Shown: positions 1 to 64,000 of the stretch, one piece after another
Position numbering within the stretch: position 1 is the first letter of the stretch
Layout: every line of letters begins with the position of its first letter
Assembly: GCF_002075795.1 (NCBI RefSeq)
Contig: NZ_CP020472.1
Coordinates: 3,889,001 to 3,953,000 of the forward strand
From: Shewanella japonica
GTDB taxonomy: Bacteria > Pseudomonadota > Gammaproteobacteria > Enterobacterales > Shewanellaceae
Direction: 5' to 3'
Length of the DNA: 64,000 nucleotides
The notes under the pieces: generated by a model
Told to the model about the DNA's origin: nothing
Seen by the model: the letters and a program-made list of their open reading frames with translations, nothing else
The model's database searches: none
Program-made: the position numbers and the translations under genes

Positions 1-1
1 A

Positions 2-583
2 TTCCCAGCGGCAATCTTACAACCGCCATTTTTCAATATGCAAGCTGATGATGCTGTTAACTACGGTGGTATTGGTGCAGTAATTGGTCACGAAATGGGT
101 CATGGCTTTGACGATCAAGGTGCTAAGTTTGATGGCGAAGGCAACATGCGTGATTGGTGGACAGAATCTGATTTAGAAGCCTTCACTGCGAAAGGGAAAG
201 CGTTAGTATCACAATACAACGGTTATCAAGTATTTGATGACTTACACGTGAACGGTGAACTCACCTTAGGCGAAAACATTGGGGATTTATCCGGTGTCAC
301 TATTGCCTATAAAGCTTACAAAATGTCGCTAGATGGCAAAGAAGCACCGGTCATTGACGGTCTAACAGGTGATGAGCGTTTCTTCATGGGCTTTACTCAA
401 ATTTGGCGAGTAAAAATGAAAGAAGAAGCATTACGTAACCGTGTTGCGACAGATCCTCATTCACCTGGTCATTTCCGTGCATTAGGTGCACTGTCAAACA
501 TGCCTGAGTTTTACAGCACTTATGACGTAAAAGAAGGCGATAAAATGTATATCGAACCTGCTAAACGCGTCAAAATTTGGTAA
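2..583 (+). CDS. M13 family zinc metallopeptidase, 3' end only
   Basis: This is the C-terminal part of a neprilysin-like M13 peptidase (PepO type); the gene starts before the window and the frame is open from base 2. The zinc-binding HEMGH motif is visible (bases 95-109), followed by GENIGDLSG, which carries the third zinc ligand Glu and the conserved Asp. The protein ends in a hydrophilic tail finishing with KIW, close to the usual CxVW end of this family but without the cysteine. M13 enzymes of gammaproteobacteria are usually periplasmic or lipid-anchored and cleave short peptides. Localisation cannot be judged because the N-terminus is missing. A strong terminator follows, so it is probably the last gene of its transcript. 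Confidence 0.93.
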   Translation, partial: FPAAILQPPFFNMQADDAVNYGGIGAVIGHEMGHGFDDQGAKFDGEGNMRDWWTESDLEAFTAKGKALVSQYNGYQVFDDLHVNGELTLGENIGDLSGVTIAYKAYKMSLDGKEAPVIDGLTGDERFFMGFTQIWRVKMKEEALRNRVATDPHSPGHFRALGALSNMPEFYSTYDVKEGDKMYIEPAKRVKIW

Positions 584-627
584 TGCTATAGAGCAATTGT
601 TATTCATAAAGGAATAGTAGAATATCT

Positions 628-660
628 AAAGGACATCTTATAGATGTCCTTTTCTTTTTC
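628..660 (+). terminator. Rho-independent terminator after the M13 peptidase gene
   Basis: A GGACATC/GATGTCC stem with a five-base loop is followed by a T-rich run. It lies 45 bases after the stop codon. Confidence 0.85.
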
Positions 661-869
661 TAGAAAATAGAAATTAGATCCCTACGAAAATCCTCCTTCA
701 CACTATTTACATTGACTTTGTAAAGAAGCGTAAACCATCCGAAACTCGGCAAAATATTCAGCATTGATTCAGCTTCAACCAGCTAAAGTAATCCCATATC
801 TCAAAAGGGTTAGATGATTAACTCCGTTTACTGAATGCACTCAATGTTATCGAGTCTGTGGTATTGCAA

Positions 870-1664
870 ATGAATAGAATTTTTCGAACTTTTTTTATCT
901 TTTTATTATTACTAACAACCCGTAATGCTATTGCTGTAACGGTTGATACTAGCGCAGAAAAACCAATTTATGATGTTAGTCATGCTCTAGTCAATGATTT
1001 AGACAGTCTATTTAATTTAGCCAGCACAGCAGGTGCAGCCCCAATACAATATACCGATAACCTAGACCAACTGTATGAACGCGCTCCGCTAGCACAAAAT
1101 GAACTTAGCCGTTTATTAAACGACATCAGCCAAACTTGCCATACACAAGTGATAATCCCTGAGATAAAAACCTATCAACGTGCGCAACAAAAGATTCAAC
1201 GTAAATTTGAGGGTGATGCGAGTTATATTACCGATATTGCCAGAGCCACACTGGTTGCAGATGATGTCAGCACCCTGATGCGCAGTTATCACGCCCTTAA
1301 CCAAAGCACTGAAGTTGTTCAGGTTAAAAACCGCTTTGCTGAGCCAAAAGCATCTGGTTACCGCGACGTAAACCTGCTGGTTAAACTGCCAGAGTCTGAA
1401 ATGATCGTAGAAGTGCAATTACACTTAGCTAAAATTGCAGACATCAAAAGTGGTCCAGAACATCAGGTATATCAGCAAATTCAACAAATTGAGGATATTG
1501 CTCAAGCCGAGCACCGCCCATTGAATGACTTCGAAATGATGCAAATTGTGCATTTACGTCAGTCATCTCACAAGCTTTACCACAAAGCATGGCTTAGCTA
1601 TAAACGCCAAAGTCTTGCTCAATTTGACCCAACTCATATAGGAGACCAACCCCAAGCGGCTTAA
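870..1664 (+). CDS. Exported RelA/SpoT-domain protein
   Basis: The protein starts with a clear Sec signal peptide (short basic start, hydrophobic FIFLLLLTT core, cleavage near AIA-VTVD) and then a single RelA/SpoT nucleotidyltransferase-like domain. Matching blocks are KFEGDASYITDIARATLVADD, then NRFAEPKASGYRDVNLLVKL, then IVEVQLHL, which together follow the (p)ppGpp synthetase core. No HD hydrolase, TGS or ACT domain is present. I chose the ATG at 870, at the start of the signal peptide; a GTG four codons earlier is possible and neither has a good ribosome binding site. An exported nucleotidyltransferase of this fold is odd because ATP and GTP are not normally available in the periplasm, so the substrate is unknown. 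It stands alone between terminators. Confidence 0.8.
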   Translation: MNRIFRTFFIFLLLLTTRNAIAVTVDTSAEKPIYDVSHALVNDLDSLFNLASTAGAAPIQYTDNLDQLYERAPLAQNELSRLLNDISQTCHTQVIIPEIKTYQRAQQKIQRKFEGDASYITDIARATLVADDVSTLMRSYHALNQSTEVVQVKNRFAEPKASGYRDVNLLVKLPESEMIVEVQLHLAKIADIKSGPEHQVYQQIQQIEDIAQAEHRPLNDFEMMQIVHLRQSSHKLYHKAWLSYKRQSLAQFDPTHIGDQPQAA

Positions 1665-1814
1665 GCCCACTATTTTCCAGTTTCAACGTTTGCCCCCTTC
1701 CTTTCGCACCTTACTTTAAGGTGCATTTTTTTGCATTTTTGCCAGTGAGATAATTGGTTAACAGCGTTAATCAAGCTATACTCCCGCCATTATTGCCGAT
1801 AACGGGAAAGACTG

Positions 1815-2219
1815 ATGAATGACGTCATCGAAATGCTTCAAGAGTTAAGTGAAACGGTTCCTGTGCCACTTGAATTACCGACTTTCGAGCAACTGGTTGA
1901 AGTGGAAGAACAGATATTAATTTCACTACCAAATGATTTAAAAGAATACCTGCTTTTTGGCAGTGATGTGATTTATGGCGCCATTGAAATGGTGACAGCA
2001 TCAGACCCTTACTCGCACACTTACTTACCAGAAGTCACGAGCTACGCATGGTCTGTAGGTATGCCAAGAGAATACATTGCTATCTGCCAGCAAGGGGATA
2101 ACTTTTACTGTATCGACCAAGAAGCCAATATTCGTTTTTTCAAAAACGGACGTATGGCAGACATCATGTGGGAATCGTTATGGGATTGGATTCAAGACAT
2201 CTGGCTTAAACGCAAATAG
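1815..2219 (+). CDS. SMI1/KNR4 (SUKH) family protein
   Basis: This 134-residue protein matches the SUKH (SMI1/KNR4) fold. It has an N-terminal helix rich in acids (FEQLVEVEEQILISLPNDLKEYLL), the LPNDLKEYL block typical of the family, and a C-terminal WESLWDWIQDIW helix. SUKH proteins are often immunity proteins for contact-dependent or polymorphic toxins, but many are orphan housekeeping versions. No toxin gene is next to it, and the downstream HTH gene follows after 66 bases on the same strand. A specific role is not supported. Confidence 0.8.
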   Translation: MNDVIEMLQELSETVPVPLELPTFEQLVEVEEQILISLPNDLKEYLLFGSDVIYGAIEMVTASDPYSHTYLPEVTSYAWSVGMPREYIAICQQGDNFYCIDQEANIRFFKNGRMADIMWESLWDWIQDIWLKRK

Positions 2220-2285
2220 AGACTTGTTGGTGAATACTTTTCCCTTGCAAATTAAGACTGCAAAACAGATTAAATAGGAAATACC

Positions 2286-2786
2286 ATGGCTAAATCAAAC
2301 GCCCTAAACGCAATTGAAATGAAGTGTTTACGCTTATCATTGGGCTTAAACGTAGAACAAATTGCTGAGCTAACTAAAACTACAGCAGATGCTGTCACTG
2401 CATGGGAAGCGGGTGAAGCCGATGCGCCTGAAGTTGCGCAAAAGAAGTTGCTTGAAATCGAAGATACGATTGAAATGCAGGTCCTTAATACCACTGACGG
2501 TATTGAAGCTTTATTTAAAACTGAGCCTAAACGCCGTTTAGCGTTTGTGGTCTACCCAACACAAGCGATTTATACTCAGTATAATCCTGAGTTTTTAAGC
2601 TCACTGCCTTTCACAGAGCTTTATAATACTGCCGCTTGGCGCATCAAAAAAGAGTGCCAAATTGTACTTGAAGTAGAAGTGAGCCTCGTACCGCTTGAGG
2701 TTGAAGCTTACAAAAGCTACCGCACTGACAGCGGCATGAGTGAGTCTCGTGAAAGTCGAGCTAAATGGGCTGCAACGCAACTTTAG
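2286..2786 (+). CDS. YdiL-like helix-turn-helix protein
   Basis: The N-terminal 60 residues form a Cro/C1-like HTH ([34 protein letters not shown]). The rest resembles the YdiL/DUF1870-type domain found in small gammaproteobacterial regulators. A purine-rich TAGGAA sequence stands just before the ATG. It sits 66 bases behind the SUKH gene and may be cotranscribed with it. It ends at a bidirectional terminator shared with the convergent GST gene. DNA-binding function is inferred from the fold only. Confidence 0.7.
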
Positions 2787-2802
2787 TCAGTCTGTGGCAT
2801 GT

Positions 2803-2830
2803 AAAAAGGAAGCAATTGCTTCCTTTTTTG
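2803..2830 (+). terminator. Bidirectional terminator between the HTH gene and the GST gene
   Basis: An AAAAAGGAAGC/GCTTCCTTTTTT palindrome lies between two convergent genes and has T-runs in both directions. Confidence 0.85.
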
Positions 2831-2853
2831 TTGTCATTTATTCATGTTAATCG

Positions 2854-3513
2854 CTACTCTTCTTGCGCAGCTTTAGCAATCTGTTCTGACTTTTCTAAAG
2901 CGGATGTCATTGCAGGGCGCTGCTTCACTCTATCGCGATAAGCTGCAAGTTTTGGCGGAATCGTTTGCTCAAATACGGTTGCCCACAATAAAGTTTGCGT
3001 CAGTAAAATATCCGCAATAGTTAATTCATCCCCACAAACATAACCAGTCTCTGGCACCCATAATTCGGCAATGTTGGCGGCTTTATCAAATTCAAATTTG
3101 GCCACGGGGAGCATCGCATCTAATCGCTGCTCTTCTGGCAATGCAAAACGGTGTTTACCCATACTCCATAACGGCTGTTCTAACTCACAAATCACAAAGC
3201 TCACCCACCGATGGTGCAGTCCAGCTTGTTTACTGCCGGGTTCAGGTAAAAATTTACCCTTGCCATATTTTTCAGCAAGATATTGCAAAATCGCAGCGGA
3301 CTCAGTCATAACAAAGTCACCATCCGAAATAACCGGCATTTTGCCACTTGGATTAAGGCTTAAAAATGCTTCACTCCGATTATCACCTTTGGCAAAATTA
3401 AGGAATCTAAACTCCCATTCAACACCTAACTCTTCCAGTAACCATGATACTCTCAGCGCTCTACTTCGGGGCGTGCCATATAAGATGATGCCAGTGCTTA
3501 CTTCTACGTTCAT
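2854..3513 (-). CDS. Glutathione S-transferase family protein
   Basis: A 219-residue GST. The N-terminal thioredoxin-like domain runs from residue about 8 to 85. It starts at LYGTPRSRALRVSWLLEELG and contains the cis-proline block GKMPVI and the glutathione-binding ESAAI. An all-helical C-terminal domain follows, with the usual LTIADILLTQTL N-cap block. The likely catalytic position near the N-terminus is Ser or Thr rather than Tyr or Cys. GGAAG lies a few bases before the ATG. The substrate is not predictable; a cytoplasmic detoxification role is inferred from the family. Confidence 0.92.
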   Translation of the reverse strand: MNVEVSTGIILYGTPRSRALRVSWLLEELGVEWEFRFLNFAKGDNRSEAFLSLNPSGKMPVISDGDFVMTESAAILQYLAEKYGKGKFLPEPGSKQAGLHHRWVSFVICELEQPLWSMGKHRFALPEEQRLDAMLPVAKFEFDKAANIAELWVPETGYVCGDELTIADILLTQTLLWATVFEQTIPPKLAAYRDRVKQRPAMTSALEKSEQIAKAAQEE

Positions 3514-3619
3514 GTTTTATCTTCCTATGATGAGTTGTCGGTCCGCTTAACAAATGATTGAAAATCAGCTTTCATTAATAGTAAATAAAATAACAGTGCC
3601 AGATAGTCCACTTAAAGTA

Positions 3620-3655
3620 AAAGACGAGCCTGTGGCTCGTCTTACTATTTTCTAG
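3620..3655 (-). terminator. Terminator of a vanished minus-strand gene
   Basis: The stem AAGACGAGCC/GGCTCGTCTT, read on the minus strand, is followed by TTTTACTTT. No intact gene ends here. It lies just below the outer-membrane gene remnant at 3698-3865 and was probably its terminator. Confidence 0.7.
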
Positions 3656-3697
3656 TTTTAAGCTAGCATAAGATCATTAAGTTAAAACTGAAATGCG

Positions 3698-3865
3698 TTA
3701 AAACTGATACGTCACTTTACCGTACCATAAAGCCCCAATGGCCGAATGAGTCGCCTGTTCGTATCCCATGAAATCAGCTGCACTAAATAACGTTTGTAAT
3801 GACTTGTTCGACCTTAACCAAACTGAGCTAAACCACTCCCATGTTTGTTTGCAATTATAGTTAAA
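3698..3865 (-). pseudogene. Remnant of an outer-membrane beta-barrel gene (C-terminus only)
   Basis: About 55 codons are open on the minus strand, bounded upstream by a stop and with no start. The translated end reads ...LFSAADFMGYEQATHSAIGALWYGKVTYQF and then stops. The alternating pattern and the final phenylalanine are the standard C-terminal signature of outer-membrane barrels. Its own terminator follows. The rest of the 3514-4058 gap (the part upstream of this remnant, 3866-4058) shows no coding sequence. This is probably the tail left after deletion of a porin-like gene. The call rests on short evidence. Confidence 0.45.
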
Positions 3866-4058
3866 CTTTCCAGTAGACTATGCTTTATGATGCATTACTT
3901 CACAAGATACTAAACCCAATCGCGCCTCTCCATTTGTTGCGCAAGAGTTTCAAAATTATTTGTAAACATAATGTTACTTTTCCAGTTAAGGAAAATATGA
4001 CATAGTCGTAAGCTAATATTTATTAACGTTTTATTTCTATTAATTAAAAAGAAAAATC

Positions 4059-5327
4059 ATGCAAAAAAATAAAACCATAACCGATAGCCAATTTTCTACA
4101 TCGACATTATTGGCCAGTTTAGGCCCTGGAATATTAATGGCGGCAGCAGCAATCGGCGCGTCACACTTGGTTTCTTCTACTCGAGCTGGCGCAGAGTTTG
4201 GCTGGCAATTGGCATGGGTGGTTTTACTGGTTAATCTGCTTAAATACCCGTTTTTTGCTGCTGGCGCCCGCTATACCGCAGCGACAAACGAAAGCCTACT
4301 ACACGGCTATTTAAAACAAGGTCGTGGTTATTTATTGATGTTCACTTGCCTCAATACCATTGCAGCTATTGCCAGTACTGCAGGGGTGTGTATGTTAACC
4401 GCTGCCATGTTGACTCAATTTATTCCTTTACCCATCGATATCCTGGCATTTTTAGTTCTTATCAGTTCCCTTGCATTATTAATCCTTGGCCATTATCAAC
4501 TCCTCGATAAATTGACCAAAGTCATTATGCTAGCACTAACTTTAACGACCTTAGTGGCAGTTGCACTGGCGTGGCAACACTATCAAGGCCCGATAGTCAC
4601 AGAGCAAACGGTGAGCCCATGGCAATGGGCTTATGTGGGTTTTTTAGTGGCAATGATGGGTTGGATGCCTGCGCCAATTGAAGTCAGTGCGTGGAACTCC
4701 CTTTGGTTACTTGAAAAGAAAAAGACCCAAACTATTTCTAGTAAACAGGCTATATTTGACTTCAACTTAGGCTTTGTTGTCACTGCAATTTTAGCGATTA
4801 TTTTCCTCGCATTAGGTGCGTTAGTCATGCATGGAAGCGGCGAAGTATTTTCAAGTTCTGGTGCTAAATTTGCCAGTCAGTTAGTGGATTTATATAGCGA
4901 TGTCATGGGCGAAGAAACACGATATTTAATTGGTTTAGTCGCTTTTTTATGTATTTTCAGTACAACAGTGACCGTTATTGATGGTTATAGTCGCACCTTA
5001 GATATTGGTTGGCAGCTGTTAAATAACAAGCAGGATTGTACTAAAAGATTAACCAGAGTCATGTTATTGGTGTCCTCATTAGGGCTAGTATTGATTTGGT
5101 TCTTCAAAGGGGCACTATTGCCTTTACTTGAATTTGTCATGACATTGGCATTTCTAACCACAGTCATTTTTGCTTGGTTAAATTTAAGATTGATGACCAG
5201 TGAGACACTTCCCGAGCAACACAGGTACGGTACAAAAATGAAAATACTCGCTGGGTTAGGCTTAGTCTATCTCGTTGGGTTTTCGTGCCTATTTATATAT
5301 TGGAAACTCGCCATCCAGTCGTCGTGA
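4059..5327 (+). CDS. Nramp-family transporter with atypical metal-site motifs
   Basis: A 422-residue protein with about eleven hydrophobic segments and the Nramp layout. TM1 carries GPGILMAAAAIGASH, where classical MntH/Nramp proteins have the DPGN metal motif; here that position reads GASH. The TM6 region reads MMGWMPAPIEVSAW, keeping the methionine-proline pattern but lacking the usual MPHN. It therefore belongs to a divergent Nramp branch, and manganese or iron transport should not be assumed. It is monocistronic, with an AT-rich leader and a weak AAAAAGAAAA ribosome binding site before the ATG. Confidence 0.75.
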   Translation: MQKNKTITDSQFSTSTLLASLGPGILMAAAAIGASHLVSSTRAGAEFGWQLAWVVLLVNLLKYPFFAAGARYTAATNESLLHGYLKQGRGYLLMFTCLNTIAAIASTAGVCMLTAAMLTQFIPLPIDILAFLVLISSLALLILGHYQLLDKLTKVIMLALTLTTLVAVALAWQHYQGPIVTEQTVSPWQWAYVGFLVAMMGWMPAPIEVSAWNSLWLLEKKKTQTISSKQAIFDFNLGFVVTAILAIIFLALGALVMHGSGEVFSSSGAKFASQLVDLYSDVMGEETRYLIGLVAFLCIFSTTVTVIDGYSRTLDIGWQLLNNKQDCTKRLTRVMLLVSSLGLVLIWFFKGALLPLLEFVMTLAFLTTVIFAWLNLRLMTSETLPEQHRYGTKMKILAGLGLVYLVGFSCLFIYWKLAIQSS

Positions 5328-5425
5328 CCACAATAAATTTTTGTCTATAATGAATGATGTCAATCTCATTGCAGATAATCTGAACTATTTGGCCTTTTTC
5401 AGGTATAATCCGCGTCCGATTTTTA

Positions 5426-5458
5426 TTTAACGGCGAAATAACTAATTTTGCCGTTAAA
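5426..5458 (+). promoter_or_regulatory. Leader hairpin upstream of yehS
   Basis: TTTAACGGC pairs perfectly with GCCGTTAAA, and the stem continues through a G-T wobble and AAAT/ATTT around a five-base loop. A TATAAT box lies about 17 bases before it (5404-5409), so the hairpin would fall in the 5' leader of the downstream mRNA. No T-run follows, so it is not an ordinary terminator. Confidence 0.45.
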
Positions 5459-5487
5459 AAACTGCGCAGCCGCGCCCAGAGACTTAT

Positions 5488-5952
5488 ATGATTAACAACG
5501 ATATTATTCGCCGTCTACGTTTTGTATTTGATTATTCAAATGCAAAAATGATCAAAATTTTCGCTCAAGCCAATGTTGAAGTCAGCACAGATGAAATAAT
5601 TAGCTTATTAAAAAAAGAAGCGGAAGAAGGCTACAAAGCCTGTAATGACAAGGTTATGTGTCAGTTCTTAGACGGACTAATTATCGAAAAGCGTGGTTTA
5701 CGCCCGGGTAGTAAAGTCCCAGCACCAGTTAAAAACCTCACTAATAATTTAATTTTCAAAAAATTACGTATTGCACTAGAGCTTCGTGAAGATGATATTA
5801 TTGAAATTTGTGGTTTAGCGGACTTTGTCATTGGCAAGTCAGAATTAGGGGCGTTATTCCGTAACCCTGACCACAAGAACTATAAGACATGTGGCGATCA
5901 GATCCTGCGTAATTTCTTACATGGCTTATCAATTAAACACCGTGGCGTGTAA
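5488..5952 (+). CDS. yehS: YehS-family protein (two DUF1456 repeats)
   Basis: The 154-residue protein has two tandem DUF1456 units. The first starts NDIIRRLRFVFDYSNAKMIKIF and the second NLIFKKLRIALELREDDIIEIC, each ending in an FL-[DH]GL helix followed by K-x-RG. Length and repeat layout match E. coli YehS, whose function is unknown. It is monocistronic, with a TATAAT promoter box and a leader hairpin upstream and a terminator immediately after. Confidence 0.88.
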   Translation: MINNDIIRRLRFVFDYSNAKMIKIFAQANVEVSTDEIISLLKKEAEEGYKACNDKVMCQFLDGLIIEKRGLRPGSKVPAPVKNLTNNLIFKKLRIALELREDDIIEICGLADFVIGKSELGALFRNPDHKNYKTCGDQILRNFLHGLSIKHRGV

Positions 5953-5977
5953 TCAAATTAGATAAACATTTACCTTG

Positions 5978-6005
5978 AAAGCACAGCATTGGCTGTGCTT
6001 TTTTG
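5978..6005 (+). terminator. Terminator between yehS and the LRAT-like gene
   Basis: AAAGCACAGC/GCTGTGCTTTTTT hairpin between two convergent genes. Confidence 0.85.
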
Positions 6006-6012
6006 TGGCTTT

Positions 6013-6606
6013 TTACCTCTTGTTTAATGCCACTTCATCCCAATAAACAACTTGTTCAAATGCTTGAGCTAATAGCGTATTAAGTTGCTCAAAACTTCTC
6101 ACTTCTGTTTCTTCACCGCTAATACATGACCAAACAAATCGATGACAGTTATTTGTAAATAAATCATAGTCCCGATATTGATAGATGGCTTGCTCTGCTC
6201 GAGCCAATGCTTTTGGCGCGACAAGGGGTTGATGTAAATGGTTACCCGCTTGAAAAATACAACTACCGGTTCGTCCTTGTAAAAATCGCTTAGCCGATAT
6301 CACTCGAATCAAACCGCTTCCGTGCAATTCAACTAAATGGTCATCCCCCACCCAAATACCTGTATGCTCAATCACACCAAAGACGAAACAACATACAATA
6401 GCCCCAGGGGCGGCATCAACTTTGGCGTCACCTTTATGCCAAATACTAGGAGTTAACGGGCTCACTGACTTACCATTAGGCACTTTGGGCGCGCGCCCCA
6501 TACGACGTTCATGCTGAATTGTTTTTCGCTGCTGACGATCATCTGCCAGCATGATTGCACCAATAGCGGCAGTACCGAGCCAAATAAGAGGAAGCGCCAT
6601 TCTCAC
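6013..6606 (-). CDS. LRAT-like (NlpC/P60 superfamily) domain protein
   Basis: A 197-residue protein with a short hydrophobic N-terminal segment (LPLIWLGTAAIGAIML), probably a membrane anchor. The rest is a permuted papain-like LRAT domain. GAIVCCFVFGVIEHTGIWVGDDHLVELHG carries the HxGIWxGD histidine block, and TNNCHRFVWSC matches the NCEHF catalytic-cysteine block. LRAT-like proteins are acyltransferases or thiol hydrolases; the bacterial substrate is unknown. It converges with yehS and is divergent from maeA. Confidence 0.75.
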   Translation of the reverse strand: MRMALPLIWLGTAAIGAIMLADDRQQRKTIQHERRMGRAPKVPNGKSVSPLTPSIWHKGDAKVDAAPGAIVCCFVFGVIEHTGIWVGDDHLVELHGSGLIRVISAKRFLQGRTGSCIFQAGNHLHQPLVAPKALARAEQAIYQYRDYDLFTNNCHRFVWSCISGEETEVRSFEQLNTLLAQAFEQVVYWDEVALNKR

Positions 6607-6772
6607 CCCATAAAGTTACCATCATGTCTATACACAGCATGGCACTTAACGACCATAATGTCAGAATCAAAAATGTTACGACATTTTGCAATCTTAATAC
6701 TGCTGAATATGCCTATGCTTCATTTAACAAACACCAAGATGACTCTGACGTCACTATTTTGCTGAAAAAAAG

Positions 6773-6788
6773 TGTGAAATAGCTCACT
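6773..6788 (+). promoter_or_regulatory. Candidate CRP site upstream of maeA
   Basis: TGTGAAATAGCTCACT matches the CRP consensus half-sites TGTGA-N6-TCACA at all but the last base. It lies about 130 bases before the maeA start, in the 312-bp gap 6607-6918. That gap holds nothing else I can name. Confidence 0.55.
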
Positions 6789-6918
6789 TAACAGACCACA
6801 AAAAATCTTAGTTGTGTTAACCTTCATCGATAATTAAAAACGTCTATTTTTAGGCAGTCACAATTGGCTATTTATAGATAAAAATAACAGTCATTCGACA
6901 CTGACAATAAGGTTTCCA

Positions 6919-8607
6919 ATGGACGATAATAAACGCCCCCTCTATCTTCCTTTCGCAGGTCCAGCCATTCTTGAGTCTCCTTTGCTAAATAAAGGCACAG
7001 CCTTTAGTGAAGAAGAACGCATTTACTTTAACCTCGAAGGGCTTATTCCTTGGGTCATTGAAACCATTGAAGAACAAGCATCACGTGCTTACGAGCAATA
7101 TAAAAGTTTTAGTAATGATTTGGATAAGCACATTTATTTGCGCAACATCCAAGACACTAACGAAACCTTGTTCTACCGATTAGTTCGTAACCATATCAGT
7201 GAGATGATGCCTATCATCTACACCCCAACTGTGGGGCTCGCCTGTGAGCGTTTTTCAAAAAACTATCGTCGTAACCGTGGATTATTTATCTCATACGATA
7301 ACAAAGATCGTATTGATGACATTCTCAATAATTCGACTCGCCATAAAGTAAAAGTCATTGTGGTAACAGATGGTGAGCGAATTTTAGGCTTGGGTGACCA
7401 AGGCATTGGCGGCATGGGGATCCCTATCGGTAAGTTGTCGCTGTATACCAGCTGTGGCGGTATTAGTCCGGCTTATTGTCTCGCAATCACATTAGATGTG
7501 GGCACAGATAATCCTAATTTATTAGATGATCCTATGTACATGGGGTCGCGTCATCCTCGTATTGGTGGCGAAGAATACGCCGACTTTATTGAAGAATTTA
7601 TGCAGGCGGTGAATCGTCGCTGGCCTGATGCACTGATCCAATTTGAGGATTTTGCGCAGAAAAATGCAATGCCGTTACTTGAGCGTTATAAAGACAGATT
7701 CTGTACTTTTAATGATGACATTCAAGGCACCGCTGCAGTTACCGTAGGCTCACTTCTCGCAGCATGTAAGGCAGCTGGAACCCAATTATGTCAACAGCGT
7801 GTTGCCTTTTTAGGGGCTGGCAGCGCAGGTTGCGGTATTGCCGAAGCCATCGTGGCGCAAATGGTGGCAGAAGGTATTTCTGACGAGCAAGCCCGTTCAC
7901 AAGTGTTTATGGTCGACCGTTGGGGCTTGTTATTAGATAACATGCCTACTCTATTAGATTTCCAGAAAAAACTGGCTCAAAAAACGGTGAATGTTCAGCA
8001 ATGGGATGGGTTTAGCGATCATATTTCATTATTGGATGTGGTTAATAACGCTAAACCAACTGTCTTGATTGGGGTTTCTGGCGCACCAGGTTTGTTCACT
8101 GAAGAAATCATTCGAGCAATGCACAGCCATTGCGAACGCCCAATTGTGTTCCCATTATCTAATCCAACAAGTCGTGTTGAAGCAACACCGAAAGACGTTT
8201 TGCATTGGACATCCGGTCAAGCACTCGTTGCCACAGGCAGTCCGTTTGAGCCTGTTGTCATCGAAGGTGAAACCTATGAGATTGCTCAATGTAATAATAG
8301 CTTTATTTTCCCAGGCATTGGCTTGGGTGTATTAGCCAGCGGAGCAACCCGGGTTTCAGATGAAATGCTTATGGCATCAAGCCGTGCGCTTTCTGAATGC
8401 TCTCCTCTAGGTAAAAACGGCACAGGTTCATTACTCCCCGCCCTTGAAGACATTCAAGAAGTGAGTAAATACATTGCTTTTGCAGTTGCTAAAAAAGCCA
8501 TTGAACAAGAACTGGCATTACCTTGCCCTGATGAGCTATTAACGCAGAAAATTGATAGTAATTTCTGGGAGCCTGAGTACCGTCGCTACCGACGCACTTC
8601 TTTCTAG
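6919..8607 (+). CDS. maeA: NAD-dependent malic enzyme
   Basis: The 562-residue protein oxidatively decarboxylates malate to pyruvate with NAD+, at the junction between the TCA cycle and gluconeogenesis. It has the full malic-enzyme layout: [17 protein letters not shown] near residues 95-110, [25 protein letters not shown] (malate and divalent-metal binding), [16 protein letters not shown] and [13 protein letters not shown] Rossmann NAD site follows at [17 protein letters not shown]. The length matches SfcA/MaeA of E. coli (about 565). GGTTTCC precedes the ATG. A CRP-like site upstream suggests carbon-source control. It is monocistronic with a strong terminator. Confidence 0.97.
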
Positions 8608-8624
8608 TGCTGCAAATCAGCCAC

Positions 8625-8657
8625 AAAAAAGCCTAGCTAAATTAGCTAGGCTTTTTT
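8625..8657 (+). terminator. Bidirectional terminator after maeA
   Basis: AAAAAAGCCTAGCTAA/TTAGCTAGGCTTTTTT perfect palindrome between convergent maeA and the Crp-type gene. Confidence 0.92.
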
Positions 8658-8675
8658 ATATCTTCAATGGTAAAT

Positions 8676-9359
8676 TTACATCACCACTCTGTCTTCTAAA
8701 GACTGAGCTAAGGCTGCATAGTCATTGATATACAGCTTACCTCGAACCAATTCAATTAACCCTTCTTGAGCTAATTTATTCAATACTTCATTGACTCTTG
8801 GTCGGCTAACGTTAGCGATTTCGCTAAGTTGTTGCTGGGTAATTTTAATTTCGATTCTAGGAAGATTAGTCGACTTCTTACTTCGTACTAATTCCAATAA
8901 AAAGAACGCAATACGCTCTTCAATTCCATAGAAAGACAAATGCATACCTTGAACAATTTTGGGGCTATTTGTACGCATAATACTGTACAAAAGTTTATAA
9001 ACCTCATTGTTTCTTTTAGCCAACTCATTAAGTTCACTTTTTGGAAAAAACAAACTTTTGAGCGGCTCAAGCTCACAGGTGTATAAATTGATTTTGGGGT
9101 ATATCTCAATAGCAACAGCACCCACCCACATTTGCTTACCAAAAATAAAGCTCGCTAATGGTCGGTTATCAATACTTGTCGTTGCAAATGTTCCTAATCC
9201 TTGAACACAATAATAAATACCGCGTTGTTGGTCACCGTCGATCAAAGTGGAATAACGATCAATTCCATCAATTTCGATAGCCAGATCCATGATTTCAGCT
9301 TTAGTGATTTCACTTAACTCACAAGGCCACTGGATCTGCTTAGTTGATAATAAAGACAT
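8676..9359 (-). CDS. Crp/Fnr-family transcriptional regulator
   Basis: A 227-residue protein with an N-terminal cyclic-nucleotide-binding-like beta-roll (DGDQQRGIYYCVQGLG...) and a C-terminal winged helix (TQQQLSEIANVSRPRVNEVLNKLAQEGLIELVRGKLYI). It lacks the N-terminal cysteine cluster of FNR and does not show the canonical cAMP-binding FGE-RSA block, so the ligand is unclear. The gene lies 30 bases behind the small gene at 9390-9824 on the same strand, suggesting one operon. The target genes cannot be read from the sequence. Confidence 0.88.
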   Translation of the reverse strand: MSLLSTKQIQWPCELSEITKAEIMDLAIEIDGIDRYSTLIDGDQQRGIYYCVQGLGTFATTSIDNRPLASFIFGKQMWVGAVAIEIYPKINLYTCELEPLKSLFFPKSELNELAKRNNEVYKLLYSIMRTNSPKIVQGMHLSFYGIEERIAFFLLELVRSKKSTNLPRIEIKITQQQLSEIANVSRPRVNEVLNKLAQEGLIELVRGKLYINDYAALAQSLEDRVVM

Positions 9360-9389
9360 TTACACTCCCAAAATGCGTAATCACTTGTC

Positions 9390-9824
9390 TTAAATAGCCA
9401 TCACTTGTTTAAAGCTATTTAATAAAGAACGGTCAGTTCTTGCTTTCTTTAATTTCTTAATACTTTCTTTGAGTGACTGTTCGGCTAATCGGCCAAACAC
9501 CCCATCATATTCTTTTTCATCGATCGCTTCGTCTGAGTCTGCTTCATCAGCAATTTCTTGAGCAACACGACTCAACTGCATCCAAGCATTGGCAATATAA
9601 AACCCATGAAACTCAGCTTGCGGCATCAATTTTTGCGCACTTGCAGGCAAACTCTGCCAACTTTTTTCAAATAAGCCTGCATTGTCTTGGATCAGTTCTT
9701 TAAATAAGCCTTCATAAGCCTCTAAAAGAGTTTCTGGCAACTTATCCATAGGCAAAACTTTATTTGCCACATTAAACGAAATCGCTTTTGCAGTAGCTTG
9801 ATATTCAGCAGTTCTTTCAATCAT
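9390..9824 (-). CDS. Small cytoplasmic protein of unknown function
   Basis: I do not recognise this 144-residue protein. It is largely helical, with acidic (EIADEADSDEAIDEKEYD) and basic (SLKESIKKLKKARTDRS) stretches and no signal peptide. It starts with ATG after a GAGAAA-type purine run. It is the first gene of a two-gene unit with the Crp-type regulator and may be a partner or target of it. Its promoter region is shared with the divergent GGDEF operon. Confidence 0.65.
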   Translation of the reverse strand: MIERTAEYQATAKAISFNVANKVLPMDKLPETLLEAYEGLFKELIQDNAGLFEKSWQSLPASAQKLMPQAEFHGFYIANAWMQLSRVAQEIADEADSDEAIDEKEYDGVFGRLAEQSLKESIKKLKKARTDRSLLNSFKQVMAI

Positions 9825-9993
9825 TAATTATTTCTCAAGTTAAGATTTTTATTGTATTGCCGAGTAAAAATTCATCTTGCCACCCCAAATTCATCTAAAA
9901 AAATCTACTACCATTATTTTATTTTGGTATTTTTTCACAATTATTTAAATGATGTTTGAGAAGGTTAACAAAGTGAATAGACACCTGACTAGT

Positions 9994-10043
9994 ACATTTG
10001 TTTTAGTTTATAATAATTTAACTATTATAACCAAAACAAATGT
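9994..10043. promoter_or_regulatory. 50-nt near-perfect inverted repeat between divergent operons
   Basis: ACATTTGTTTTAGTTTATAATA at the left pairs with its near-exact complement at the right across a short central loop (about seven bases). There is one substitution and a one-base length difference. It sits in the AT-rich 404-bp gap 9825-10228. Either strand would fold into a long hairpin, or two proteins could bind the arms as an operator. No T-run follows. The remainder of the gap is AT-rich and otherwise empty. Confidence 0.6.
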
Positions 10044-10228
10044 TATTAAAGTAACACTAAGCAACTAATTTAATTAGTTTTAAACACAAACGACATACAC
10101 TGCATTTACTTTTAGCCACTTGATTGAACAATTATAATTATATGCCATAATGGAATAATATTTATAAACAATATGAGAAAAACCTAATCAACACTCTGCT
10201 TAAATATGCACTCGCTTTCGCTATTAGC

Positions 10229-12064
10229 GTGTCTTTACTAACTCAAGTAGCAACAGCCAGCAGCACCCCTCAACAACGCATAGATCAGTTATTTGAGATA
10301 TTTTTTTTGGGAGAAGAAGGCGATCTTGAGTTATTAAACAAGTATCTTGCAGAGCTTGATCAATTAATCCCAGCTGACGATATAAAGCAACGTGAAAAGC
10401 TTATCCCACTCCAATGTTGGTACCATCCTTCTGAAACGACCGAGGAGTTTCAAAAAGCCATCAAGCATGCCGAAGTATTAATGGAGGCGCATCAAAAAAG
10501 CTATCCTTCAGAGCTGCATGCAGATTTATTATTATGTCGCGGTTCACATTACCAATATTCAGGTAAACCGGAACAAGCGAAATTGGATTATGACGCAGCA
10601 ATTAAAGAAGCGTATTTGATTGAAAATATGCGCTTAATAGCAGATGGCAGAAGCATGAGAGGCACCATGTTATCTTATGAAGGTGACTACACTGGTGCCC
10701 TTGAAGACCTAATCCCTGCTCAATCCATGTATGAACAACTCAACCTAGCTTACTGGGCACGGGTTAATTTAAGTGAAATAGCCAATAGCTATCGCCGTTT
10801 TGGCGACCCGCAAATGGCACTGACATATCAACTCAAACTTGAAAAAGCATACCTAGACAATAATCAGCTAGTAGAAGCGTTTGATACCAATACGCAAATA
10901 GCGTACTCCTATGAGGCATTAGGTGATAATCAATTGGCTTTAGAGCGACATCAAAAAAGTTACCAATATTGGCACCAACAAAAGAATTCACTTTCAGCTG
11001 CTGCTTCTGCTGTAGATATGGCAGGAATATTAATCAAGTTGAATCAAGTAGATGAAGCTGTTGAAATTTTAGAGCAAGCAGAAAATACAGTCACAATTGA
11101 ATTTGATGGCCTTTTTAGTTTCATGAAATTATTCAGTGCTCAAGCTGCACTGATTAAACAACATCCCGAAAAAGCGCTGGAATATGCTGAAGAAGCTGAA
11201 TCAGGATTTAATGTTAGCAATAACGATCGTGGGTTAAGCCAGCTATACACTCTACGAAATCAAATCTATTTATCCATTAAAGATTACCAATCTGCTCATC
11301 AAGCACTAACAGATTATCTCAACGTTCATCATAAGCTTGATCAACTCAGTCTAACGAGTCGAAATAGTGAAATGAGAGCACGGTTTAACACCGATAAAAT
11401 TGAAGCTGAAAATCAAAACTTACTCTCAATACAGCTCATAAAGGAAAAAGAATTAGCAGCGCTTGAGCAAAACAAACGATTGCAAAACATTATCATTATA
11501 TTGGTCGCGATCATTTTAATCATCGTGACCATATATGCGGTAAAACAAGTCAAGCGCAAACAAAAATTCAAAGATCTTGCATTGACTGATGAGCTCACGA
11601 AACTGGCTAACCGACGCCATACCTACGCGTTAGCTAAAACATATATTAACCAAGCAAAAACCGAGCATAGCCAATTTTCGGTTATTTCTTTTGATGCGGA
11701 TCATTTCAAGAAAGTCAACGATACGCTAGGACATGACATTGGCGACAAAGTGTTGATAAAACTTGCTAAAATAGCAAAAGAGTTGATGCGTAAATCCGAT
11801 ACTGTTGGTAGAGTCGGAGGGGAAGAGTTCCTGATTTTATTACCTGGGGCAAATGAACAACAAGCTTATGATATCGCAAGTAGGCTTATTGTGAGAATTG
11901 CTGACGCTGATTGGGATACTATCGCGCCAGAGCTTAAACAAACGGTCAGTGCAGGCGTCACGCATTATCAAAATGGCGATAATTTTGAAAACATGCTTTT
12001 GCGTGTCGATAATGCACTTTATCAAGCAAAATCTGCAGGAAGAAACTGCGTTAAAACGGTATAA
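10229..12064 (+). CDS. TPR-transmembrane-GGDEF diguanylate cyclase, first of three
   Basis: Probably makes cyclic di-GMP. The N-terminal 380 residues are TPR-like helical repeats that would be periplasmic. One transmembrane helix (IIIILVAIILIIVTIYAV) and a cytoplasmic GGDEF domain with intact GGEEF (11816-11830) follow. The annotated GTG at 10229 is inside the signal peptide. The same frame is open upstream, encoding KNLINTLLKYALAFAISV, but has no ATG, GTG or TTG. An ATG at 10173 would give exactly this peptide if the A5 run at 10178-10182 had one more base. The true start is therefore likely 10173 with a frameshift or a consensus error. It is the first gene of a tandem paralogous operon. Confidence 0.88.
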   Translation: MSLLTQVATASSTPQQRIDQLFEIFFLGEEGDLELLNKYLAELDQLIPADDIKQREKLIPLQCWYHPSETTEEFQKAIKHAEVLMEAHQKSYPSELHADLLLCRGSHYQYSGKPEQAKLDYDAAIKEAYLIENMRLIADGRSMRGTMLSYEGDYTGALEDLIPAQSMYEQLNLAYWARVNLSEIANSYRRFGDPQMALTYQLKLEKAYLDNNQLVEAFDTNTQIAYSYEALGDNQLALERHQKSYQYWHQQKNSLSAAASAVDMAGILIKLNQVDEAVEILEQAENTVTIEFDGLFSFMKLFSAQAALIKQHPEKALEYAEEAESGFNVSNNDRGLSQLYTLRNQIYLSIKDYQSAHQALTDYLNVHHKLDQLSLTSRNSEMRARFNTDKIEAENQNLLSIQLIKEKELAALEQNKRLQNIIIILVAIILIIVTIYAVKQVKRKQKFKDLALTDELTKLANRRHTYALAKTYINQAKTEHSQFSVISFDADHFKKVNDTLGHDIGDKVLIKLAKIAKELMRKSDTVGRVGGEEFLILLPGANEQQAYDIASRLIVRIADADWDTIAPELKQTVSAGVTHYQNGDNFENMLLRVDNALYQAKSAGRNCVKTV

Positions 12065-12110
12065 CACATTGCTGTGTCAACGACATTATTGGCCTTTTAT
12101 AAACAAGATT

Positions 12111-14009
12111 ATGAGTCCAATTATTAAACTCACTTTTTGTCTATGTTTGATTTTATTAGGTTGTTTTACCCAACACGTTTTCGCTAACCCTATACAAAAC
12201 CAAGCTGCAGACGATATTTTTAATCAGTTCAATAATGATGAACTGACAGGCACGTTATTCACCGATGAAAAATTGCTGGAGCTTAAAGCCCTTATTGCTC
12301 CTAATGACTTACCTCGCCTTCAAGCTCTTGAGACGTTTACATGTAAACAAATTCGTGCACATGAAACTGATAAGTTGCACGCCTTAATCAAATCAACAGA
12401 CTCAATATCAAACGGTCATTATTATGCGAAAAGCACCCCGATATTATTGAACCTGTGCCGCTCTAAAGCACTACGTTACCTCGGTAAGCATAAGCAAGCT
12501 AAAGCAATCAACCTAGCAATGCTAGCCTCAGCGACAGAGCTTAACGATGAAAATGTATTAGCGAGTGTTCATAACTCTATTGGTCAACAGGCGTTATTTG
12601 AAAACCAGTTTTTTAATGCTATAGAAAGCATTAGCAAGTCCTATGAGCTTCACCAAAAAATCGGCCATACAAACTCGGCTAATTTGAATATTATCGAATT
12701 GGCGAGTGCTTACAGACGCTTAGGCGATAACGATAAAGCACTATATTATTATGGCATTGCCGAACAGCGTCTCATTGAAAACCAAAGTCACATTTTACTG
12801 GCGATTGTTCAGCATTCATTGGCTTACATAAAACTTGATAATGGTGAATATCAAACCGCTTTAGCGTATTTTCAAGATGTATTAAACGTCGCCAATAAAT
12901 CGAACAACCAGCTGTATCAAACGCGTATTAAAGTCGATATGGCTGCACCGTTAATCAAACTGTCACGATTAGAAGAAGCGGATAGGATTCTGACTGATGC
13001 ACAAACCATTATTGATGAAGAAATGTTCTCTCATTATGGCTATATGCATGCTTATCTATTTGAATTACGTTTCTTGCAATCACACAATGAGCAAGCATTA
13101 CGTCATTTTTTAGAAGCTGAAAGAAGCTTTAAAAAATACAATAATAAAAAAGGGCTTTCCCTTATTTACCAACTCATTAGTGAATACTTTGCCCAACAAC
13201 AGGATTACAAAACGGCTAATCATTGGCATCATCAATTTCTGACTATCCATCTTGAACTGGATAAAGCAACACAAGAAACCTATAACTCTGAAATGCGAAT
13301 ACGATTCGACTCTAAACAACTCGAAGATCAACAAGACCAATTATTGCAGTTTCAAGCATTGAAAGAACAACAACTTGAAGCTCTAAAAACAAAGCAGCGA
13401 TTACAATACATAGCGTTAATGTTAACTGCGGTATTTTTTATTATTCTTGTGACGTTTTTAATAAAGCTAATAAAAAAATCAATTCAATACAAAAGTTTAT
13501 CATTAACAGATCCCCTCACTGAGCTGCCCAATCGATTATTCGCTTATCAAGTGTTAAATAAGTTATTAGCACAAAAAAACCAATTTTCGATTTTACTTTT
13601 AGATGTTGACCACTTTAAATCAGTCAATGATCAATACGGTCATGATGTGGGAGATCGTGCTCTTCAACTCATTGCTAAGCAATGTTTAAGCATACTGAAT
13701 AAAGATTACACCTTATCTCGTATTGGTGGCGAAGAGTTTTTAATCATCATGCCAAGTACCGATAAAGCGCAAGCTATTCGTTTTGCTGCCAACATTAACC
13801 AAAAAATAAAATTAATAGACACGACCTCCTTGGCAATGAATAAACCTTTTACCGCCAGTATTGGTATCAGTAGTGTGACGTCATCAACCACAATTTCAGC
13901 TCAGTTAAAGCAAGCCGATATTGCACTTTATAAAGCGAAAAATAACGGGCGTGATAATACGGTTCATTTTCAAGATTGCTCCTCTCATGAAAGGGAGGAA
14001 CAGCAATGA
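12111..14009 (+). CDS. TPR-transmembrane-GGDEF diguanylate cyclase, second of three
   Basis: A paralogue of its two neighbours: signal peptide (MSPIIKLTFCLCLILLGCF...), about 380 residues of TPR-like repeats, one transmembrane helix (YIALMLTAVFFIILVTFLI) and a GGDEF domain. GGEEF is intact at 13725-13739 and is preceded by the metal-site LLDVDHFKSVND. The open frame extends far upstream, overlapping the previous gene. The ATG at 12111 is chosen because it begins a proper signal peptide and falls after the upstream stop. The stop overlaps the next start by four bases (ATGA), so translation is probably coupled. Confidence 0.9.
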   Translation: MSPIIKLTFCLCLILLGCFTQHVFANPIQNQAADDIFNQFNNDELTGTLFTDEKLLELKALIAPNDLPRLQALETFTCKQIRAHETDKLHALIKSTDSISNGHYYAKSTPILLNLCRSKALRYLGKHKQAKAINLAMLASATELNDENVLASVHNSIGQQALFENQFFNAIESISKSYELHQKIGHTNSANLNIIELASAYRRLGDNDKALYYYGIAEQRLIENQSHILLAIVQHSLAYIKLDNGEYQTALAYFQDVLNVANKSNNQLYQTRIKVDMAAPLIKLSRLEEADRILTDAQTIIDEEMFSHYGYMHAYLFELRFLQSHNEQALRHFLEAERSFKKYNNKKGLSLIYQLISEYFAQQQDYKTANHWHHQFLTIHLELDKATQETYNSEMRIRFDSKQLEDQQDQLLQFQALKEQQLEALKTKQRLQYIALMLTAVFFIILVTFLIKLIKKSIQYKSLSLTDPLTELPNRLFAYQVLNKLLAQKNQFSILLLDVDHFKSVNDQYGHDVGDRALQLIAKQCLSILNKDYTLSRIGGEEFLIIMPSTDKAQAIRFAANINQKIKLIDTTSLAMNKPFTASIGISSVTSSTTISAQLKQADIALYKAKNNGRDNTVHFQDCSSHEREEQQ

Positions 14010-15919
14010 AGCATTTTTTAAGGCTGCCCGCGTTGCTAATGAGTTGCTTGAGTTTATTAAGCTTATTGGTATCAATCACATCTTTGGCCAATACACTGGA
14101 AGCCAATGAATTCAGTAACCCTGAATTTGATGCGCTGTTTACCATCGTTGATCATGGCGATATCAATGATGAACGCTATCCACAAACCATAGAGCAACTC
14201 ACGCAAATGATCACTAAAGGTGACATGGTTAGAACCCATAAACTGTTACCTAAACAATGCTTAGCTTTTAACTTTTTTGAGCCAGAACAAAATGAGCAGG
14301 CAGCAAGTTTCATTATCAATGCCTATGAAAATTACCCAGAAATGCCACACGCCATTCGCATTGAACTATCACTATGTGAAGCAACGCTCCTGCGCTACCG
14401 TGGTGAAATAAACAACGCAAATAAATTAATAAAACAAGCGCTAGCTGACGCTAAACAAATCGAACACTTACACTTAATAGCTGACGCTTACTCCATGCTA
14501 GGTCAAATTGCTTCTTATACTGGTGACTTTGCTATTGCGTTAGAAAACTTGCTGCAGTCTTATGAAATCTACCAAGGGCTTAACTTACCAACACTTGAAC
14601 ATTTAGGGTTACTTGATTTAGCGATTACCTACCGCAGATTAGGTGAAACTGACACAGCACTTAAATACTACCAGGAAGTTGAACGTCAATTTAGTTCAAC
14701 AGGACAAACGGCCTTAGTCATGATCGTAAAAAACGATATGGCTTACGCCTATGAAGATTTGCAACAATATCAAAAGGCAGCAGACAACTATTTATCGATT
14801 TACAATTATTATCAAAAAGTGCATACCGACCCCACATTCGTCGCCCGGGTTGCTGTTGATATGTCATCGGCACTTATACACCTAGGTCAATATCAGCAAG
14901 CACTCAACTATTTAAATCAATACGAAAACATCGTCAGTCCAGCTGTTGATACCCACTATAGTTTCTTGCAACTACACCAAGCCCAAGCTAAACATGGACT
15001 CGGTCAAACACAAGCAGCATTACCCCATTTAGAAAAAGCCATTGCGGGATTTGATAAAAATAACAATAAACGTGGCCACGAGATGTTGCTCAAACTACAA
15101 GTTGAAATTTATGAATCACTTGAATGGTGGCAACAAGCGTACGAAGCACAGTTAGCCTTATACGACATTCATGTATTGTTAGATAAAGCCCTTAAAAACC
15201 AAGCTAGTATAGAGATGCGCGTTCGATTTGATAGCCAAAAATTAGAAGCAGAAAACGCAGAGTTAGTCGCCTTTCATCAACTTAAAGATGAGCAACTTGT
15301 TATCAGACAGGATAATGAACGCTTACAGGTTTTGGCATTGATGTTAGGAGTAGCATCAGTACTCACATTAGTGTTATTCAGCGTATTTCTCAATAAAAAG
15401 TCTAAGCAATTAAAGTATTTAGCGCTAACAGACTCATTGACTCAACTCCCCAATAGATTGAGCTTTTATCGTAGAGCCAACAGTTCATTTGATAAGCATA
15501 TTCAAGATAAAACCCCTCTTTCTATTATTTCGATTGATATCGACCACTTTAAAAAGGTTAATGATAACCACGGTCATGTATGTGGTGATAGAGTATTAAA
15601 AGCTGTTGCTAATATTATTCGTAAACACATCAAAGAGGATGATATTGCAGGGCGTGTTGGAGGAGAAGAATTTATCATTTTGCTCCCCAAAGCCCGTTCT
15701 CAAGCTGCTGTTAGCTTAGCTCAGGAAATTTCAGCAAGTGTTAATTTATACCAATTCTCCAATTTTAGTGACAACCTTGAGGTCACAATCAGTGGTGGCG
15801 TCAGCACTAGCCACGGAGAAACCACCTTATCTCAGTTAGTCAAAAAAGCTGATTTGGCGCTTTACAGAGCAAAACACCAAGGTCGAAACCAAATCGTTTA
15901 CTTTCATGATGATGACTAA
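14006..15919 (+). CDS. TPR-transmembrane-GGDEF diguanylate cyclase, third of three
   Basis: The third member of the tandem set, 637 residues. It has a signal peptide (LLMSCLSLLSLLVSITSLA), TPR-like repeats sensing an unknown periplasmic cue, a transmembrane segment (LMLGVASVLTLVLFSVFL) and a GGDEF domain. SIDIDHFKKVND and GGEEF (15659-15673) are both intact, so it should be an active cyclase. GGGAGGA lies in good position before the ATG, inside the end of the previous gene. The three proteins share layout but differ clearly in the sensor part. Confidence 0.92.
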   Translation: MKHFLRLPALLMSCLSLLSLLVSITSLANTLEANEFSNPEFDALFTIVDHGDINDERYPQTIEQLTQMITKGDMVRTHKLLPKQCLAFNFFEPEQNEQAASFIINAYENYPEMPHAIRIELSLCEATLLRYRGEINNANKLIKQALADAKQIEHLHLIADAYSMLGQIASYTGDFAIALENLLQSYEIYQGLNLPTLEHLGLLDLAITYRRLGETDTALKYYQEVERQFSSTGQTALVMIVKNDMAYAYEDLQQYQKAADNYLSIYNYYQKVHTDPTFVARVAVDMSSALIHLGQYQQALNYLNQYENIVSPAVDTHYSFLQLHQAQAKHGLGQTQAALPHLEKAIAGFDKNNNKRGHEMLLKLQVEIYESLEWWQQAYEAQLALYDIHVLLDKALKNQASIEMRVRFDSQKLEAENAELVAFHQLKDEQLVIRQDNERLQVLALMLGVASVLTLVLFSVFLNKKSKQLKYLALTDSLTQLPNRLSFYRRANSSFDKHIQDKTPLSIISIDIDHFKKVNDNHGHVCGDRVLKAVANIIRKHIKEDDIAGRVGGEEFIILLPKARSQAAVSLAQEISASVNLYQFSNFSDNLEVTISGGVSTSHGETTLSQLVKKADLALYRAKHQGRNQIVYFHDDD

Positions 15920-15975
15920 TGCATAAACACGTATAATATCGATATCATCACAGTTGCAAAGCGTGTTTATGTCAT

Positions 15976-17208
15976 ATGTCTAATCTACCTTCGGCTACGA
16001 ACACTCAGCCTGTTCCAGATCCCCAAGCCACCAGCATACCGCCAGTGTTAAGCCGTGCCCTCACCACACAAGAATCAACCAGCCTTGCGCGGTTAATTAA
16101 AGCATGGGCTATCGAGTTAGGGTTTGCTCAATTAGGCATCACAGACACAGATTTAGCAGAACAAGAACCTAAACTACAACACTGGCTAGACCAAGGTTAC
16201 CATGGTGAAATGAGCTATATGGCCAACCACGGAATGATGCGGGCAAGGCCCCATGAATTGCACCCAGGTACCGTTCGAGTATTGAGTGCTAGAATGGATT
16301 ACCTTCCTCCGCAGGCCGGATTTGCAACCAATCTTGCTAACCCAAATCTAGGTTATATTTCTCGCTACGCTGGTGGTCGTGACTATCACAAACTCATTCG
16401 AAAACAGCTGAAAAAGCTTGGCGATAAAATTGTCGCTCATTGCCAAACACTTGGTGTTACAGGAGTCGACTTTCGACCTTTTGTCGACTCAGCACCTATC
16501 CTTGAGCGCCCACTCGCAGAGAAAGCAGGTTTAGGCTGGACCGGTAAGCATTCATTGTTGTTACATCCTGAAGCGGGCAGTTGGTTTTTCTTAGGTGAAG
16601 TGCTCACTAATGTGCCATTACCCATTGATATTCCAATAGAGCAAAGCTGCAATACCTGTGTTGCCTGTATTAAATCATGTCCAACCAATGCCATTTTGGA
16701 CAATAATGTTGTTGATGGTAGTCGCTGTATCTCTTATTTAACCATCGAGCTTCAAGGCGCTATTCCGCTTGAGTTCCGTAAGGCCATCGGCAATCGCATT
16801 TATGGCTGCGATGACTGCCAACTAGTGTGCCCTATTAACGCAAGAGCACCGCTGACAGAACAAAGCGACTTTCACATTCGCCAGCAATTAATACAACCGG
16901 ATTTATTAACTCTATTTTCTTGGAGCGAAAAGCAGTTTTTATCACTTACTGAAGGTAGCCCAATACGTCGTATAGGCCACAAAAATTGGTTACGTAATAT
17001 CGCTATTGCCCTAGGCAACGCACCTTTAAGTGAGAATATTATTAGCGCACTTAATGCTAAAAAGCAGTCTGAAGAAGTTGATGAAATGGTCATTGAACAC
17101 ATTGAATGGGCACTTCAAGAGCAGCAACAAAACCATGAAAACGCGGTTAACCGTAAAACACAGCGAGTGGTGAGAAGTATCGAAAAAGGCTTACCAAGAG
17201 ATGCATAG
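15976..17208 (+). CDS. queG: Epoxyqueuosine reductase
   Basis: Catalyses the last step of queuosine synthesis, reducing epoxyqueuosine to queuosine in tRNA with cobalamin and two [4Fe-4S] clusters. Visible features are the LGFAQLGITD N-terminal block, RDYHKLIRKQLKKL, VDSAPILERPLAEKAGLGWTGKH, the cysteines of CNTCVACIKSCPTNAI and the second set GCDDCQLVCP. At 410 residues it has an N-terminal extension of about 25-30 residues rich in proline and threonine. An internal start is possible. It lies 56 bases after the GGDEF operon. The cobalamin requirement is notable beside the riboswitch-controlled BtuB receptor at 20-22 kb. Confidence 0.96.
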   Translation: MSNLPSATNTQPVPDPQATSIPPVLSRALTTQESTSLARLIKAWAIELGFAQLGITDTDLAEQEPKLQHWLDQGYHGEMSYMANHGMMRARPHELHPGTVRVLSARMDYLPPQAGFATNLANPNLGYISRYAGGRDYHKLIRKQLKKLGDKIVAHCQTLGVTGVDFRPFVDSAPILERPLAEKAGLGWTGKHSLLLHPEAGSWFFLGEVLTNVPLPIDIPIEQSCNTCVACIKSCPTNAILDNNVVDGSRCISYLTIELQGAIPLEFRKAIGNRIYGCDDCQLVCPINARAPLTEQSDFHIRQQLIQPDLLTLFSWSEKQFLSLTEGSPIRRIGHKNWLRNIAIALGNAPLSENIISALNAKKQSEEVDEMVIEHIEWALQEQQQNHENAVNRKTQRVVRSIEKGLPRDA

Positions 17209-17335
17209 TCACCATTAATAATGGCGCAATATCATCACTGAAATGCATAGCCTCATTAAAGATGAGTAAACAAAATCAGCGACAAATGAGTATAAGATTA
17301 CCATCCACATTTGCGCTGATTACAGATAAAAACCA

Positions 17336-17545
17336 TTAACTTTGATCTAAGGTAAAGCCCACCTTAATTGTCACTTGCCAATGAGCAATTAACCCTTCTT
17401 CTAAATGCCCTCTTGTCTCTACGACCTGAAACCAACGCATATGCTTGATAGATTTATTCGCTGCAGCTATCGCATTTTTAATCGCATCATCTGAGCTAAT
17501 GGGAGAAGATCCCGTTAATTCAATCAGTTTGTATGTATGGCTCAT
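17336..17545 (-). CDS. Dodecin family flavin-binding protein
   Basis: The 69-residue protein matches dodecin. It starts [25 protein letters not shown], has the flavin-stacking tryptophan in [11 protein letters not shown], and ends [21 protein letters not shown]. Dodecins form dodecameric shells storing FMN, riboflavin or related compounds. The ATG at 17545 is preceded by GGAG at proper spacing; a GTG two codons earlier overlaps that site and is less likely. Confidence 0.93.
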
Positions 17546-17895
17546 TATCACTCCGTTACTTAAATAAGAAGATTTATTCAGTATAGGTAATCTATTAAAG
17601 TCTGCTTAATTTCAGCATTATCAATGCTACTTCACTCAGCTTAATCAGCATTTGTCACCTACGACATTAGCTTCATAGAACTGTCCAAATTGCTCCCCCT
17701 ATACAATTCAACCGTCAACAAGCTCAACCATCTGGGTGATGAAATTCATATCAAATGTTATTCAGTGCTCATCTCTTACTCAAAACGGCAAATTATTAAA
17801 CATTGTAGGGACTTATAAACATTAATCTTGTAATTCTCATATCAAAAACGCCATTTAATTAACAAAAAACACACATTTCTGTAAATTAATTACAC

Positions 17896-17919
17896 AGGCG
17901 TCTGGACGTCTAGAAGTTT
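17896..17919 (+). promoter_or_regulatory. Tandem MetJ boxes upstream of metR
   Basis: Three adjacent 8-bp units AGGCGTCT, GGACGTCT and AGAAGTTT match the met box AGACGTCT at 7, 7 and 6 of 8 positions. MetJ with S-adenosylmethionine represses methionine genes through such tandem boxes, and metR is a known target in E. coli. The surrounding gap 17546-17992 is AT-rich and otherwise empty. Confidence 0.75.
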
Positions 17920-17992
17920 ATTGTGATAGTCTGTCATTAAGCAATCGAATTGATTTCACCCGTAAGTTGAGCAAAATTCATGTGAGGATAAT

Positions 17993-18904
17993 ATGATAGA
18001 GCTGAGACATCTTCGTACTTTGATGGCACTAAAAGAGAGTGGTAGCCTTGCTGGTGCTGCCAAAAAACGGTTCGTTACCCAATCAGCGCTATCACACCAA
18101 ATTAAAGAATTGGAAACCCGTATTAATTCAGCCATCTTTATCCGTAAAAGTAAGCCATTATCGTTTACCCAAGAAGGGGCAAGATTACTGAACCTTGCCG
18201 AAGAAATTTTACCTAAAGTGATGGTCACCGAATCTGATTTGAAAAAAGGTTTAGATGCAGAATCTCAGTCATTAAAATTGGGGATTGAATGCCACAGTTG
18301 TTTTCGTTGGTTAATGCCTGTCACTGAAGCATTTAAACAATTAGCACCTGATGGTCGTATCGATTTGTCGAGCCGTCACTTATTTGATTCTTTAAATGCT
18401 TTAGAGCTAGGCGAACTCGATATTGTGCTCACCTCAGATCCTGTGCCAGGACATGCATTAGCGTACCAACACTTATTTGATTTTGAGGTAAAGTTGGTTG
18501 TTGCTAACGATAATCCATTAGCAAAAGAAACGTTTATTAAACCTGAACAACTGGCTAAACAAACCCTAATTTCATACCCAGTACCGCTGCAACGCTTAGA
18601 TATTTATAAGCACTTTTTAGAGCCTGCTGGTGTTGAAGCGGGTGAGCAGAAACAATGTGATTTAACCGCAATGCTGTTACAACGAGTTGCATGCAATGAC
18701 GGTATTGCCGCATTACCAAGTTGGTCAATTAACGAAAGCCATGGGCTAAACCTATCCTCTGTGAGACTAGGAGCAGAAGGCCTTAAACGGCCATTATTTG
18801 CGGCTTACCATCGTAACGCCGCTAACACCAACTTAATTCAAAAGTGGTTGACCCTAGTTGCTGCTGAAGGGTTAAAGTTGCAAAGGTTAGCTCAACAACA
18901 CTAA
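17993..18904 (+). CDS. metR: LysR-type methionine regulator MetR
   Basis: A 303-residue LysR-type regulator that closely follows E. coli MetR along its length. The N-terminal HTH is MIELRHLRTLMALKESGSLAGAA...TQSALSHQIKELE. The effector domain carries IECHSCFRWLMP, GELDIVLTSDPVP, YPVPLQRLDIYKHFLEPAG and GIAALPSW. MetR activates metE, metH and other genes with homocysteine as coinducer. GAGGATAAT precedes the ATG. Tandem MetJ boxes upstream indicate repression by MetJ. Confidence 0.93.
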   Translation: MIELRHLRTLMALKESGSLAGAAKKRFVTQSALSHQIKELETRINSAIFIRKSKPLSFTQEGARLLNLAEEILPKVMVTESDLKKGLDAESQSLKLGIECHSCFRWLMPVTEAFKQLAPDGRIDLSSRHLFDSLNALELGELDIVLTSDPVPGHALAYQHLFDFEVKLVVANDNPLAKETFIKPEQLAKQTLISYPVPLQRLDIYKHFLEPAGVEAGEQKQCDLTAMLLQRVACNDGIAALPSWSINESHGLNLSSVRLGAEGLKRPLFAAYHRNAANTNLIQKWLTLVAAEGLKLQRLAQQH

Positions 18905-18930
18905 AGCAAGAAAGTGTTAGAGACACCATA

Positions 18931-18962
18931 AAAAATGCCACTGATACAGTGGCATTTTGTTA
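18931..18962 (+). terminator. Terminator between metR and the HDOD gene
   Basis: AAAAATGCCACTG/CAGTGGCATTTT hairpin between convergent genes. Confidence 0.88.
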
Positions 18963-19005
18963 TTTAATAATTGATATTTAAAAACCAGTTGATGAACGAG
19001 TTACA

Positions 19006-19761
19006 TCACGAATCGATATCAGATAGTGGATTTATCAAAACATTACGTTTCGCTAAAACATGCCTTAACACCATGCCCGCAGAGTTTGCGTTATCTGTCT
19101 GCTTGATATTATGAGCAACCATAAACTCATTACGTAAATCATCATCAAGCCCTAATGCTTCAAATGCTTCTATAGACAGACTTTGTTGTTGAGTATCAAT
19201 GAGGGTTTTAATCACTTGTAGTGAGATAGCTTTTTCTGATGCGGCATTTAAAAACGCAAATGCACTCAAGGTTATTACCTGACCAAAAACGCTGAATAAG
19301 GCTAAGGTTTGTACTTCATCAGCATCAATATCAATCGGTTGATCGCTTTCTTCAATATCACGTAGATGCTGCACCGCATCGACGGCGATACTTTCAGTTA
19401 ACGCCCAATAGCCTTTGACCAATTTACTGTATGGTTCTTTAAGCTCATCAAGACGTTCTTTTAAATAAAATGAAAACGCGTAACGATAAATATTCACTTG
19501 ACCTAAACGGATAAGTGCATCTTTAATGCTGCGATTTTTAGTCGAAATAATACCACCAGCTTGAGCCGTATTACTGCGCCATAATAAGTGTGCAGCTAAC
19601 GCAGGATCGCTAGAAACGATATCAATTAACACACGGATATCAGCTTCATTAATGAGGGCTTTCTTCAAAGGGATCAAAATACCGCGACGACCAATCACTT
19701 GTTCTTCGTTACCGATAATAGCTTTGACTTGAGTTAACACTTGTTGCTCAAGATAGGTCAT
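19006..19761 (-). CDS. HDOD domain signalling protein
   Basis: A single HDOD domain of about 250 residues, recognised from IDIVSSDPALAAHLLWRSNTA, the SIKDALIRLGQVNIYRYAFSFYL helices and the ALFSVFGQVITL region. HDOD proteins are HD-related but catalytically dead and act in two-component or cyclic-di-GMP signalling. No output domain is attached. The ATG at 19761 is chosen because GGGAAG stands upstream; a TTG seven codons earlier overlaps that site. Confidence 0.85.
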   Translation of the reverse strand: MTYLEQQVLTQVKAIIGNEEQVIGRRGILIPLKKALINEADIRVLIDIVSSDPALAAHLLWRSNTAQAGGIISTKNRSIKDALIRLGQVNIYRYAFSFYLKERLDELKEPYSKLVKGYWALTESIAVDAVQHLRDIEESDQPIDIDADEVQTLALFSVFGQVITLSAFAFLNAASEKAISLQVIKTLIDTQQQSLSIEAFEALGLDDDLRNEFMVAHNIKQTDNANSAGMVLRHVLAKRNVLINPLSDIDS

Positions 19762-19854
19762 ATTGTACTGCTTCCCTTTCAAATTTTTATATTTCTCTAA
19801 CGAGATTTATCCACATAAGCAGCATAAAGGTCAAGTAATTAATCCTTAATCAAA

Positions 19855-19890
19855 CAAAAAGCCGACAAGCGAGTTGTCGGCTTTAATTTT
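19855..19890 (-). terminator. Terminator downstream of the BtuB-type receptor gene
   Basis: AAAAAGCCGACAA/TTGTCGGCTTTAATTTT hairpin between the receptor gene and the HDOD gene, both on the minus strand. Confidence 0.85.
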
Positions 19891-19943
19891 TCTAGTGTTT
19901 TATCCTGTTTGGATTTTTCCCACCGTTTAAAAAACAATCACTT

Positions 19944-21941
19944 CTAAAAACGGTATCCAGCAGTCAAACGTACAGAGCGGCCATTCCCTGAATAATAACC
20001 ATTACCCCATGCAGAGTAATAGCCAGCGCTGACGTACTCTTCATCAAATAAATTATCCGCACGCAAACTTGCAGACCAATTATCACGAGTGTAATTCAGT
20101 GCAAGGTTAGCTAACACATAGCTGTCTAATTTAGGGTCAACATTGGCATTATCACCTTCGATATAACGCTCACCGGTGTAAATGCCTTCAGCAAACACTT
20201 GCCACTCACTTGCAATGTCATAACTGACATAAGCACGTGCATTATGTTCAGCAACCCAAGACAAAGCCTTACCTTCATTTTCACCTTCAGTGAACTCAGC
20301 ATCAATGTAGTCATATGATGCTCCTAATAACCAATCTTCTGATAATTGAACATCAAAGCTGGTGTTAACCCCAAAACGGCGAGATGCATCCGCATTAACG
20401 TTTGCACCGCCACCTTGTGGGCCATCTGTGCGCCCAGCGTCATAAACAATCTCATCTTCTAAATCGAGTACATAAGCGTTTAATTTGAAGGTGTATAAGC
20501 TTTCTGTCCAATCCCATCCTGCTTCATATGAACGACCAGTTTGTGGGTCTAACCCTATTGTGGTTACTGGTGTGTAAGCCTGCTCATCAACTTTAGCAAA
20601 ACGGAAGTTATCGTTAGCACGAATGTAAAAGCGATGTTCGATACTTGGACGATAATTTAAACCTAACTCAAATGCATGGGCGTCATTATCAAGCTCGACA
20701 CCGTTTGGATATAAAGTTTGATCGGTTAAATCATCAGTCACTTCACTATAGCGGCCACCCACGACGTAAGATAATGTACTTGTTAATGGCACCGAGGCTT
20801 GAACGTAAACGCTTGCCATTTTTTGTTCATTGTTTCTTTGAGTGTAAGCCAGATCAAAATCAGCTTCACCAACGCTTAAATCAATACCAGCGACAATGTC
20901 TAAATCACCTTGCTCTAACTGGTAATTACCCGTCGCTTTAGGTGAAAAGCTAAATAAGTTACGCTCGATTCGCCCAGCACTCCCCCATAAAAAGTTAGTT
21001 GTTAAGGTATCTGAATAATTTATATCAGCGGCTAAAGCCCACTCATTAGTTAATTGATACTCATAACCACTTCGCAGTGCTGTGGTCATTTCATGGGTGT
21101 AGTCATCATCTGTGAATGGTGCTGCTTGACTAGGATCATCTTCAAATTGCGCTAAGGTTAAAGCACCTGGTGCTTGACGATTATCGTCATAGTAGCTGGC
21201 TTCTACAAAAAACTGCTGTTTATCAGACTGATACTGTAAACGTCCTAAAATAGAACCCGTTTCACTCTCGTTATTATCACGATAGTTATCGCTTTGGTTG
21301 TAGCTACCCGCTAAGTAATAACGCCATGCATCATTGATTTGGCCAGAAATATCACCTTTAGCTTCATAGGTATCAAAACTACCAGCGCTTAGCTCAAGAC
21401 CACCACCTGTTCCGCTAGGAGCTTTAGTGATAATATTAATGACACCACCCACGGCTTGATCACCGTATACGACACCAGCACTACCATATAGCACTTCGAC
21501 ACGCTCAACTTGGTTTAACGCTACCGCATTCAAACTAGGCGCAGAAATATCGATATTATTTAAACGGCGACCATCAATCAAAATAAGAGTGTTACTGGCA
21601 GCTTGCGATGCGGTAAAACCACGCATAGCAAAGGTCGTACCTGAATTATTATCAGACACTTGAATACCCGCTTGGCTGCGTAGTAAGTCAGTTAAGCTTA
21701 CAGCACCGCTCATCTCAATGTCTGCGGGGCCAATGACGTGCACGTTAGCAGCAATATTCAGTGGGTTAGCTTCACTTCGACCTATAACCACAATGGTTTC
21801 TGTTTCTGCATTGATAGCAGCAGGCTCAGTAGTTGATGATGTATTAGTCGTTTCAGCATTAGCAGTTGAAACAAAACTTGCAGCAGAAACACTTAATATC
21901 AGGCTCAGTGCAGTGGCGATTTTAGTTGGATTAGTACCCAT
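19944..21941 (-). CDS. btuB: TonB-dependent vitamin B12 receptor, BtuB type
   Basis: Outer-membrane receptor of 665 residues that probably imports cobalamin using TonB. It has a signal peptide (ending SFVSTANA), a TonB-box-like ETIVVIG and a plug domain (GAVSLTDLLRSQAGIQVSDN, TLILIDGRRLNNIDIS, VERVEVLYGSAGVVYGDQAVGGVINIITK). A 22-strand barrel follows, ending in RLTAGYRF with the terminal phenylalanine. It is only moderately like E. coli BtuB; the assignment rests mainly on the cobalamin riboswitch directly upstream. AGGAG lies before the ATG. No btuF/btuCD genes are adjacent. Confidence 0.88.
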   Translation of the reverse strand: MGTNPTKIATALSLILSVSAASFVSTANAETTNTSSTTEPAAINAETETIVVIGRSEANPLNIAANVHVIGPADIEMSGAVSLTDLLRSQAGIQVSDNNSGTTFAMRGFTASQAASNTLILIDGRRLNNIDISAPSLNAVALNQVERVEVLYGSAGVVYGDQAVGGVINIITKAPSGTGGGLELSAGSFDTYEAKGDISGQINDAWRYYLAGSYNQSDNYRDNNESETGSILGRLQYQSDKQQFFVEASYYDDNRQAPGALTLAQFEDDPSQAAPFTDDDYTHEMTTALRSGYEYQLTNEWALAADINYSDTLTTNFLWGSAGRIERNLFSFSPKATGNYQLEQGDLDIVAGIDLSVGEADFDLAYTQRNNEQKMASVYVQASVPLTSTLSYVVGGRYSEVTDDLTDQTLYPNGVELDNDAHAFELGLNYRPSIEHRFYIRANDNFRFAKVDEQAYTPVTTIGLDPQTGRSYEAGWDWTESLYTFKLNAYVLDLEDEIVYDAGRTDGPQGGGANVNADASRRFGVNTSFDVQLSEDWLLGASYDYIDAEFTEGENEGKALSWVAEHNARAYVSYDIASEWQVFAEGIYTGERYIEGDNANVDPKLDSYVLANLALNYTRDNWSASLRADNLFDEEYVSAGYYSAWGNGYYSGNGRSVRLTAGYRF

Positions 21942-22099
21942 TTACCTTTAACTCCTAAAAGGAAAAATGGGGCATATTTGCCGCAGCATAGGTGCTAGCA
22001 ATTTGAATGAAATCAAGTTCAATTGACACTCAATGATTCACTCATGGCTAGTAAGGCTACATTTCGAGATCTGCCCACCGAAATCTCAAAATCATTTTT

Positions 22100-22305
22100 T
22101 GGGCCGGTCTCCGGACTCAGGATAAAGTCACCATTGTGACTCACGAAGCTGAATTTTAAACGTTATAGACTTGTCAGTTCTCCAACAAGCCTATTTAACG
22201 CACTCAGTTCTCACCATTACCGTTGCGGGGGCAGTACCAGGTTTTCACTGGTTTCCCGATTATCCCAATTCTATTCATCGAATGAAATAGAGGCTGGGCA
22301 CCACA
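22100..22305 (-). ncRNA. Cobalamin riboswitch
   Basis: On the minus strand the leader contains the B12-box elements GGTACTGCCCCCGCAACGGT (the conserved CCGCAACGGT core), the upstream GGGAAACCAGTG block, and the closing GAGTCCGGAGACCGGCC helix. This is the standard adenosylcobalamin riboswitch order, about 160 bases before the receptor gene. It should shut the receptor off when cobalamin is plentiful. Confidence 0.95.
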
Positions 22306-22417
22306 AAAAATTGACGATAAATTTGAATTGTTTACACGACTGTTCATCAGTTACATATAACAACAGATTACATTATAACGTGTTAATGTTTCTTTTTGAT
22401 ATAAAGAATGATGATCT

Positions 22418-22461
22418 ATCATATTATTCAACTGCTAGCGAAATAAGTTGAATAATATGAT
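22418..22461. repeat. Perfect 16-bp inverted repeat with 12-base loop
   Basis: ATCATATTATTCAACT is followed, after the loop GCTAGCGAAATA, by its exact complement. It lies between the 3' end of the 22510-23166 gene and the riboswitch promoter. There is no T-run on either strand, so it is a weak candidate for a simple terminator; it could protect the mRNA end or bind a protein. The rest of 22306-22509 shows nothing else. Confidence 0.6.
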
Positions 22462-22509
22462 TAGAGAAACGGCTTACAGGTTTGCGACAAGCATTTGTGG
22501 TGAGGCGCG

Positions 22510-23166
22510 TTAACGGGAGAACTTTACCGTAAGCATATTCGAAATAAAGTCACGGTGGTTTGAGGCATTGAGTGGCGGGTTAGACTGACTAAATACACTT
22601 CCTCGCATTGACTTATGCATTAAATATAAATCGTCAGTGTCTTTAATCACGGCGTAATAACCAATTTCACCTTGCTGCTTACGTGACGTTGCGCTGCCAT
22701 ATAAGTTTTTCATCGCCGTGCAACCAATAATGCCATGATATGCTTCTTTACCGCCGATTTGAGTCATCCCCAACTGGTTATAAACCACTTCTCCTTGGCA
22801 ACTTTGTTGGTAGGTATCAGCAAAATTATCTAAAAACTGGGCGCTTTCGATATTGTCAGCTAACCCTTCAAAACCTTGAATACAAAATAAGTCAGACCAA
22901 TCACTAAGAGACTCTCCAGCAGGAACAAACTCCGCTTTATACATGGTGCCACGCTCAGCATTGAAAGCCATTTTCCAGCCAGTGGGTAACACAAAAGAGA
23001 CTTTATTTGAAAAAATTGACAGTTCTTTCTTAGTTGAACCGCCCTCAGAATCAAGGTTTGCAGTAATAGTATTAAGAAATGGTTGTGGCTCTTTGGCCAT
23101 TACATTAAATGAAGGGCTGAATGATAACAGCCCCCCAATTATTATTAGGGTAGCGCAAGCTTTCAT
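22510..23166 (-). CDS. Predicted periplasmic protein of unknown function
   Basis: I do not recognise the family. The 218-residue protein has a signal peptide (MKACATLIIIGGLLSFSPSFNVMA-KE). The mature part has FSNKVSFVLPTGWKMAFNAERGTMYKAEFVPAGESLSDW, resembling small exported proteins with a lipoprotein-like beta fold, and four cysteines that could pair. AGGAT precedes the ATG. It stands alone between the DUF3622 gene and the riboswitch. Confidence 0.75.
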   Translation of the reverse strand: MKACATLIIIGGLLSFSPSFNVMAKEPQPFLNTITANLDSEGGSTKKELSIFSNKVSFVLPTGWKMAFNAERGTMYKAEFVPAGESLSDWSDLFCIQGFEGLADNIESAQFLDNFADTYQQSCQGEVVYNQLGMTQIGGKEAYHGIIGCTAMKNLYGSATSRKQQGEIGYYAVIKDTDDLYLMHKSMRGSVFSQSNPPLNASNHRDFISNMLTVKFSR

Positions 23167-23287
23167 ACCGAAATCATCCTTGGTATTGGTGCTGAAAGGT
23201 GAAGTTTAGTTAATTTTTAATAAAATACAGCAAACTATGTCACCAAAATGTTGTATTACTGTATTATTTTAACTACTAATCTTCAAG

Positions 23288-23593
23288 CTAATCCTCTGAA
23301 TCAGTTAGATTCAATTCATTTTCATCGTCAATAAGTGCTTCTGCAGCAATCGCGTCTGCAATTGATTTTGCTTTAATTTTCTTTTCTGTTTTGCGTTTGT
23401 TGCGCTCAGCCTGTGTGGCCATAAAGCCTGTCAGTTCTTTTTGGCCCCATGCCGTCGCTTCTTCTTCTGTTGCAAAGCCATCATGACTTTTAGATACAAC
23501 AGTCTTGGTTGCACTCATACGACGGGTGATTTCTGCTTTAAAGGTATCGCCAACGGCTAACACACGAAAATCGTACTTCTTACTTTTGCTCAT
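23288..23593 (-). CDS. DUF3622 family protein
   Basis: A 101-residue protein matching DUF3622: a beta-rich start KKYDFRVLAVGDTFKAEITRRMSATKTVVSK, the EEEATAWGQKELTGFM helix, a lysine- and glutamate-rich coiled stretch and an acidic tail. The function of the family is unknown. It precedes the DsbA-independent region alone, with 86 bases to rlhA, which lies upstream of it on the same strand. Confidence 0.75.
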   Translation of the reverse strand: MSKSKKYDFRVLAVGDTFKAEITRRMSATKTVVSKSHDGFATEEEATAWGQKELTGFMATQAERNKRKTEKKIKAKSIADAIAAEALIDDENELNLTDSED

Positions 23594-23679
23594 TACTCGG
23601 TTTTCCTAGCTGATTACAGCTTAAATATGTCGCGTTACACGCGAATATGCTCAACTTGGCATTGCTGCCAATACGTAGT

Positions 23680-25608
23680 TTATTGTTTCACTAACTGGTT
23701 TGAACCAACAATCATCATTTCACATTTCTGACAGTCGAAAACCAGCTTTAATCTATCTTTTCCGATATCTAATACCATAGGATCAGCCTTAATACCCTCG
23801 ACTTCTTTAGGGCATAAATTAAAGCTATATCGTAAACAGTGCTTAGTGACCATTAATGGCGCATCGGTTAACACTTGGTTCTTTTCATAGGTGTCTTCAA
23901 TTTGAATCACACCGTGCTGCTGATAAAACTCTCGAGATTTATCGTTAGCGACATTTGATAGAAAGCTCAAATACTTCTGTGGGAAGCGCGCTTCTTTGTC
24001 GTGCTCGCCTCGAAGAGGTCGTTGATACCCATTAATACGCTTCTCATCTAAAGCAGCAATAGCGTCACGACGTAGTCCATTAATTACCGATGCTGGTAAA
24101 AACCATCTGTTGGCACAGTTCACTTGTAACTGCCCTAATACATAATCACTATTACCTAGCTTTCCTAATTGAGTTCGAAGGCTGGCATCGGCTTTTGCAT
24201 AGTCTTTTGCTGGCTCTTTTGCCCACTCAAGCTCGGTAGTAGCATAATGACCGTGGTTATCGTTAATGGTCAATGCAATGCCGCTATCGGTATCATTGAG
24301 TACCATATTCACTCGTATTTTTCTGGTGGCTGAATCTTTAGATAACAACGCATCAAATTGATGATCAAAGTTTCTAAATAGCTCAACACCCACTTTCAAA
24401 TCTTTACTAACATCAGTTAAAAACAGGGTATTGCCGTCAGCACGATTAACGCGCAGCCCTTTGGTCTTGTTATCAGAAAGACGCTGTTTTTGGTAACCAT
24501 CGATGAAAAAACATAAACCGTCACCATTATTAAATTCGATGGTTTTACCCGCTTTAGCACTATCAACTTTAATAAAGTCACGACCGACGCCAACAATTGT
24601 GCCGACCTTTTCACCTATGTATTTAGGCGAGCTAAAATGTTCAATCAACGCGGTGCGCTGATTAATAAAGTAATCCGTTTTACCACGGTTAAAGCTCTTT
24701 TCAGGATCAGGAGTAAACGTAAATTCACTGCGGCCATGGGACATCGACTCTAGATCACTACGACGATCAATGATCGCATCTAACTGTTGACGATAATGAG
24801 CCGTAACATTCTTAAGGTAACTAATATCTTTAAGACGACCTTCAATTTTAAATGAAGTCACCCCAGCATCAATTAATGCTTCGAGGTTTTCTGTCTGGTT
24901 ATTATCTTTAAGTGATAATAAATGCTCATTTTCAGCTAATACTTCACCATCACGGGTCGACAAGTCACAAGGAAGGCGGCACATTTGCGAACACTCACCG
25001 CGGTTAGCACTGCGATTTGAAAACGCATGACTGATGTTACATAAACCGCTGTAACTTACACATAATGCGCCATGGACAAAATATTCCAATTTAAGCTTGG
25101 TGTTGTCAGCAATTTGCTTAATTTGCGGCAAGTTTAACTCGCGGGCTAATACCACTTGCGAGAATCCCACCTGCTCTAAAAATACTGCTTTTTCAGGGGT
25201 GCGATTATCCATTTGGGTACTGGCATGCATTGCAATCGGTGGTAAATCTAACTGCAATAATCCCATATCTTGGATAATCAGTGCATCGACACCCGCTTCA
25301 TATAATTCCCAAATTAAACTTTGAGCTTGCTCAATTTCGTCATCCATTAAAATCGTATTTAATGCGACAAATACTTGCGCATGATAGCGATGAGCAAAAT
25401 CAGCTAATCGAGCAATATCTTCAACACTGTTACCGGCATTATGACGAGCGCCAAATGCTGGCCCACCAATGTAAACTGCATCTGCACCATGACGAATGGC
25501 TTCAATACCATAGTCTGCGTTTTTAGCAGGCGCGAGTAACTCTAACTGTTTCTTTTCAGTAGACTTAGTTACAGGTGGTGTCGGCGAAAATATCTCTACA
25601 GAACTCAT
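23680..25608 (-). CDS. rlhA: U32-family 23S rRNA C2501 hydroxylase RlhA
   Basis: The 642-residue protein follows E. coli RlhA (YdcP): ELLAPAKNADYGIEAIRHGADAVYIGGPAFGARHNA, then ELNLPQIKQIADNTKLKLEYFVHGALCVSYSGLCNISH. The cysteine-bearing NRSANRGECSQMCRLPC and SFKIEGRLKDISYLKNVTAHYR of the U32 catalytic region follow. A C-terminal DUF3656-like part ends with four cysteines (KHCLRYSFNLCPKE... CQKCEMM), likely a cluster-binding set. RlhA hydroxylates C2501 of 23S rRNA using prephenate. Confidence 0.92.
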   Translation of the reverse strand: MSSVEIFSPTPPVTKSTEKKQLELLAPAKNADYGIEAIRHGADAVYIGGPAFGARHNAGNSVEDIARLADFAHRYHAQVFVALNTILMDDEIEQAQSLIWELYEAGVDALIIQDMGLLQLDLPPIAMHASTQMDNRTPEKAVFLEQVGFSQVVLARELNLPQIKQIADNTKLKLEYFVHGALCVSYSGLCNISHAFSNRSANRGECSQMCRLPCDLSTRDGEVLAENEHLLSLKDNNQTENLEALIDAGVTSFKIEGRLKDISYLKNVTAHYRQQLDAIIDRRSDLESMSHGRSEFTFTPDPEKSFNRGKTDYFINQRTALIEHFSSPKYIGEKVGTIVGVGRDFIKVDSAKAGKTIEFNNGDGLCFFIDGYQKQRLSDNKTKGLRVNRADGNTLFLTDVSKDLKVGVELFRNFDHQFDALLSKDSATRKIRVNMVLNDTDSGIALTINDNHGHYATTELEWAKEPAKDYAKADASLRTQLGKLGNSDYVLGQLQVNCANRWFLPASVINGLRRDAIAALDEKRINGYQRPLRGEHDKEARFPQKYLSFLSNVANDKSREFYQQHGVIQIEDTYEKNQVLTDAPLMVTKHCLRYSFNLCPKEVEGIKADPMVLDIGKDRLKLVFDCQKCEMMIVGSNQLVKQ

Positions 25609-25749
25609 AATCGATGTTTATCTTTTTCTAGGTAATAAAAAATGCATCAAGATAGTAGCTAAACACGGACTAAAACCACGTGTATGTCACTATCATTGAC
25701 GCACTGTTCAGTTTGCTAGTTTAGCAAAAAATAACCAGTTTCGTTGCTT

Positions 25750-26316
25750 TTACTTAAACAAATGCTGAATATTCTTAAAATCACTTTTCCCTTCAGCGAT
25801 TTCTTGTGGGTTTAACCCAGACACTTCATGAGGGAAAACCAACCATTCTTCAGACTCATGGATGAAATAATCAGGTTTTAAGTCAACAGCGGTATTTTTG
25901 GGTTTGTAGTAAGGGCATGCTACTCGAATATCTGTTGGGATATTCTTGCGCATAAACTTTTGCAGTTTATCAATTAACGCATCCACACTGCGGCCTGAAT
26001 CAAAAACATCATCAACAATCAATAAACCGTCTTCTGCATTGGCATTTTCAATAATGTAATGTAAGCCATGCACTTTTATTTTTTTGCTTTGCTTATCAGT
26101 TCCAATACCATAATAAGAAGACGTTCGTACTGCGATGTGGTCAGTTTCAACATTTTTGAAATCATAAAACTCTTGTACTGCAATACCAATAGGTGCACCA
26201 CCACGCCAAATGCCAACAATAAATTGCGGTCTAAAACCACTATCGTATACTTGCGCCGCAAGCTTAAAAGAGTCTTCAAGTAACTGCTGCGCACTGATGT
26301 AATGTTTATCTGTCAT
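25750..26316 (-). CDS. Phosphoribosyltransferase family protein
   Basis: A type I phosphoribosyltransferase fold of 188 residues. It has FIVGIWRGGAPIGIAVQEFY near the N-terminus and the PRPP-binding loop LLIVDDVFDSGRSVDALI near residue 95. The hood region (KPDYFIHESEEWLVFPHE) resembles purine base transferases of the hypoxanthine/xanthine type. The base substrate is not settled. It is divergent from the DnaJ-related gene. Confidence 0.88.
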   Translation of the reverse strand: MTDKHYISAQQLLEDSFKLAAQVYDSGFRPQFIVGIWRGGAPIGIAVQEFYDFKNVETDHIAVRTSSYYGIGTDKQSKKIKVHGLHYIIENANAEDGLLIVDDVFDSGRSVDALIDKLQKFMRKNIPTDIRVACPYYKPKNTAVDLKPDYFIHESEEWLVFPHEVSGLNPQEIAEGKSDFKNIQHLFK

Positions 26317-26572
26317 TGGATTGGGCCCCTATCGTTTTTATTGCGGCGAATTTTATACCAAGGATAGCTGCTTGTCTTTGAGCAATGTGACGAAACGTCA
26401 TATTTGTTACTGAAACTAGACATATTTCAGCAATTATTTAAACCAACCCACCCAAATTGACGCTATTTTCATGGCTCAAGCATAAGCTCATTTTGAATAT
26501 TTTTTCACCATTGACTCCCTGTGCATCTGTGGCATAGTAAATTAACTGCCCATTCATAGTGAAATAGCCCCT

Positions 26573-27220
26573 ATGCTTGCTGCACACAATGCTAAGCCAG
26601 AGTCGTTTTCATCACATGAGTCATTATCTCTTAAAAGTGATAACCCATTAATTTGGCCTCTACTCACTTTACTTCAAGGCCAACATCAAAGCTGGAAGGT
26701 GCACCATCTTGCCAGTGCGTTACAAGCCAAAGGCTTGATGCATGATCTTGATCCTTTGCCTGAGAAGGATTTATTCAAACGCAACTTTTTATTGATGAAT
26801 GCATTGTTTGAATTACAAAGCATGCTGTTACCTAAGCAGTGGCTTCAGGTTCAAGCAATGGATATAAAAATATGTCGTGTATTGCCCCATGACATTGTCC
26901 ACCAGCAACAACATGATGAAGCGTTAAAAAACTATTACCTTGATTGGCAACATTACGACACTTGTGCCAATGTCGTAAAAGAAATGCTCGAGTCTTTTTG
27001 GTCAAGTTACCATGAGTATATTGGGGCTAACCAACAGCTCATGCACGACTCTCATGCCTTACGGATTTTTGAGTTAAACGAAACCGCAACCGACAAAGAT
27101 ATTCGTAAACAGTGGCGAAAGTTAGCCTTAAAACTCCACCCTGATCGCCCAGATGGAGATGCTGAGCAGTTTCGGCAAGTTTGTGAAGCATGGCAAACTT
27201 TACGCTCAAAAGCGGGATAA
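26573..27220 (+). CDS. DnaJ-related protein with C-terminal J domain
   Basis: The 215-residue protein has an N-terminal DNAJ-related domain (PLLTLLQGQHQSWKVHHLASAL...) and a J domain in the last 65 residues. The J domain holds the HPD tripeptide in RKLALKLHPDRPDGDAEQF that stimulates DnaK-type ATPases. It lacks the G/F and zinc-finger parts, so it is a J-protein co-chaperone with an unknown client. The upstream region 26317-26572 contains a probable promoter only. Confidence 0.9.
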   Translation: MLAAHNAKPESFSSHESLSLKSDNPLIWPLLTLLQGQHQSWKVHHLASALQAKGLMHDLDPLPEKDLFKRNFLLMNALFELQSMLLPKQWLQVQAMDIKICRVLPHDIVHQQQHDEALKNYYLDWQHYDTCANVVKEMLESFWSSYHEYIGANQQLMHDSHALRIFELNETATDKDIRKQWRKLALKLHPDRPDGDAEQFRQVCEAWQTLRSKAG

Positions 27221-27409
27221 CACCGCGTTTTACGCCTATTTATTTTTATAGAAAGCCGTACCACATCACATATTTAACTCTGAAATAAATCATCGTTTAG
27301 GTCATAATTCTTGTTAAGATTAAGGCAATTAAGTTTTGGCTTAATTAAGACTATTTTAAGATTTTTCACGACTACCAGCGGGTAACGTGACACTTTTATT
27401 GAGGCTGAA

Positions 27410-28156
27410 ATGATTAAGATTAAACCTATAGCATTTACTATGGCACTTGCGGCATTCACAATCGCCTTAACCGGCTGTGGCAAACCTGCTGAAGTAACGA
27501 ATGAAAAAGCGGTTGAAGTCACGACTGAAGCAGTGGCTGAAAAAGTTGCTGAGATTCCATCTAAGTTTGTTGAAGGACAGCATTACACTAAAATTTCTGA
27601 TGCACCAGCTTCAAGCGAGCCTAAAATTTCTGAGTTCTTCTCTTTTTATTGCCATAACTGTTACAACATGGAAAGTAAGTACCTGCCAGAAATTAAAAGC
27701 AACTTGAATAAAGGCATCAGCTTCGAAACTAAGCACGTTGACTTTATGAACAGTGACATTGGTACAGAAGTCATGCGCTCATTAGCTGTTATCCATGAAG
27801 TGGGTAATGCAGCAGTGCTTAATACTGCCATGTTCCAAGCGATTCAAGGTGAAGGTGGTCATCACGATCATAGCGCACCTGGCCACACACATGATGAGCC
27901 AGAAATTAATAACCGTGATGACATCAAAAAAGTTTTTGCCGCTCATGGTATTGATGGTGCAACTTACGACAAAATCGCAGACAGTGATACCACCAATAAA
28001 AAGCTATCACTATGGCGTCAACAGCAAGTGATGTTCCAAGTACAAAGTGTTCCAACTTTCATCGTCAATGATAAATACGCTATCAACATGAATGAAATGC
28101 GCACCCTTGGTGACCTAATTGATGTGATGAATTACTTAGCATTAGAAAAGAAGTAA
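27410..28156 (+). CDS. DsbA-family thiol-disulfide lipoprotein
   Basis: A 248-residue lipoprotein: the signal peptide ends in the lipobox LTGC, followed by an acidic linker and a DsbA-type thioredoxin fold. The active site is FYCHNCYNME (CHNC, where E. coli DsbA has CPHC), and the cis-proline loop is SVPTF. A short histidine-rich insertion GGHHDHSAPGHTHDE sits in the helical domain. Expected to act in the periplasm on disulfide exchange. Confidence 0.92.
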   Translation: MIKIKPIAFTMALAAFTIALTGCGKPAEVTNEKAVEVTTEAVAEKVAEIPSKFVEGQHYTKISDAPASSEPKISEFFSFYCHNCYNMESKYLPEIKSNLNKGISFETKHVDFMNSDIGTEVMRSLAVIHEVGNAAVLNTAMFQAIQGEGGHHDHSAPGHTHDEPEINNRDDIKKVFAAHGIDGATYDKIADSDTTNKKLSLWRQQQVMFQVQSVPTFIVNDKYAINMNEMRTLGDLIDVMNYLALEKK

Positions 28157-28208
28157 TCACCATCGCCAATCGATAACGCAACTCACTCAATTGCTGTTAA
28201 TCGGACAA

Positions 28209-28241
28209 CAAAAAGCCCAATCATTTGATTGGGCTTTTTAC
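28209..28241 (+). terminator. Terminator after the DsbA-like gene
   Basis: AAAAAGCCCAATCA/TGATTGGGCTTTTT hairpin. Confidence 0.9.
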
Positions 28242-28318
28242 TATCTAAAATGAGTTTATCAATCGTTACTTACCGCCAGTTTTGATTTCCATAACACTGA
28301 GATAACGTCAAACCGCCC

Positions 28319-28846
28319 TCAAGAATTTCTTACCATATCAATAATATGAAATGCTGCAAAAATGATATGGATAACTAAAAAGCCAACAAAACCTTGAGCA
28401 AACATGATGTGATATTTTCGCCACATTAACGCATCGCTCGACCCTTGATAAACAAACCATGCGATGCCTGTAATACTGACCAGCGCCATCAACACTAAGC
28501 CTATTCCTTCAACGATACTAAAAATCCCTTTGCCGCCTGAACTGGGTAACCTTCCCTGCGGTATTTGCTTTATTTCTTGAACGAGTTGACCAAAATCCAA
28601 TGTTAGCCACGGAAAAAACTGTCGCCAATGCCCATTTAACAGGTTCTTCAATAAAAACAATAATCCGAATATGGCTGCAACCAAGCCAAGGTATACATGT
28701 AAGCTATCCCAAATACTGGCTTTCGCACGTAAACGACTGCCAATCAATATCCATGGGCTCGTTACCACTAAAAAGATACTCAAGGCCACGACGATAACAT
28801 GCAGTTTATCTGCAATGGTGCGGCACCATCTACTCACTTGATTCAT
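28319..28846 (-). CDS. Cytochrome b561-type membrane protein
   Basis: About 175 residues with four to five transmembrane helices and histidines placed as haem b ligands (ADKLHVIVVALSIFL, SLHVYLGLVAA, WRKYHIMFAQGFVGFLVIHIIFAAFH). It resembles the cytochrome b561/DUF4405-type electron carriers of the quinone pool. The ATG at 28846 is chosen for the GAGGAT site; a longer open frame begins eleven codons earlier. It lies downstream of hemG but is separated by a terminator. Confidence 0.8.
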   Translation of the reverse strand: MNQVSRWCRTIADKLHVIVVALSIFLVVTSPWILIGSRLRAKASIWDSLHVYLGLVAAIFGLLFLLKNLLNGHWRQFFPWLTLDFGQLVQEIKQIPQGRLPSSGGKGIFSIVEGIGLVLMALVSITGIAWFVYQGSSDALMWRKYHIMFAQGFVGFLVIHIIFAAFHIIDMVRNS

Positions 28847-28915
28847 AACTATCCTCAGTATGTCTTTAGCCAAAAGCACGGATTATCTATTGTCATAAAA
28901 TTGCTTTAGCAGCTA

Positions 28916-28950
28916 AAAATAAAGCCAACATTCGATATGTTGGCTTTAAA
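28916..28950 (-). terminator. Terminator after hemG
   Basis: Minus-strand AAAGCCAACAT/ATGTTGGCTTTATTTTT hairpin immediately after the hemG stop. Confidence 0.85.
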
Positions 28951-28955
28951 TGATG

Positions 28956-29477
28956 TTAAGCAGACAGGATTCTTTCGACATAATTGTCGACTTTAGCCCA
29001 ATCTGTGTATTCCACCTTTGTGTGCGGGTCGGTTGGCCCTTTGGTGATCCACATAATAAAGCGAATAATATTACGATCCATCGGCCCATAGTATTGATAG
29101 TCAAGGTTACCACCAAACACTTCTAGTTCTTTAGGCTGCCATTCACTTTGTTTTAGAAATGCCTGCATATACATATTGGTTTCAGGCGTATTTTTACCTG
29201 GCTTTCTCGCCACTAAGCTAACTGAAAAGAAACCATTGGGCTTGGTATCAAGTAATGCTTTATTTGCAGCAACATACTGATAGAGCTCAGGGCGATGCTT
29301 ACCATGGCGAATACTTGCGCCAATAAACACTTTATCAAAAGCCGATAAATCAGGTTTATCTTGCAGTGCTGATAAAGTCACAGTTTCACCTGCAGCCTCA
29401 AGCTTTTCTTGCATATAATCACATATCTTACGGGTCTGGCCGTGGACTGTTGAATAAACGATTAAAATATTGCTCAC
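28956..29477 (-). CDS. hemG: Menaquinone-dependent protoporphyrinogen IX dehydrogenase
   Basis: A long-chain flavodoxin-like enzyme (about 173 residues) oxidising protoporphyrinogen IX to protoporphyrin IX in haem synthesis. It has the FMN phosphate loop ILIVYSTVHGQTRKIC, KVFIGASIRHGKHRPELY and the HemG-specific C-terminus FGGNLDYQYYGPMDRNIIRFIMWITKGPTDP. The GTG at 29477 is chosen because AGAGG lies six bases upstream and the flavodoxin fold starts at once; the open frame runs seven codons further. Confidence 0.93.
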   Translation of the reverse strand: MSNILIVYSTVHGQTRKICDYMQEKLEAAGETVTLSALQDKPDLSAFDKVFIGASIRHGKHRPELYQYVAANKALLDTKPNGFFSVSLVARKPGKNTPETNMYMQAFLKQSEWQPKELEVFGGNLDYQYYGPMDRNIIRFIMWITKGPTDPHTKVEYTDWAKVDNYVERILSA

Positions 29478-29696
29478 GTTAACCTCTAAGATAAACAAAG
29501 AACGAGTTTAAAGATGGGGATAGAATTAACATGTTTCCCCTGCTGTTCGATACGTTAGTTACAGTATCAAAAATGTCTTTTAATAGACTAACTGCATTTA
29601 AAGACTAGCTTAATTGAATCTCGAATAAATTTACATGAATCAGATCACGACATATTAGCAATAGCAGCTAATTAAATGATGATTTTTTGTCTCGCT

Positions 29697-29731
29697 CACA
29701 AAAAAGTGGCCATATCTGACGATATGCCCAC
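29697..29731 (-). terminator. Terminator after the di-haem oxidoreductase gene
   Basis: Minus-strand GTGGGCATATC-GTCA-GATATGGCCAC with one G-G mismatch, followed by TTTTTTGTG. The rest of the 29478-29798 gap holds only the hemG promoter region. Confidence 0.7.
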
Positions 29732-29798
29732 TTATACATTTTGAAAATCAGCAATTTACAAATACGACATCACGCTTATCTTAATAATAACTTACCGA

Positions 29799-31454
29799 CT
29801 AAAGTGACATTAAGAATGACACTAACTGATCACGCTCAGTTTTGCTCAATGCCATGAATGCCTCTTGACTGTTTTGTGCTTCACCACCATGCCATAAAAT
29901 TGCTTCTTCAACTGTCGCTGCACGGCCATCGTGCAAAAATCCAGCTTGCGGATTAACGGTTTGAGTTAACCCTAAGCCCCATAACGGGCGGGTACGCCAT
30001 TCATTACCATTAGCCAAAAAGTCAGGGCGCCCATCAGCTAAGTCATCACCCATATCGTGCAATAACATATCTGTGAAAGGATAAATCACTTGGCCCTTTA
30101 ATGAATCAATGATGTCACTGCCACCAATATCACCGCTAGTTTTAGTGGTAAAACTTGGAGTATGGCAACCACTACAGTTAATTGATGCAAATAAACGGGC
30201 ACCTTCACGCACATCAGAGTCATCAACATTACGTCTGGCTGGTACAGCTAAGGTTTCAGCATAAAAAACCACAGCATCACTAAGCGCTTGGTCAACTTCA
30301 GGCTCACCATTTTCATCTTCACCGGTATCAACAAAACCTGTTCGGGTTAAATAGGAGTCATGAAGGCTAGTACCTGCCACACTTTCATCAGGAAATAACG
30401 GGTTAGTAATGCCAATATCACCACGTAATGCTCCTAAAGATTGCACTCTTACACTTGGCGTATTGGCTTTCCAACCAAAACGACCTAGAGAGACAGGGTT
30501 GTCATCTCCGTTGCGATCTTTAATCGCATCAAAAACCCAATTCGGACGACCTGAAATACCATCGCCGTTGCTATCATCGGCATCCGCTAGTGCTAGAATG
30601 GCAGCTTCAGGTATCGCTTCCAGTAAGCCTAAACCAAATACTGGCATGCCATTACGCCAACCCATTAACACATCATCTTGAAGTAAATTTGAGGTAATGT
30701 TGGTGCTTTGTTTTGTCTCACCAGGTGCATCATAAGGATTTTCGACTTCAAAAATCGGCTTTTTAAGTTCAACACTGGTGCCATCGTCATAAGTCACTGT
30801 TGTACGCTCGTATGACAAGTAAACGTCTGCTTGGCCGCCAAAGGCATTTTCTTGCCAATCTGCTCGCGCCTTTAGCACGCCGCGATGGAACAATTGGCCA
30901 CCAAAATCAGGAACAGGGATTGGAGCACAATAATTATTTGCAGCATTGCCTTGGGTACATTCAACATCTGCAGCTTTACTGATCCGCAAGAAAATTCCCG
31001 CATCAGACCCTAGCTTGACCCGGGTTTGATCTGCTGACAGGAAAGGCGTTGAGTTACGTCCATCACGTTGATGACACGAGTTACAGTCGGCATTATTGAA
31101 AACAGGGCCTAGACCATCTAATTCTGGATGCTCTATATTTGGTGCTGTGGTAAATGAAATTTCAAAGTTAGCATCACCTTCAAGGTGCAGTGCTAAATCG
31201 CCCTCTGATAAATTAGGTGCAGGTGTCGAAAAACCATGCCCAGAATTACCGGCATCATAGGTCGTTGTATCGCCACCACTTGCGGTAATATCGGTAAAGT
31301 CAGGATAGGTGACAACAGGTGGCTCTGGCGTCGGTGTTGGCTGCTCATCACCACTGCCACCACATGCTGATAATAGTAAGATGCTAACCATGGATGTCAG
31401 CACAATGTTGTTATGTTGATTGGGGAATTTTTGAAACTTGTTCATCTTGCACAC
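29799..31454 (-). CDS. Di-haem oxidoreductase lipoprotein (DUF1111)
   Basis: The 551-residue protein has a lipoprotein signal (LLLSACGGSG) and two c-type haem sites, CNSCHQ and CSGCH, as in the DUF1111 di-haem oxidoreductase family. Other family blocks are LPIP-like VPDFGGQLFHRG, GRFGWKANTPSV and PLWGLGLTQ...FLHDGRAATVEEAILWHGGEA. It is probably periplasmic or outer-membrane-attached. It lies downstream of an imelysin gene and an outer-membrane gene, an arrangement seen in iron-regulated imelysin loci. Confidence 0.92.
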   Translation of the reverse strand: MCKMNKFQKFPNQHNNIVLTSMVSILLLSACGGSGDEQPTPTPEPPVVTYPDFTDITASGGDTTTYDAGNSGHGFSTPAPNLSEGDLALHLEGDANFEISFTTAPNIEHPELDGLGPVFNNADCNSCHQRDGRNSTPFLSADQTRVKLGSDAGIFLRISKAADVECTQGNAANNYCAPIPVPDFGGQLFHRGVLKARADWQENAFGGQADVYLSYERTTVTYDDGTSVELKKPIFEVENPYDAPGETKQSTNITSNLLQDDVLMGWRNGMPVFGLGLLEAIPEAAILALADADDSNGDGISGRPNWVFDAIKDRNGDDNPVSLGRFGWKANTPSVRVQSLGALRGDIGITNPLFPDESVAGTSLHDSYLTRTGFVDTGEDENGEPEVDQALSDAVVFYAETLAVPARRNVDDSDVREGARLFASINCSGCHTPSFTTKTSGDIGGSDIIDSLKGQVIYPFTDMLLHDMGDDLADGRPDFLANGNEWRTRPLWGLGLTQTVNPQAGFLHDGRAATVEEAILWHGGEAQNSQEAFMALSKTERDQLVSFLMSL

Positions 31455-31598
31455 TCTTAAATCAATAACACTGCAAAAGGCTTAAACAACACAATTTGGG
31501 ACTTGCCTTGCTCTAACGGCTGGCTTATTAGTCAAAAGCTTAAATCGCTCTGCCCTTATCAAATTTAGAGCAAAGCGATTGCTTATCCGTTATGTGGC

Positions 31599-32762
31599 TT
31601 ACTGAGGGTTCCACTCAGATAAAAGTGGGATAACATCTGACTCTAATGAGGTTTGTAAAGTAGTAAGTGCTGTTACTGCTATTTCAACACGAGTACGACC
31701 TGCTTCATCAAGAATAGCTTGACGGAAAGGCATATCGTCGTTGCCTGCAATAGCTTGAATTTTCAAGATAGCATCATCAATTTCGCTAGAAATACGTACT
31801 GAAAGCGTGCTGTCAGCTGCGGCAACAAAATCAATAATCCCTTGCTTGTCGGCAGAGCCTGTAAACTCGCCATGATATACATTGCGCACACCTTGAATGT
31901 TGTCAGCAAAGTCAGTTAATGAATTCCAAGAGTATTGAGACTCAACTTTTGAGGTATCAGCATTGGCTAAAGAATCACCAAATGGATCCGCAATTTTACC
32001 GTTACCGACTTCATCAACAATACCAATCATGCCGTTGATCAACTCTTCAATGACAGCAAGTTCAGAAGAGTAAACTGTGTTGTTATCACTGCCTGGTGAA
32101 GTTAATAAATCAGCATATGGTAATGCGTTCGCATCTTGCGGGTTATGAGAAATCTGCCAAGCATCATCAAGTTGTTTTGCATAATCTCTAAAGACTTCAG
32201 CAAGTGCAATGACATATTCACGTTCAGCCGTCGTTAAATCACTGATAGACTTATTGTTATCAGCGACACCATCGCCAAACAATAGGTATTCCATTGTGTG
32301 GAAACCCTGTACATCATCATTCCAGCTTTTAATTGTTTCAGCGTCAAAGCCTGTATTGTTATCTAGCTGAGTCTGTAAATCAGTAGTATTTAGTGGCCAG
32401 CTATCCAAATGCGGATCGATACTCAATGAATCAACAGGACCAAAGATGTGAGATTCACCTTGTTCCCAAGGCTTACGTGCCGCTTTCCACGCCTCTTGGG
32501 CAGCGGTTAAATCTGCTTGTGATGTGGAATTTACTAGTGCTTGGGTCGCTAATAATAATGCATCACCCTGTGCCGCTAAATCAGCATAACCCGCTACAAT
32601 GACGTCATTCGTTAAGTTTGTGACCATCTCAGTTGCAGCAAAGCTAAACCCAGTTTCAGGTACTACCGGATCTGGGGTAGAGGAATCATCAGAACCAGAA
32701 CCACCACAAGCGGTTAATGTACCCATTAAGGTTAGTGCAATCGCTGTATACTTAAAATTCAT
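31599..32762 (-). CDS. Imelysin family lipoprotein (peptidase M75-like)
   Basis: A 387-residue lipoprotein (lipobox LTACGGSG) with an imelysin domain. It carries the GxHxxE motif as GFHTMEYLLFG, and WKAARKPWEQGESHIFGPVDSL, SLDPHLDSWP-like and QGVRNVYHG-like blocks. Imelysins are linked to iron or haem uptake, not proven proteases. The ATG at 32762 is chosen for the GGAG ribosome binding site and correct lipoprotein signal; the open frame extends 13 codons further. It belongs to the Fur-box-preceded cluster. Confidence 0.92.
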   Translation of the reverse strand: MNFKYTAIALTLMGTLTACGGSGSDDSSTPDPVVPETGFSFAATEMVTNLTNDVIVAGYADLAAQGDALLLATQALVNSTSQADLTAAQEAWKAARKPWEQGESHIFGPVDSLSIDPHLDSWPLNTTDLQTQLDNNTGFDAETIKSWNDDVQGFHTMEYLLFGDGVADNNKSISDLTTAEREYVIALAEVFRDYAKQLDDAWQISHNPQDANALPYADLLTSPGSDNNTVYSSELAVIEELINGMIGIVDEVGNGKIADPFGDSLANADTSKVESQYSWNSLTDFADNIQGVRNVYHGEFTGSADKQGIIDFVAAADSTLSVRISSEIDDAILKIQAIAGNDDMPFRQAILDEAGRTRVEIAVTALTTLQTSLESDVIPLLSEWNPQ

Positions 32763-32841
32763 GTAAAACTCCATTTCAATCAATAATTTTGGCTGATTCA
32801 TTTCAGCACTTTCATTTAAAAAAACATGTTAATGCACTGGC

Positions 32842-34266
32842 TTATAGCGAGAACTGGTAACCCACACCAAGTGCAAAAAAGTTAGTATCAGGAATACTGG
32901 CTACGGCCACTTGCTGAAGGCCGCCTTCTGCTTTAATGACAATTTCAGGAATTGGGAAGTAGTTAACTCCGATACTGCTCCAGGTATTTTCATAACGCTT
33001 AGTCGCAGTACCACTTTCCACTTCCATTAGTGGATTTGAATAATCTATATTGGCAAATACAGTCATAGGAATAGCTAAGTAGTCATCAAGCTTAAAGCCT
33101 GCTTCAACAAAGAAAGATTGCGATTTAGAGCCCAATTGCGCGAAGTTACCAGGCTGTAAACCTGGAGTGGTTTTATTCGCTAATGTAATTGCATCAGAGT
33201 CACTTAAAGTACCGTACATGTATTGACCACGTAGCACCCAAGGCCCCTCAACATATGCAGCTGCAGCTGTCACTATGCTCAACGTTCCGTCAACATTGAG
33301 CTTATTGCTTTTATTTCGATTGCCTGAGGTATTGCCGTAATAGTAAGACACGCCAATAGCACTACCAGTTTTAAAGTTGCCGTAATCGATTCGCCCAGCA
33401 AATGCTAAGTCGTCAGCGTTGACATGTTCAAACCGGGTTTGATGTCCTGATGCAACCCAATCATAGGTTCGAAAGTATTCAGAGTTTAAGCCGCTAACAA
33501 TCTGGGCTTGATAATGAAAATCAGAGATTTCACCGTAAACACCAATACCATTCTCGTTCCACACGGCCGGGATCATGGCAGCTTCACTTTTGTGACGGAG
33601 TACAGTGAGGTATTGGTTTGGCTTGTGTAAGGTGCTCGTTAGGCCGATTGGCAAGTGAATATTACCGAACTTAACGCCAAAGGCTTCACTAGGGCGATAT
33701 CGAATTTCCGCTTTTTCAACGACAACTTCGCCGCCTGCTTCTATTTCAGATTCAAATTCACCAAATTCATCAAAACCATCATACTCCAGCGCAGCGCCAG
33801 TTCCGCCATGCTCATATTCAATTTCAACTTCCATGCTCCAGTGCTCAGTAAACTGATAACCAAATTCAGTGACTATGCGCTCTAAGTCGAAACGGTTTCT
33901 TCTTTCTGGCGTGGTATCTTGTACATTGTCAAAATACTCATCACTCGTGAAATTCGCAGACCCATAAGATTTGAATGAAAACTGACTGAAACGGTCCTCT
34001 GCTGCGGCAACGTTCGTAACAACATCAGAGACTGCTTTTTGCTGTTGATGCTGAGTGACTTCAATTTGCTTTTGAGATTCAGCTTGCTGGGCTTGTTCCT
34101 TTGCTATGGTTTGCAATTGCTGTTTTAGCTGAGCGATTTCAGCTTCTTGCTTGGCAATCGCTTTAGCTAAATCTTCTGCTGATATCGCAGCATATGTACT
34201 TGCAGAAGTGCCTAAACCAATCACACTGGCTATTGATACTGCCAACAGCGTTAACTTTTTGCTCAT
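32842..34266 (-). CDS. Outer-membrane porin-like protein with N-terminal coiled coil
   Basis: A 474-residue exported protein. A signal peptide (ending TYAA) is followed by a heptad-rich coiled coil (about residues 25-75: KQEAEIAQLKQQLQTIAKEQAQQ). The rest is a beta-barrel with many alternating strands, ending in FALGVGYQFSL. The layout resembles phosphate-selective porin or iron-induced porins carrying a coiled-coil N-terminus. It heads the cluster with the imelysin and di-haem oxidoreductase genes. GGGGAA precedes the ATG at 34266. Confidence 0.85.
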   Translation of the reverse strand: MSKKLTLLAVSIASVIGLGTSASTYAAISAEDLAKAIAKQEAEIAQLKQQLQTIAKEQAQQAESQKQIEVTQHQQQKAVSDVVTNVAAAEDRFSQFSFKSYGSANFTSDEYFDNVQDTTPERRNRFDLERIVTEFGYQFTEHWSMEVEIEYEHGGTGAALEYDGFDEFGEFESEIEAGGEVVVEKAEIRYRPSEAFGVKFGNIHLPIGLTSTLHKPNQYLTVLRHKSEAAMIPAVWNENGIGVYGEISDFHYQAQIVSGLNSEYFRTYDWVASGHQTRFEHVNADDLAFAGRIDYGNFKTGSAIGVSYYYGNTSGNRNKSNKLNVDGTLSIVTAAAAYVEGPWVLRGQYMYGTLSDSDAITLANKTTPGLQPGNFAQLGSKSQSFFVEAGFKLDDYLAIPMTVFANIDYSNPLMEVESGTATKRYENTWSSIGVNYFPIPEIVIKAEGGLQQVAVASIPDTNFFALGVGYQFSL

Positions 34267-34323
34267 CTCATTCCCCACAATATTGCACAACCTTCGTTAA
34301 TGTGGCGACACAATATATTAAAC

Positions 34324-34342
34324 AAGAATCATTTTCATTATA
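34324..34342 (-). promoter_or_regulatory. Candidate Fur box upstream of the porin/imelysin/oxidoreductase cluster
   Basis: On the minus strand TATAATGAAAATGATTCTT matches the 19-bp Fur consensus at 14 positions by my alignment. It lies 58 bases before the porin start, and imelysin clusters are commonly iron-regulated. Confidence 0.6.
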
Positions 34343-34448
34343 ATTTACATTTATCTTTGCAGCTTTATTTACAACGCATTTACACTTAGCGCAAAAATGT
34401 AATCTGTGTAACCATACAAGCACGATATCAAGTTCAGGAAACCTCCCT

Positions 34449-35645
34449 ATGTCAGTCGCCTCCAGTAAGCATCCTCAACAACTTTTATTGTGGATGACTT
34501 TCGTTATGTCGATGGTTTTTGCAGTATGGCAGGCGCTGCTAAATAATTTTGTCATTGAAAAGGCGGCATTCACTGGCGCAGAAATCGGCATGCTACAAAG
34601 TTTGCGGGAGGTGCCAGGTTTTTTAGCTTTTACAGCGATATTCGTTTTGTTGCTGATCCGTGAGCAATCATTTGCCTTGGTTTCATTAGCCGTGTTATCT
34701 ATCGGCATTGCTATTACCGGCTTTTTCCCGAGCGTTTTAGGCTTATATTTAACGACGGTGTTAATGTCAGTGGGATTTCATTACTTTGAAACCATCAACC
34801 AATCTCTTACATTGCAATGGGTGGATAAAAAAGATACTGCCGGATTTTTAGGTAAGGCGTTGGCATGGCGCTCTGCTGCCGCTTTAATAGGTTATGGCAG
34901 TATCTGGATTGTGATGACATGGCTGAAATTAGATTATGTATGGATGTACGCCATTATTGGCGGACTAGGGCTAACTGCCGTGCTGGTAATGAGTATCTAT
35001 TACCCTCGTTTTGATATCGCCGAACCACAACATAAAAAACTCATTTTCCGCAAACGTTACTGGCTTTACTATGCCCTTACCTTCTTGTCTGGAGCCCGTC
35101 GTCAAATCTTTATGGTTTTTGCCGGATTTATGATGGTAGAAAAGTTCGGGTATTCGGTTTCGCAAATTACGGCACTCTTTTTAATTAACTATGTCGTGAA
35201 TCTAGTTTTCGCCCCTGCTATTGGTCGCTTAATTGGAAAAATAGGTGAACGGAATGCGTTAGTTATTGAGTATGTTGGATTAATTATTGTCTTCGCAAGT
35301 TATGCTGTCGTTGAGCATGCTCAATTGGCTGCAGCACTGTATGTAATTGATCACCTGTTATTTGCAATGGCAATAGCAATGAAAACCTATTTTCAAAAAA
35401 TTGCCGATCCAAAAGACATTGCGGCCAGTATGTCGGTTAGCTTTACCATCAATCACATTGCAGCTGTGATTATTCCTGCATTATTAGGCATACTATGGTT
35501 AAGCTCACCACAGTGGGTATTTATGATAGGCGTATTATTCGCACTGTGTTCCTTGATATTATCGTTAAATATTCCAGCCCATCCGCAGGCTGGAAATGAA
35601 ACGAATTGGGGTAAATCAACTACTCTTACAACGAGTGAGAGATAA
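34449..35645 (+). CDS. MFS transporter
   Basis: A 398-residue protein with about twelve transmembrane helices in two halves joined by a basic loop (PRFDIAEPQHKKLIFRKRYW), the normal MFS layout. I see no substrate-specific motif; SLTLQWVDKKDTAGFLGKA is the cytoplasmic loop between TM4 and TM5. It is divergent from the porin cluster and shares its promoter region, so iron control is possible but unproven. It is followed by the TIGR03899 gene after 41 bases. Confidence 0.88.
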   Translation: MSVASSKHPQQLLLWMTFVMSMVFAVWQALLNNFVIEKAAFTGAEIGMLQSLREVPGFLAFTAIFVLLLIREQSFALVSLAVLSIGIAITGFFPSVLGLYLTTVLMSVGFHYFETINQSLTLQWVDKKDTAGFLGKALAWRSAAALIGYGSIWIVMTWLKLDYVWMYAIIGGLGLTAVLVMSIYYPRFDIAEPQHKKLIFRKRYWLYYALTFLSGARRQIFMVFAGFMMVEKFGYSVSQITALFLINYVVNLVFAPAIGRLIGKIGERNALVIEYVGLIIVFASYAVVEHAQLAAALYVIDHLLFAMAIAMKTYFQKIADPKDIAASMSVSFTINHIAAVIIPALLGILWLSSPQWVFMIGVLFALCSLILSLNIPAHPQAGNETNWGKSTTLTTSER

Positions 35646-35686
35646 TTATCACCCGCTTATTCACCGTTGAAGTATGAGAAAACGTT

Positions 35687-36520
35687 ATGGCAGAAAGTCA
35701 CCCTCAACAAACTAACAAAGACCAAAAAGCGAGTGTGTCTGCACGAAAAAAAGCATTATTGCTCGGAAAAATTCTCGGATTAGCCAGCGAAGATGATTAT
35801 CGCCCTTCTCAGGCATCGATTACAGAACGTGCCCAATTTAGATTACAAAAACAGCAAGTTCAGCATCAGCTCAATCTTGAAACCATCTTTGCTTTAGCCC
35901 TCAACTATACTCCATCTGATGTTACAGGCGAGGACTTAGATCCTGACTGGAGTTACCAGTTTTTCCAGATGGCAGAACAAATTCAATCTCGACGAATGCA
36001 AGATTTATGGGCCAGAATTTTAGCCAGCGAAATTGTAAAACCTGGAAAATTTAGCCTAAGAACCCTTGCCACTCTCAAGAACTTGACCCAACGAGAAGCA
36101 CAAATACTTGAAAAAGCATTAGGCATGTCTGTAAAAATGAATGCAGAAACTCGATATAAGCTATTAAGTGGTTATCGCATCAGTGGTGGTTTACAGCAGT
36201 ATTTTAGGAAAACATCACAGGTGAATATTGGCTTATCTAAATACGGTTTACCTTACTCAAGTATTTTAACTCTCATGGATGCTGGCATACTGCATAACAG
36301 TGAATTCGAAACCGGCCTGCTTGATAAAAATTCCGATATTTTACTGTCGATGACCGAGCAGCAATTCAAAATTAGTCCAAAAAATAATAATTCACTCTTT
36401 AGTTACTACCGCTTCACCCCTGTGGGCGATGAGCTTAGTCTATTGGTACAGGCCAATGTAGAGAACGAATATGTGAGAGCATTGAAGGAAACGTTAAAGG
36501 CAGGGTTTAGCGTAAAGTAA
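35687..36520 (+). CDS. TIGR03899/DUF2806-like cytoplasmic protein
   Basis: A 277-residue protein matching the TIGR03899 family seen in Vibrio and Shewanella. Supporting blocks are ASITERAQFRLQKQQVQHQLNLETIFALAL and the DUF2806-like WSYQFFQMAEQIQSRRMQDLWARILASEIVKPGKFSLRTL. No signal peptide or catalytic motif is evident; its role is unknown. It is probably cotranscribed with the MFS gene. Confidence 0.75.
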   Translation: MAESHPQQTNKDQKASVSARKKALLLGKILGLASEDDYRPSQASITERAQFRLQKQQVQHQLNLETIFALALNYTPSDVTGEDLDPDWSYQFFQMAEQIQSRRMQDLWARILASEIVKPGKFSLRTLATLKNLTQREAQILEKALGMSVKMNAETRYKLLSGYRISGGLQQYFRKTSQVNIGLSKYGLPYSSILTLMDAGILHNSEFETGLLDKNSDILLSMTEQQFKISPKNNNSLFSYYRFTPVGDELSLLVQANVENEYVRALKETLKAGFSVK

Positions 36521-36602
36521 ACTCTAGAATAAATTGGTTTTGGCCTGAGTGAGCGAGTATACAAGCATGACATGCGATAACCGCTCAGAAAACTTAGGCT
36601 AA

Positions 36603-37271
36603 TTAGGTTTCACTTTTCAGTGATAGTAATGACTTCTCAGCTCCTTCGATATCTGTCTTATCCGAATCAACCACTCGCTCATATAAGTTAGAGTGCTGAG
36701 CTTTATGCATAGAGAATAGAAATTGCCTTAATGTTTCTCTAGATTCATCACTGACAACAATTGTCGCTGCTATAACGCCATTTTCAGAGCGTACAACTTG
36801 ATATTCAATGTCAAAACTAATGTCTTTGGTTAAAATTAACTTAGCCTGACGAGCCTCTTCAGTATCATCTATATTTGGAGCATATAACGTCAGCCCGGTG
36901 CTTGAAAGAGACAACACATCGATGGCGAGATTAGTATCAAAATCAATGATCCTGACATTATCAAGTTCGTTCATTCGCCAGCTTCTGTCAGCGCCTCGCG
37001 TATCAACCACCTCGGGGATCCCCAGCTTAGGGACAAACTGTCCAAGTTCATCCATGGCAATATTTAAAGGGAACCATAATCGGTAATGGCTAATTTCAGC
37101 CAATAAAGTCAGTTGAGTCTTACCTAGCAAACTAGCTAAAGTTGCAGGTATTTCAGTTGTCACAGAAACGGTTTCATTAGGACCTTCTGGCACTTTCTTA
37201 ACGGCAGAAGGTGTTTTAGCGAATAACTCACTAAAACAAGCTAACTCTTCTTTGGTTAAGGTGCTGTCCAT
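36603..37271 (-). CDS. PilZ-like domain protein (tentative)
   Basis: The central region MNELDNVRIIDFDTNLAIDVLSLSSTGLTLYAPN resembles the core of PilZ domains (the D-x-S-x-x-G strand). The arginine-rich switch RxxxR expected before it is weak (residues RGADRSWR). If PilZ, it could read the cyclic di-GMP made by the three GGDEF enzymes. The ATG at 37271 follows AAGGAG. An unrelated family is quite possible. Confidence 0.5.
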   Translation of the reverse strand: MDSTLTKEELACFSELFAKTPSAVKKVPEGPNETVSVTTEIPATLASLLGKTQLTLLAEISHYRLWFPLNIAMDELGQFVPKLGIPEVVDTRGADRSWRMNELDNVRIIDFDTNLAIDVLSLSSTGLTLYAPNIDDTEEARQAKLILTKDISFDIEYQVVRSENGVIAATIVVSDESRETLRQFLFSMHKAQHSNLYERVVDSDKTDIEGAEKSLLSLKSET

Positions 37272-37644
37272 TATCACTCCTTGAAACTGTATTTGTTATA
37301 ATTTGTAACAATTCTATCATGTGAAATCTTAGCGTACAATTCATAGCCAACTTTCTTGGCATAAATCCTAATTAAAATAATAGGTTCTACTGCATTCAAC
37401 ATCGCTCAACAAGCTATGTAACGACACGTTTTATGAAGGATCCGCTTTAAAAGTTTCACTCAATTTTGCAGCACACACTTTAGGAGTTTCACATCGTTCA
37501 ACTTGGCAATCGCAACCCATAAACTTGGTACGAATGAGCGGCAACTTTAGTTCAAAACAGTTATCCCAATTCAAGTCTTAGATAAATTCAAGCAAGTAAA
37601 AACCGGCCCTATATATTCAATTCAAAATGAACAAAAAATAATTT

Positions 37645-37663
37645 TGCGCAATTAGATTGCGCA
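37645..37663. promoter_or_regulatory. OhrR-type operator palindrome upstream of ohr
   Basis: TGCGCAAT-TAG-ATTGCGCA is a perfect 8-bp inverted repeat with the spacing of OhrR operators. It lies about 105 bases before ohr, next to a TATA-rich promoter. No ohrR gene is in the window. The rest of 37278-37767 shows nothing I can name. Confidence 0.65.
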
Positions 37664-37767
37664 CAACTTACATTTACAGTATTGTATATTTCATTGAGTG
37701 AGTAGCTAAGATTAATCCAACTGAATCACTTAATTTAACGTTCATTATTTTTCAATTAGGAGTTTTC

Positions 37768-38190
37768 ATGGATATCATTTATTCAGCATCAGCAACAACA
37801 ACTGGCGGTCGTGATGGTCAATCAACATCATCAGACAATAAACTATCGGTAAAACTTAGCACACCTAAAGAACTAGGCGGCGCAGGCGGTGAAGGTACGA
37901 ACCCAGAACAGCTTTTTGCAGCAGGCTATTCAGCATGTTTTATTGGAGCAATGAAATTTGTTGCAGGACAAGAAAAGATAAGACTTAGCCCAGATCTTAA
38001 AGTTCGAGCTACTGTCGGCATTGGGGCTAATACCGCTGGAGTCGGATTTGCCATCGATGTCAAACTACGCATTAGTTTACCTGAAATGGATAAAACTGCG
38101 GCTGAAGCATTAGTCGAAAAAGCACATCAAGTATGCCCTTACTCTAACGCTACCCGCGGTAACATCAATGTTGAGCTAGTTGTAGAGTAA
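37768..38190 (+). CDS. ohr: Organic hydroperoxide resistance protein, Ohr family
   Basis: A 140-residue thiol peroxidase that reduces organic hydroperoxides. Both catalytic cysteines are present, in [16 protein letters not shown] and [18 protein letters not shown]. The Glu/Arg-type N-terminal block [14 protein letters not shown] is also present. AGGAG precedes the ATG. An OhrR-like palindrome upstream fits induction by organic peroxide. Confidence 0.95.
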
Positions 38191-38338
38191 ATTGAATAAG
38201 TCAGTTACCATTTTGAGCTAGGCTATTTTTCACCATTTGAAAATAGCCTAGTGATTGTAGAAGTTAGCTATAACTTATTGCACACTTAATTTAAGACCTG
38301 GTAAAAACTATGGTTCAAGTCTTTAAGTCCTCAACAAT

Positions 38339-38863
38339 TTACACCTTATCCAATAAAGCAATATCAAAGTCATCGAGGCTAATCGACAAATTTAATTGGG
38401 CAATTTGTGATTCAACTTTTTGAATATTTTGATTAACAGCATCGAGGGTCAACGTATTATTATCTAATTCGTACACTTGCTTTTGAGTGTGGTAGTAAAA
38501 CAATAATATGGTAATCGCATCAGGTTCATTTTTATCAGCCGCAGCGACAATTTTAGTCAATTTTCGATAGATTCGGTTATGTAGCTGTTTCATTTGCCAT
38601 ACCCAATAAATATCATGCATAAATGGTTTAGTTTTAATGATATTCATAATAAGGCTACAAAAGACGACAGCTAAGATAACCCCCATCAAATTTAAGTGAA
38701 AATTACCAGTAGACTCACTTCCCGCGACGGGCGTTTGCCCAAAAAAAGCGATTAAAATAGCGCCAAAACCTAACGATAGTAAGGTTAAGCAACTCACCAA
38801 CCCGATCAGTAATCTATTTAGCTGCTGCCGGTATTGCTGCTTATTGATTGAGATTAACTTCAT
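38339..38863 (-). CDS. DUF3087 family membrane protein
   Basis: A 174-residue protein with two transmembrane helices (LLIGLVSCLTLLSLGFGAILIAF and LMGVILAVVFCSLIMNII) and a cytoplasmic helical tail, matching DUF3087. No function is known for this family. It precedes the rhomboid gene on the same strand in gene order but is not tightly linked. Confidence 0.8.
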   Translation of the reverse strand: MKLISINKQQYRQQLNRLLIGLVSCLTLLSLGFGAILIAFFGQTPVAGSESTGNFHLNLMGVILAVVFCSLIMNIIKTKPFMHDIYWVWQMKQLHNRIYRKLTKIVAAADKNEPDAITILLFYYHTQKQVYELDNNTLTLDAVNQNIQKVESQIAQLNLSISLDDFDIALLDKV

Positions 38864-38950
38864 AATAATCCTAAACGTAAATGTCTAAGGCATTTTATCC
38901 CGAAAAATAACATTGCCCAAGAACTGACACACTCGACTTAATCAAGCATG

Positions 38951-39673
38951 TCATTGTTTTTGACGATACCGCACCACTAACATTATCACCAATGCGGTAA
39001 TGGCTCCGCCAACATGGGCAAAATGAGCAATATTACCAACAGAATATTTAGTTAATCCAAAGAACAGGTCACCAGCAATAATGAGTGGGACAAACCATTT
39101 AGCACTAATCGGCACAGGTAAGAAAATCAGCGATAACTTTGCATCCGGATAACGCATCGCAAAGGCCACTAACACGCCATACATCGCACCAGATGCCCCA
39201 ACAACAGGCGCATGGTAAATAGACATAAACTCAACCAGCCTATCCTTACCCAAGGCCTGTACTAAGTGACCATCAGCCATACCTTGCTGCAAAATGGTTT
39301 GAATATCATTTGTGCTGTAACCTAACGTTAAAATGTCATTGGTGATAGCGGAAAACTGATAGTAATTAGCGGCAGTATAAATCAGTGCTGCCCCCAACCC
39401 TGTTACAAAATAAAAAGCTAAAAACCTTGGCGTCTTCCAAGTCTGTTCAAGTGGGGTACCAAATGACCACAGTGCGTACATATTAAATAGAATATGCGCC
39501 ACACTGCCGTGCATGAACATATGGGTGACTAACTGCCATAGAGCAAACTTTTCATTCAATGGAAAGTAAAGCGCTAAGGGCTGCAAAGGTTCAAACTTTA
39601 ACCATGTACTCGCAATAAAAATAAGGACATTAATCGCCATTAAGTAAATAATCGACTGATTTTTGGCTGGCAT
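38951..39673 (-). CDS. Rhomboid family intramembrane serine protease
   Basis: Six-helix rhomboid protease of about 240 residues. The catalytic serine is in VVGASGAMYGVLVAFA, the histidine partner in IAHFAHVGGAITALV, and the oxyanion block HMFMHGSVAHILFNMYALW is present. The ATG at 39673 is chosen because TAAGG lies upstream; the open frame extends 33 codons into the region before it. It is downstream of the ABC1-kinase gene, with 58 bases between them. Confidence 0.9.
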   Translation of the reverse strand: MPAKNQSIIYLMAINVLIFIASTWLKFEPLQPLALYFPLNEKFALWQLVTHMFMHGSVAHILFNMYALWSFGTPLEQTWKTPRFLAFYFVTGLGAALIYTAANYYQFSAITNDILTLGYSTNDIQTILQQGMADGHLVQALGKDRLVEFMSIYHAPVVGASGAMYGVLVAFAMRYPDAKLSLIFLPVPISAKWFVPLIIAGDLFFGLTKYSVGNIAHFAHVGGAITALVIMLVVRYRQKQ

Positions 39674-39731
39674 ATTAAGTGACCTTATTGTTGATATTGT
39701 CATGATTTGACTAAATTCTACTACGTACTTT

Positions 39732-41393
39732 TCAACGCTTTTTTGATAAGTTTCCCGAACGGCTAATAGCAAGTAATAAGCGCCCTACCAGTAAACTGCC
39801 TGCGGCAGTAATCCCCAAACCTATAATAGAAACGCCTTCATACAAAGGCGGTACGCCACTACTTAACACCATACACCCACCGAGAAAAATAGCACCACTT
39901 AATACCCCATAAACCAAGCGATTAATAATCGTATCTAAACTTCGATGATTCAAATTAATATCAAACCGACCATTATTAATTTGCTGAGTTAATAACTCGA
40001 TTTGTTCAGGCAAAGTATTAATGACACGTTGCCATCGATTAGAAGACGCCATGGTTTGTTTGAACATATATTGAGGCGACAACTGGGCAAGTTTCATCTT
40101 AATCGCATAAGGACGAATTGCGTCACCAACACTTATGCTGCTATCTAATTGCTTAGATGCTCCTTCAAGCATGATGAGTACCCTCAGGAGCATCGAAACT
40201 TCTGTAGGAATAACTAGCTTATGATGGTGAATAATTCGAATAAATTCATTTAATACGGCAACTAGAGGGACTTCATTAATATCCACTTCCAAAAAGTCTT
40301 GTACAAAATCGCTAACATCTTTTTCAAGTAAGACTTTATCTAGCTTAGGCTGTGCCTGACACAATTTGATTATATGGTAAGTTAACTCTGCGGGATCTTT
40401 ATCGGCAAGGGCAACTAATAAGTGCTGAAAGCGTAATTGAACGGCTTGGGTTAATTTTGCTGTCATCCCCCAATCCAATATACCTAACTGTCCAGACTCC
40501 AATACCCAAATATTTCCAGGATGCGGATCGGCGTGAAAAAAACCTAAATCAAAAATCATATCAAGATACACCTTGATCCCGGTTTCAGCTAAAGCTCTAG
40601 TATCTACCTCAGCAGCATTTAGTTTGTCACCATCGGCAACGCTAAACCCCTTTAAGCATTCCATGACTAAAACATGTTTACCTGAAATGTCACGATAAAC
40701 ATGTGGAATATGCACTTTACTATTATCACTAAAGTAAGCACTAGCACGTTGCATACTGCGAGCTTCTTTCACGTAGTCGAGCTCATTCATTAGTGATTTA
40801 GTAAACTCAATAATTAACTTAGTCGGTTGATATAGTCTGAGTTCTTTATTGTATTGCTCAACCAAAGACGCCAGCATTTTTAAAATTTCGACGTCTGCAA
40901 CAATTTTATCTTCAATACCAGCGTGCTGAACTTTAACGACAACGTCTTGGCCATCCACGGTGACTGCTTTATGCACCTGACCTACCGAGGCAGAAGCTAA
41001 TGCATCAAAACAAAAGGATTGAAATAAAGTATCGAATGAGCGACCGAACTCAGCTTCAATGGTTGAAATGATCTGCTGTTTATTATCGGCAGGCGTATCA
41101 GATTGAAGCTTAGTTAGCTCGTCAGCAATCTCTTGACCAACCAGATCAGCACGGGTACTGAGTATTTGACCAAGTTTAATAAAAGCAGTGCCTAACTCAC
41201 TGAATGCTAGACGTAAACGAACTGCAATAGAAAGTGACGCAAGTTGCTGACCGCTCTCATTCACAAATACACTTTTAATAAACTCAGGATTACCTTCTTT
41301 GACCCAATTAGCTAAACCATACTTTACCAAAACAGTGAGGATCTGTCGCGAACGCGCCGAATGATTCATGAATTGCTTAACGTTAGTCAGCAT
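39732..41393 (-). CDS. ABC1/UbiB-family atypical kinase
   Basis: A 553-residue AarF/ABC1/UbiB-family protein. Kinase-like blocks include SASVGQVHKAVTVDGQDVVVKVQ (A-rich loop and invariant lysine), VYRDISGKHVLVMECLKG, FHADPHPGNIWVLESGQLGILDWGMTAKL (catalytic and metal loops) and two C-terminal transmembrane helices. Members of this family support ubiquinone synthesis through an ATPase activity. It may be ubiB-like rather than UbiB itself, since the ubi operon is not adjacent. This is the last core gene before the island edge. Confidence 0.88.
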   Translation of the reverse strand: MLTNVKQFMNHSARSRQILTVLVKYGLANWVKEGNPEFIKSVFVNESGQQLASLSIAVRLRLAFSELGTAFIKLGQILSTRADLVGQEIADELTKLQSDTPADNKQQIISTIEAEFGRSFDTLFQSFCFDALASASVGQVHKAVTVDGQDVVVKVQHAGIEDKIVADVEILKMLASLVEQYNKELRLYQPTKLIIEFTKSLMNELDYVKEARSMQRASAYFSDNSKVHIPHVYRDISGKHVLVMECLKGFSVADGDKLNAAEVDTRALAETGIKVYLDMIFDLGFFHADPHPGNIWVLESGQLGILDWGMTAKLTQAVQLRFQHLLVALADKDPAELTYHIIKLCQAQPKLDKVLLEKDVSDFVQDFLEVDINEVPLVAVLNEFIRIIHHHKLVIPTEVSMLLRVLIMLEGASKQLDSSISVGDAIRPYAIKMKLAQLSPQYMFKQTMASSNRWQRVINTLPEQIELLTQQINNGRFDINLNHRSLDTIINRLVYGVLSGAIFLGGCMVLSSGVPPLYEGVSIIGLGITAAGSLLVGRLLLAISRSGNLSKKR

Positions 41394-41568
41394 CGCCCAA
41401 CTCCCTGTTTACCCGATAAAATAAGCTTTAGTTTTCTAGATATTGATAAGACTTTAAAGTCATTACATCATCTAGCTAAAGCTAAGATAAAGCAACGAAA
41501 ATCAATTAATGGTGATTCGGATAAAAGGACTGAAAAAGGAATTGTACGGTTAATAAAATAAATGTGCA

Positions 41569-41603
41569 GAAAAGACAAAGACCTAGCATTTCTGCTAGGC
41601 CTT
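41569..41603 (-). terminator. Terminator of the original tRNA-Trp gene
   Basis: On the minus strand GGCCTAGCA-GAAA-TGCTAGGTC is followed by TTTGTCTTTT, just after the CCA end of the tRNA fragment. It is the natural terminator of the disrupted tRNA gene. Confidence 0.85.
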
Positions 41604-41610
41604 CTAAATT

Positions 41611-41659
41611 TGGCAGGGGTAGCAAGACTCGAACTCGCAACCATCGGTTTTGGAGACCG
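41611..41659 (-). other. 3' half of tRNA-Trp: likely island attachment site
   Basis: The minus strand reads CGGTCTCCAAAACCG (anticodon loop with CCA anticodon), then the T-arm with GAGTTCGAGTC, then ACCCCTGCCA as the acceptor end. This matches the 3' half of bacterial tRNA-Trp. Right of 41659 the match stops within the anticodon stem and no D-arm or 5' acceptor follows. A lone 3' half is the classic footprint of integration into a tRNA 3' end, so this is probably one attachment-site copy. Confidence 0.8.
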
Positions 41660-42031
41660 TTTGCAAAAACTTTTAAATCAATAGCATAGGTAGATTTCGT
41701 AGAATATAAATAGCTAAAACACCTGATTTATTGTATTGATTTCATTGGGTTTGACGAGACTATTTCTACACCTATATTCATTATTTAATCGGTTATTTGA
41801 ATATGTTAATGCCTAATACCCGACAAGTTTCACTCTATCATGATGAATCAAAATAAAGGTTAGCTTCTGATAGTGACAAATTAACTTATTCTTACCCGTA
41901 GTTTGTAAGATATGTCCCACCTTCAAATCCAAATAATGTTTATTGCAAATATCAAGGTTAATTTTTTTACTCATTTATCCCAACCCGTTTCTAGTTAATC
42001 AGGACAATTCATCTATATTAACGAGAACAAT

Positions 42032-42274
42032 ATGGTTCAACATAAAAACATTCATCAAAAAATCAATAATCTAGCAAATCTGCTCCAGCTTCTTTCTGCG
42101 ATAATAGAAACTGAAATCGAAATGCGATGTCAGGAGCGTACTCAATATGATATTGATTTGGAAACTCAATTTTTTCACCATCAAGTTAAACAGCATTTGA
42201 GTCGCCAAGGAGTGCAAACAGAAGACGTTAATCTAGCAATGGATTTTATTAACCAGTACATAAAAGACAGGTAG
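42032..42274 (+). CDS. Small island protein, unknown
   Basis: An 80-residue, mainly helical, charged protein with no recognised family. It starts at ATG after a GAGAAC purine stretch and lies 54 bases upstream of the first of two paralogous genes. It could be a small partner of these. Confidence 0.6.
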   Translation: MVQHKNIHQKINNLANLLQLLSAIIETEIEMRCQERTQYDIDLETQFFHHQVKQHLSRQGVQTEDVNLAMDFINQYIKDR

Positions 42275-42328
42275 TTTCCCATCATTCAAACCTAGTTATT
42301 GATAAGGACATTAACACTAGGAATTGTT

Positions 42329-42733
42329 ATGAATAAGTCACAAACACAGCTTATACGGGTCTATAAACGTCAATCTAAATCGCCATGGGATGACCACAGC
42401 ACTGTATTGCTGCTGGCAGACCATCAACTTGAGAATGATGAGGTTAAAGTAAGCTATAATAAATACATTTATTTACATCGAAATGTACAAGGCCAAATGT
42501 TAGGTATCAGTATCAGCAAATCACTACTTGAAGAGAATGCTGAGCTCGAGAGTCAATATCTGACAGGTATTCAGGCTTATATGATGCTATTGATTTACAT
42601 CGACGACATTGCCGCTTTTTGTGAACGATTCAAAAATGAGTTTATGAGTATTTTTGGGGTATATCCGCATTATTACTTCGAAACAGCTGAACAATGTTGG
42701 TCTGATTTGATTATTGCTGCTGACGCACTGTAA
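42329..42733 (+). CDS. Island protein, paralogue A
   Basis: A 134-residue protein of unknown family. Blocks shared with the gene at 42977 include KYIYLHR, MLGISISKSLLEE, YLTGI, IAAFCERF and IFGVYPHYYFE. The order is conserved throughout, so the two are paralogues of roughly 40 percent identity by eye. The ATG at 42329 is preceded by AGGAA; the longer open frame lacks one. A terminator with the stem GCGAACCC/GGGTTCGC follows. Confidence 0.65.
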   Translation: MNKSQTQLIRVYKRQSKSPWDDHSTVLLLADHQLENDEVKVSYNKYIYLHRNVQGQMLGISISKSLLEENAELESQYLTGIQAYMMLLIYIDDIAAFCERFKNEFMSIFGVYPHYYFETAEQCWSDLIIAADAL

Positions 42734-42742
42734 TCGCCATCT

Positions 42743-42768
42743 AGCGAACCCAATTGGGTTCGCTTTTC
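42743..42768 (+). terminator. Terminator after paralogue A
   Basis: AGCGAACCCAATTGGGTTCGC hairpin followed by TTTTC. Confidence 0.85.
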
Positions 42769-42976
42769 TATTAATAATTTCATGTCTTTTACTCGCCCAA
42801 TCTTAATTAAAGCAAACAGTAATTCACTGATAAAACGGACTGAGTAGTTAATTATTGCCTTGGTAAACGTAATAAATTATTCACCTAATTGAAAACCAGT
42901 TCTATTAACAGTCAAAAATTCCCCAGTCGCAACCTAGTTAATGGTGAGGCCACAAACCATTAATTAGGATCTATAT

Positions 42977-43360
42977 ATGGATCAATCTATGATTTTTCGT
43001 TTGCATCCCAAGTCTAGAGGCATTGAAAGCTGTTCATTTTTACTATTAGCAAACACTGACAGTACCAATGAATCATCAAGATTATGTTTTTCTCGATACA
43101 TCTATCTTAATGTCGATGCTAAGTGGAACATGTTGGGGATTAACATTAGTCATTCCATTCTGGATGAGTACGCTGATGTCGGCGAACGATACTTAACAGG
43201 AATTGATATGTTAAAGGTACTAATAATGTACAAAGACGAGATAGCCACGTTCTGTGAGTTGCACTGCACTCAATTTTCAAAAATCTTTGGTTTATGCCCA
43301 ACAGATTACTTTGAATTTGCGACACCAGTCTGGGCAGAACATGTTAATACATTAGAGTAA
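42977..43360 (+). CDS. Island protein, paralogue B
   Basis: A 127-residue protein, paralogue of the gene at 42329. The shared order is SRYIYLNVDA, MLGINISHSILDEY, RYLTGI, IATFCELH and KIFGLCPTDYFEF, followed by a W-containing end. It has its own promoter gap (42734-42976) and a near-copy of the upstream gene's terminator, so the whole transcription unit was duplicated. No known domain is recognisable. Confidence 0.65.
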   Translation: MDQSMIFRLHPKSRGIESCSFLLLANTDSTNESSRLCFSRYIYLNVDAKWNMLGINISHSILDEYADVGERYLTGIDMLKVLIMYKDEIATFCELHCTQFSKIFGLCPTDYFEFATPVWAEHVNTLE

Positions 43361-43378
43361 TGTTATTGGCAACCAACT

Positions 43379-43405
43379 AACGAACCCTTCTGGGTTCGTT
43401 TTTTT
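43379..43405 (+). terminator. Terminator after paralogue B
   Basis: AACGAACCCTTCTGGGTTCGTTTTTTT hairpin, with almost the same stem as the terminator after paralogue A. Confidence 0.88.
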
Positions 43406-43697
43406 GGGGGAAACATACTTATCATATCTATCACGTCGAAAATTAAAGATTAGACAAATACCTTATTTCAATATCAAAAGCTAAAAGTTCGTATTGCTCG
43501 ATTCTATTTATTGATGGGACTAAACAATATAAAATTTGGACCTAAAAAGAACGATGCCCTAATTCTCAAATCTAGTCATTGCTTGTTCCAACTTGGTATC
43601 TGAGAAAGCAGCAACACATGGAACATGTTGCCGTTGAATTTTTAAACGAAAGCGTTTTAAATAATTTAGAGGGTAAAGAGCCGCTGGGCAATGACGG

Positions 43698-43718
43698 AAA
43701 GGCACTATGTGCCTTTTT
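43698..43718 (+). terminator. Small terminator-like hairpin in the gap before BREX
   Basis: AAAGGCACTATGTGCCTTTTT. It lies in the gene-free stretch 43361-43998 and may insulate the BREX operon from upstream transcription. A similar hairpin ends the operon at 62375-62399. Confidence 0.6.
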
Positions 43719-43913
43719 CATGCCTTTAAAATAAGTAATTTACACAGATAGTAAAACTGTTAACAGGTTTTGCTTCAGTGCTGTGTCAAAATCATTTTAA
43801 AGCTCAGCTAGAGTTTTTCACATTTTATAATCAGTAACTCCTAACAATAAGTGGCAATTAAATATTAATACATTTTCTTACTTCTAAGCTTGGCTCTTTG
43901 TATTAGACATTAA

Positions 43914-43946
43914 CATACTGTTCAAATTAAATTAATTTGATGTATG
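43914..43946 (+). promoter_or_regulatory. Candidate BrxR operator
   Basis: A nested palindrome: CATAC...GTATG outside and TCAAATTA-AAT-TAATTTGA inside. It lies 53 bases before brxR. BrxR-type WYL regulators are known to bind inverted repeats in their own promoters, so this is the best autoregulatory site. Confidence 0.55.
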
Positions 43947-43998
43947 ACCCAAAAAGAAGCATACTTATATCCACGTATTATTCGAATTAAAAACTAAA

Positions 43999-44895
43999 AT
44001 GGACAGACTCTCTTACTCGCAGCAGCAGAGACTATATTTTATTGATTTTAGGCTGATGTTTGTTGGTAGTTTTACACGAGCTGAAGTTGTCCAGCACTTT
44101 AAGCTCGGCTTATCTGCTGCAACTCGTGATATCAATCTTTATAAAGAATTAGCGGTGCAGAACCTTCACTATGACAACGCAGACAAGCGTTATTTCAAAA
44201 CTGAAAAGTTCATAGCGTTATTCCCACATGATGGTGAAAGTGTTTTGAAACAGCTCACCAGCACGCAAACCGACATCAATAATGTCTTTCATGGCATAAA
44301 TCTCCCTTTTGAAGCACCTAGCCAGCTAGTCGTCCCAGATTTAAATGTTCTAGCGGTTTTGACTCAAGCGACATTAAACAACATTACTGTAGATATCGAA
44401 TATATTTCATTGAGTAGCGGTCAAAGCGCGCGAACGATTGTACCTCACGCCATCATAGACAATGGGCTTCGTTGGCACATTCGAGCTTATGATTGTCAAT
44501 CCTGTGAGTTTCGTGACTTTGTAATTACAAGAATTACCAGAGCAAGCTTAAGCCAACAATCGACTACAAGAGAACAAAGTGCTCAGTCTGATCAACAATG
44601 GATACAAGAAGTGTCATTAGAATTAGTGCCTCATCCAACGAATATTAAATATCCAAAAGCTATAGAATTAGACTATGGCATGGAAAACGGGGTGCTTCAC
44701 CTTACAATTCGTTCAGCATTGACAGGGTATCTACTGCGACGCTGGAATGTTGATTGTTCCGCAAATGCAACTCAACAAACTGCTGAGCACCACCTCTGGC
44801 TACGTAACAATAATCTGTTAAATAGCGTAACGAATTTGAATCTCACTTCAGGTTTCAATTTAAACACTCTTACTTCTGCACAAGGAGCTAAGTAA
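43999..44895 (+). CDS. brxR: BrxR-like WYL-domain transcriptional regulator of BREX
   Basis: A 298-residue regulator with three parts. An N-terminal winged helix covers residues about 1-75 (QRLYFIDFRLMFVGSFTRAEVVQHFKLGLSAATRDINLYKEL). A WYL domain lies near 120-190 (VDIEYISLSSGQSARTIVPHAIIDNGLRWHIRAYDCQS...FRDFVITRI), and a C-terminal dimer extension follows. The layout matches BrxR, which represses its BREX operon and can sense a ligand through WYL. The stop overlaps the brxA start by one base (TAATG), placing it in the operon. A palindrome upstream is a likely operator. Confidence 0.88.
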   Translation: MDRLSYSQQQRLYFIDFRLMFVGSFTRAEVVQHFKLGLSAATRDINLYKELAVQNLHYDNADKRYFKTEKFIALFPHDGESVLKQLTSTQTDINNVFHGINLPFEAPSQLVVPDLNVLAVLTQATLNNITVDIEYISLSSGQSARTIVPHAIIDNGLRWHIRAYDCQSCEFRDFVITRITRASLSQQSTTREQSAQSDQQWIQEVSLELVPHPTNIKYPKAIELDYGMENGVLHLTIRSALTGYLLRRWNVDCSANATQQTAEHHLWLRNNNLLNSVTNLNLTSGFNLNTLTSAQGAK

Positions 44896-45491
44896 TGTCA
44901 GATCACAAACAATATTTAGGCGACCTAATTGGTGGTAGCTTAATGATTAGAGAAAGTCAGATTATCGCCGACTTACTTCTAAAAGAGCCGACCATAGAAG
45001 AATGGAATGAAGCAATAGTTGAGCAAAATATTCTTCAAAAGCCGTCTGCGGCCTCAGCTAAGCGCAATGCTTCAACCATAAAGAAACGCCTAGAAGGGCT
45101 AAGCAGTGATTTTCTTTCAAAACTCGCCTTCAGCGGGACTGAAGAAGCGACACAATTAATATTTGCAGCGACTTTAATCAACTCGACTTTACTCGCCGAC
45201 TTTATGCGAAACGTCGTCACCGATGCTAAGCGCATGTATAGAGACTCACTTAACGTTGACGATTGGCAGCACTTTTGGGAAGAACGAACAAGACTATATC
45301 CTGCCTTAGCAGATATGACACAAGCTTCAGTTTATAAGGTATCTCAAGTAGCTTTTAAAGTCCTTGCTGACGCAGGTTATATAGAAACGACAAAAAGCAA
45401 ACGTCTTATGAATGTATACCTATCACCTGACGTAAGACAAATACTCATTACTCTAAATCGTGATGATATTGTTAGAGCCATGGAGCCATAA
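44895..45491 (+). CDS. brxA: BREX protein BrxA (DUF1819)
   Basis: A 198-residue DUF1819 protein, small helical and winged-helix-like, required in type 1 BREX and known to bind DNA. Recognisable blocks are LIGGSLMIRESQIIADLLL, NASTIKKRLEGLSSDFL and the C-terminal AGYIETTKSKRLMNVYLSPDVRQILI. Translationally linked to brxR by a one-base overlap and seven bases from brxB. Confidence 0.92.
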   Translation: MSDHKQYLGDLIGGSLMIRESQIIADLLLKEPTIEEWNEAIVEQNILQKPSAASAKRNASTIKKRLEGLSSDFLSKLAFSGTEEATQLIFAATLINSTLLADFMRNVVTDAKRMYRDSLNVDDWQHFWEERTRLYPALADMTQASVYKVSQVAFKVLADAGYIETTKSKRLMNVYLSPDVRQILITLNRDDIVRAMEP

Positions 45492-45497
45492 CAGTTT

Positions 45498-46085
45498 ATG
45501 CAGACATTACAACAACTACAGCAACGTCTAAGCCAAGTGCAAGATAAATTAGAGAGCGATGAGTTTCTTACCAACAAAGAACTTGGCGGCGAAATTGGTT
45601 TCTACATTTTTGATTATCCCCCAGAGCATGAAGTGGCGGTTCGGGAGCACCTTAGCTATTTAACTAAAAAGCTAAAAAGCCGATCAGAAGCTAAAGGTGG
45701 GCGTTTTGCCAGTATCAACCTATTTGAAATGGTTATCGAATTACTTAAGTCTAGAAAGCTGCTTGAACGCTCATATAAGATGCAGTTTGAAAAAGGCGAT
45801 GATGCGCTGTTTAAAGCATTAAAAGGACCGCTAGAGCAAAACCGTTTTGCAGAGTTTATTGTTGAGCAAGCAGACGTTAAAGGTTGTGATTTTATCATGT
45901 TACACGGTTTAGGAAGTGTTTGGCCTATTGTCCGAGGTCACGGTTTGCTGAATGCATTACATGCTAAGGTCGGTAATGTACCAACAGTCATGTTCTACCC
46001 AGGTGAATATGATGGTGCCGCACTTAAACCTTTTGGCAGGATAGAATCAAATAACTATTATCGTGCTTTTAAGCTTGTGCCATAA
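45498..46085 (+). CDS. brxB: BREX protein BrxB (DUF1788)
   Basis: A 195-residue DUF1788 protein. It has the family blocks GGEIGFYIFDYPPEHEVAVREHL, INLFEMVIELLK and DVKGCDFIMLHGLGSVWPIVRGHGLLNALHAKVGNVPTVMFYPGEYDGAALKPFGRIESNNYYRAF. BrxB is a core component of uncertain biochemical role in the BREX complex. It follows brxA by six bases. Confidence 0.93.
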   Translation: MQTLQQLQQRLSQVQDKLESDEFLTNKELGGEIGFYIFDYPPEHEVAVREHLSYLTKKLKSRSEAKGGRFASINLFEMVIELLKSRKLLERSYKMQFEKGDDALFKALKGPLEQNRFAEFIVEQADVKGCDFIMLHGLGSVWPIVRGHGLLNALHAKVGNVPTVMFYPGEYDGAALKPFGRIESNNYYRAFKLVP

Positions 46086-46131
46086 GCCATTGAGCTAGTA
46101 AGTAAACTTTGTCATCAGTTAGGGACAACAA

Positions 46132-47190
46132 ATGCAAATTGAACAACTTATCAAAAAAAATATTAATCTCTATCACAACGGTATAGTTAAAGCCGAAGAA
46201 ATCGATAATGAAACGGTTTTTGTTGAGTTAGACAAATATGTAGTTACCAACGAACTAAAAGAGCACATTGAAAACTTTTTTAAGCTTTACATGACACCTA
46301 CTTCTAGCGCTGAGGCATCTTCCCCTGCGAGTAAATCAGGCATTTGGCTATCGGGTTCCTTTGGAAGCGGTAAATCACATTTCATTAAGATTTTAGCTTA
46401 TTTAATACAAAACATTGAAGTCACTTGCAATGGTTTTAATCGAACAGCTTTTGACATGTTTGCAGAGAAACTACAGCCAAATGATATTTTCTTAGCTGAT
46501 ATTGAGAAAGCGATCAAAAATGAAAATAAAGTCATTTTGTTTGATATTGATAAGCTCGCCAATACTGATGATAAAGAAGATGTCATCTTAAAAGTGCTAT
46601 TAAAAATGTTCAACGCACAACTTGGCTACTGTGCCACCCACGCCCATATTGCTCACTTCGAGCGGGACTTGGACAGAAGTGACAAGTTTGATGCATTCAA
46701 ACAAGCCTTTAACACTATCTCTGGTGAGAATTGGTTAAAAGAACGTGATGCATATGATTTCTACCGTGATGATATCGCTGAAGCATTAACACAAGTTACA
46801 GAGCAGTCCTTAGATTCGGCTCAACAACAAATTGATAAACTGGAAGAAAGCTTCCACCTTGATATAACTCACTTCTGTAAATGGGTCAAAGAATACCTCG
46901 ATGGCAGCCCTAAGCGTCGTCTACTCTTCTTCATCGATGGAGTGGGTCAGTTTATGGGTAACAACAAAGCAATGATGCTGCAATTACAAACTATCACAGA
47001 AAGTCTAAGCGAAAATTGTAATGGTAAGGCATGGGTGGTCGTCACTGCTCATGACGATATTGATACTGTAATTGTTCGTATGGAAGAGTCAAAAAGTCAG
47101 GATTTATCTAAGGTTAAAGCTCGTTTTGAGCACATTTATTTATCTGAATCGAACACCAAAGAAGTCATTCAAAAAATGACTCAATTGTAA
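46132..47190 (+). CDS. Truncated BrxC paralogue lacking key ATPase residues
   Basis: A 352-residue protein aligning without gaps to the first 352 residues of the BrxC just downstream, about two thirds identical by my hand count. It keeps Walker A (GSFGSGKS, Lys81). Walker B FFVDE of BrxC becomes FFIDG (Glu270 to Gly). The conserved SQ after strand WVIVT becomes AH, and Arg334, a candidate arginine finger, becomes His. It stops where the BrxC C-terminal 880 residues would begin. The ribosome binding region GTTAGGGACA is the same as before brxC. The frame is intact for 352 codons, which argues against simple decay. It might assemble with BrxC as a nucleotide-binding, non-hydrolysing subunit or inhibitor. 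Confidence 0.85.
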   Translation: MQIEQLIKKNINLYHNGIVKAEEIDNETVFVELDKYVVTNELKEHIENFFKLYMTPTSSAEASSPASKSGIWLSGSFGSGKSHFIKILAYLIQNIEVTCNGFNRTAFDMFAEKLQPNDIFLADIEKAIKNENKVILFDIDKLANTDDKEDVILKVLLKMFNAQLGYCATHAHIAHFERDLDRSDKFDAFKQAFNTISGENWLKERDAYDFYRDDIAEALTQVTEQSLDSAQQQIDKLEESFHLDITHFCKWVKEYLDGSPKRRLLFFIDGVGQFMGNNKAMMLQLQTITESLSENCNGKAWVVVTAHDDIDTVIVRMEESKSQDLSKVKARFEHIYLSESNTKEVIQKMTQL

Positions 47191-47239
47191 AAAATAACAT
47201 TACTCAATTTTAAGATTATTAGTCTGTTAGGGACAAACA

Positions 47240-50200
47240 ATGCAAATTAAACAGCTTTTCAAGAAAGACATAGCTCGCCCAATCAATGGTGTCGTCAAAG
47301 CAGATCAAACAGAAAATGAGACTGTTTTTGTTGAATTAGATGAATATGTCGTAACTAACGAGCTAAAAGAGCACATTGAAAACTTTTTTAAGTTTTATAT
47401 GCCCTCTGTTCATAATCCTGAAAAAGCTTCTATCTCTGGTAAGTCAGGGATCTGGGTGTCAGGTTTCTTCGGAAGCGGTAAATCGCACTTCATCAAGATT
47501 TTGTCTTACTTATTACAAAATATTGAAGCAAGTAGCAATGGCCTTCAGCGCACTGCTTTTGACTTTTTTGCTGAAAAACTCCAACAAGATGCTTTCCTCG
47601 TTGGCGATATTGAAAAAGCGATCCAAAAAGAAAATAAAGTCATTCTGTTTAATATTGATAGCCGAGCCAACACTGACGATAAAGAAGATGCCATCTTAAA
47701 AGTGTTTCTAAAGGTCTTTAATGAACAGCTAGGTTATTCAGGTGATCACGCTCATATTGCCCACCTTGAACGAGATTTAGATAGTCGTGGTCACTTTGAA
47801 TCTTTCAAAGCGGCTTTTAACACTATCTCAGGTGAGAACTGGCTAGAGCAACGTGACTCATTTGATTTCTACCGTGACGATATCGCCGAAGCCTTAACAC
47901 AAGTCACAGGCCAATCCATAGACTCGACTCGTCAATGGGTAGAAAAACTGGAAGAGAACTTCCCTCTCGATATCGCTAACTTCTGTAAGTGGGTAAAAGA
48001 ATACCTCGATGGTAACGCTGATCGTCGCTTATTATTCTTCGTCGATGAAGTAGGTCAATTCATTGGTGACAACACCCAAATGATGCTCAAACTGCAAACA
48101 ATCACAGAAAACCTAGGCACAATCTGTGGCGGTAAAGCATGGGTCATTGTTACATCACAAGAAGATATTGATGCTGTTCTAGGGCGTATGCAAGGCTCTA
48201 AGAGTCAAGATTTCTCTAAAATTCAAGCACGATTTGATCGCATATCACTATCAAGCTCCAACACCAATGAAGTTATTGAAAAACGTCTACTCGATAAAAG
48301 CGATGCAGCAAAAGCAGAACTGACCGCCTTATATAACGAAAAAGGCGACATCATTCGCAACCAGTTAAGCTTTGAGCAGAGCAACAGTGCCGAGCTAGCT
48401 AATTACACAAGTAGCGAAAACTTTGTAAATAGTTATCCATTCATCCCCTACCACTATAACTTAGTGCAAAAAATCTTTACGGGGATCAGCCGTGCTGGGG
48501 CTTCCGGTCAACATATGAGTAAAGGCGAACGCTCACTTATTGATGCGTTCCAAATTGCGTCCAATATGTATTCAGACGATAACGTAGGGCGTCTTATTCC
48601 CGTTTATAGCTTCTATAAATCAATTAAAAAGTTTCTAGATACCGCAGTAGTACGTGACATAAACCAAGCGGCAGAAAAGTCGTCAATCAATGATTTTACA
48701 GTCAATGTATTACAAACTCTGTTTATGATCCGTTATGTCGACGAAATCAAATCGACACTTGATAACCTTGTTACCCTGTGTATCAGTGAAGTGGATCAAG
48801 ATAAGCGCACGTTGCGTTTAGAGATTGAACAAAGTTTAGAAGTGCTAGAGCGAAACCTGCTTATTGCCAGACAAAACGATGAATATATCTTCTTAACCAA
48901 CGAAGAGAAAGAGATTCAAAAAGAGATCCAAAATACCGAGATCGAGCCTTCTGATAAAACAGGAGAGCTGAGCCGTATCGTATTTGATGAAATTTTACGT
49001 CGAAATAATAACTATCGTTACCCTGAGAACAAGCAGGACTTCCCTATTGCTCGTTTTTGTAATGGCATTCCGTTTGACCGTAACGTTGAAAGCGATGTAT
49101 TGCTAAAACTAGTATCACCAATTGATGCCAGCTATAACGACTACACCACAGCAGCTTGTGGCAATTATTCTTCTGATTGTATTCTCGTCAAGCTTAACGA
49201 CCAACCACGGTTATTTGATGAGCTACGCACCTATATAAAAACAGAAAAATATATTCGTAAAACTTCAGCGAGTGGCACTGAACAAGAACAATTGCGTCGT
49301 GAAAAAGCCAATGAGAACATGAACCGCCGTAAACGTTTGGTTATTGAGCTTGAAGAACTCATAAAACAATCAGAGTTTTATACATTAGGCAGCCCCTTTG
49401 ATGCCAAAGGAGGTTCTATTACGGTAATGTTAGACGGTGCATACCGATATATCATCGAAAACACCTTTGGCAAACTAAAGCTTATCAAGCCTTTCCAAGG
49501 CAACATCATTTTAGAAACGCAGCAAACACTCGTTGCGGGAGATACAGCTCAATTTGGCTTAGATCTCAATGGTGACGAAGCAAACCCGAAAGCAATTTTA
49601 GAAGTCGAGCAGCACATCTCGTTAAGTGATGAACACGGCTACGCTGTCACCGCTGCAGATATCATTAAAAGATTCGCTAAGCGCCCTTACGGCTGGAACA
49701 CGGATGAAATTATTTTGATCTTGGCTCGCCTAGGGTTAGCCAATAAAATTATCTTCCAAGCCAATCAGCAAGATGTGCCGCTGAAGCAAGCTTATGAACA
49801 TTTAAGCAAATCGCAAAAACGTTCAAACTTACGCATTCGTAAGATTAAACAGCAATCGGAAGCGAACCTTAAAAAAGCCGCCACTTTATATAAAGACCTA
49901 GGCTTTGGCACAGCACCAAACAATGAAAAAGAATTGTTCAACCTAGCAGTAGCCAATAGCGACAGTAAGCTAAAAATTTGGTTAGAAAAACTCAAAAAAT
50001 TCAAGTCGATGTCATCAACAGGCTCGTATCCTGGTACAAATGAAATCGATGAAGGTATTGAGCTGATTTCAAGCCTTGCAGAACTTAAAAGCAGCTTCCA
50101 ATTTGTTGACCAATTCATCGCTGCTAGTACAAGTTTATGTGATTTCGAAGAAGAATATGAAGCATTAGAGAACTTCTACGAAACCCAGTTTACTGTGTGG

Positions 50201-50944
50201 CAAGGGCTTGAACGAGCACTCAATATTACGTTTGCTCAAAACCGCTCATTCTTAGACAAGAGTGCCGATGCTAAACAAGCCATAGACAAGCTAGAAGCTA
50301 TTTACATCAACCCTCGTCCATATCGTGAAATTCGTACAATCAAACCCTTGATAGAGCAAGTTATCAAGATTGATAAAGAGTTTGTTGAAAAGCAACGTGA
50401 GTACACCATTAACAAATTAAAGCTTCGCATTACTGAAGTTGAGACATTAGTTAAAGAGGCTGGCGCAACGGCTGAAATCAGTAACCAAGCCTTATTGCCA
50501 TTCCAAAGTGCAAAAAAACGAGTTGAAAAAGAAAACACTGTTGCGCAAATTAAGCACGAATTAAGTGAGTCTAGAGAGTGGTTCAAAGAAGCTGAAACCC
50601 TAGTGAATAACTATATCCGCCTGCAAAAGGAACTGGCACGCAAAGCAAAAGAGGAAGCGGAAAAAGCAGCTAAAGGCTCTACAAACAATACAACAAGCAC
50701 CACAAGTGCAACTGGAACTGACGGCACTAGCTACCCAACAGGGGCTACAACTCCCGTAAAAGTTGCTGAGCCTGCTCCAATTAAAGCCAAAGAAACCAAA
50801 TCTATTGATGCAATGCAAGTTTACAACGAAGTGTGTGAAGCAACGTATATGGAAACCGTTGATGACGTTGAAAAATACATCAGTGCCCTTCGAGGCAAGC
50901 TAACTGAATTGGTGGAGTCAAACCACAAAGTTCGTATTCAATAG
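47240..50944 (+). CDS. brxC: BREX P-loop ATPase BrxC
   Basis: The 1234-residue core ATPase of type 1 BREX. It has Walker A GFFGSGKS (Lys81), Walker B FFVDE (Asp269, Glu270) and a sensor-like WVIVTSQEDI, followed by a long helical C-terminal region with coiled-coil stretches. A low-complexity linker (threonine, serine, alanine, glycine and proline) near residues 1150-1180 precedes a conserved helical end. The length matches BREX BrxC (about 1200). It begins 49 bases after the stop of its truncated paralogue and ends 10 bases before the DUF262 gene. Confidence 0.95.
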   Translation: MQIKQLFKKDIARPINGVVKADQTENETVFVELDEYVVTNELKEHIENFFKFYMPSVHNPEKASISGKSGIWVSGFFGSGKSHFIKILSYLLQNIEASSNGLQRTAFDFFAEKLQQDAFLVGDIEKAIQKENKVILFNIDSRANTDDKEDAILKVFLKVFNEQLGYSGDHAHIAHLERDLDSRGHFESFKAAFNTISGENWLEQRDSFDFYRDDIAEALTQVTGQSIDSTRQWVEKLEENFPLDIANFCKWVKEYLDGNADRRLLFFVDEVGQFIGDNTQMMLKLQTITENLGTICGGKAWVIVTSQEDIDAVLGRMQGSKSQDFSKIQARFDRISLSSSNTNEVIEKRLLDKSDAAKAELTALYNEKGDIIRNQLSFEQSNSAELANYTSSENFVNSYPFIPYHYNLVQKIFTGISRAGASGQHMSKGERSLIDAFQIASNMYSDDNVGRLIPVYSFYKSIKKFLDTAVVRDINQAAEKSSINDFTVNVLQTLFMIRYVDEIKSTLDNLVTLCISEVDQDKRTLRLEIEQSLEVLERNLLIARQNDEYIFLTNEEKEIQKEIQNTEIEPSDKTGELSRIVFDEILRRNNNYRYPENKQDFPIARFCNGIPFDRNVESDVLLKLVSPIDASYNDYTTAACGNYSSDCILVKLNDQPRLFDELRTYIKTEKYIRKTSASGTEQEQLRREKANENMNRRKRLVIELEELIKQSEFYTLGSPFDAKGGSITVMLDGAYRYIIENTFGKLKLIKPFQGNIILETQQTLVAGDTAQFGLDLNGDEANPKAILEVEQHISLSDEHGYAVTAADIIKRFAKRPYGWNTDEIILILARLGLANKIIFQANQQDVPLKQAYEHLSKSQKRSNLRIRKIKQQSEANLKKAATLYKDLGFGTAPNNEKELFNLAVANSDSKLKIWLEKLKKFKSMSSTGSYPGTNEIDEGIELISSLAELKSSFQFVDQFIAASTSLCDFEEEYEALENFYETQFTVWQGLERALNITFAQNRSFLDKSADAKQAIDKLEAIYINPRPYREIRTIKPLIEQVIKIDKEFVEKQREYTINKLKLRITEVETLVKEAGATAEISNQALLPFQSAKKRVEKENTVAQIKHELSESREWFKEAETLVNNYIRLQKELARKAKEEAEKAAKGSTNNTTSTTSATGTDGTSYPTGATTPVKVAEPAPIKAKETKSIDAMQVYNEVCEATYMETVDDVEKYISALRGKLTELVESNHKVRIQ

Positions 50945-50954
50945 GAAGCACCGT

Positions 50955-52741
50955 ATGTATCAAAATGGCGGAAGCATAAAGCAACTATTAGACAAAGTGG
51001 CAGATCAAACACTTGTGTTACCAGCAATCCAACGTGAATTTGTTTGGAAGCCAGAACAGATCTGTCAACTATTCGATAGCCTGCTGCAAGGCTATCCTGT
51101 TGGCACATTTTTGTATTGGAAAATAAAGCCTGAGCATCGTAGCGACTATCAGTTTTATGAGTTTGTTCAAAACTACCATCAAAGAGATGCGAACCATTGT
51201 GTTCGCCTCGAAAACATGGGAAACAAAGAGTTTACTGCAGTCCTTGATGGACAACAGAGAATTAGCTCATTGAACATTGGATTAAGAGGATGCTATCACC
51301 AAAAAATTGCTGGTAAATGGTGGTCTAGTAATGATGCTTTTCCAGAAAAGCACCTTTATATCAATCTTTTTGGTATGCCTGATGAAGAGGGAAATCAGTA
51401 CCAATTCGAGTTTCTTACTAAAGAAAAAGCGACAGTAAAAAGTACTGAGCAGTATTGGTTTAAAGTCTCTAATATATTTGATGGTGACATAGACGAGCTG
51501 CAAGATATTCTCGTTGACGAACTCGTCGATGAACTAGGCGATATGGTGGATAAAGAGCAGCGCTCTACAGCTAGAAAGTTGCTCCGTAAACTAAACTCAT
51601 TAATTCACGATAAGCCTGTGATCTCATACTATGAAGAAGCAGATCAAAGCCTAGAGAAAGTGCTTAATATCTTTATTAGAATGAATAGTGGAGGTACACC
51701 GCTTTCCTATTCAGATCTATTATTGTCTATTGCCGTAGCGCAATGGGACAACCTAGATGCACGAGAAGAGATCCATTCATTAGTTGACGAATTAAACCAA
51801 ATTGGCGACGGCTTCAGTTACAGCAAAGATCTTGTCTTAAAAGCGGGGTTAATGTTGTCAGATATCGGTAGCGTTGGCTTTAAGGTAGAAAACTTCAACA
51901 AAGAGAACATGTCCGTTTTAGAGGATAAATGGGACTCTATAAAGCAAGCGCTAACTGTGACAACGCAGTTATTTGCGAGCTTTGGCTTCAATGCCCAAAA
52001 TTTACGAGCAGATAGTGCATTACTGCCTGTTGCTTACTACATCTACCATCAAAACCACGACGAAAGTTATCTATCAAAAAGCATGTATGCTCAAGATAGA
52101 GCAAATATTCGACTTTGGCTCGTTAAGTCGTTACTTAAAGCATCGGGGATCTGGGGAAGTGGTTTAGATACCTTGCTAACAGGGATTCGTACTGAAATAA
52201 AAAACAGTAATAACGATAACTTCCCCATTCAAGCTATTGAAAACTTGATGGTAAGCCGAGGTAAGTCGCTTAAGTTTGAAGCCGAAGAAATAGACGAGTT
52301 AGTCGAACTCGAATACGGTAACAAGCGCACATTTGCTTTACTGTCTGTTTTATTTTTTGGTTTTGATTTTTCGCATCACTTCCACATCGATCACATCTAC
52401 CCTAAAGGTCTATTCAACCGACCAGCCCTGAGAAAGCTAGGGCTAGATAACGATGAAATTGAACAATTCATTCAGCTCTCTAATAAGCTACCTAACCTAC
52501 AGTTGCTTGAAGGTTCAATTAACAATGAAAAGCGCCAAAAATGCCGCACATTTGGTATGCACAGCAATGGCCTAACGAGATAGACCGTGCCCATTATCTT
52601 GATCGACAAGCAATCACTGAATTACCAGAGTCGCTACTTGCATTTGGCTCATTTTATGATAAACGCAAGCAAATACTTAGAGCGAGAATCGAGCAAGCAT
52701 TAGATGCACATAACTCCGTTAGCGATGTGACAAATAATTAA
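50955..52741 (+). pseudogene. DUF262/HNH (GmrSD/BrxU-like) nuclease gene with C-terminal frameshift
   Basis: Encodes a DUF262 protein. IQREFVW (residues 25-31) and the nucleotide-hydrolysis-type DGQQR (98-102) are in the N-terminal part. A DUF1524/HNH-type HIDHIYPKGLFNR lies near residue 475. Such fusions are type IV restriction enzymes that attack modified phage DNA; BrxU in one BREX island is of this kind. The frame ends at 52583 with an unrelated 13-residue tail. From 52541 a second frame continues the expected C-terminus (PHIWYAQQWPNEIDRAHYLDRQ) to 52741. One extra A in the A5 run 52537-52541 would restore about 595 residues. The operon position between brxC and pglX and AGGA ribosome site indicate cotranscription. 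Confidence 0.82.
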
Positions 52742-52758
52742 AAATTTTTGGATAAACA

Positions 52759-55700
52759 ATGAACACCAATAAACTAAAATCTTACGCCCCAAAAGCTCGT
52801 ATTGCGTTTATGCAAGCGGTAACAAAACGTGCGGCTGTGTTGGGCTTATATGAAGACCGTATCGCTGATGTCAATATTCAGGGTGATAATGCCATTATTG
52901 AAGGCCGAGTATTTACCCGTAAACAGGGCCAGCAGCGTAATCAATTAGAAAAGCGCATTGAATCGCTTGGTACCCATGACGGTAAGCTCGATCTAAAAAC
53001 AGGTTTTAAGCAGTTTATCAACGAAACCGCTTTTACTTGGTTTAACCGTTTCACCGCCATACGTTATATGGAGATCAACGGCTACTTTGATCACGGTTTT
53101 CGAGTGCTCAGCAAACCGCCGCATTCAGATGGGAGCTTTGCCAAATTTGACGAAGGTTTCGAAATCTTATCTCATGCTGCCGACGTAGCAGATGATCTAG
53201 GGCTAGATAAAGCCCAAATAGTACAAATGATGCTTGATGGCGATAAAGAAGAAGAGCTGTATCGTGAAATACTATTAGGTCAGTGCCACCAATTAAGCCA
53301 TATCATGGCTTTCATGTTCGAAAAGCTAGATGATGCAACCGAACTACTGCTGCCTGATAACCTGACTAAAACCGATTCTATCTTAAAAGCATTAATCGAT
53401 GATCTTCCAGAAGATAACTGGCGTGATATTGAAGGCGAGAAAGGTCAAATTGAAGTCATCGGTTGGCTATATCAGTTCTACATCTCTGAGCACAAAGATG
53501 CCGTGATTGGTAAAGTGGTTAAGCGTGAAGACATTCCAGCAGCAACCCAGCTATTTACCCCCAACTGGATTGTAAAATACCTAGTGCAAAACTCGTTAGG
53601 TCGCCAATGGCTCGCCACCTACCCTGACTCAGCACTTAAAGACAAGATGGAGTATTACATCACTCCTGCACAGCAGAGTGATGATGTGATTGCACAGCTA
53701 AAAGCCATCACCCCAGCCAGCATAGATCCTGAGCAAATCAAGGTGCTCGACCCTGCTTGTGGTTCAGGTCATATCTTAGTGGAAGTGTATGAAGTACTGC
53801 GTGAGATCTACCTAGAGAATGGTTATCGTCTACGTGAGATCCCTGAGCTTATTCTAACCAAGAATATTTATGGCTTAGATATTGATGATCGTGCAGCGCA
53901 GATGGCGGCATTTGCCGTATCAATGAAAGCCCGTGAAGATGATAAGCGTATCTTTAGCCGCATTACAGATTCAGTTGGCACTGAAAATGAAATCAAACTC
54001 AACATCTACTCACTGCAATCAACTGAAAACCTCAATATCAACAAGCTGTGGGCAGATTTAGATTTTGACGGTATGCAGCAAACTGGTGGAATGACAGATC
54101 TATTTGCAGCACCACAGCAAGACGTTGCCGAAACATCTTCTGCCAATGCCGAAAATCAGGTTTATCTTAATCTACTGCGTTATCTCAAGACGCAGTTTAT
54201 CGATGCCAAAAACTTAGGCTCTTTGATTGAAATTGATAGCCAATATCAAGTTACGTTAACTGAACTGAAAGCCAAGCTGCTCGAAAATGCACAAAACAAT
54301 CATCAACCAACCAGACAAGCTGTAGAAATTTTGTTACCGATTGTTGAACAGGCAATTGTTCTATCACGTCAATATGATGTTGTAGTTGCCAACCCCCCTA
54401 CATGGGCAAGAAAGCAATGAACTCTATCCTAAAAAAATATGGCAACAATAATTACAAATTATCAAAATTAGATCTATTTACCATGTTTATGGAGAGAGGA
54501 GCCAGTTTAATCAAACCTTATGGGTATAATGCTCAAGTGAATATGCAAGCTTGGATGTTTCTTAGTAGTTACGAACAATTAAGGCTTAATTTTGTAGAAA
54601 ACTATACTTTTATCTCGCTAGCTCATTTAGGTACAAAAGCATTTAGTGAAATAGGCGGGGAGATAGTTAAAACTGTTGCGTGGGTACATACACATAAGCT
54701 CCAGAACTACTCATCAACTTTTATCGATTGTTCTAAGTTAATCGAACAAGATAAATCTAAATCCATAAGAATGGACACTGGGAATAGGCATTACAATAAT
54801 CTAGAGAATTTGAAAGGTATACCTGGTTTACCATTTGCTTATTGGGTTAATACAGATTTTTTAAATATTTTCTCAAACAACCCTAAAATGGAAGAAAAAG
54901 CACCAGCTATGCAGGGTTTAGTTACTGCTGACAACGAACAGTTCGTTCGCTTTTGGCATGAGACTGACTTTAATAATATTTCTTTGACTTGCTCATCAAA
55001 AGATGAGTGTATCGAATCAGGAAAGAAGTGGTTCCTATACAATAAAGGCGGAAGTTATCGTAAATGGTTTGGAAATCAAGAGCACATTGTTAATTGGTGG
55101 TTCGATGGACATGATATAAAACAAAAAAAGTCAACAGATTTAAAACTTGGAAAGATCACAGCTAATAACTCTAAATGCTGGAATCAAAAATACTATTTCA
55201 AAACTGCTATTAGTTGGTCAGGAATATCCACAGACAGAAACTCATTTAGACTTTATCCAGAAGGTTCTATTTTTAGTGGCGCAGGGCTTTCTGCCTTTTT
55301 TAATCCTTCACAACAAAATAAAGCAATAGGATTACTAAATTCAAATTTATATCGACAACTCATTTCCATAATATCCCCAGGTCACAATTTAACCAGCGGG
55401 GAGTTTGGGAAGTTCCCATATTTAGAACTAGACGCCAATATAGAAAATCATGTGGCCAGCTTAATTAGTATTCACAAATCAGATTGGGACAGCAAAGAAC
55501 TATCTTTTGAGTTTACTTCTAATGGTTTAGTGTCAAATCATTGTGAAAGCATTAAAGATTCGATGATGAAATACATTAATGAGTCTAAAAATATAACTGA
55601 CAAAACTCATGCGTTAGAATGTGAGCTTAATGACACAATAAATAAAAGTGCAAATATAGTAAACCATGTCAATCCAAATGTGAAAATGTCTGAAATCACC

Positions 55701-56558
55701 TTGTTTTCAAATATACTTTATCGTTACAGCAACACAAATGATTTACATAGCCTAACATTAAGATATCAAAGCGACTTGACTTCAGAATTAATTAGTTTTG
55801 CTATCGGTTGCATGATGGGTCGCTACTCGCTTGATCGTGAGGGATTGGTCTATGCTCACTCAGGCAATAACGGTTTCAAAGAGTTAGTCGCTGAAGGCGC
55901 ATACAACACCTTCCCTGCTGACGATGATGGAATCATCCCACTAGCGGCAGAAGAATGGTTATTTGAAGATGACGCAACGACTCGTTTCCGTGAATTCGTC
56001 AAAACTGTTTGGGGCGAAGAGCATTTAACCGAAAACCTCGACTTCGTTGCTGAAAGCCTATGCTTAGATGCGATTAAAGCTAAGAAAGGTGAAGGCACAA
56101 TGGATACCATACGTCGCTACTTCTCGACCCAGTTCTACAAAGATCATTTAAAGACGTACAAGAAGCGTCCAATTTATTGGTTGTTTAGCAGTGGTAAAGA
56201 AAAAGCGTTTGAATGTTTGGTGTACTTGCATCGTTATAATGAAAGTACCCTCGCCCGTATGCGTACTGAGTACGTCACACCGCTTATGGGTAAAATTGAA
56301 ACACAACTAGCGATGCGTGCTGAATCTATCAATAACGCCCCTTCTACCACAGAGAAGAATCGCTTGACTAAAGAGCTTAAATCTCTTGAGAAGAAACAAG
56401 CCGAACTGCGTGTTTTTGATGAAGAGCTAAAACATCTGAGCGAGATGAAAATCAACCTAGATTTAGATGACGGCGTAAAGGTGAACTACGGCAAGTTTGG
56501 CAACTTACTCAGCGATGTCAAAGACATCCATGGTAAAAAGCCAGAGGCAGTGAAGTAA
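52759..56558 (+). pseudogene. pglX: BREX methyltransferase PglX, split by a one-base frameshift at the NPPY motif
   Basis: PglX is the N6-adenine methyltransferase that marks host DNA in BREX. Part one (52759-54420) has motif I VLDPACGSGH (Asp331) and ends at NPPTWARKQ. Part two is open from ATG 54402 to 56558 and reads MGKKAMNSILKKYGNNNYKLSKLDLFTMFMERG, the normal continuation. At the junction AAC is followed by a C6 run (54393-54398) and TACATGGGC. With seven C the protein reads NPPYMG and is about 1266 residues, a normal PglX length. The present state lacks the catalytic tyrosine and everything after it, so no methylation is expected. The middle (about 54420-55800) is AT-richer than both ends, suggesting a swapped target-recognition region. 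Confidence 0.92.
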
Positions 56559-56560
56559 TT

Positions 56561-57004
56561 TTGGAGAAAAAGCTAAGCTTTTCCAAGCAGCAAAAAAAGA
56601 GTCTAAGAGCAATCTTAGGCTCTTTACCCGCTTACGATAAACTCGACGGTGCAGAATCATTCTTACTTTGCTATATCGCATTTGAAACACTGACTAGAAA
56701 AATCTGGAATTTTCATCGAAGCGCAAAAGCCAATAAAGAGGTCAATGAAACTCATGCACCTTTGACGTTACCTGCTGTAAAATCGGCATTTATGGCTTAT
56801 AACATCAAAATTTCAGATGACGTTATAACACCTATCCTTAATTCCAATTTAAACAAACGTGGCTCTATGAACGTAAGAAGTCTGCGGAATGGCTTGGTCC
56901 ATCAATGGAAAGCTAAGGACAGAGAAGAAGTCATCGCTAGATATAACGAGATAATGGCTTACCTCGACAAAGTGATTCAGGCTATTAGAGTAGAAATAAA
57001 ATGA
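56561..57004 (+). CDS. HEPN-like small protein inside the BREX operon
   Basis: A 147-residue helical protein with a HEPN-type Rx4H motif: RNGLVH at Arg109 and His114. A conserved helix FLLCYIAFETLTRKIWNF precedes it. HEPN proteins are often RNases acting as toxins or abortive-infection effectors. It starts with TTG two bases after the pglX stop and overlaps pglZ by four bases (ATGA), so it is tightly built into the operon. Family assignment rests on the motif and helical pattern. An alternative is a non-catalytic HEPN that binds a partner. Confidence 0.7.
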   Translation: MEKKLSFSKQQKKSLRAILGSLPAYDKLDGAESFLLCYIAFETLTRKIWNFHRSAKANKEVNETHAPLTLPAVKSAFMAYNIKISDDVITPILNSNLNKRGSMNVRSLRNGLVHQWKAKDREEVIARYNEIMAYLDKVIQAIRVEIK

Positions 57005-59847
57005 ATATAGACCAAATTTCCCAAGGCCTTTTAACCAAATTTGAGCAATGTCGTATCGTATTGTGGCAAGACATTGATAAAGAGTTCACAACACAACTTG
57101 ATGAACTGACTATCAATGACGGTGCAGGAAACCCGATTGAGGTTATCCGTTTAGACGATGTCTCGCATTTTCAAGTAAAAGAGCGTATTGAACTACTTGA
57201 GCCTGAAACGCCGTTTTTACTGTATAACACAGTCGCACCAAATCAACCTGAGCGTGATTGGCTATACGACATTCGCTTATACGCAGAAAGCTTTTATGCC
57301 GACTCTAGTTCAATGATCCTCAATGAATTAGGAATGCGAATGGAGTTTCGCCCAGTTGTGACAGAGCATCGTGCATTTTTTACCAATAAAACCCGCATGA
57401 ATCGCTTGAAGAAACTTCTGCCAGAAAATGCCAATAAAGAAGAGCTACAACTGGCATTGATCGCTGCCAGCTTAAAGGTTGATTCGCCGACCTTTGTAAC
57501 GATTTTACAGCACTTAATCATGCAGTTTGCTCAGCTAATTAAAGAAACGGGAAGTTTTTCAGAAGCGGCTCTTTCTATAAGCACAGACTTGCAAGACTCT
57601 GCTCCAAAAAGTGATTCGTCAAAAAACAAAAACAGTCTATTTACTGAACTACAGAAATATAACTTAGAAACCGCCTTCTGGCGCTTTGCTAACGAAACAC
57701 TAGGTTATGATGTAGAGAAGAATGATAGCGATGATGGCGATTCTAAAGACAGCAATACACAGCTTGACTCACAGCAAAAGCTGCAAGATTTAATCATCAA
57801 GCTGCTGTTTACTGAGTGCTATCAAGCACTGCAAAATAGCGGTGTTAGCAGCAAAGATCCAATGCTAGAGCGCTTCACTCTGCAATTACTGCCGATTATT
57901 CTTGATGAGAAAGGCAAGCGAGTGGTTGCGAGCACTGTGAGTGTCGGTATGAACTCATCCAAACGAGCGATGGCTGTAAACATTATTAAAAGCTTACGTG
58001 AAAGCCGCTCAATGGCACAAGATTACAATGCGATAGCGGCAGAAGTTGAGCGTGAGTTTGAGCTGAAAAATATTCTCTCAATGGTGAAACAACCACACCT
58101 ACTACAGAGTGTTGAAACCTTTGAGTACGCAGAGCAACAGCTCATTATTCTACTTGCTCGCCAAATTAACGAGCTTGAGCAAGTTGATATCAATAAAATC
58201 GTTTCACACCGTTTAACGACACATTGGGCGCACACTAGTCATAATAAAAATGGTAGTAAATCCAACTATGCAGCCATTTTAAATGCAATTAAAGCCGCAA
58301 AACAGTTCTACACCTTGAAGCAAAAATACATTGATGGCTTTAATTACGACTCTGCAAAAGCAATGTATCAGGCGTATGAGCAAGAGCTTTACCTGTTTGA
58401 TGCTGCTTATCGTGAGTTCTGTGAAAATGCTATTAAAGTGGCACATAACGGCTCTGACATTTTGAAGAAAACAGGGTTAGTTAATGATATTGAAGCCCTT
58501 TATGTCGATTGGTATCTGCACGATCTAGCCATTAGCTGGGGCAAATTGGTTGATAATGAAAACTTACTCGAACAATGGAAGCTTTCAGGAGTTCCTAACC
58601 AATATGACTTTTATAATCGCCAAGTAGAAGCGACATTCCAAAGCAGCCAAGTTAAGAAAGTGTTTGTGATCATCTCCGATGCACTGCGCTATGAAGTGGC
58701 ACATGCTATTAGCGATCAAATCAATAATGAGAAACGCTATTTAAGTGAGATAAAGTCTCAGTTAGGTGTTGTGCCATCTTATACTCAATTGGGTATGGCT
58801 GCGCTACTTCCTCATAATGAGTTAACGGCTCATGTTGGCGCAAAAGTAGAGTACAAAGCAGATGGCGTGAGTGTACATGGCCATGAAAACCGCCAAAAAA
58901 TACTGGCAAAGCGAAATGGCTTGGCATTTAAAGCCTCTGAAGTACTTAACTGGACTAACGAAGAGGGTCGCCAAAAAATACATGATGCTCGTGTGGTGTA
59001 TATCTATCACGATCAAATTGATGCTATTGGCGATAAAGCGGTAACAGAAAATCAAACCTTTGATGCTTGTGCCGATGCTATTGCTGAGATAAAACAGCTT
59101 ATTGAGCGTATTATTAACCGTTTAAATGGTAGCCGTATTTTGGTTACTGCTGATCATGGCTTCTTGTTTAAGTCGAGTGATGTAGTCGATTCTGATAAAA
59201 CTGCTTTAACCGTTAAGCCTCAAGGCAGTGTTGAAGCTAAAAAGCGCTATTTAATCGGTGAAAACCTGCCTGAAGATAATTACTACTGGCAAGGTAAAAT
59301 GGCTGCTACGGCCAACCTAAGTGTTGAAGGCTGTGATGCTGAGTTTATCGTCCCCCGTGGCTCAAACCGATTTAACTTTGTCGGTGGCGCTAAGTTTATT
59401 CATGGTGGCATCATGCCGCAGGAGATCTGCGTGCCAATATTGAAAATTCGGGAGTTAGATAAAAAGCAGCAAACCAAACACGCCAAAGAGCGAGTGTCGG
59501 TTGTGCCTTTAAGCAATCCAATAAAGCTTGTTGCACTAGCTGATAAAATTGAACTGTTCCAAGCATCGCCTGTTGGTAAAGATTATCTCGCTCGTGAGTT
59601 AGAAGTCTGGATTGAAGATCCTGAAGGCAAAACGGTTTCTCACAAACAAAAAGTGATGTTCGATTCAACGTCCGAGAAAAGTGACGAGCGTAAGCGCAAT
59701 GTCATTATTATGCTTAGCGGCTCAGGCTTTGATCGAACGGTAGCTTACAAGTTAATGATGAATGACATTACTCAGCCTAATCGACCGAATTTATTGCAGT
59801 CACACTCAGTTACGATTGATATCGCTATTGAAGACGATTTCTTCTAA
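57001..59847 (+). CDS. pglZ: BREX alkaline-phosphatase-family protein PglZ
   Basis: A 948-residue PglZ, the hallmark gene of BREX. The alkaline-phosphatase-type metal site is visible as VFVIISDALRYEV (Asp560) and ILVTADHGF (Asp718, His719). An N-terminal region of about 550 residues includes a serine- and aspartate-rich linker near residues 200-260. PglZ binds nucleic acid or nucleotides; its precise activity in BREX is not settled. It overlaps the HEPN gene and is followed by brxL after five bases. Confidence 0.95.
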   Translation: MNIDQISQGLLTKFEQCRIVLWQDIDKEFTTQLDELTINDGAGNPIEVIRLDDVSHFQVKERIELLEPETPFLLYNTVAPNQPERDWLYDIRLYAESFYADSSSMILNELGMRMEFRPVVTEHRAFFTNKTRMNRLKKLLPENANKEELQLALIAASLKVDSPTFVTILQHLIMQFAQLIKETGSFSEAALSISTDLQDSAPKSDSSKNKNSLFTELQKYNLETAFWRFANETLGYDVEKNDSDDGDSKDSNTQLDSQQKLQDLIIKLLFTECYQALQNSGVSSKDPMLERFTLQLLPIILDEKGKRVVASTVSVGMNSSKRAMAVNIIKSLRESRSMAQDYNAIAAEVEREFELKNILSMVKQPHLLQSVETFEYAEQQLIILLARQINELEQVDINKIVSHRLTTHWAHTSHNKNGSKSNYAAILNAIKAAKQFYTLKQKYIDGFNYDSAKAMYQAYEQELYLFDAAYREFCENAIKVAHNGSDILKKTGLVNDIEALYVDWYLHDLAISWGKLVDNENLLEQWKLSGVPNQYDFYNRQVEATFQSSQVKKVFVIISDALRYEVAHAISDQINNEKRYLSEIKSQLGVVPSYTQLGMAALLPHNELTAHVGAKVEYKADGVSVHGHENRQKILAKRNGLAFKASEVLNWTNEEGRQKIHDARVVYIYHDQIDAIGDKAVTENQTFDACADAIAEIKQLIERIINRLNGSRILVTADHGFLFKSSDVVDSDKTALTVKPQGSVEAKKRYLIGENLPEDNYYWQGKMAATANLSVEGCDAEFIVPRGSNRFNFVGGAKFIHGGIMPQEICVPILKIRELDKKQQTKHAKERVSVVPLSNPIKLVALADKIELFQASPVGKDYLARELEVWIEDPEGKTVSHKQKVMFDSTSEKSDERKRNVIIMLSGSGFDRTVAYKLMMNDITQPNRPNLLQSHSVTIDIAIEDDFF

Positions 59848-59852
59848 GGACA

Positions 59853-62096
59853 ATGACGATGAATGAACACAAAAACAACGAAGAAAACGCTACAAACCAC
59901 TCTTCACACTTAGATGAAAGTGACAGCAATATCGAAGTGCATCATTACCACCATTACGGTGATGACAATCATGATATGAGTGATGACAGCGTACATAATG
60001 AAGGTGAAGATATCTTCACTGAATCATTAGCTTATGACGAAAAAATTGCTCAAGAAGTTCAACAAGTCCGTGACGTTGACCTTGACCAACTAATGACTAC
60101 TCAGTTCAAAGGCCGTGTGGTTCGTAAAGATCTGACTAAGCAGTTAAAAGAAGGCGCTAACGTGCCTGTTTACGTACTTGAGTATCTACTTGGTATGTAT
60201 TGCTCGTCAGCTGAAGATGACCTAATTGATGCTGGCTTAGTCCGTGTTAAGCAAATCTTGACTGATAACTATGTGAGACCCGATGAAGCGGAGAAAGTGA
60301 AATCACTGATCCGTGAAAAAGGCACTCATAAAGTTATTGATAAAGTATCGGTAAGACTTAACCAGAAAAAAGACGTTTACGAGGCTAGCTTATCTAACCT
60401 TGGAATTAAAGATGCTGTCATCCCTGCCAGTATCATTAAAGACAATGAAAAGTTACTTACGGGTGGTATTTGGTGCATCGTGAGTTTGAGCTACTTTTTT
60501 GAAGAAGGGCAAAAAACATCACCTTTTTCTGTTGTGACATTGAAAGCTATTCAAATGCCATCAATGAACATGCAGGAAGTATTTGATGCAAGACGTGCCT
60601 TCACTATGGATCAATGGCTTGATCTGTTACTGCGTTCTATCGGTATGGAGCCTGCAAACTTAAAGCAAAGAGCTAAGTGGCATTTGCTAGCAAGGATGAT
60701 CCCATTTGTAGAAAATAATTATAATGTGTGTGAGCTTGGCCCTCGTGGTACGGGTAAGTCACATGTTTACAAAGAGTGCTCACCCAATTCGCTTTTGGTA
60801 TCTGGCGGTCAAACAACCGTTGCGAACTTATTCTATAACATGTCATCTCGCCAAGTGGGTTTGGTTGGCATGTGGGATGTAGTCGCTCTTGATGAGGTTG
60901 CTGGTATCCGTTTTAAAGACAAAGACGGCATTCAGATCATGAAAGACTATATGGCTTCAGGCTCATTTAGCCGTGGCCGAGACTCCATTGAAGCAAAAGC
61001 TTCGATGGTATTTGTCGGCAACATAGATCAAAGCGTTGAAACGTTAGTAAAAACGAGCCACCTGTTAGCCCCCTTCCCTCCAGAAATGATTGATTCAGCC
61101 TATTTTGATCGTTTCCATGCTTATATTCCTGGGTGGGAAATACCTAAAATGCGGCCTGAGTTTTTTACAGACCGCTTTGGCTTAATCACTGACTACCTAG
61201 CTGAATACATGCGAGATATGCGCAAGCAGACGTTCTCTGATGCAATCAATAAGTACTTTAAGTTTGGTAATAACCTAAATCAGCGTGATGTTATAGGTGT
61301 GAAGCGCACCACTTCAGGTTTATTAAAGCTGTTATTCCCGCACGGTGAATACAATAAAGAAGATGTTAGAGTGTGTCTGACCTATGCGCTTGAGTCACGT
61401 CGCCGAGTCAAAGAGCAGCTAAAGAAAATCGGTGGTATGGAATTTTTCGATGTTAATTTTTCTTACATCGATAATGACACTCTTGAAGAGTTCTTTGTTA
61501 ATGTGCCTGAACAAGGTGGTTCTAATTTAATACCTGCTGGCCCTCAAAATGCTGGTGTGGTGCATTTTGTCAGTCATGGTGCTATGGGCAAACTCGGTGT
61601 TTTCCGTTTAGAAACACAAAAAACAGCTGGTACAGGCAAACACCGTGCAACAGGCTTTGGTAATGATACACATGCAAAAGAGCAAGTGAGGATTGGTTTT
61701 GATTACTTTAGAGGTAATTTAAGCCGTATTAATGCTTCAGCTAAATTCTCAGAGTTTGAATTTAACCTCCATAGTGTTGATTTACAAAGCTCTGGTTGTA
61801 CACAGACAGCAAGCTTGGCATCTCTAGTCGCCTTCTGTTCAATCCTACTAGCTAAACCTATTCAAGAGCAGATGGTTGTACTTGGTGATATGTCTTTAGG
61901 TGGTGTGGTAAACCCTGTGACAGATTTGGCAGGATCAATGCAAGTAGCTCATGAAGCTGGTGCGACTAAAATATTACTGCCGATGTCATCTGCAAGTGAT
62001 ATTCCTACCGTACCGTCAGAAACATTTACCAAGTTTCAGGTAAGCTTTTACAGTGACCCTATAGATGCTGTGTATAAAGCTCTGGGCGTAAACTAA
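59853..62096 (+). CDS. brxL: BREX Lon-like AAA+ protein BrxL
   Basis: A 747-residue AAA+ protein of the Lon-like BrxL family. Walker A is GPRGTGKS (Lys302), Walker B VVALDE (Asp348, Glu349). The C-terminal Lon-like part has VVLGDMSLGGVVNPVTDLAGSMQVAHEAGATKILLP. The lysine of the Lon catalytic dyad is not at its usual place (it aligns in the LAGSM region), in line with BrxL proteins acting as DNA-binding motors rather than proteases. The first 60 residues are an extra acidic and histidine-rich tail (VHHYHHYGDDNHD) beyond the usual DNA-binding start near DLDQLMTTQFKGRVVRKDL. Last gene of the operon. Confidence 0.94.
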   Translation: MTMNEHKNNEENATNHSSHLDESDSNIEVHHYHHYGDDNHDMSDDSVHNEGEDIFTESLAYDEKIAQEVQQVRDVDLDQLMTTQFKGRVVRKDLTKQLKEGANVPVYVLEYLLGMYCSSAEDDLIDAGLVRVKQILTDNYVRPDEAEKVKSLIREKGTHKVIDKVSVRLNQKKDVYEASLSNLGIKDAVIPASIIKDNEKLLTGGIWCIVSLSYFFEEGQKTSPFSVVTLKAIQMPSMNMQEVFDARRAFTMDQWLDLLLRSIGMEPANLKQRAKWHLLARMIPFVENNYNVCELGPRGTGKSHVYKECSPNSLLVSGGQTTVANLFYNMSSRQVGLVGMWDVVALDEVAGIRFKDKDGIQIMKDYMASGSFSRGRDSIEAKASMVFVGNIDQSVETLVKTSHLLAPFPPEMIDSAYFDRFHAYIPGWEIPKMRPEFFTDRFGLITDYLAEYMRDMRKQTFSDAINKYFKFGNNLNQRDVIGVKRTTSGLLKLLFPHGEYNKEDVRVCLTYALESRRRVKEQLKKIGGMEFFDVNFSYIDNDTLEEFFVNVPEQGGSNLIPAGPQNAGVVHFVSHGAMGKLGVFRLETQKTAGTGKHRATGFGNDTHAKEQVRIGFDYFRGNLSRINASAKFSEFEFNLHSVDLQSSGCTQTASLASLVAFCSILLAKPIQEQMVVLGDMSLGGVVNPVTDLAGSMQVAHEAGATKILLPMSSASDIPTVPSETFTKFQVSFYSDPIDAVYKALGVN

Positions 62097-62374
62097 CAAC
62101 ACATTGTACGAACTATTCTAATTCACATCACAGCTTTGAACAATATGCTCAAGCTGTGACCAATGCCTTGCAGCTGAAGTTCTTTTAGCAGTAACTCCTC
62201 AGAAATAAACTAATAAACCATTGTTATTAAAATATTAAGTACTAGTTAATCACTAGCTCAGCATGATTAGCTCGAATAATAATGCATACTATAAACTTAA
62301 TTTGAGTAGATCGCGAAACGCCGTTATTTTAGTGTTTTTGTAACTATGGGGTGTTAGGACTGCTACAATAGCGG

Positions 62375-62399
62375 GGAAAGGCATAGCGCCTTTTTTTCC
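62375..62399 (+). terminator. Terminator downstream of the BREX operon
   Basis: GGGGAAAGGC/GCCTTTTTTTCC hairpin with a five-base loop, about 280 bases after brxL. The stretch 62097-62522 holds no gene; this hairpin and one at 62493-62516 are its only clear features. Confidence 0.75.
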
Positions 62400-62492
62400 G
62401 TTTGAGCGCCAAAGTAAGATGGCGTAAGTGAACCATTGTATTATGGTTTAGTGATGTAACTTAACACAGATGTGATGCTAGAAGCCTCGTTT

Positions 62493-62516
62493 CAAAGGCA
62501 CCTGTCGGTGCCCTCT
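62493..62516 (-). terminator. Terminator of the replication-relaxation-like gene
   Basis: Minus-strand GGCACCGACAGGTGCC stem followed by TTTG, just beyond the stop of the convergent gene. Confidence 0.6.
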
Positions 62517-62522
62517 TTAATT

Positions 62523-63419
62523 TTATTGATAAAAAATCTTATCTAATTCACTGCAAAAAACCGTTCTGTATATCATTCTGCTTTGTAATAACTCAACGTT
62601 AGATTCTGTTAGTAAAGGCTGGCGGGTCTTTTTATCGATTCTGGTACTCAGCTCCTCAAAAAGCTGTCCATGTAATCGTTTTATATCACTGAATATCTGC
62701 TGTGATTGCGAGAACAGCATCACTTTATCGTAATAGCCATGATTTAAGCCGTATAGCCACTTTAAGAGAATGGTTTGCCTTGCCGCCTTGGTCTTAAATG
62801 AATGCTCCATTTCAATCGCTGTAATGCTGCCAGACACTTCCAGCACAATGCCATCGACGTTTCTCACATCATGAGAGTTAAACAACCTTTTAAACTCCGA
62901 CTCTGTCACCACAGAGTGCCAAAACACATTATCTTCACCATCCTTACTTTTATTATGTACGCCTCGTAGCTGGATATACTGCATCATCAAATCATGCATC
63001 ACGGTATTCAGATTGACTCTTAATGATGGGTTATCGCCTGAGCGAAAATAAACGGCCACTGACAGTAACTCCTCAGCATACTTAGCACCTGTATAACCGA
63101 GTACATAGACGCGATTATCTAAAGACCGATGAGTGATGACCACATTGAGTAATTTTTCCTTCACGAGCTTGTTTAAATGCTCTAGTGCCTGCCGCTTAGA
63201 AATACCGTAAAGCCAGGCAATAATCGTAGGTGACGTCATCCCGAATCTTGCCACTATTTTGATAGTGAGTTCCCTTCGAGCTTTGCCCGTTTGATTATTG
63301 TTAGCACCGCAGAAATAACGCATAGGAATAAACAGGTAAGGCTGAAACTTTTCAACCTTACCGCCTGCCTCATAAACGCTTACGTTAATCGCATTCTGTA
63401 ACGCTTGATGTGTGTGCAT
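62523..63419 (-). CDS. Winged-helix protein resembling replication-relaxation proteins
   Basis: About 298 residues. A winged helix lies early (ARFGMTSPTIIAWLYGISKRQALEHLNKLVKEKLLNVV), followed by an alpha/beta part with DGIVLEVSGSITAIEMEHSFKTKAARQ. The D...E-x-E...K pattern resembles the nuclease-like core of replication-relaxation proteins of plasmids and mobile elements. The ATG at 63419 is chosen as a plausible domain start; the frame is open to 63554. The gene is convergent with brxL and not part of BREX. The link to element maintenance is inferred. Confidence 0.5.
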   Translation of the reverse strand: MHTHQALQNAINVSVYEAGGKVEKFQPYLFIPMRYFCGANNNQTGKARRELTIKIVARFGMTSPTIIAWLYGISKRQALEHLNKLVKEKLLNVVITHRSLDNRVYVLGYTGAKYAEELLSVAVYFRSGDNPSLRVNLNTVMHDLMMQYIQLRGVHNKSKDGEDNVFWHSVVTESEFKRLFNSHDVRNVDGIVLEVSGSITAIEMEHSFKTKAARQTILLKWLYGLNHGYYDKVMLFSQSQQIFSDIKRLHGQLFEELSTRIDKKTRQPLLTESNVELLQSRMIYRTVFCSELDKIFYQ

Positions 63420-63677
63420 AGTGATATCCGAATTCTTTGAATTATTGATATCAATAACTAGTGTCAGGTACTGCAAATTATCACCACAAGTCACGTAATT
63501 CATGCCGTTAAGCTGATTTATTCCTGTCGGGATGAAAATAGCGATGAACATCACTACAAAGCCAGCCTTTGGCTGATGAGTGTTTAACTTCGTTAATCCC
63601 TCATATGCTCTGAAGCGCCCACCCGCTCTGATGACTCGTCATCGGCGCAGGTTTACGAGCTACGCTCTAGCACTTCA

Positions 63678-63900
63678 CAGCATCAAGCGCGCATGTATTT
63701 CGCTACGCTCTGTACTAACCGCATTTTCACCGCTTATGACGAGGGGATGTGTTCCACCTCATTTCCCTCTTTCATCGCTATGATTTTCTGACGAAAACCA
63801 CATAGGTTTAGCCTTCAATTTGTCCCAAATATGAGGCTAAATTTTGCTGAGGCAAAACTAAAATTCGGTTAGTACAGACCAGCTGTACATGCGCGTGCTG
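63678..63900. repeat. Imperfect inverted repeat flanking about 145 bp at the right edge
   Basis: On the plus strand 63866-63900 reads CGGTTAGTACAGACC...GTACATGCGCG. On the minus strand 63721-63678 reads CGGTTAGTACAGAGCG...TACATGCGCG. The two face opposite directions around an open-frame-free segment. The whole 63555-64000 stretch has no supportable gene. It could be part of an origin, transfer site or attachment region upstream of the replication-relaxation-like gene. Confidence 0.45.
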
Positions 63901-64000
63901 CTGCTCGCCATTACTTCGTAATAACTCACATCCGCGTTTTGAAAGCCTGTTTCACAGGCCGTTTTATTGCAGAAAATCGTGCCGATTTTTGCTAGATAAA

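Follow-up and report, generated by a model that had tools for sequence, protein, structure and literature searches.

A truncated BrxC paralogue with altered ATPase residues beside the intact brxC of a type I BREX operon

Results

The BREX operon

The window analysed here is a stretch of 64,000 nucleotides from Shewanella japonica. It contains a type I BREX operon composed of a WYL regulator, brxA, brxB, a short BrxC-type gene that we call C', full-length brxC, a DUF262/GmrSD gene, a split pglX, pglZ and brxL (Table 1). All six genes that we looked for in a type I BREX system (brxA, brxB, brxC, pglX, pglZ and brxL) were found, with pglX in two frames. BrxR is the named regulator of BREX (PMC13326643, introduction) and is a WYL protein according to the title of PMC9122589. 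The DUF262/GmrSD-type gene between brxC and pglX corresponds to HEC-05 in PADLOC, and a DUF262 gene also directly follows brxC in one E. coli plasmid BREX (L022).

Table 1. Genes and features of the BREX operon, with positions in the window
Feature	Position	Strand	Remark
WYL-domain regulator (BrxR-like)	43999..44895	+	Pfam WYL 3.1e-10
brxA	44895..45491	+	Pfam BrxA 1.9e-44
brxB	45498..46085	+	Pfam BrxB 8.9e-38
C' leader with GTTAGGGACAA (Shine-Dalgarno-like)	46118..46131	+	distance to ATG as in the brxC leader
C', truncated BrxC paralogue, predicted AAA+ core only, 352 aa	46132..47190	+	
Walker A G78-S82, intact	46363..46377	+	preceding F76 is Ser in C'
Walker B Glu270 to Gly	46939..46941	+	Glu in 65/65 other sequences
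Gln307 to His	47050..47052	+	first residue past strand 300-306 (model); Gln in 65/65 others
K327 and R331, kept in C'	47110..47124	+	equivalents of Acinetobacter BrxC arginine fingers K326/R330
Arg334 to His, not the finger	47131..47133	+	
Spacer before brxC, 49 bases	47191..47239	+	TCTGTTAGGG near ATG here and in Psychromonas
brxC, full length, 1234 aa	47240..50944	+	ATP-site residues of the N-terminal domain intact
DUF262/GmrSD-type gene	50955..52583	+	Pfam GmrSD_N 1.3e-33
pglX 5' part	52759..54420	+	frame lost at NPPY motif
pglX 3' part, different frame	54402..56558	+	
pglZ	57001..59847	+	TIGR02687 2e-225
brxL	59853..62096	+	Pfam BrxL_ATPase 1.5e-144

The operon was scanned for homopolymers, taking G/C runs from six and A/T runs from eight. 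pglX is split at a six-C run within its NPPY motif (54393-54420), the only G or C run of at least six in the operon. Three plasmid relatives (L021, L023, L024) read NPPY at this site with shorter C runs. The split could come from phase variation, from a fixed loss or from an error in sequencing, and the operon may be inactive because pglX is split. The only A/T run of at least eight is an eight-A run at codons 8-10 of C' (46153-46160), a possible slippage site. The interval between pglX and pglZ holds a 147-residue open frame (56561-57004) without a Pfam or NCBIfam match at 0.001. Past brxL, on the opposite strand, lies a gene (62523-63554) with a MobC-type match of 48.8 bits against an NCBIfam cut-off of 200, which perhaps marks the edge of a mobile element. 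No tRNA genes were found in the window.

Relationship of C' to BrxC

C' starts with ATG and runs for 352 codons with no internal stop. The initial annotation described all 352 codons as aligning with BrxC without gaps at about two thirds identity. The alignment is indeed gapless and 68% identical (238/348), but it spans BrxC residues 1-348 and leaves the last four residues of C' (MTQL) outside. At the DNA level C' and brxC differ at 267 of 1044 bases, with 75, 44 and 148 differences at codon positions 1, 2 and 3. The likeness is not due to chance, because C' matches the PADLOC BrxC model with an E-value of 7.9e-129 and the solved BrxC sequence with 1.4e-96. Its own genome, a single contig of 4.98 Mb, has two BrxC-type matches, which are C' and BrxC, the second at E 8.0e-158. 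Against NCBIfam BREX_BrxC (NF033441) C' scores 363.6 bits, under the cut-off of 400; it has no Pfam family at 0.001, and its PADLOC matches are to the BrxC, SspC and mad8 models. The leaders of C' and brxC have GTTAGGGACAA in common at an equal distance from the ATG, and because of this resemblance C' is probably translated.

ATPase residues and conserved columns

We aligned C' with 65 distinct BrxC-type N-terminal domains, namely that of the neighbouring BrxC (here C) and 64 others that are 22 to 90% identical to C. L008 (the same gene as L007), L035 (a broken fragment), seven of the 39 viral loci and the identical row L034 were excluded. Sixteen columns are invariant in the 65 sequences. C' keeps 14 of these (E32, W72, S74, G75, G78, G80, K81, S82, K86, G165, D269, R331, F332 and L337) and loses two, the Walker B glutamate (E270G) and Q307 (Q307H), the latter being a residue that we take to be the sensor-1 position, going by AAA+ convention. 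If two of the 16 columns were lost at random, the chance of this pair would be 1 in 120, and both residues had been singled out before the 65-sequence alignment existed. In a leave-one-out comparison at 97% conservation none of the 65 loses more than two columns (V18 and T305 in the worst case), and E270 and Q307 are kept in every one. With the threshold at 95%, C' loses 4 of 25 columns (adding V18I and F76S), and at 90% it loses 7 of 40.

The initial annotation had placed the changes at expected ATPase sites within a conserved fold. This holds for E270, Q307 and the core, but in a narrower set of 21 BrxC sequences 17 of 75 invariant columns are changed in C', including R13L, E35K, N138D and R334H, and the lost constraint is therefore wider than the active site. 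The individual observations were accurate: Walker A (G78-S82) is intact, and E270G, S306A, Q307H and R334H are all present. The Walker B motif of C' keeps its aspartate (D269) and has lost its glutamate.

The placing of Arg334 among the catalytic sites did not stand up. In the solved structure of Acinetobacter BrxC the arginine fingers are K326 and R330 (PMC13326643 section 27). Their equivalents K327 and R331 are both kept in C', which rules out Arg334 as the arginine finger. Its column, in 33 sequences other than C and C', contains 24 R, 7 K, 1 N and 1 P, and it is a separate, less conserved basic residue. Among the other functional positions K81 is kept, and so are E290 and D206, the equivalents of the interface residues E289 and D204, while R430 is gone by truncation. 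The retention of K327 and R331 is weak evidence for function, because 58 of the 75 columns are kept anyway.

Predicted fold

An AlphaFold2 model of C' based on 35 aligned sequences (from the window, L007 and 32 of the 39 viral loci) has a pLDDT of 85.1 and a pTM of 0.84, with residues 1-22 modelled poorly. An earlier model from three sequences (pLDDT 35.8) was discarded. We presume that the five core strands are residues 70-75, 131-138, 262-269, 300-306 and 332-337. No strand is modelled between 306 and 332, where the pLDDT is partly 71-78, and the model ends one helix past strand 332-337 with the helical bundle absent. Compared with the solved BrxC structure 9zdx, the model gives Z 36.9 and rmsd 2.0 over 329 residues in VIA-align, and 5.5e-30 in Foldseek. 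The first fold neighbours outside BrxC in VIA-align are ORC proteins, from Z 13.8. By this model C' is predicted to be an AAA+ core that ends before the helical bundle, and the truncation removes sensor 2 as well as the bundle.

Origin of the copy

An amino-acid tree of 22 N-terminal domains groups C' with C and the BrxC proteins of a Psychromonas MAG, a Vibrio plasmid and L003 from the same family, which are 90%, 86% and 76% identical to C. The branch to C' has a length of 0.54 compared with 0.025 for C, and the fork order of C', C, L003, L007 and L021 is left open by this tree. A codon likelihood analysis with six taxa and five placements sets C' beside C, which is better than the four other placements by 4.1 to 11.1 lnL. 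The neutral branch lengths per codon are 2.01 for C' and 1.77 for C (or 1.70 and 2.23 if C is given a separate omega), and such similar values are as expected for two copies in one genome. No sequence in the distance matrix is nearer to C' than C. By eye, the beginning of the spacer upstream of C' and the end of the spacer upstream of brxC both resemble the Psychromonas brxB-brxC spacer, and about 37 bases of the spacer upstream of brxC look homologous to it. The best-supported reading of the tree and placement, the similar neutral branches, and the leaders and spacers is that C' arose as a tandem duplicate of the brxC leader and codons 1-348 within this BREX lineage.

We rejected the idea that gene conversion from brxC has kept C' open, because the differences between the two are spread over all 12 windows of the alignment (16 to 29 of 87 bases each). 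There is one identical run of 30 bases, and local conversion may have occurred.

Selection on C'

The dN/dS on the branch to C' is 0.255 against a background of 0.026, a roughly tenfold rise. Values of 0.15 and 0.5 fall inside the 95% limits and values of 0.1 and 0.7 outside, and 1.0 is rejected (2dlnL 7.8); a dN/dS near one, named at the outset as evidence against a pseudo-ATPase, is thus not what we observe. In a simple model, one omega fits 0.8 lnL better than a constrained phase followed by decay, and 3.8 lnL worse than a simple mixture in which 47% of sites are constrained and the other 53% have an omega of 0.54. We also compared six branch models with two background site classes. The log-likelihood is -4769.63 for no change on the branch, -4733.21 for a wholly neutral branch, -4729.19 for one omega and -4728.44 for a constrained phase followed by neutrality (0.75 better than one omega). 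Relaxing the BrxC constraint pattern in proportion is much worse (-4743.95). The best of the six, not decisively, leaves half of the sites at BrxC constraint and half at an omega of 0.5 (-4723.86, with one extra parameter). Neutrality of the whole branch is rejected in both codon models.

The decay model requires about 160 neutral substitutions, and when the brxC N-terminus was mutated at random no stop appeared in 0.2% of 4000 trials, before counting indels. Columns that are always hydrophobic are broken in C' at 2 of 94 positions where 10.4 would be expected (P 0.001). Single-base replacements have a mean BLOSUM62 score of 0.57 in C' compared with -0.34 at random (20,000 samples, none so high); the mean over all replacements between C and Psychromonas is 0.69. 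In these tests C is used as a stand-in for the ancestor and the codon models are simple. Of the usual marks of a pseudogene (stops, frameshifts and a dN/dS near 1), C' has none: it is open, gapless and at 0.255. A recent pseudogene is disfavoured as first choice by dN/dS, the open frame, the hydrophobic core and the conservative replacements, and we favour a protein that is kept folded under a new, weaker constraint. The preference of the initial annotation for a pseudo-ATPase over random decay is supported by the loss of E270 and Q307 among the 16 columns, by a dN/dS of 0.26, and by a frame and core that are better kept than neutrality predicts.

Taxonomic distribution

We searched its own genome and the genomes of its family, order and class (1377 genomes counted, repeats included; limits of 1e-15 or 1e-20). 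In none of the 29 other genomes with a BrxC-type match (31 matches) was a stand-alone N-terminal copy found beside brxC. One contig start (L035, genome G1042) carries a broken BrxC N-terminal fragment with two stops, distant from full-length brxC. A scan of genome contigs, covering close relatives only, found one Psychromonas BrxC, whose frame stays open for 600 codons up to where the stored sequence stops, and no C'.

Viral contigs gave no match with C' alone as query. With an alignment as query 39 loci were found in IMG/VR, 37 of them with one N-terminal tblastn match and never two; the match covers only 32 residues in L076 and L077, and the short frames L039 and L042 look frameshifted. The frame of L070 is cut by the contig end, and that of L016 stops after 642 codons near the contig end. 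In L045 (6001-8900) BrxC lacks approximately residues 369-533 and the frame changes there. In L057 (6001-7098) unrelated sequence breaks into a brxC that shares 95% identity with the one in L059. The break lies at about residue 353 in C numbering (about residue 341 of the L059 match), near the point at which the homology of C' stops.

By place counts, each of six phage records has one match place. For plasmids there are 281 places in 276 records, and the best 60 and a further 60 spread rows all have one place. The one two-place record inspected, NZ_MN256758.1 (L079, L080), has two full-length brxC genes of equal score 23 kb apart, which suggests that it carries a doubled BREX region. In E. coli, matches occur in 401 of 5426 genomes, with 408 places in 403 records and at most two per genome, again as place counts. 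A second case of C' was not found among genome contigs, phages, plasmids, E. coli and IMG/VR as searched, and C' is known from one genome. The gene order brxB-C'-brxC, proposed as something to look for in other BREX loci, is therefore found in no other genome searched. Occurrence in one genome together with frameshifts in close relatives had been named as evidence of decay; the first half holds, and no frameshifted copy was seen because no searched relative carries C'.

Discussion

BREX switches between idling, methylating and restricting. BrxC N-terminal domains are described as stacking back to face, with ATP held at each interface and R330 of one domain entering the pocket of the next (PMC13326643 sections 27, 29, 30 and 31). 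BrxB occupies the same BrxC pocket and puts an arginine into it, and the BrxC-BrxC and BrxC-BrxB contacts look mutually exclusive. Interface mutants lose restriction, and methylation is lost too except in BrxB R82E, which keeps 84.6%. BrxC assembly is proposed in the discussion of that paper as a key control point of BREX. In Vibrio cholerae, a BrxC Walker B mutant supplied in trans overrides wild-type BREX and a Walker A mutant does not (PMC11580459 section 8); efficient N-terminal association required ATP-binding ability in both partners, according to the same paper.

We suggest, with somewhat less than even confidence, that C' has been kept as a BrxC core unable to hydrolyse ATP, which docks at the BrxC ATP pocket and limits the assembly of BrxC or BrxB. 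The sequence and modelled fold were observed, and from them we infer that C' would be hydrolysis-dead. The proposed course of events begins with the duplication of the brxC leader and codons 1-348, giving a copy that would have been kept as a folded AAA+ core. This core keeps the finger residues K327 and R331, which in solved BrxC reach the ATP pocket of the partner, and is without the Walker B Glu, Q307, sensor 2 and the helical bundle, as well as the domains for DNA binding and C-terminal dimerization. Its finger face would dock on the ATP pocket of full-length BrxC, which is the site of either the next BrxC or BrxB:PglZ. Docked C' would then cap BrxC oligomers or displace BrxB:PglZ and so hold the restriction complex down. 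C' might end or block assembly in this way because it offers a finger face with no ATP turnover and no DNA-binding or dimerization part. It would resemble BrxB in build and the dominant-negative V. cholerae Walker B mutant in effect.

C' may bind ATP, with Walker A kept and sensor 2 gone. The initial annotation left open whether such a protein joins or restrains BrxC oligomers, and by analogy restraint seems the likelier outcome because of the published Walker B mutants. The dominant-negative data concern full-length BrxC, not a 1-348 fragment (PMC11580459). Since pglX is split, a restrained complex would fit a state without self-methylation, although such a fit to a pglX-off state is speculation. 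Points against a braking role are that C' is found in a single genome, that its constraint is widely relaxed, and that the split pglX may leave the operon inactive. The Vibrio requirement for ATP binding by both partners, with sensor 2 gone from C', and the E. fergusonii results given below likewise tell against carrying the published mutant data straight over to C'. The stronger claim that C' is a newly born inactive AAA+ BREX subunit, which caps BrxC rings through its finger and acts as a dominant-negative brake from within the operon, we regard as doubtful.

In the main rival explanation C' is a relic: a partial duplicate on which selection ceased some time ago, and which is now decaying with its frame open by luck. 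We consider this somewhat unlikely. It would account for the single genome, for the tenfold rise in dN/dS and the 53% of relaxed sites under the simple mixture, for a constraint loss extending past the active site and for the split pglX in the same operon, and a constrained phase followed by neutral drift fits about as well as one omega. It has to explain why 348 codons are open and gapless despite some 160 neutral substitutions (the probability of no stop is 0.002 before indels), why the hydrophobic core is preserved and replacements are conservative, and why only E270 and Q307 are lost among 16 strictly invariant columns. The possibility that C' is instead the remnant of an imported second BrxC left by recombination, not an in-place duplicate, could draw on the 32% of residues at which it differs from C and on the open fork of C', C, L003, L007 and L021. 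We think it quite improbable, as the codon likelihood sets C' beside C by 4.1 to 11.1 lnL, the neutral branches are similar (2.01 and 1.77) and C is the closest sequence in the matrix.

Other functions might be imagined for a folded C'. A non-hydrolysing C' could bind ATP, and join and stabilise mixed BrxC rings, much as ORC contains inactive AAA+ subunits. Walker A, D269, E290 and both finger residues are intact, and the next fold neighbours are ORC/Cdc6 proteins. In PMC13326643 the ATP-dependent association of Acinetobacter BrxC 1-551 is raised by E269Q; the E268Q mutant of E. fergusonii kept restricting phage, and 1-551 restricted in part. We nevertheless hold such a supporting role to be improbable, as C' lacks sensor 2 and the bundle, the Walker B mutant failed to restore defence in Vibrio (PMC11580459), and every Acinetobacter mutant tested in PMC13326643 lost restriction, E269Q among them by our own reading. 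It is even harder to credit that C' is a decoy for a phage protein that inhibits BrxC, OrbA being an example. This protein binds BrxC and interferes with its N-terminal association, and Walker A and B mutants still bind it (PMC11580459). A decoy would have to preserve its binding surface, and the loss of E270 and Q307 would be left without a reason. OrbA, whose action is unsettled, does not bind the distant VchBan9 BrxC.

If C' is indeed a newly born inactive subunit, it would repeat within a single lineage the path by which inactive subunits of the BrxB kind might have come about. C' may also offer a glimpse of an inactive AAA+ subunit as it forms. As a natural BrxC that consists of the core only, is apparently hydrolysis-dead and stands next to an intact copy, it is a ready-made reagent for the assembly-control idea. 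If C' is a relic, it still reveals the residues that are given up after the full-length role has ended.

Comparison with known systems

In line with the statement of the initial annotation that no BREX component of this kind was described, the literature searched, which had most subscription papers and preprints outside its range, gave no BrxC paralogue, whether duplicated or truncated, within a BREX operon. Compared with solved BrxC (9zdx, 9zll, 9zn5), C' is homologous over residues 1-348, with the AAA+ core fold, Walker A and the arginine fingers. Unlike BrxC, it is without the helical bundle, wHTH, alpha+beta, coiled-coil and dimerization domains, has lost the Walker B Glu and Q307, falls under the NCBIfam cut-off of 400, and has 352 residues compared with the 1200-1300 of this multidomain protein (PMC12839542 section 16).

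The Walker B mutants E255A of Vibrio and E269Q of Acinetobacter share with C' the lost glutamate and the kept Walker A. They are laboratory point mutants, the Vibrio one of full length, and C' is natural, truncated and has also lost Q307. ORC carries inactive AAA+ subunits, which are paralogues of the ORC/Cdc6 clade without hydrolysis within a hetero-oligomer. Unlike C', these are eukaryotic, larger and widely conserved. McrBs, the short form of McrB, comes from the same gene as McrB, has an intact NTPase and uses GTP. C' differs in being a separate gene that is predicted to be hydrolysis-dead. Both are shortened AAA+ subunits without a DNA-binding part, and McrBs, which modulates the assembly of its restriction complex, is a precedent for titration of such a complex (PMC9009780).

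In build C' would resemble BrxB, an inactive AAA+/STAND core without Walker motifs or helical bundle (PMC12839542). C' is likewise a predicted inactive AAA+ core without the bundle, its gene stands beside brxC, and by analogy it may also put an arginine into the BrxC ATP pocket. Unlike BrxB, C' descends from BrxC and keeps Walker A. It has no Pfam or PADLOC BrxB match, and its model has no cap-like sheet after strand 4, which rules it out as a BrxB member. C' belongs with neither BrxC nor BrxB, and is a variant of a known BREX system.
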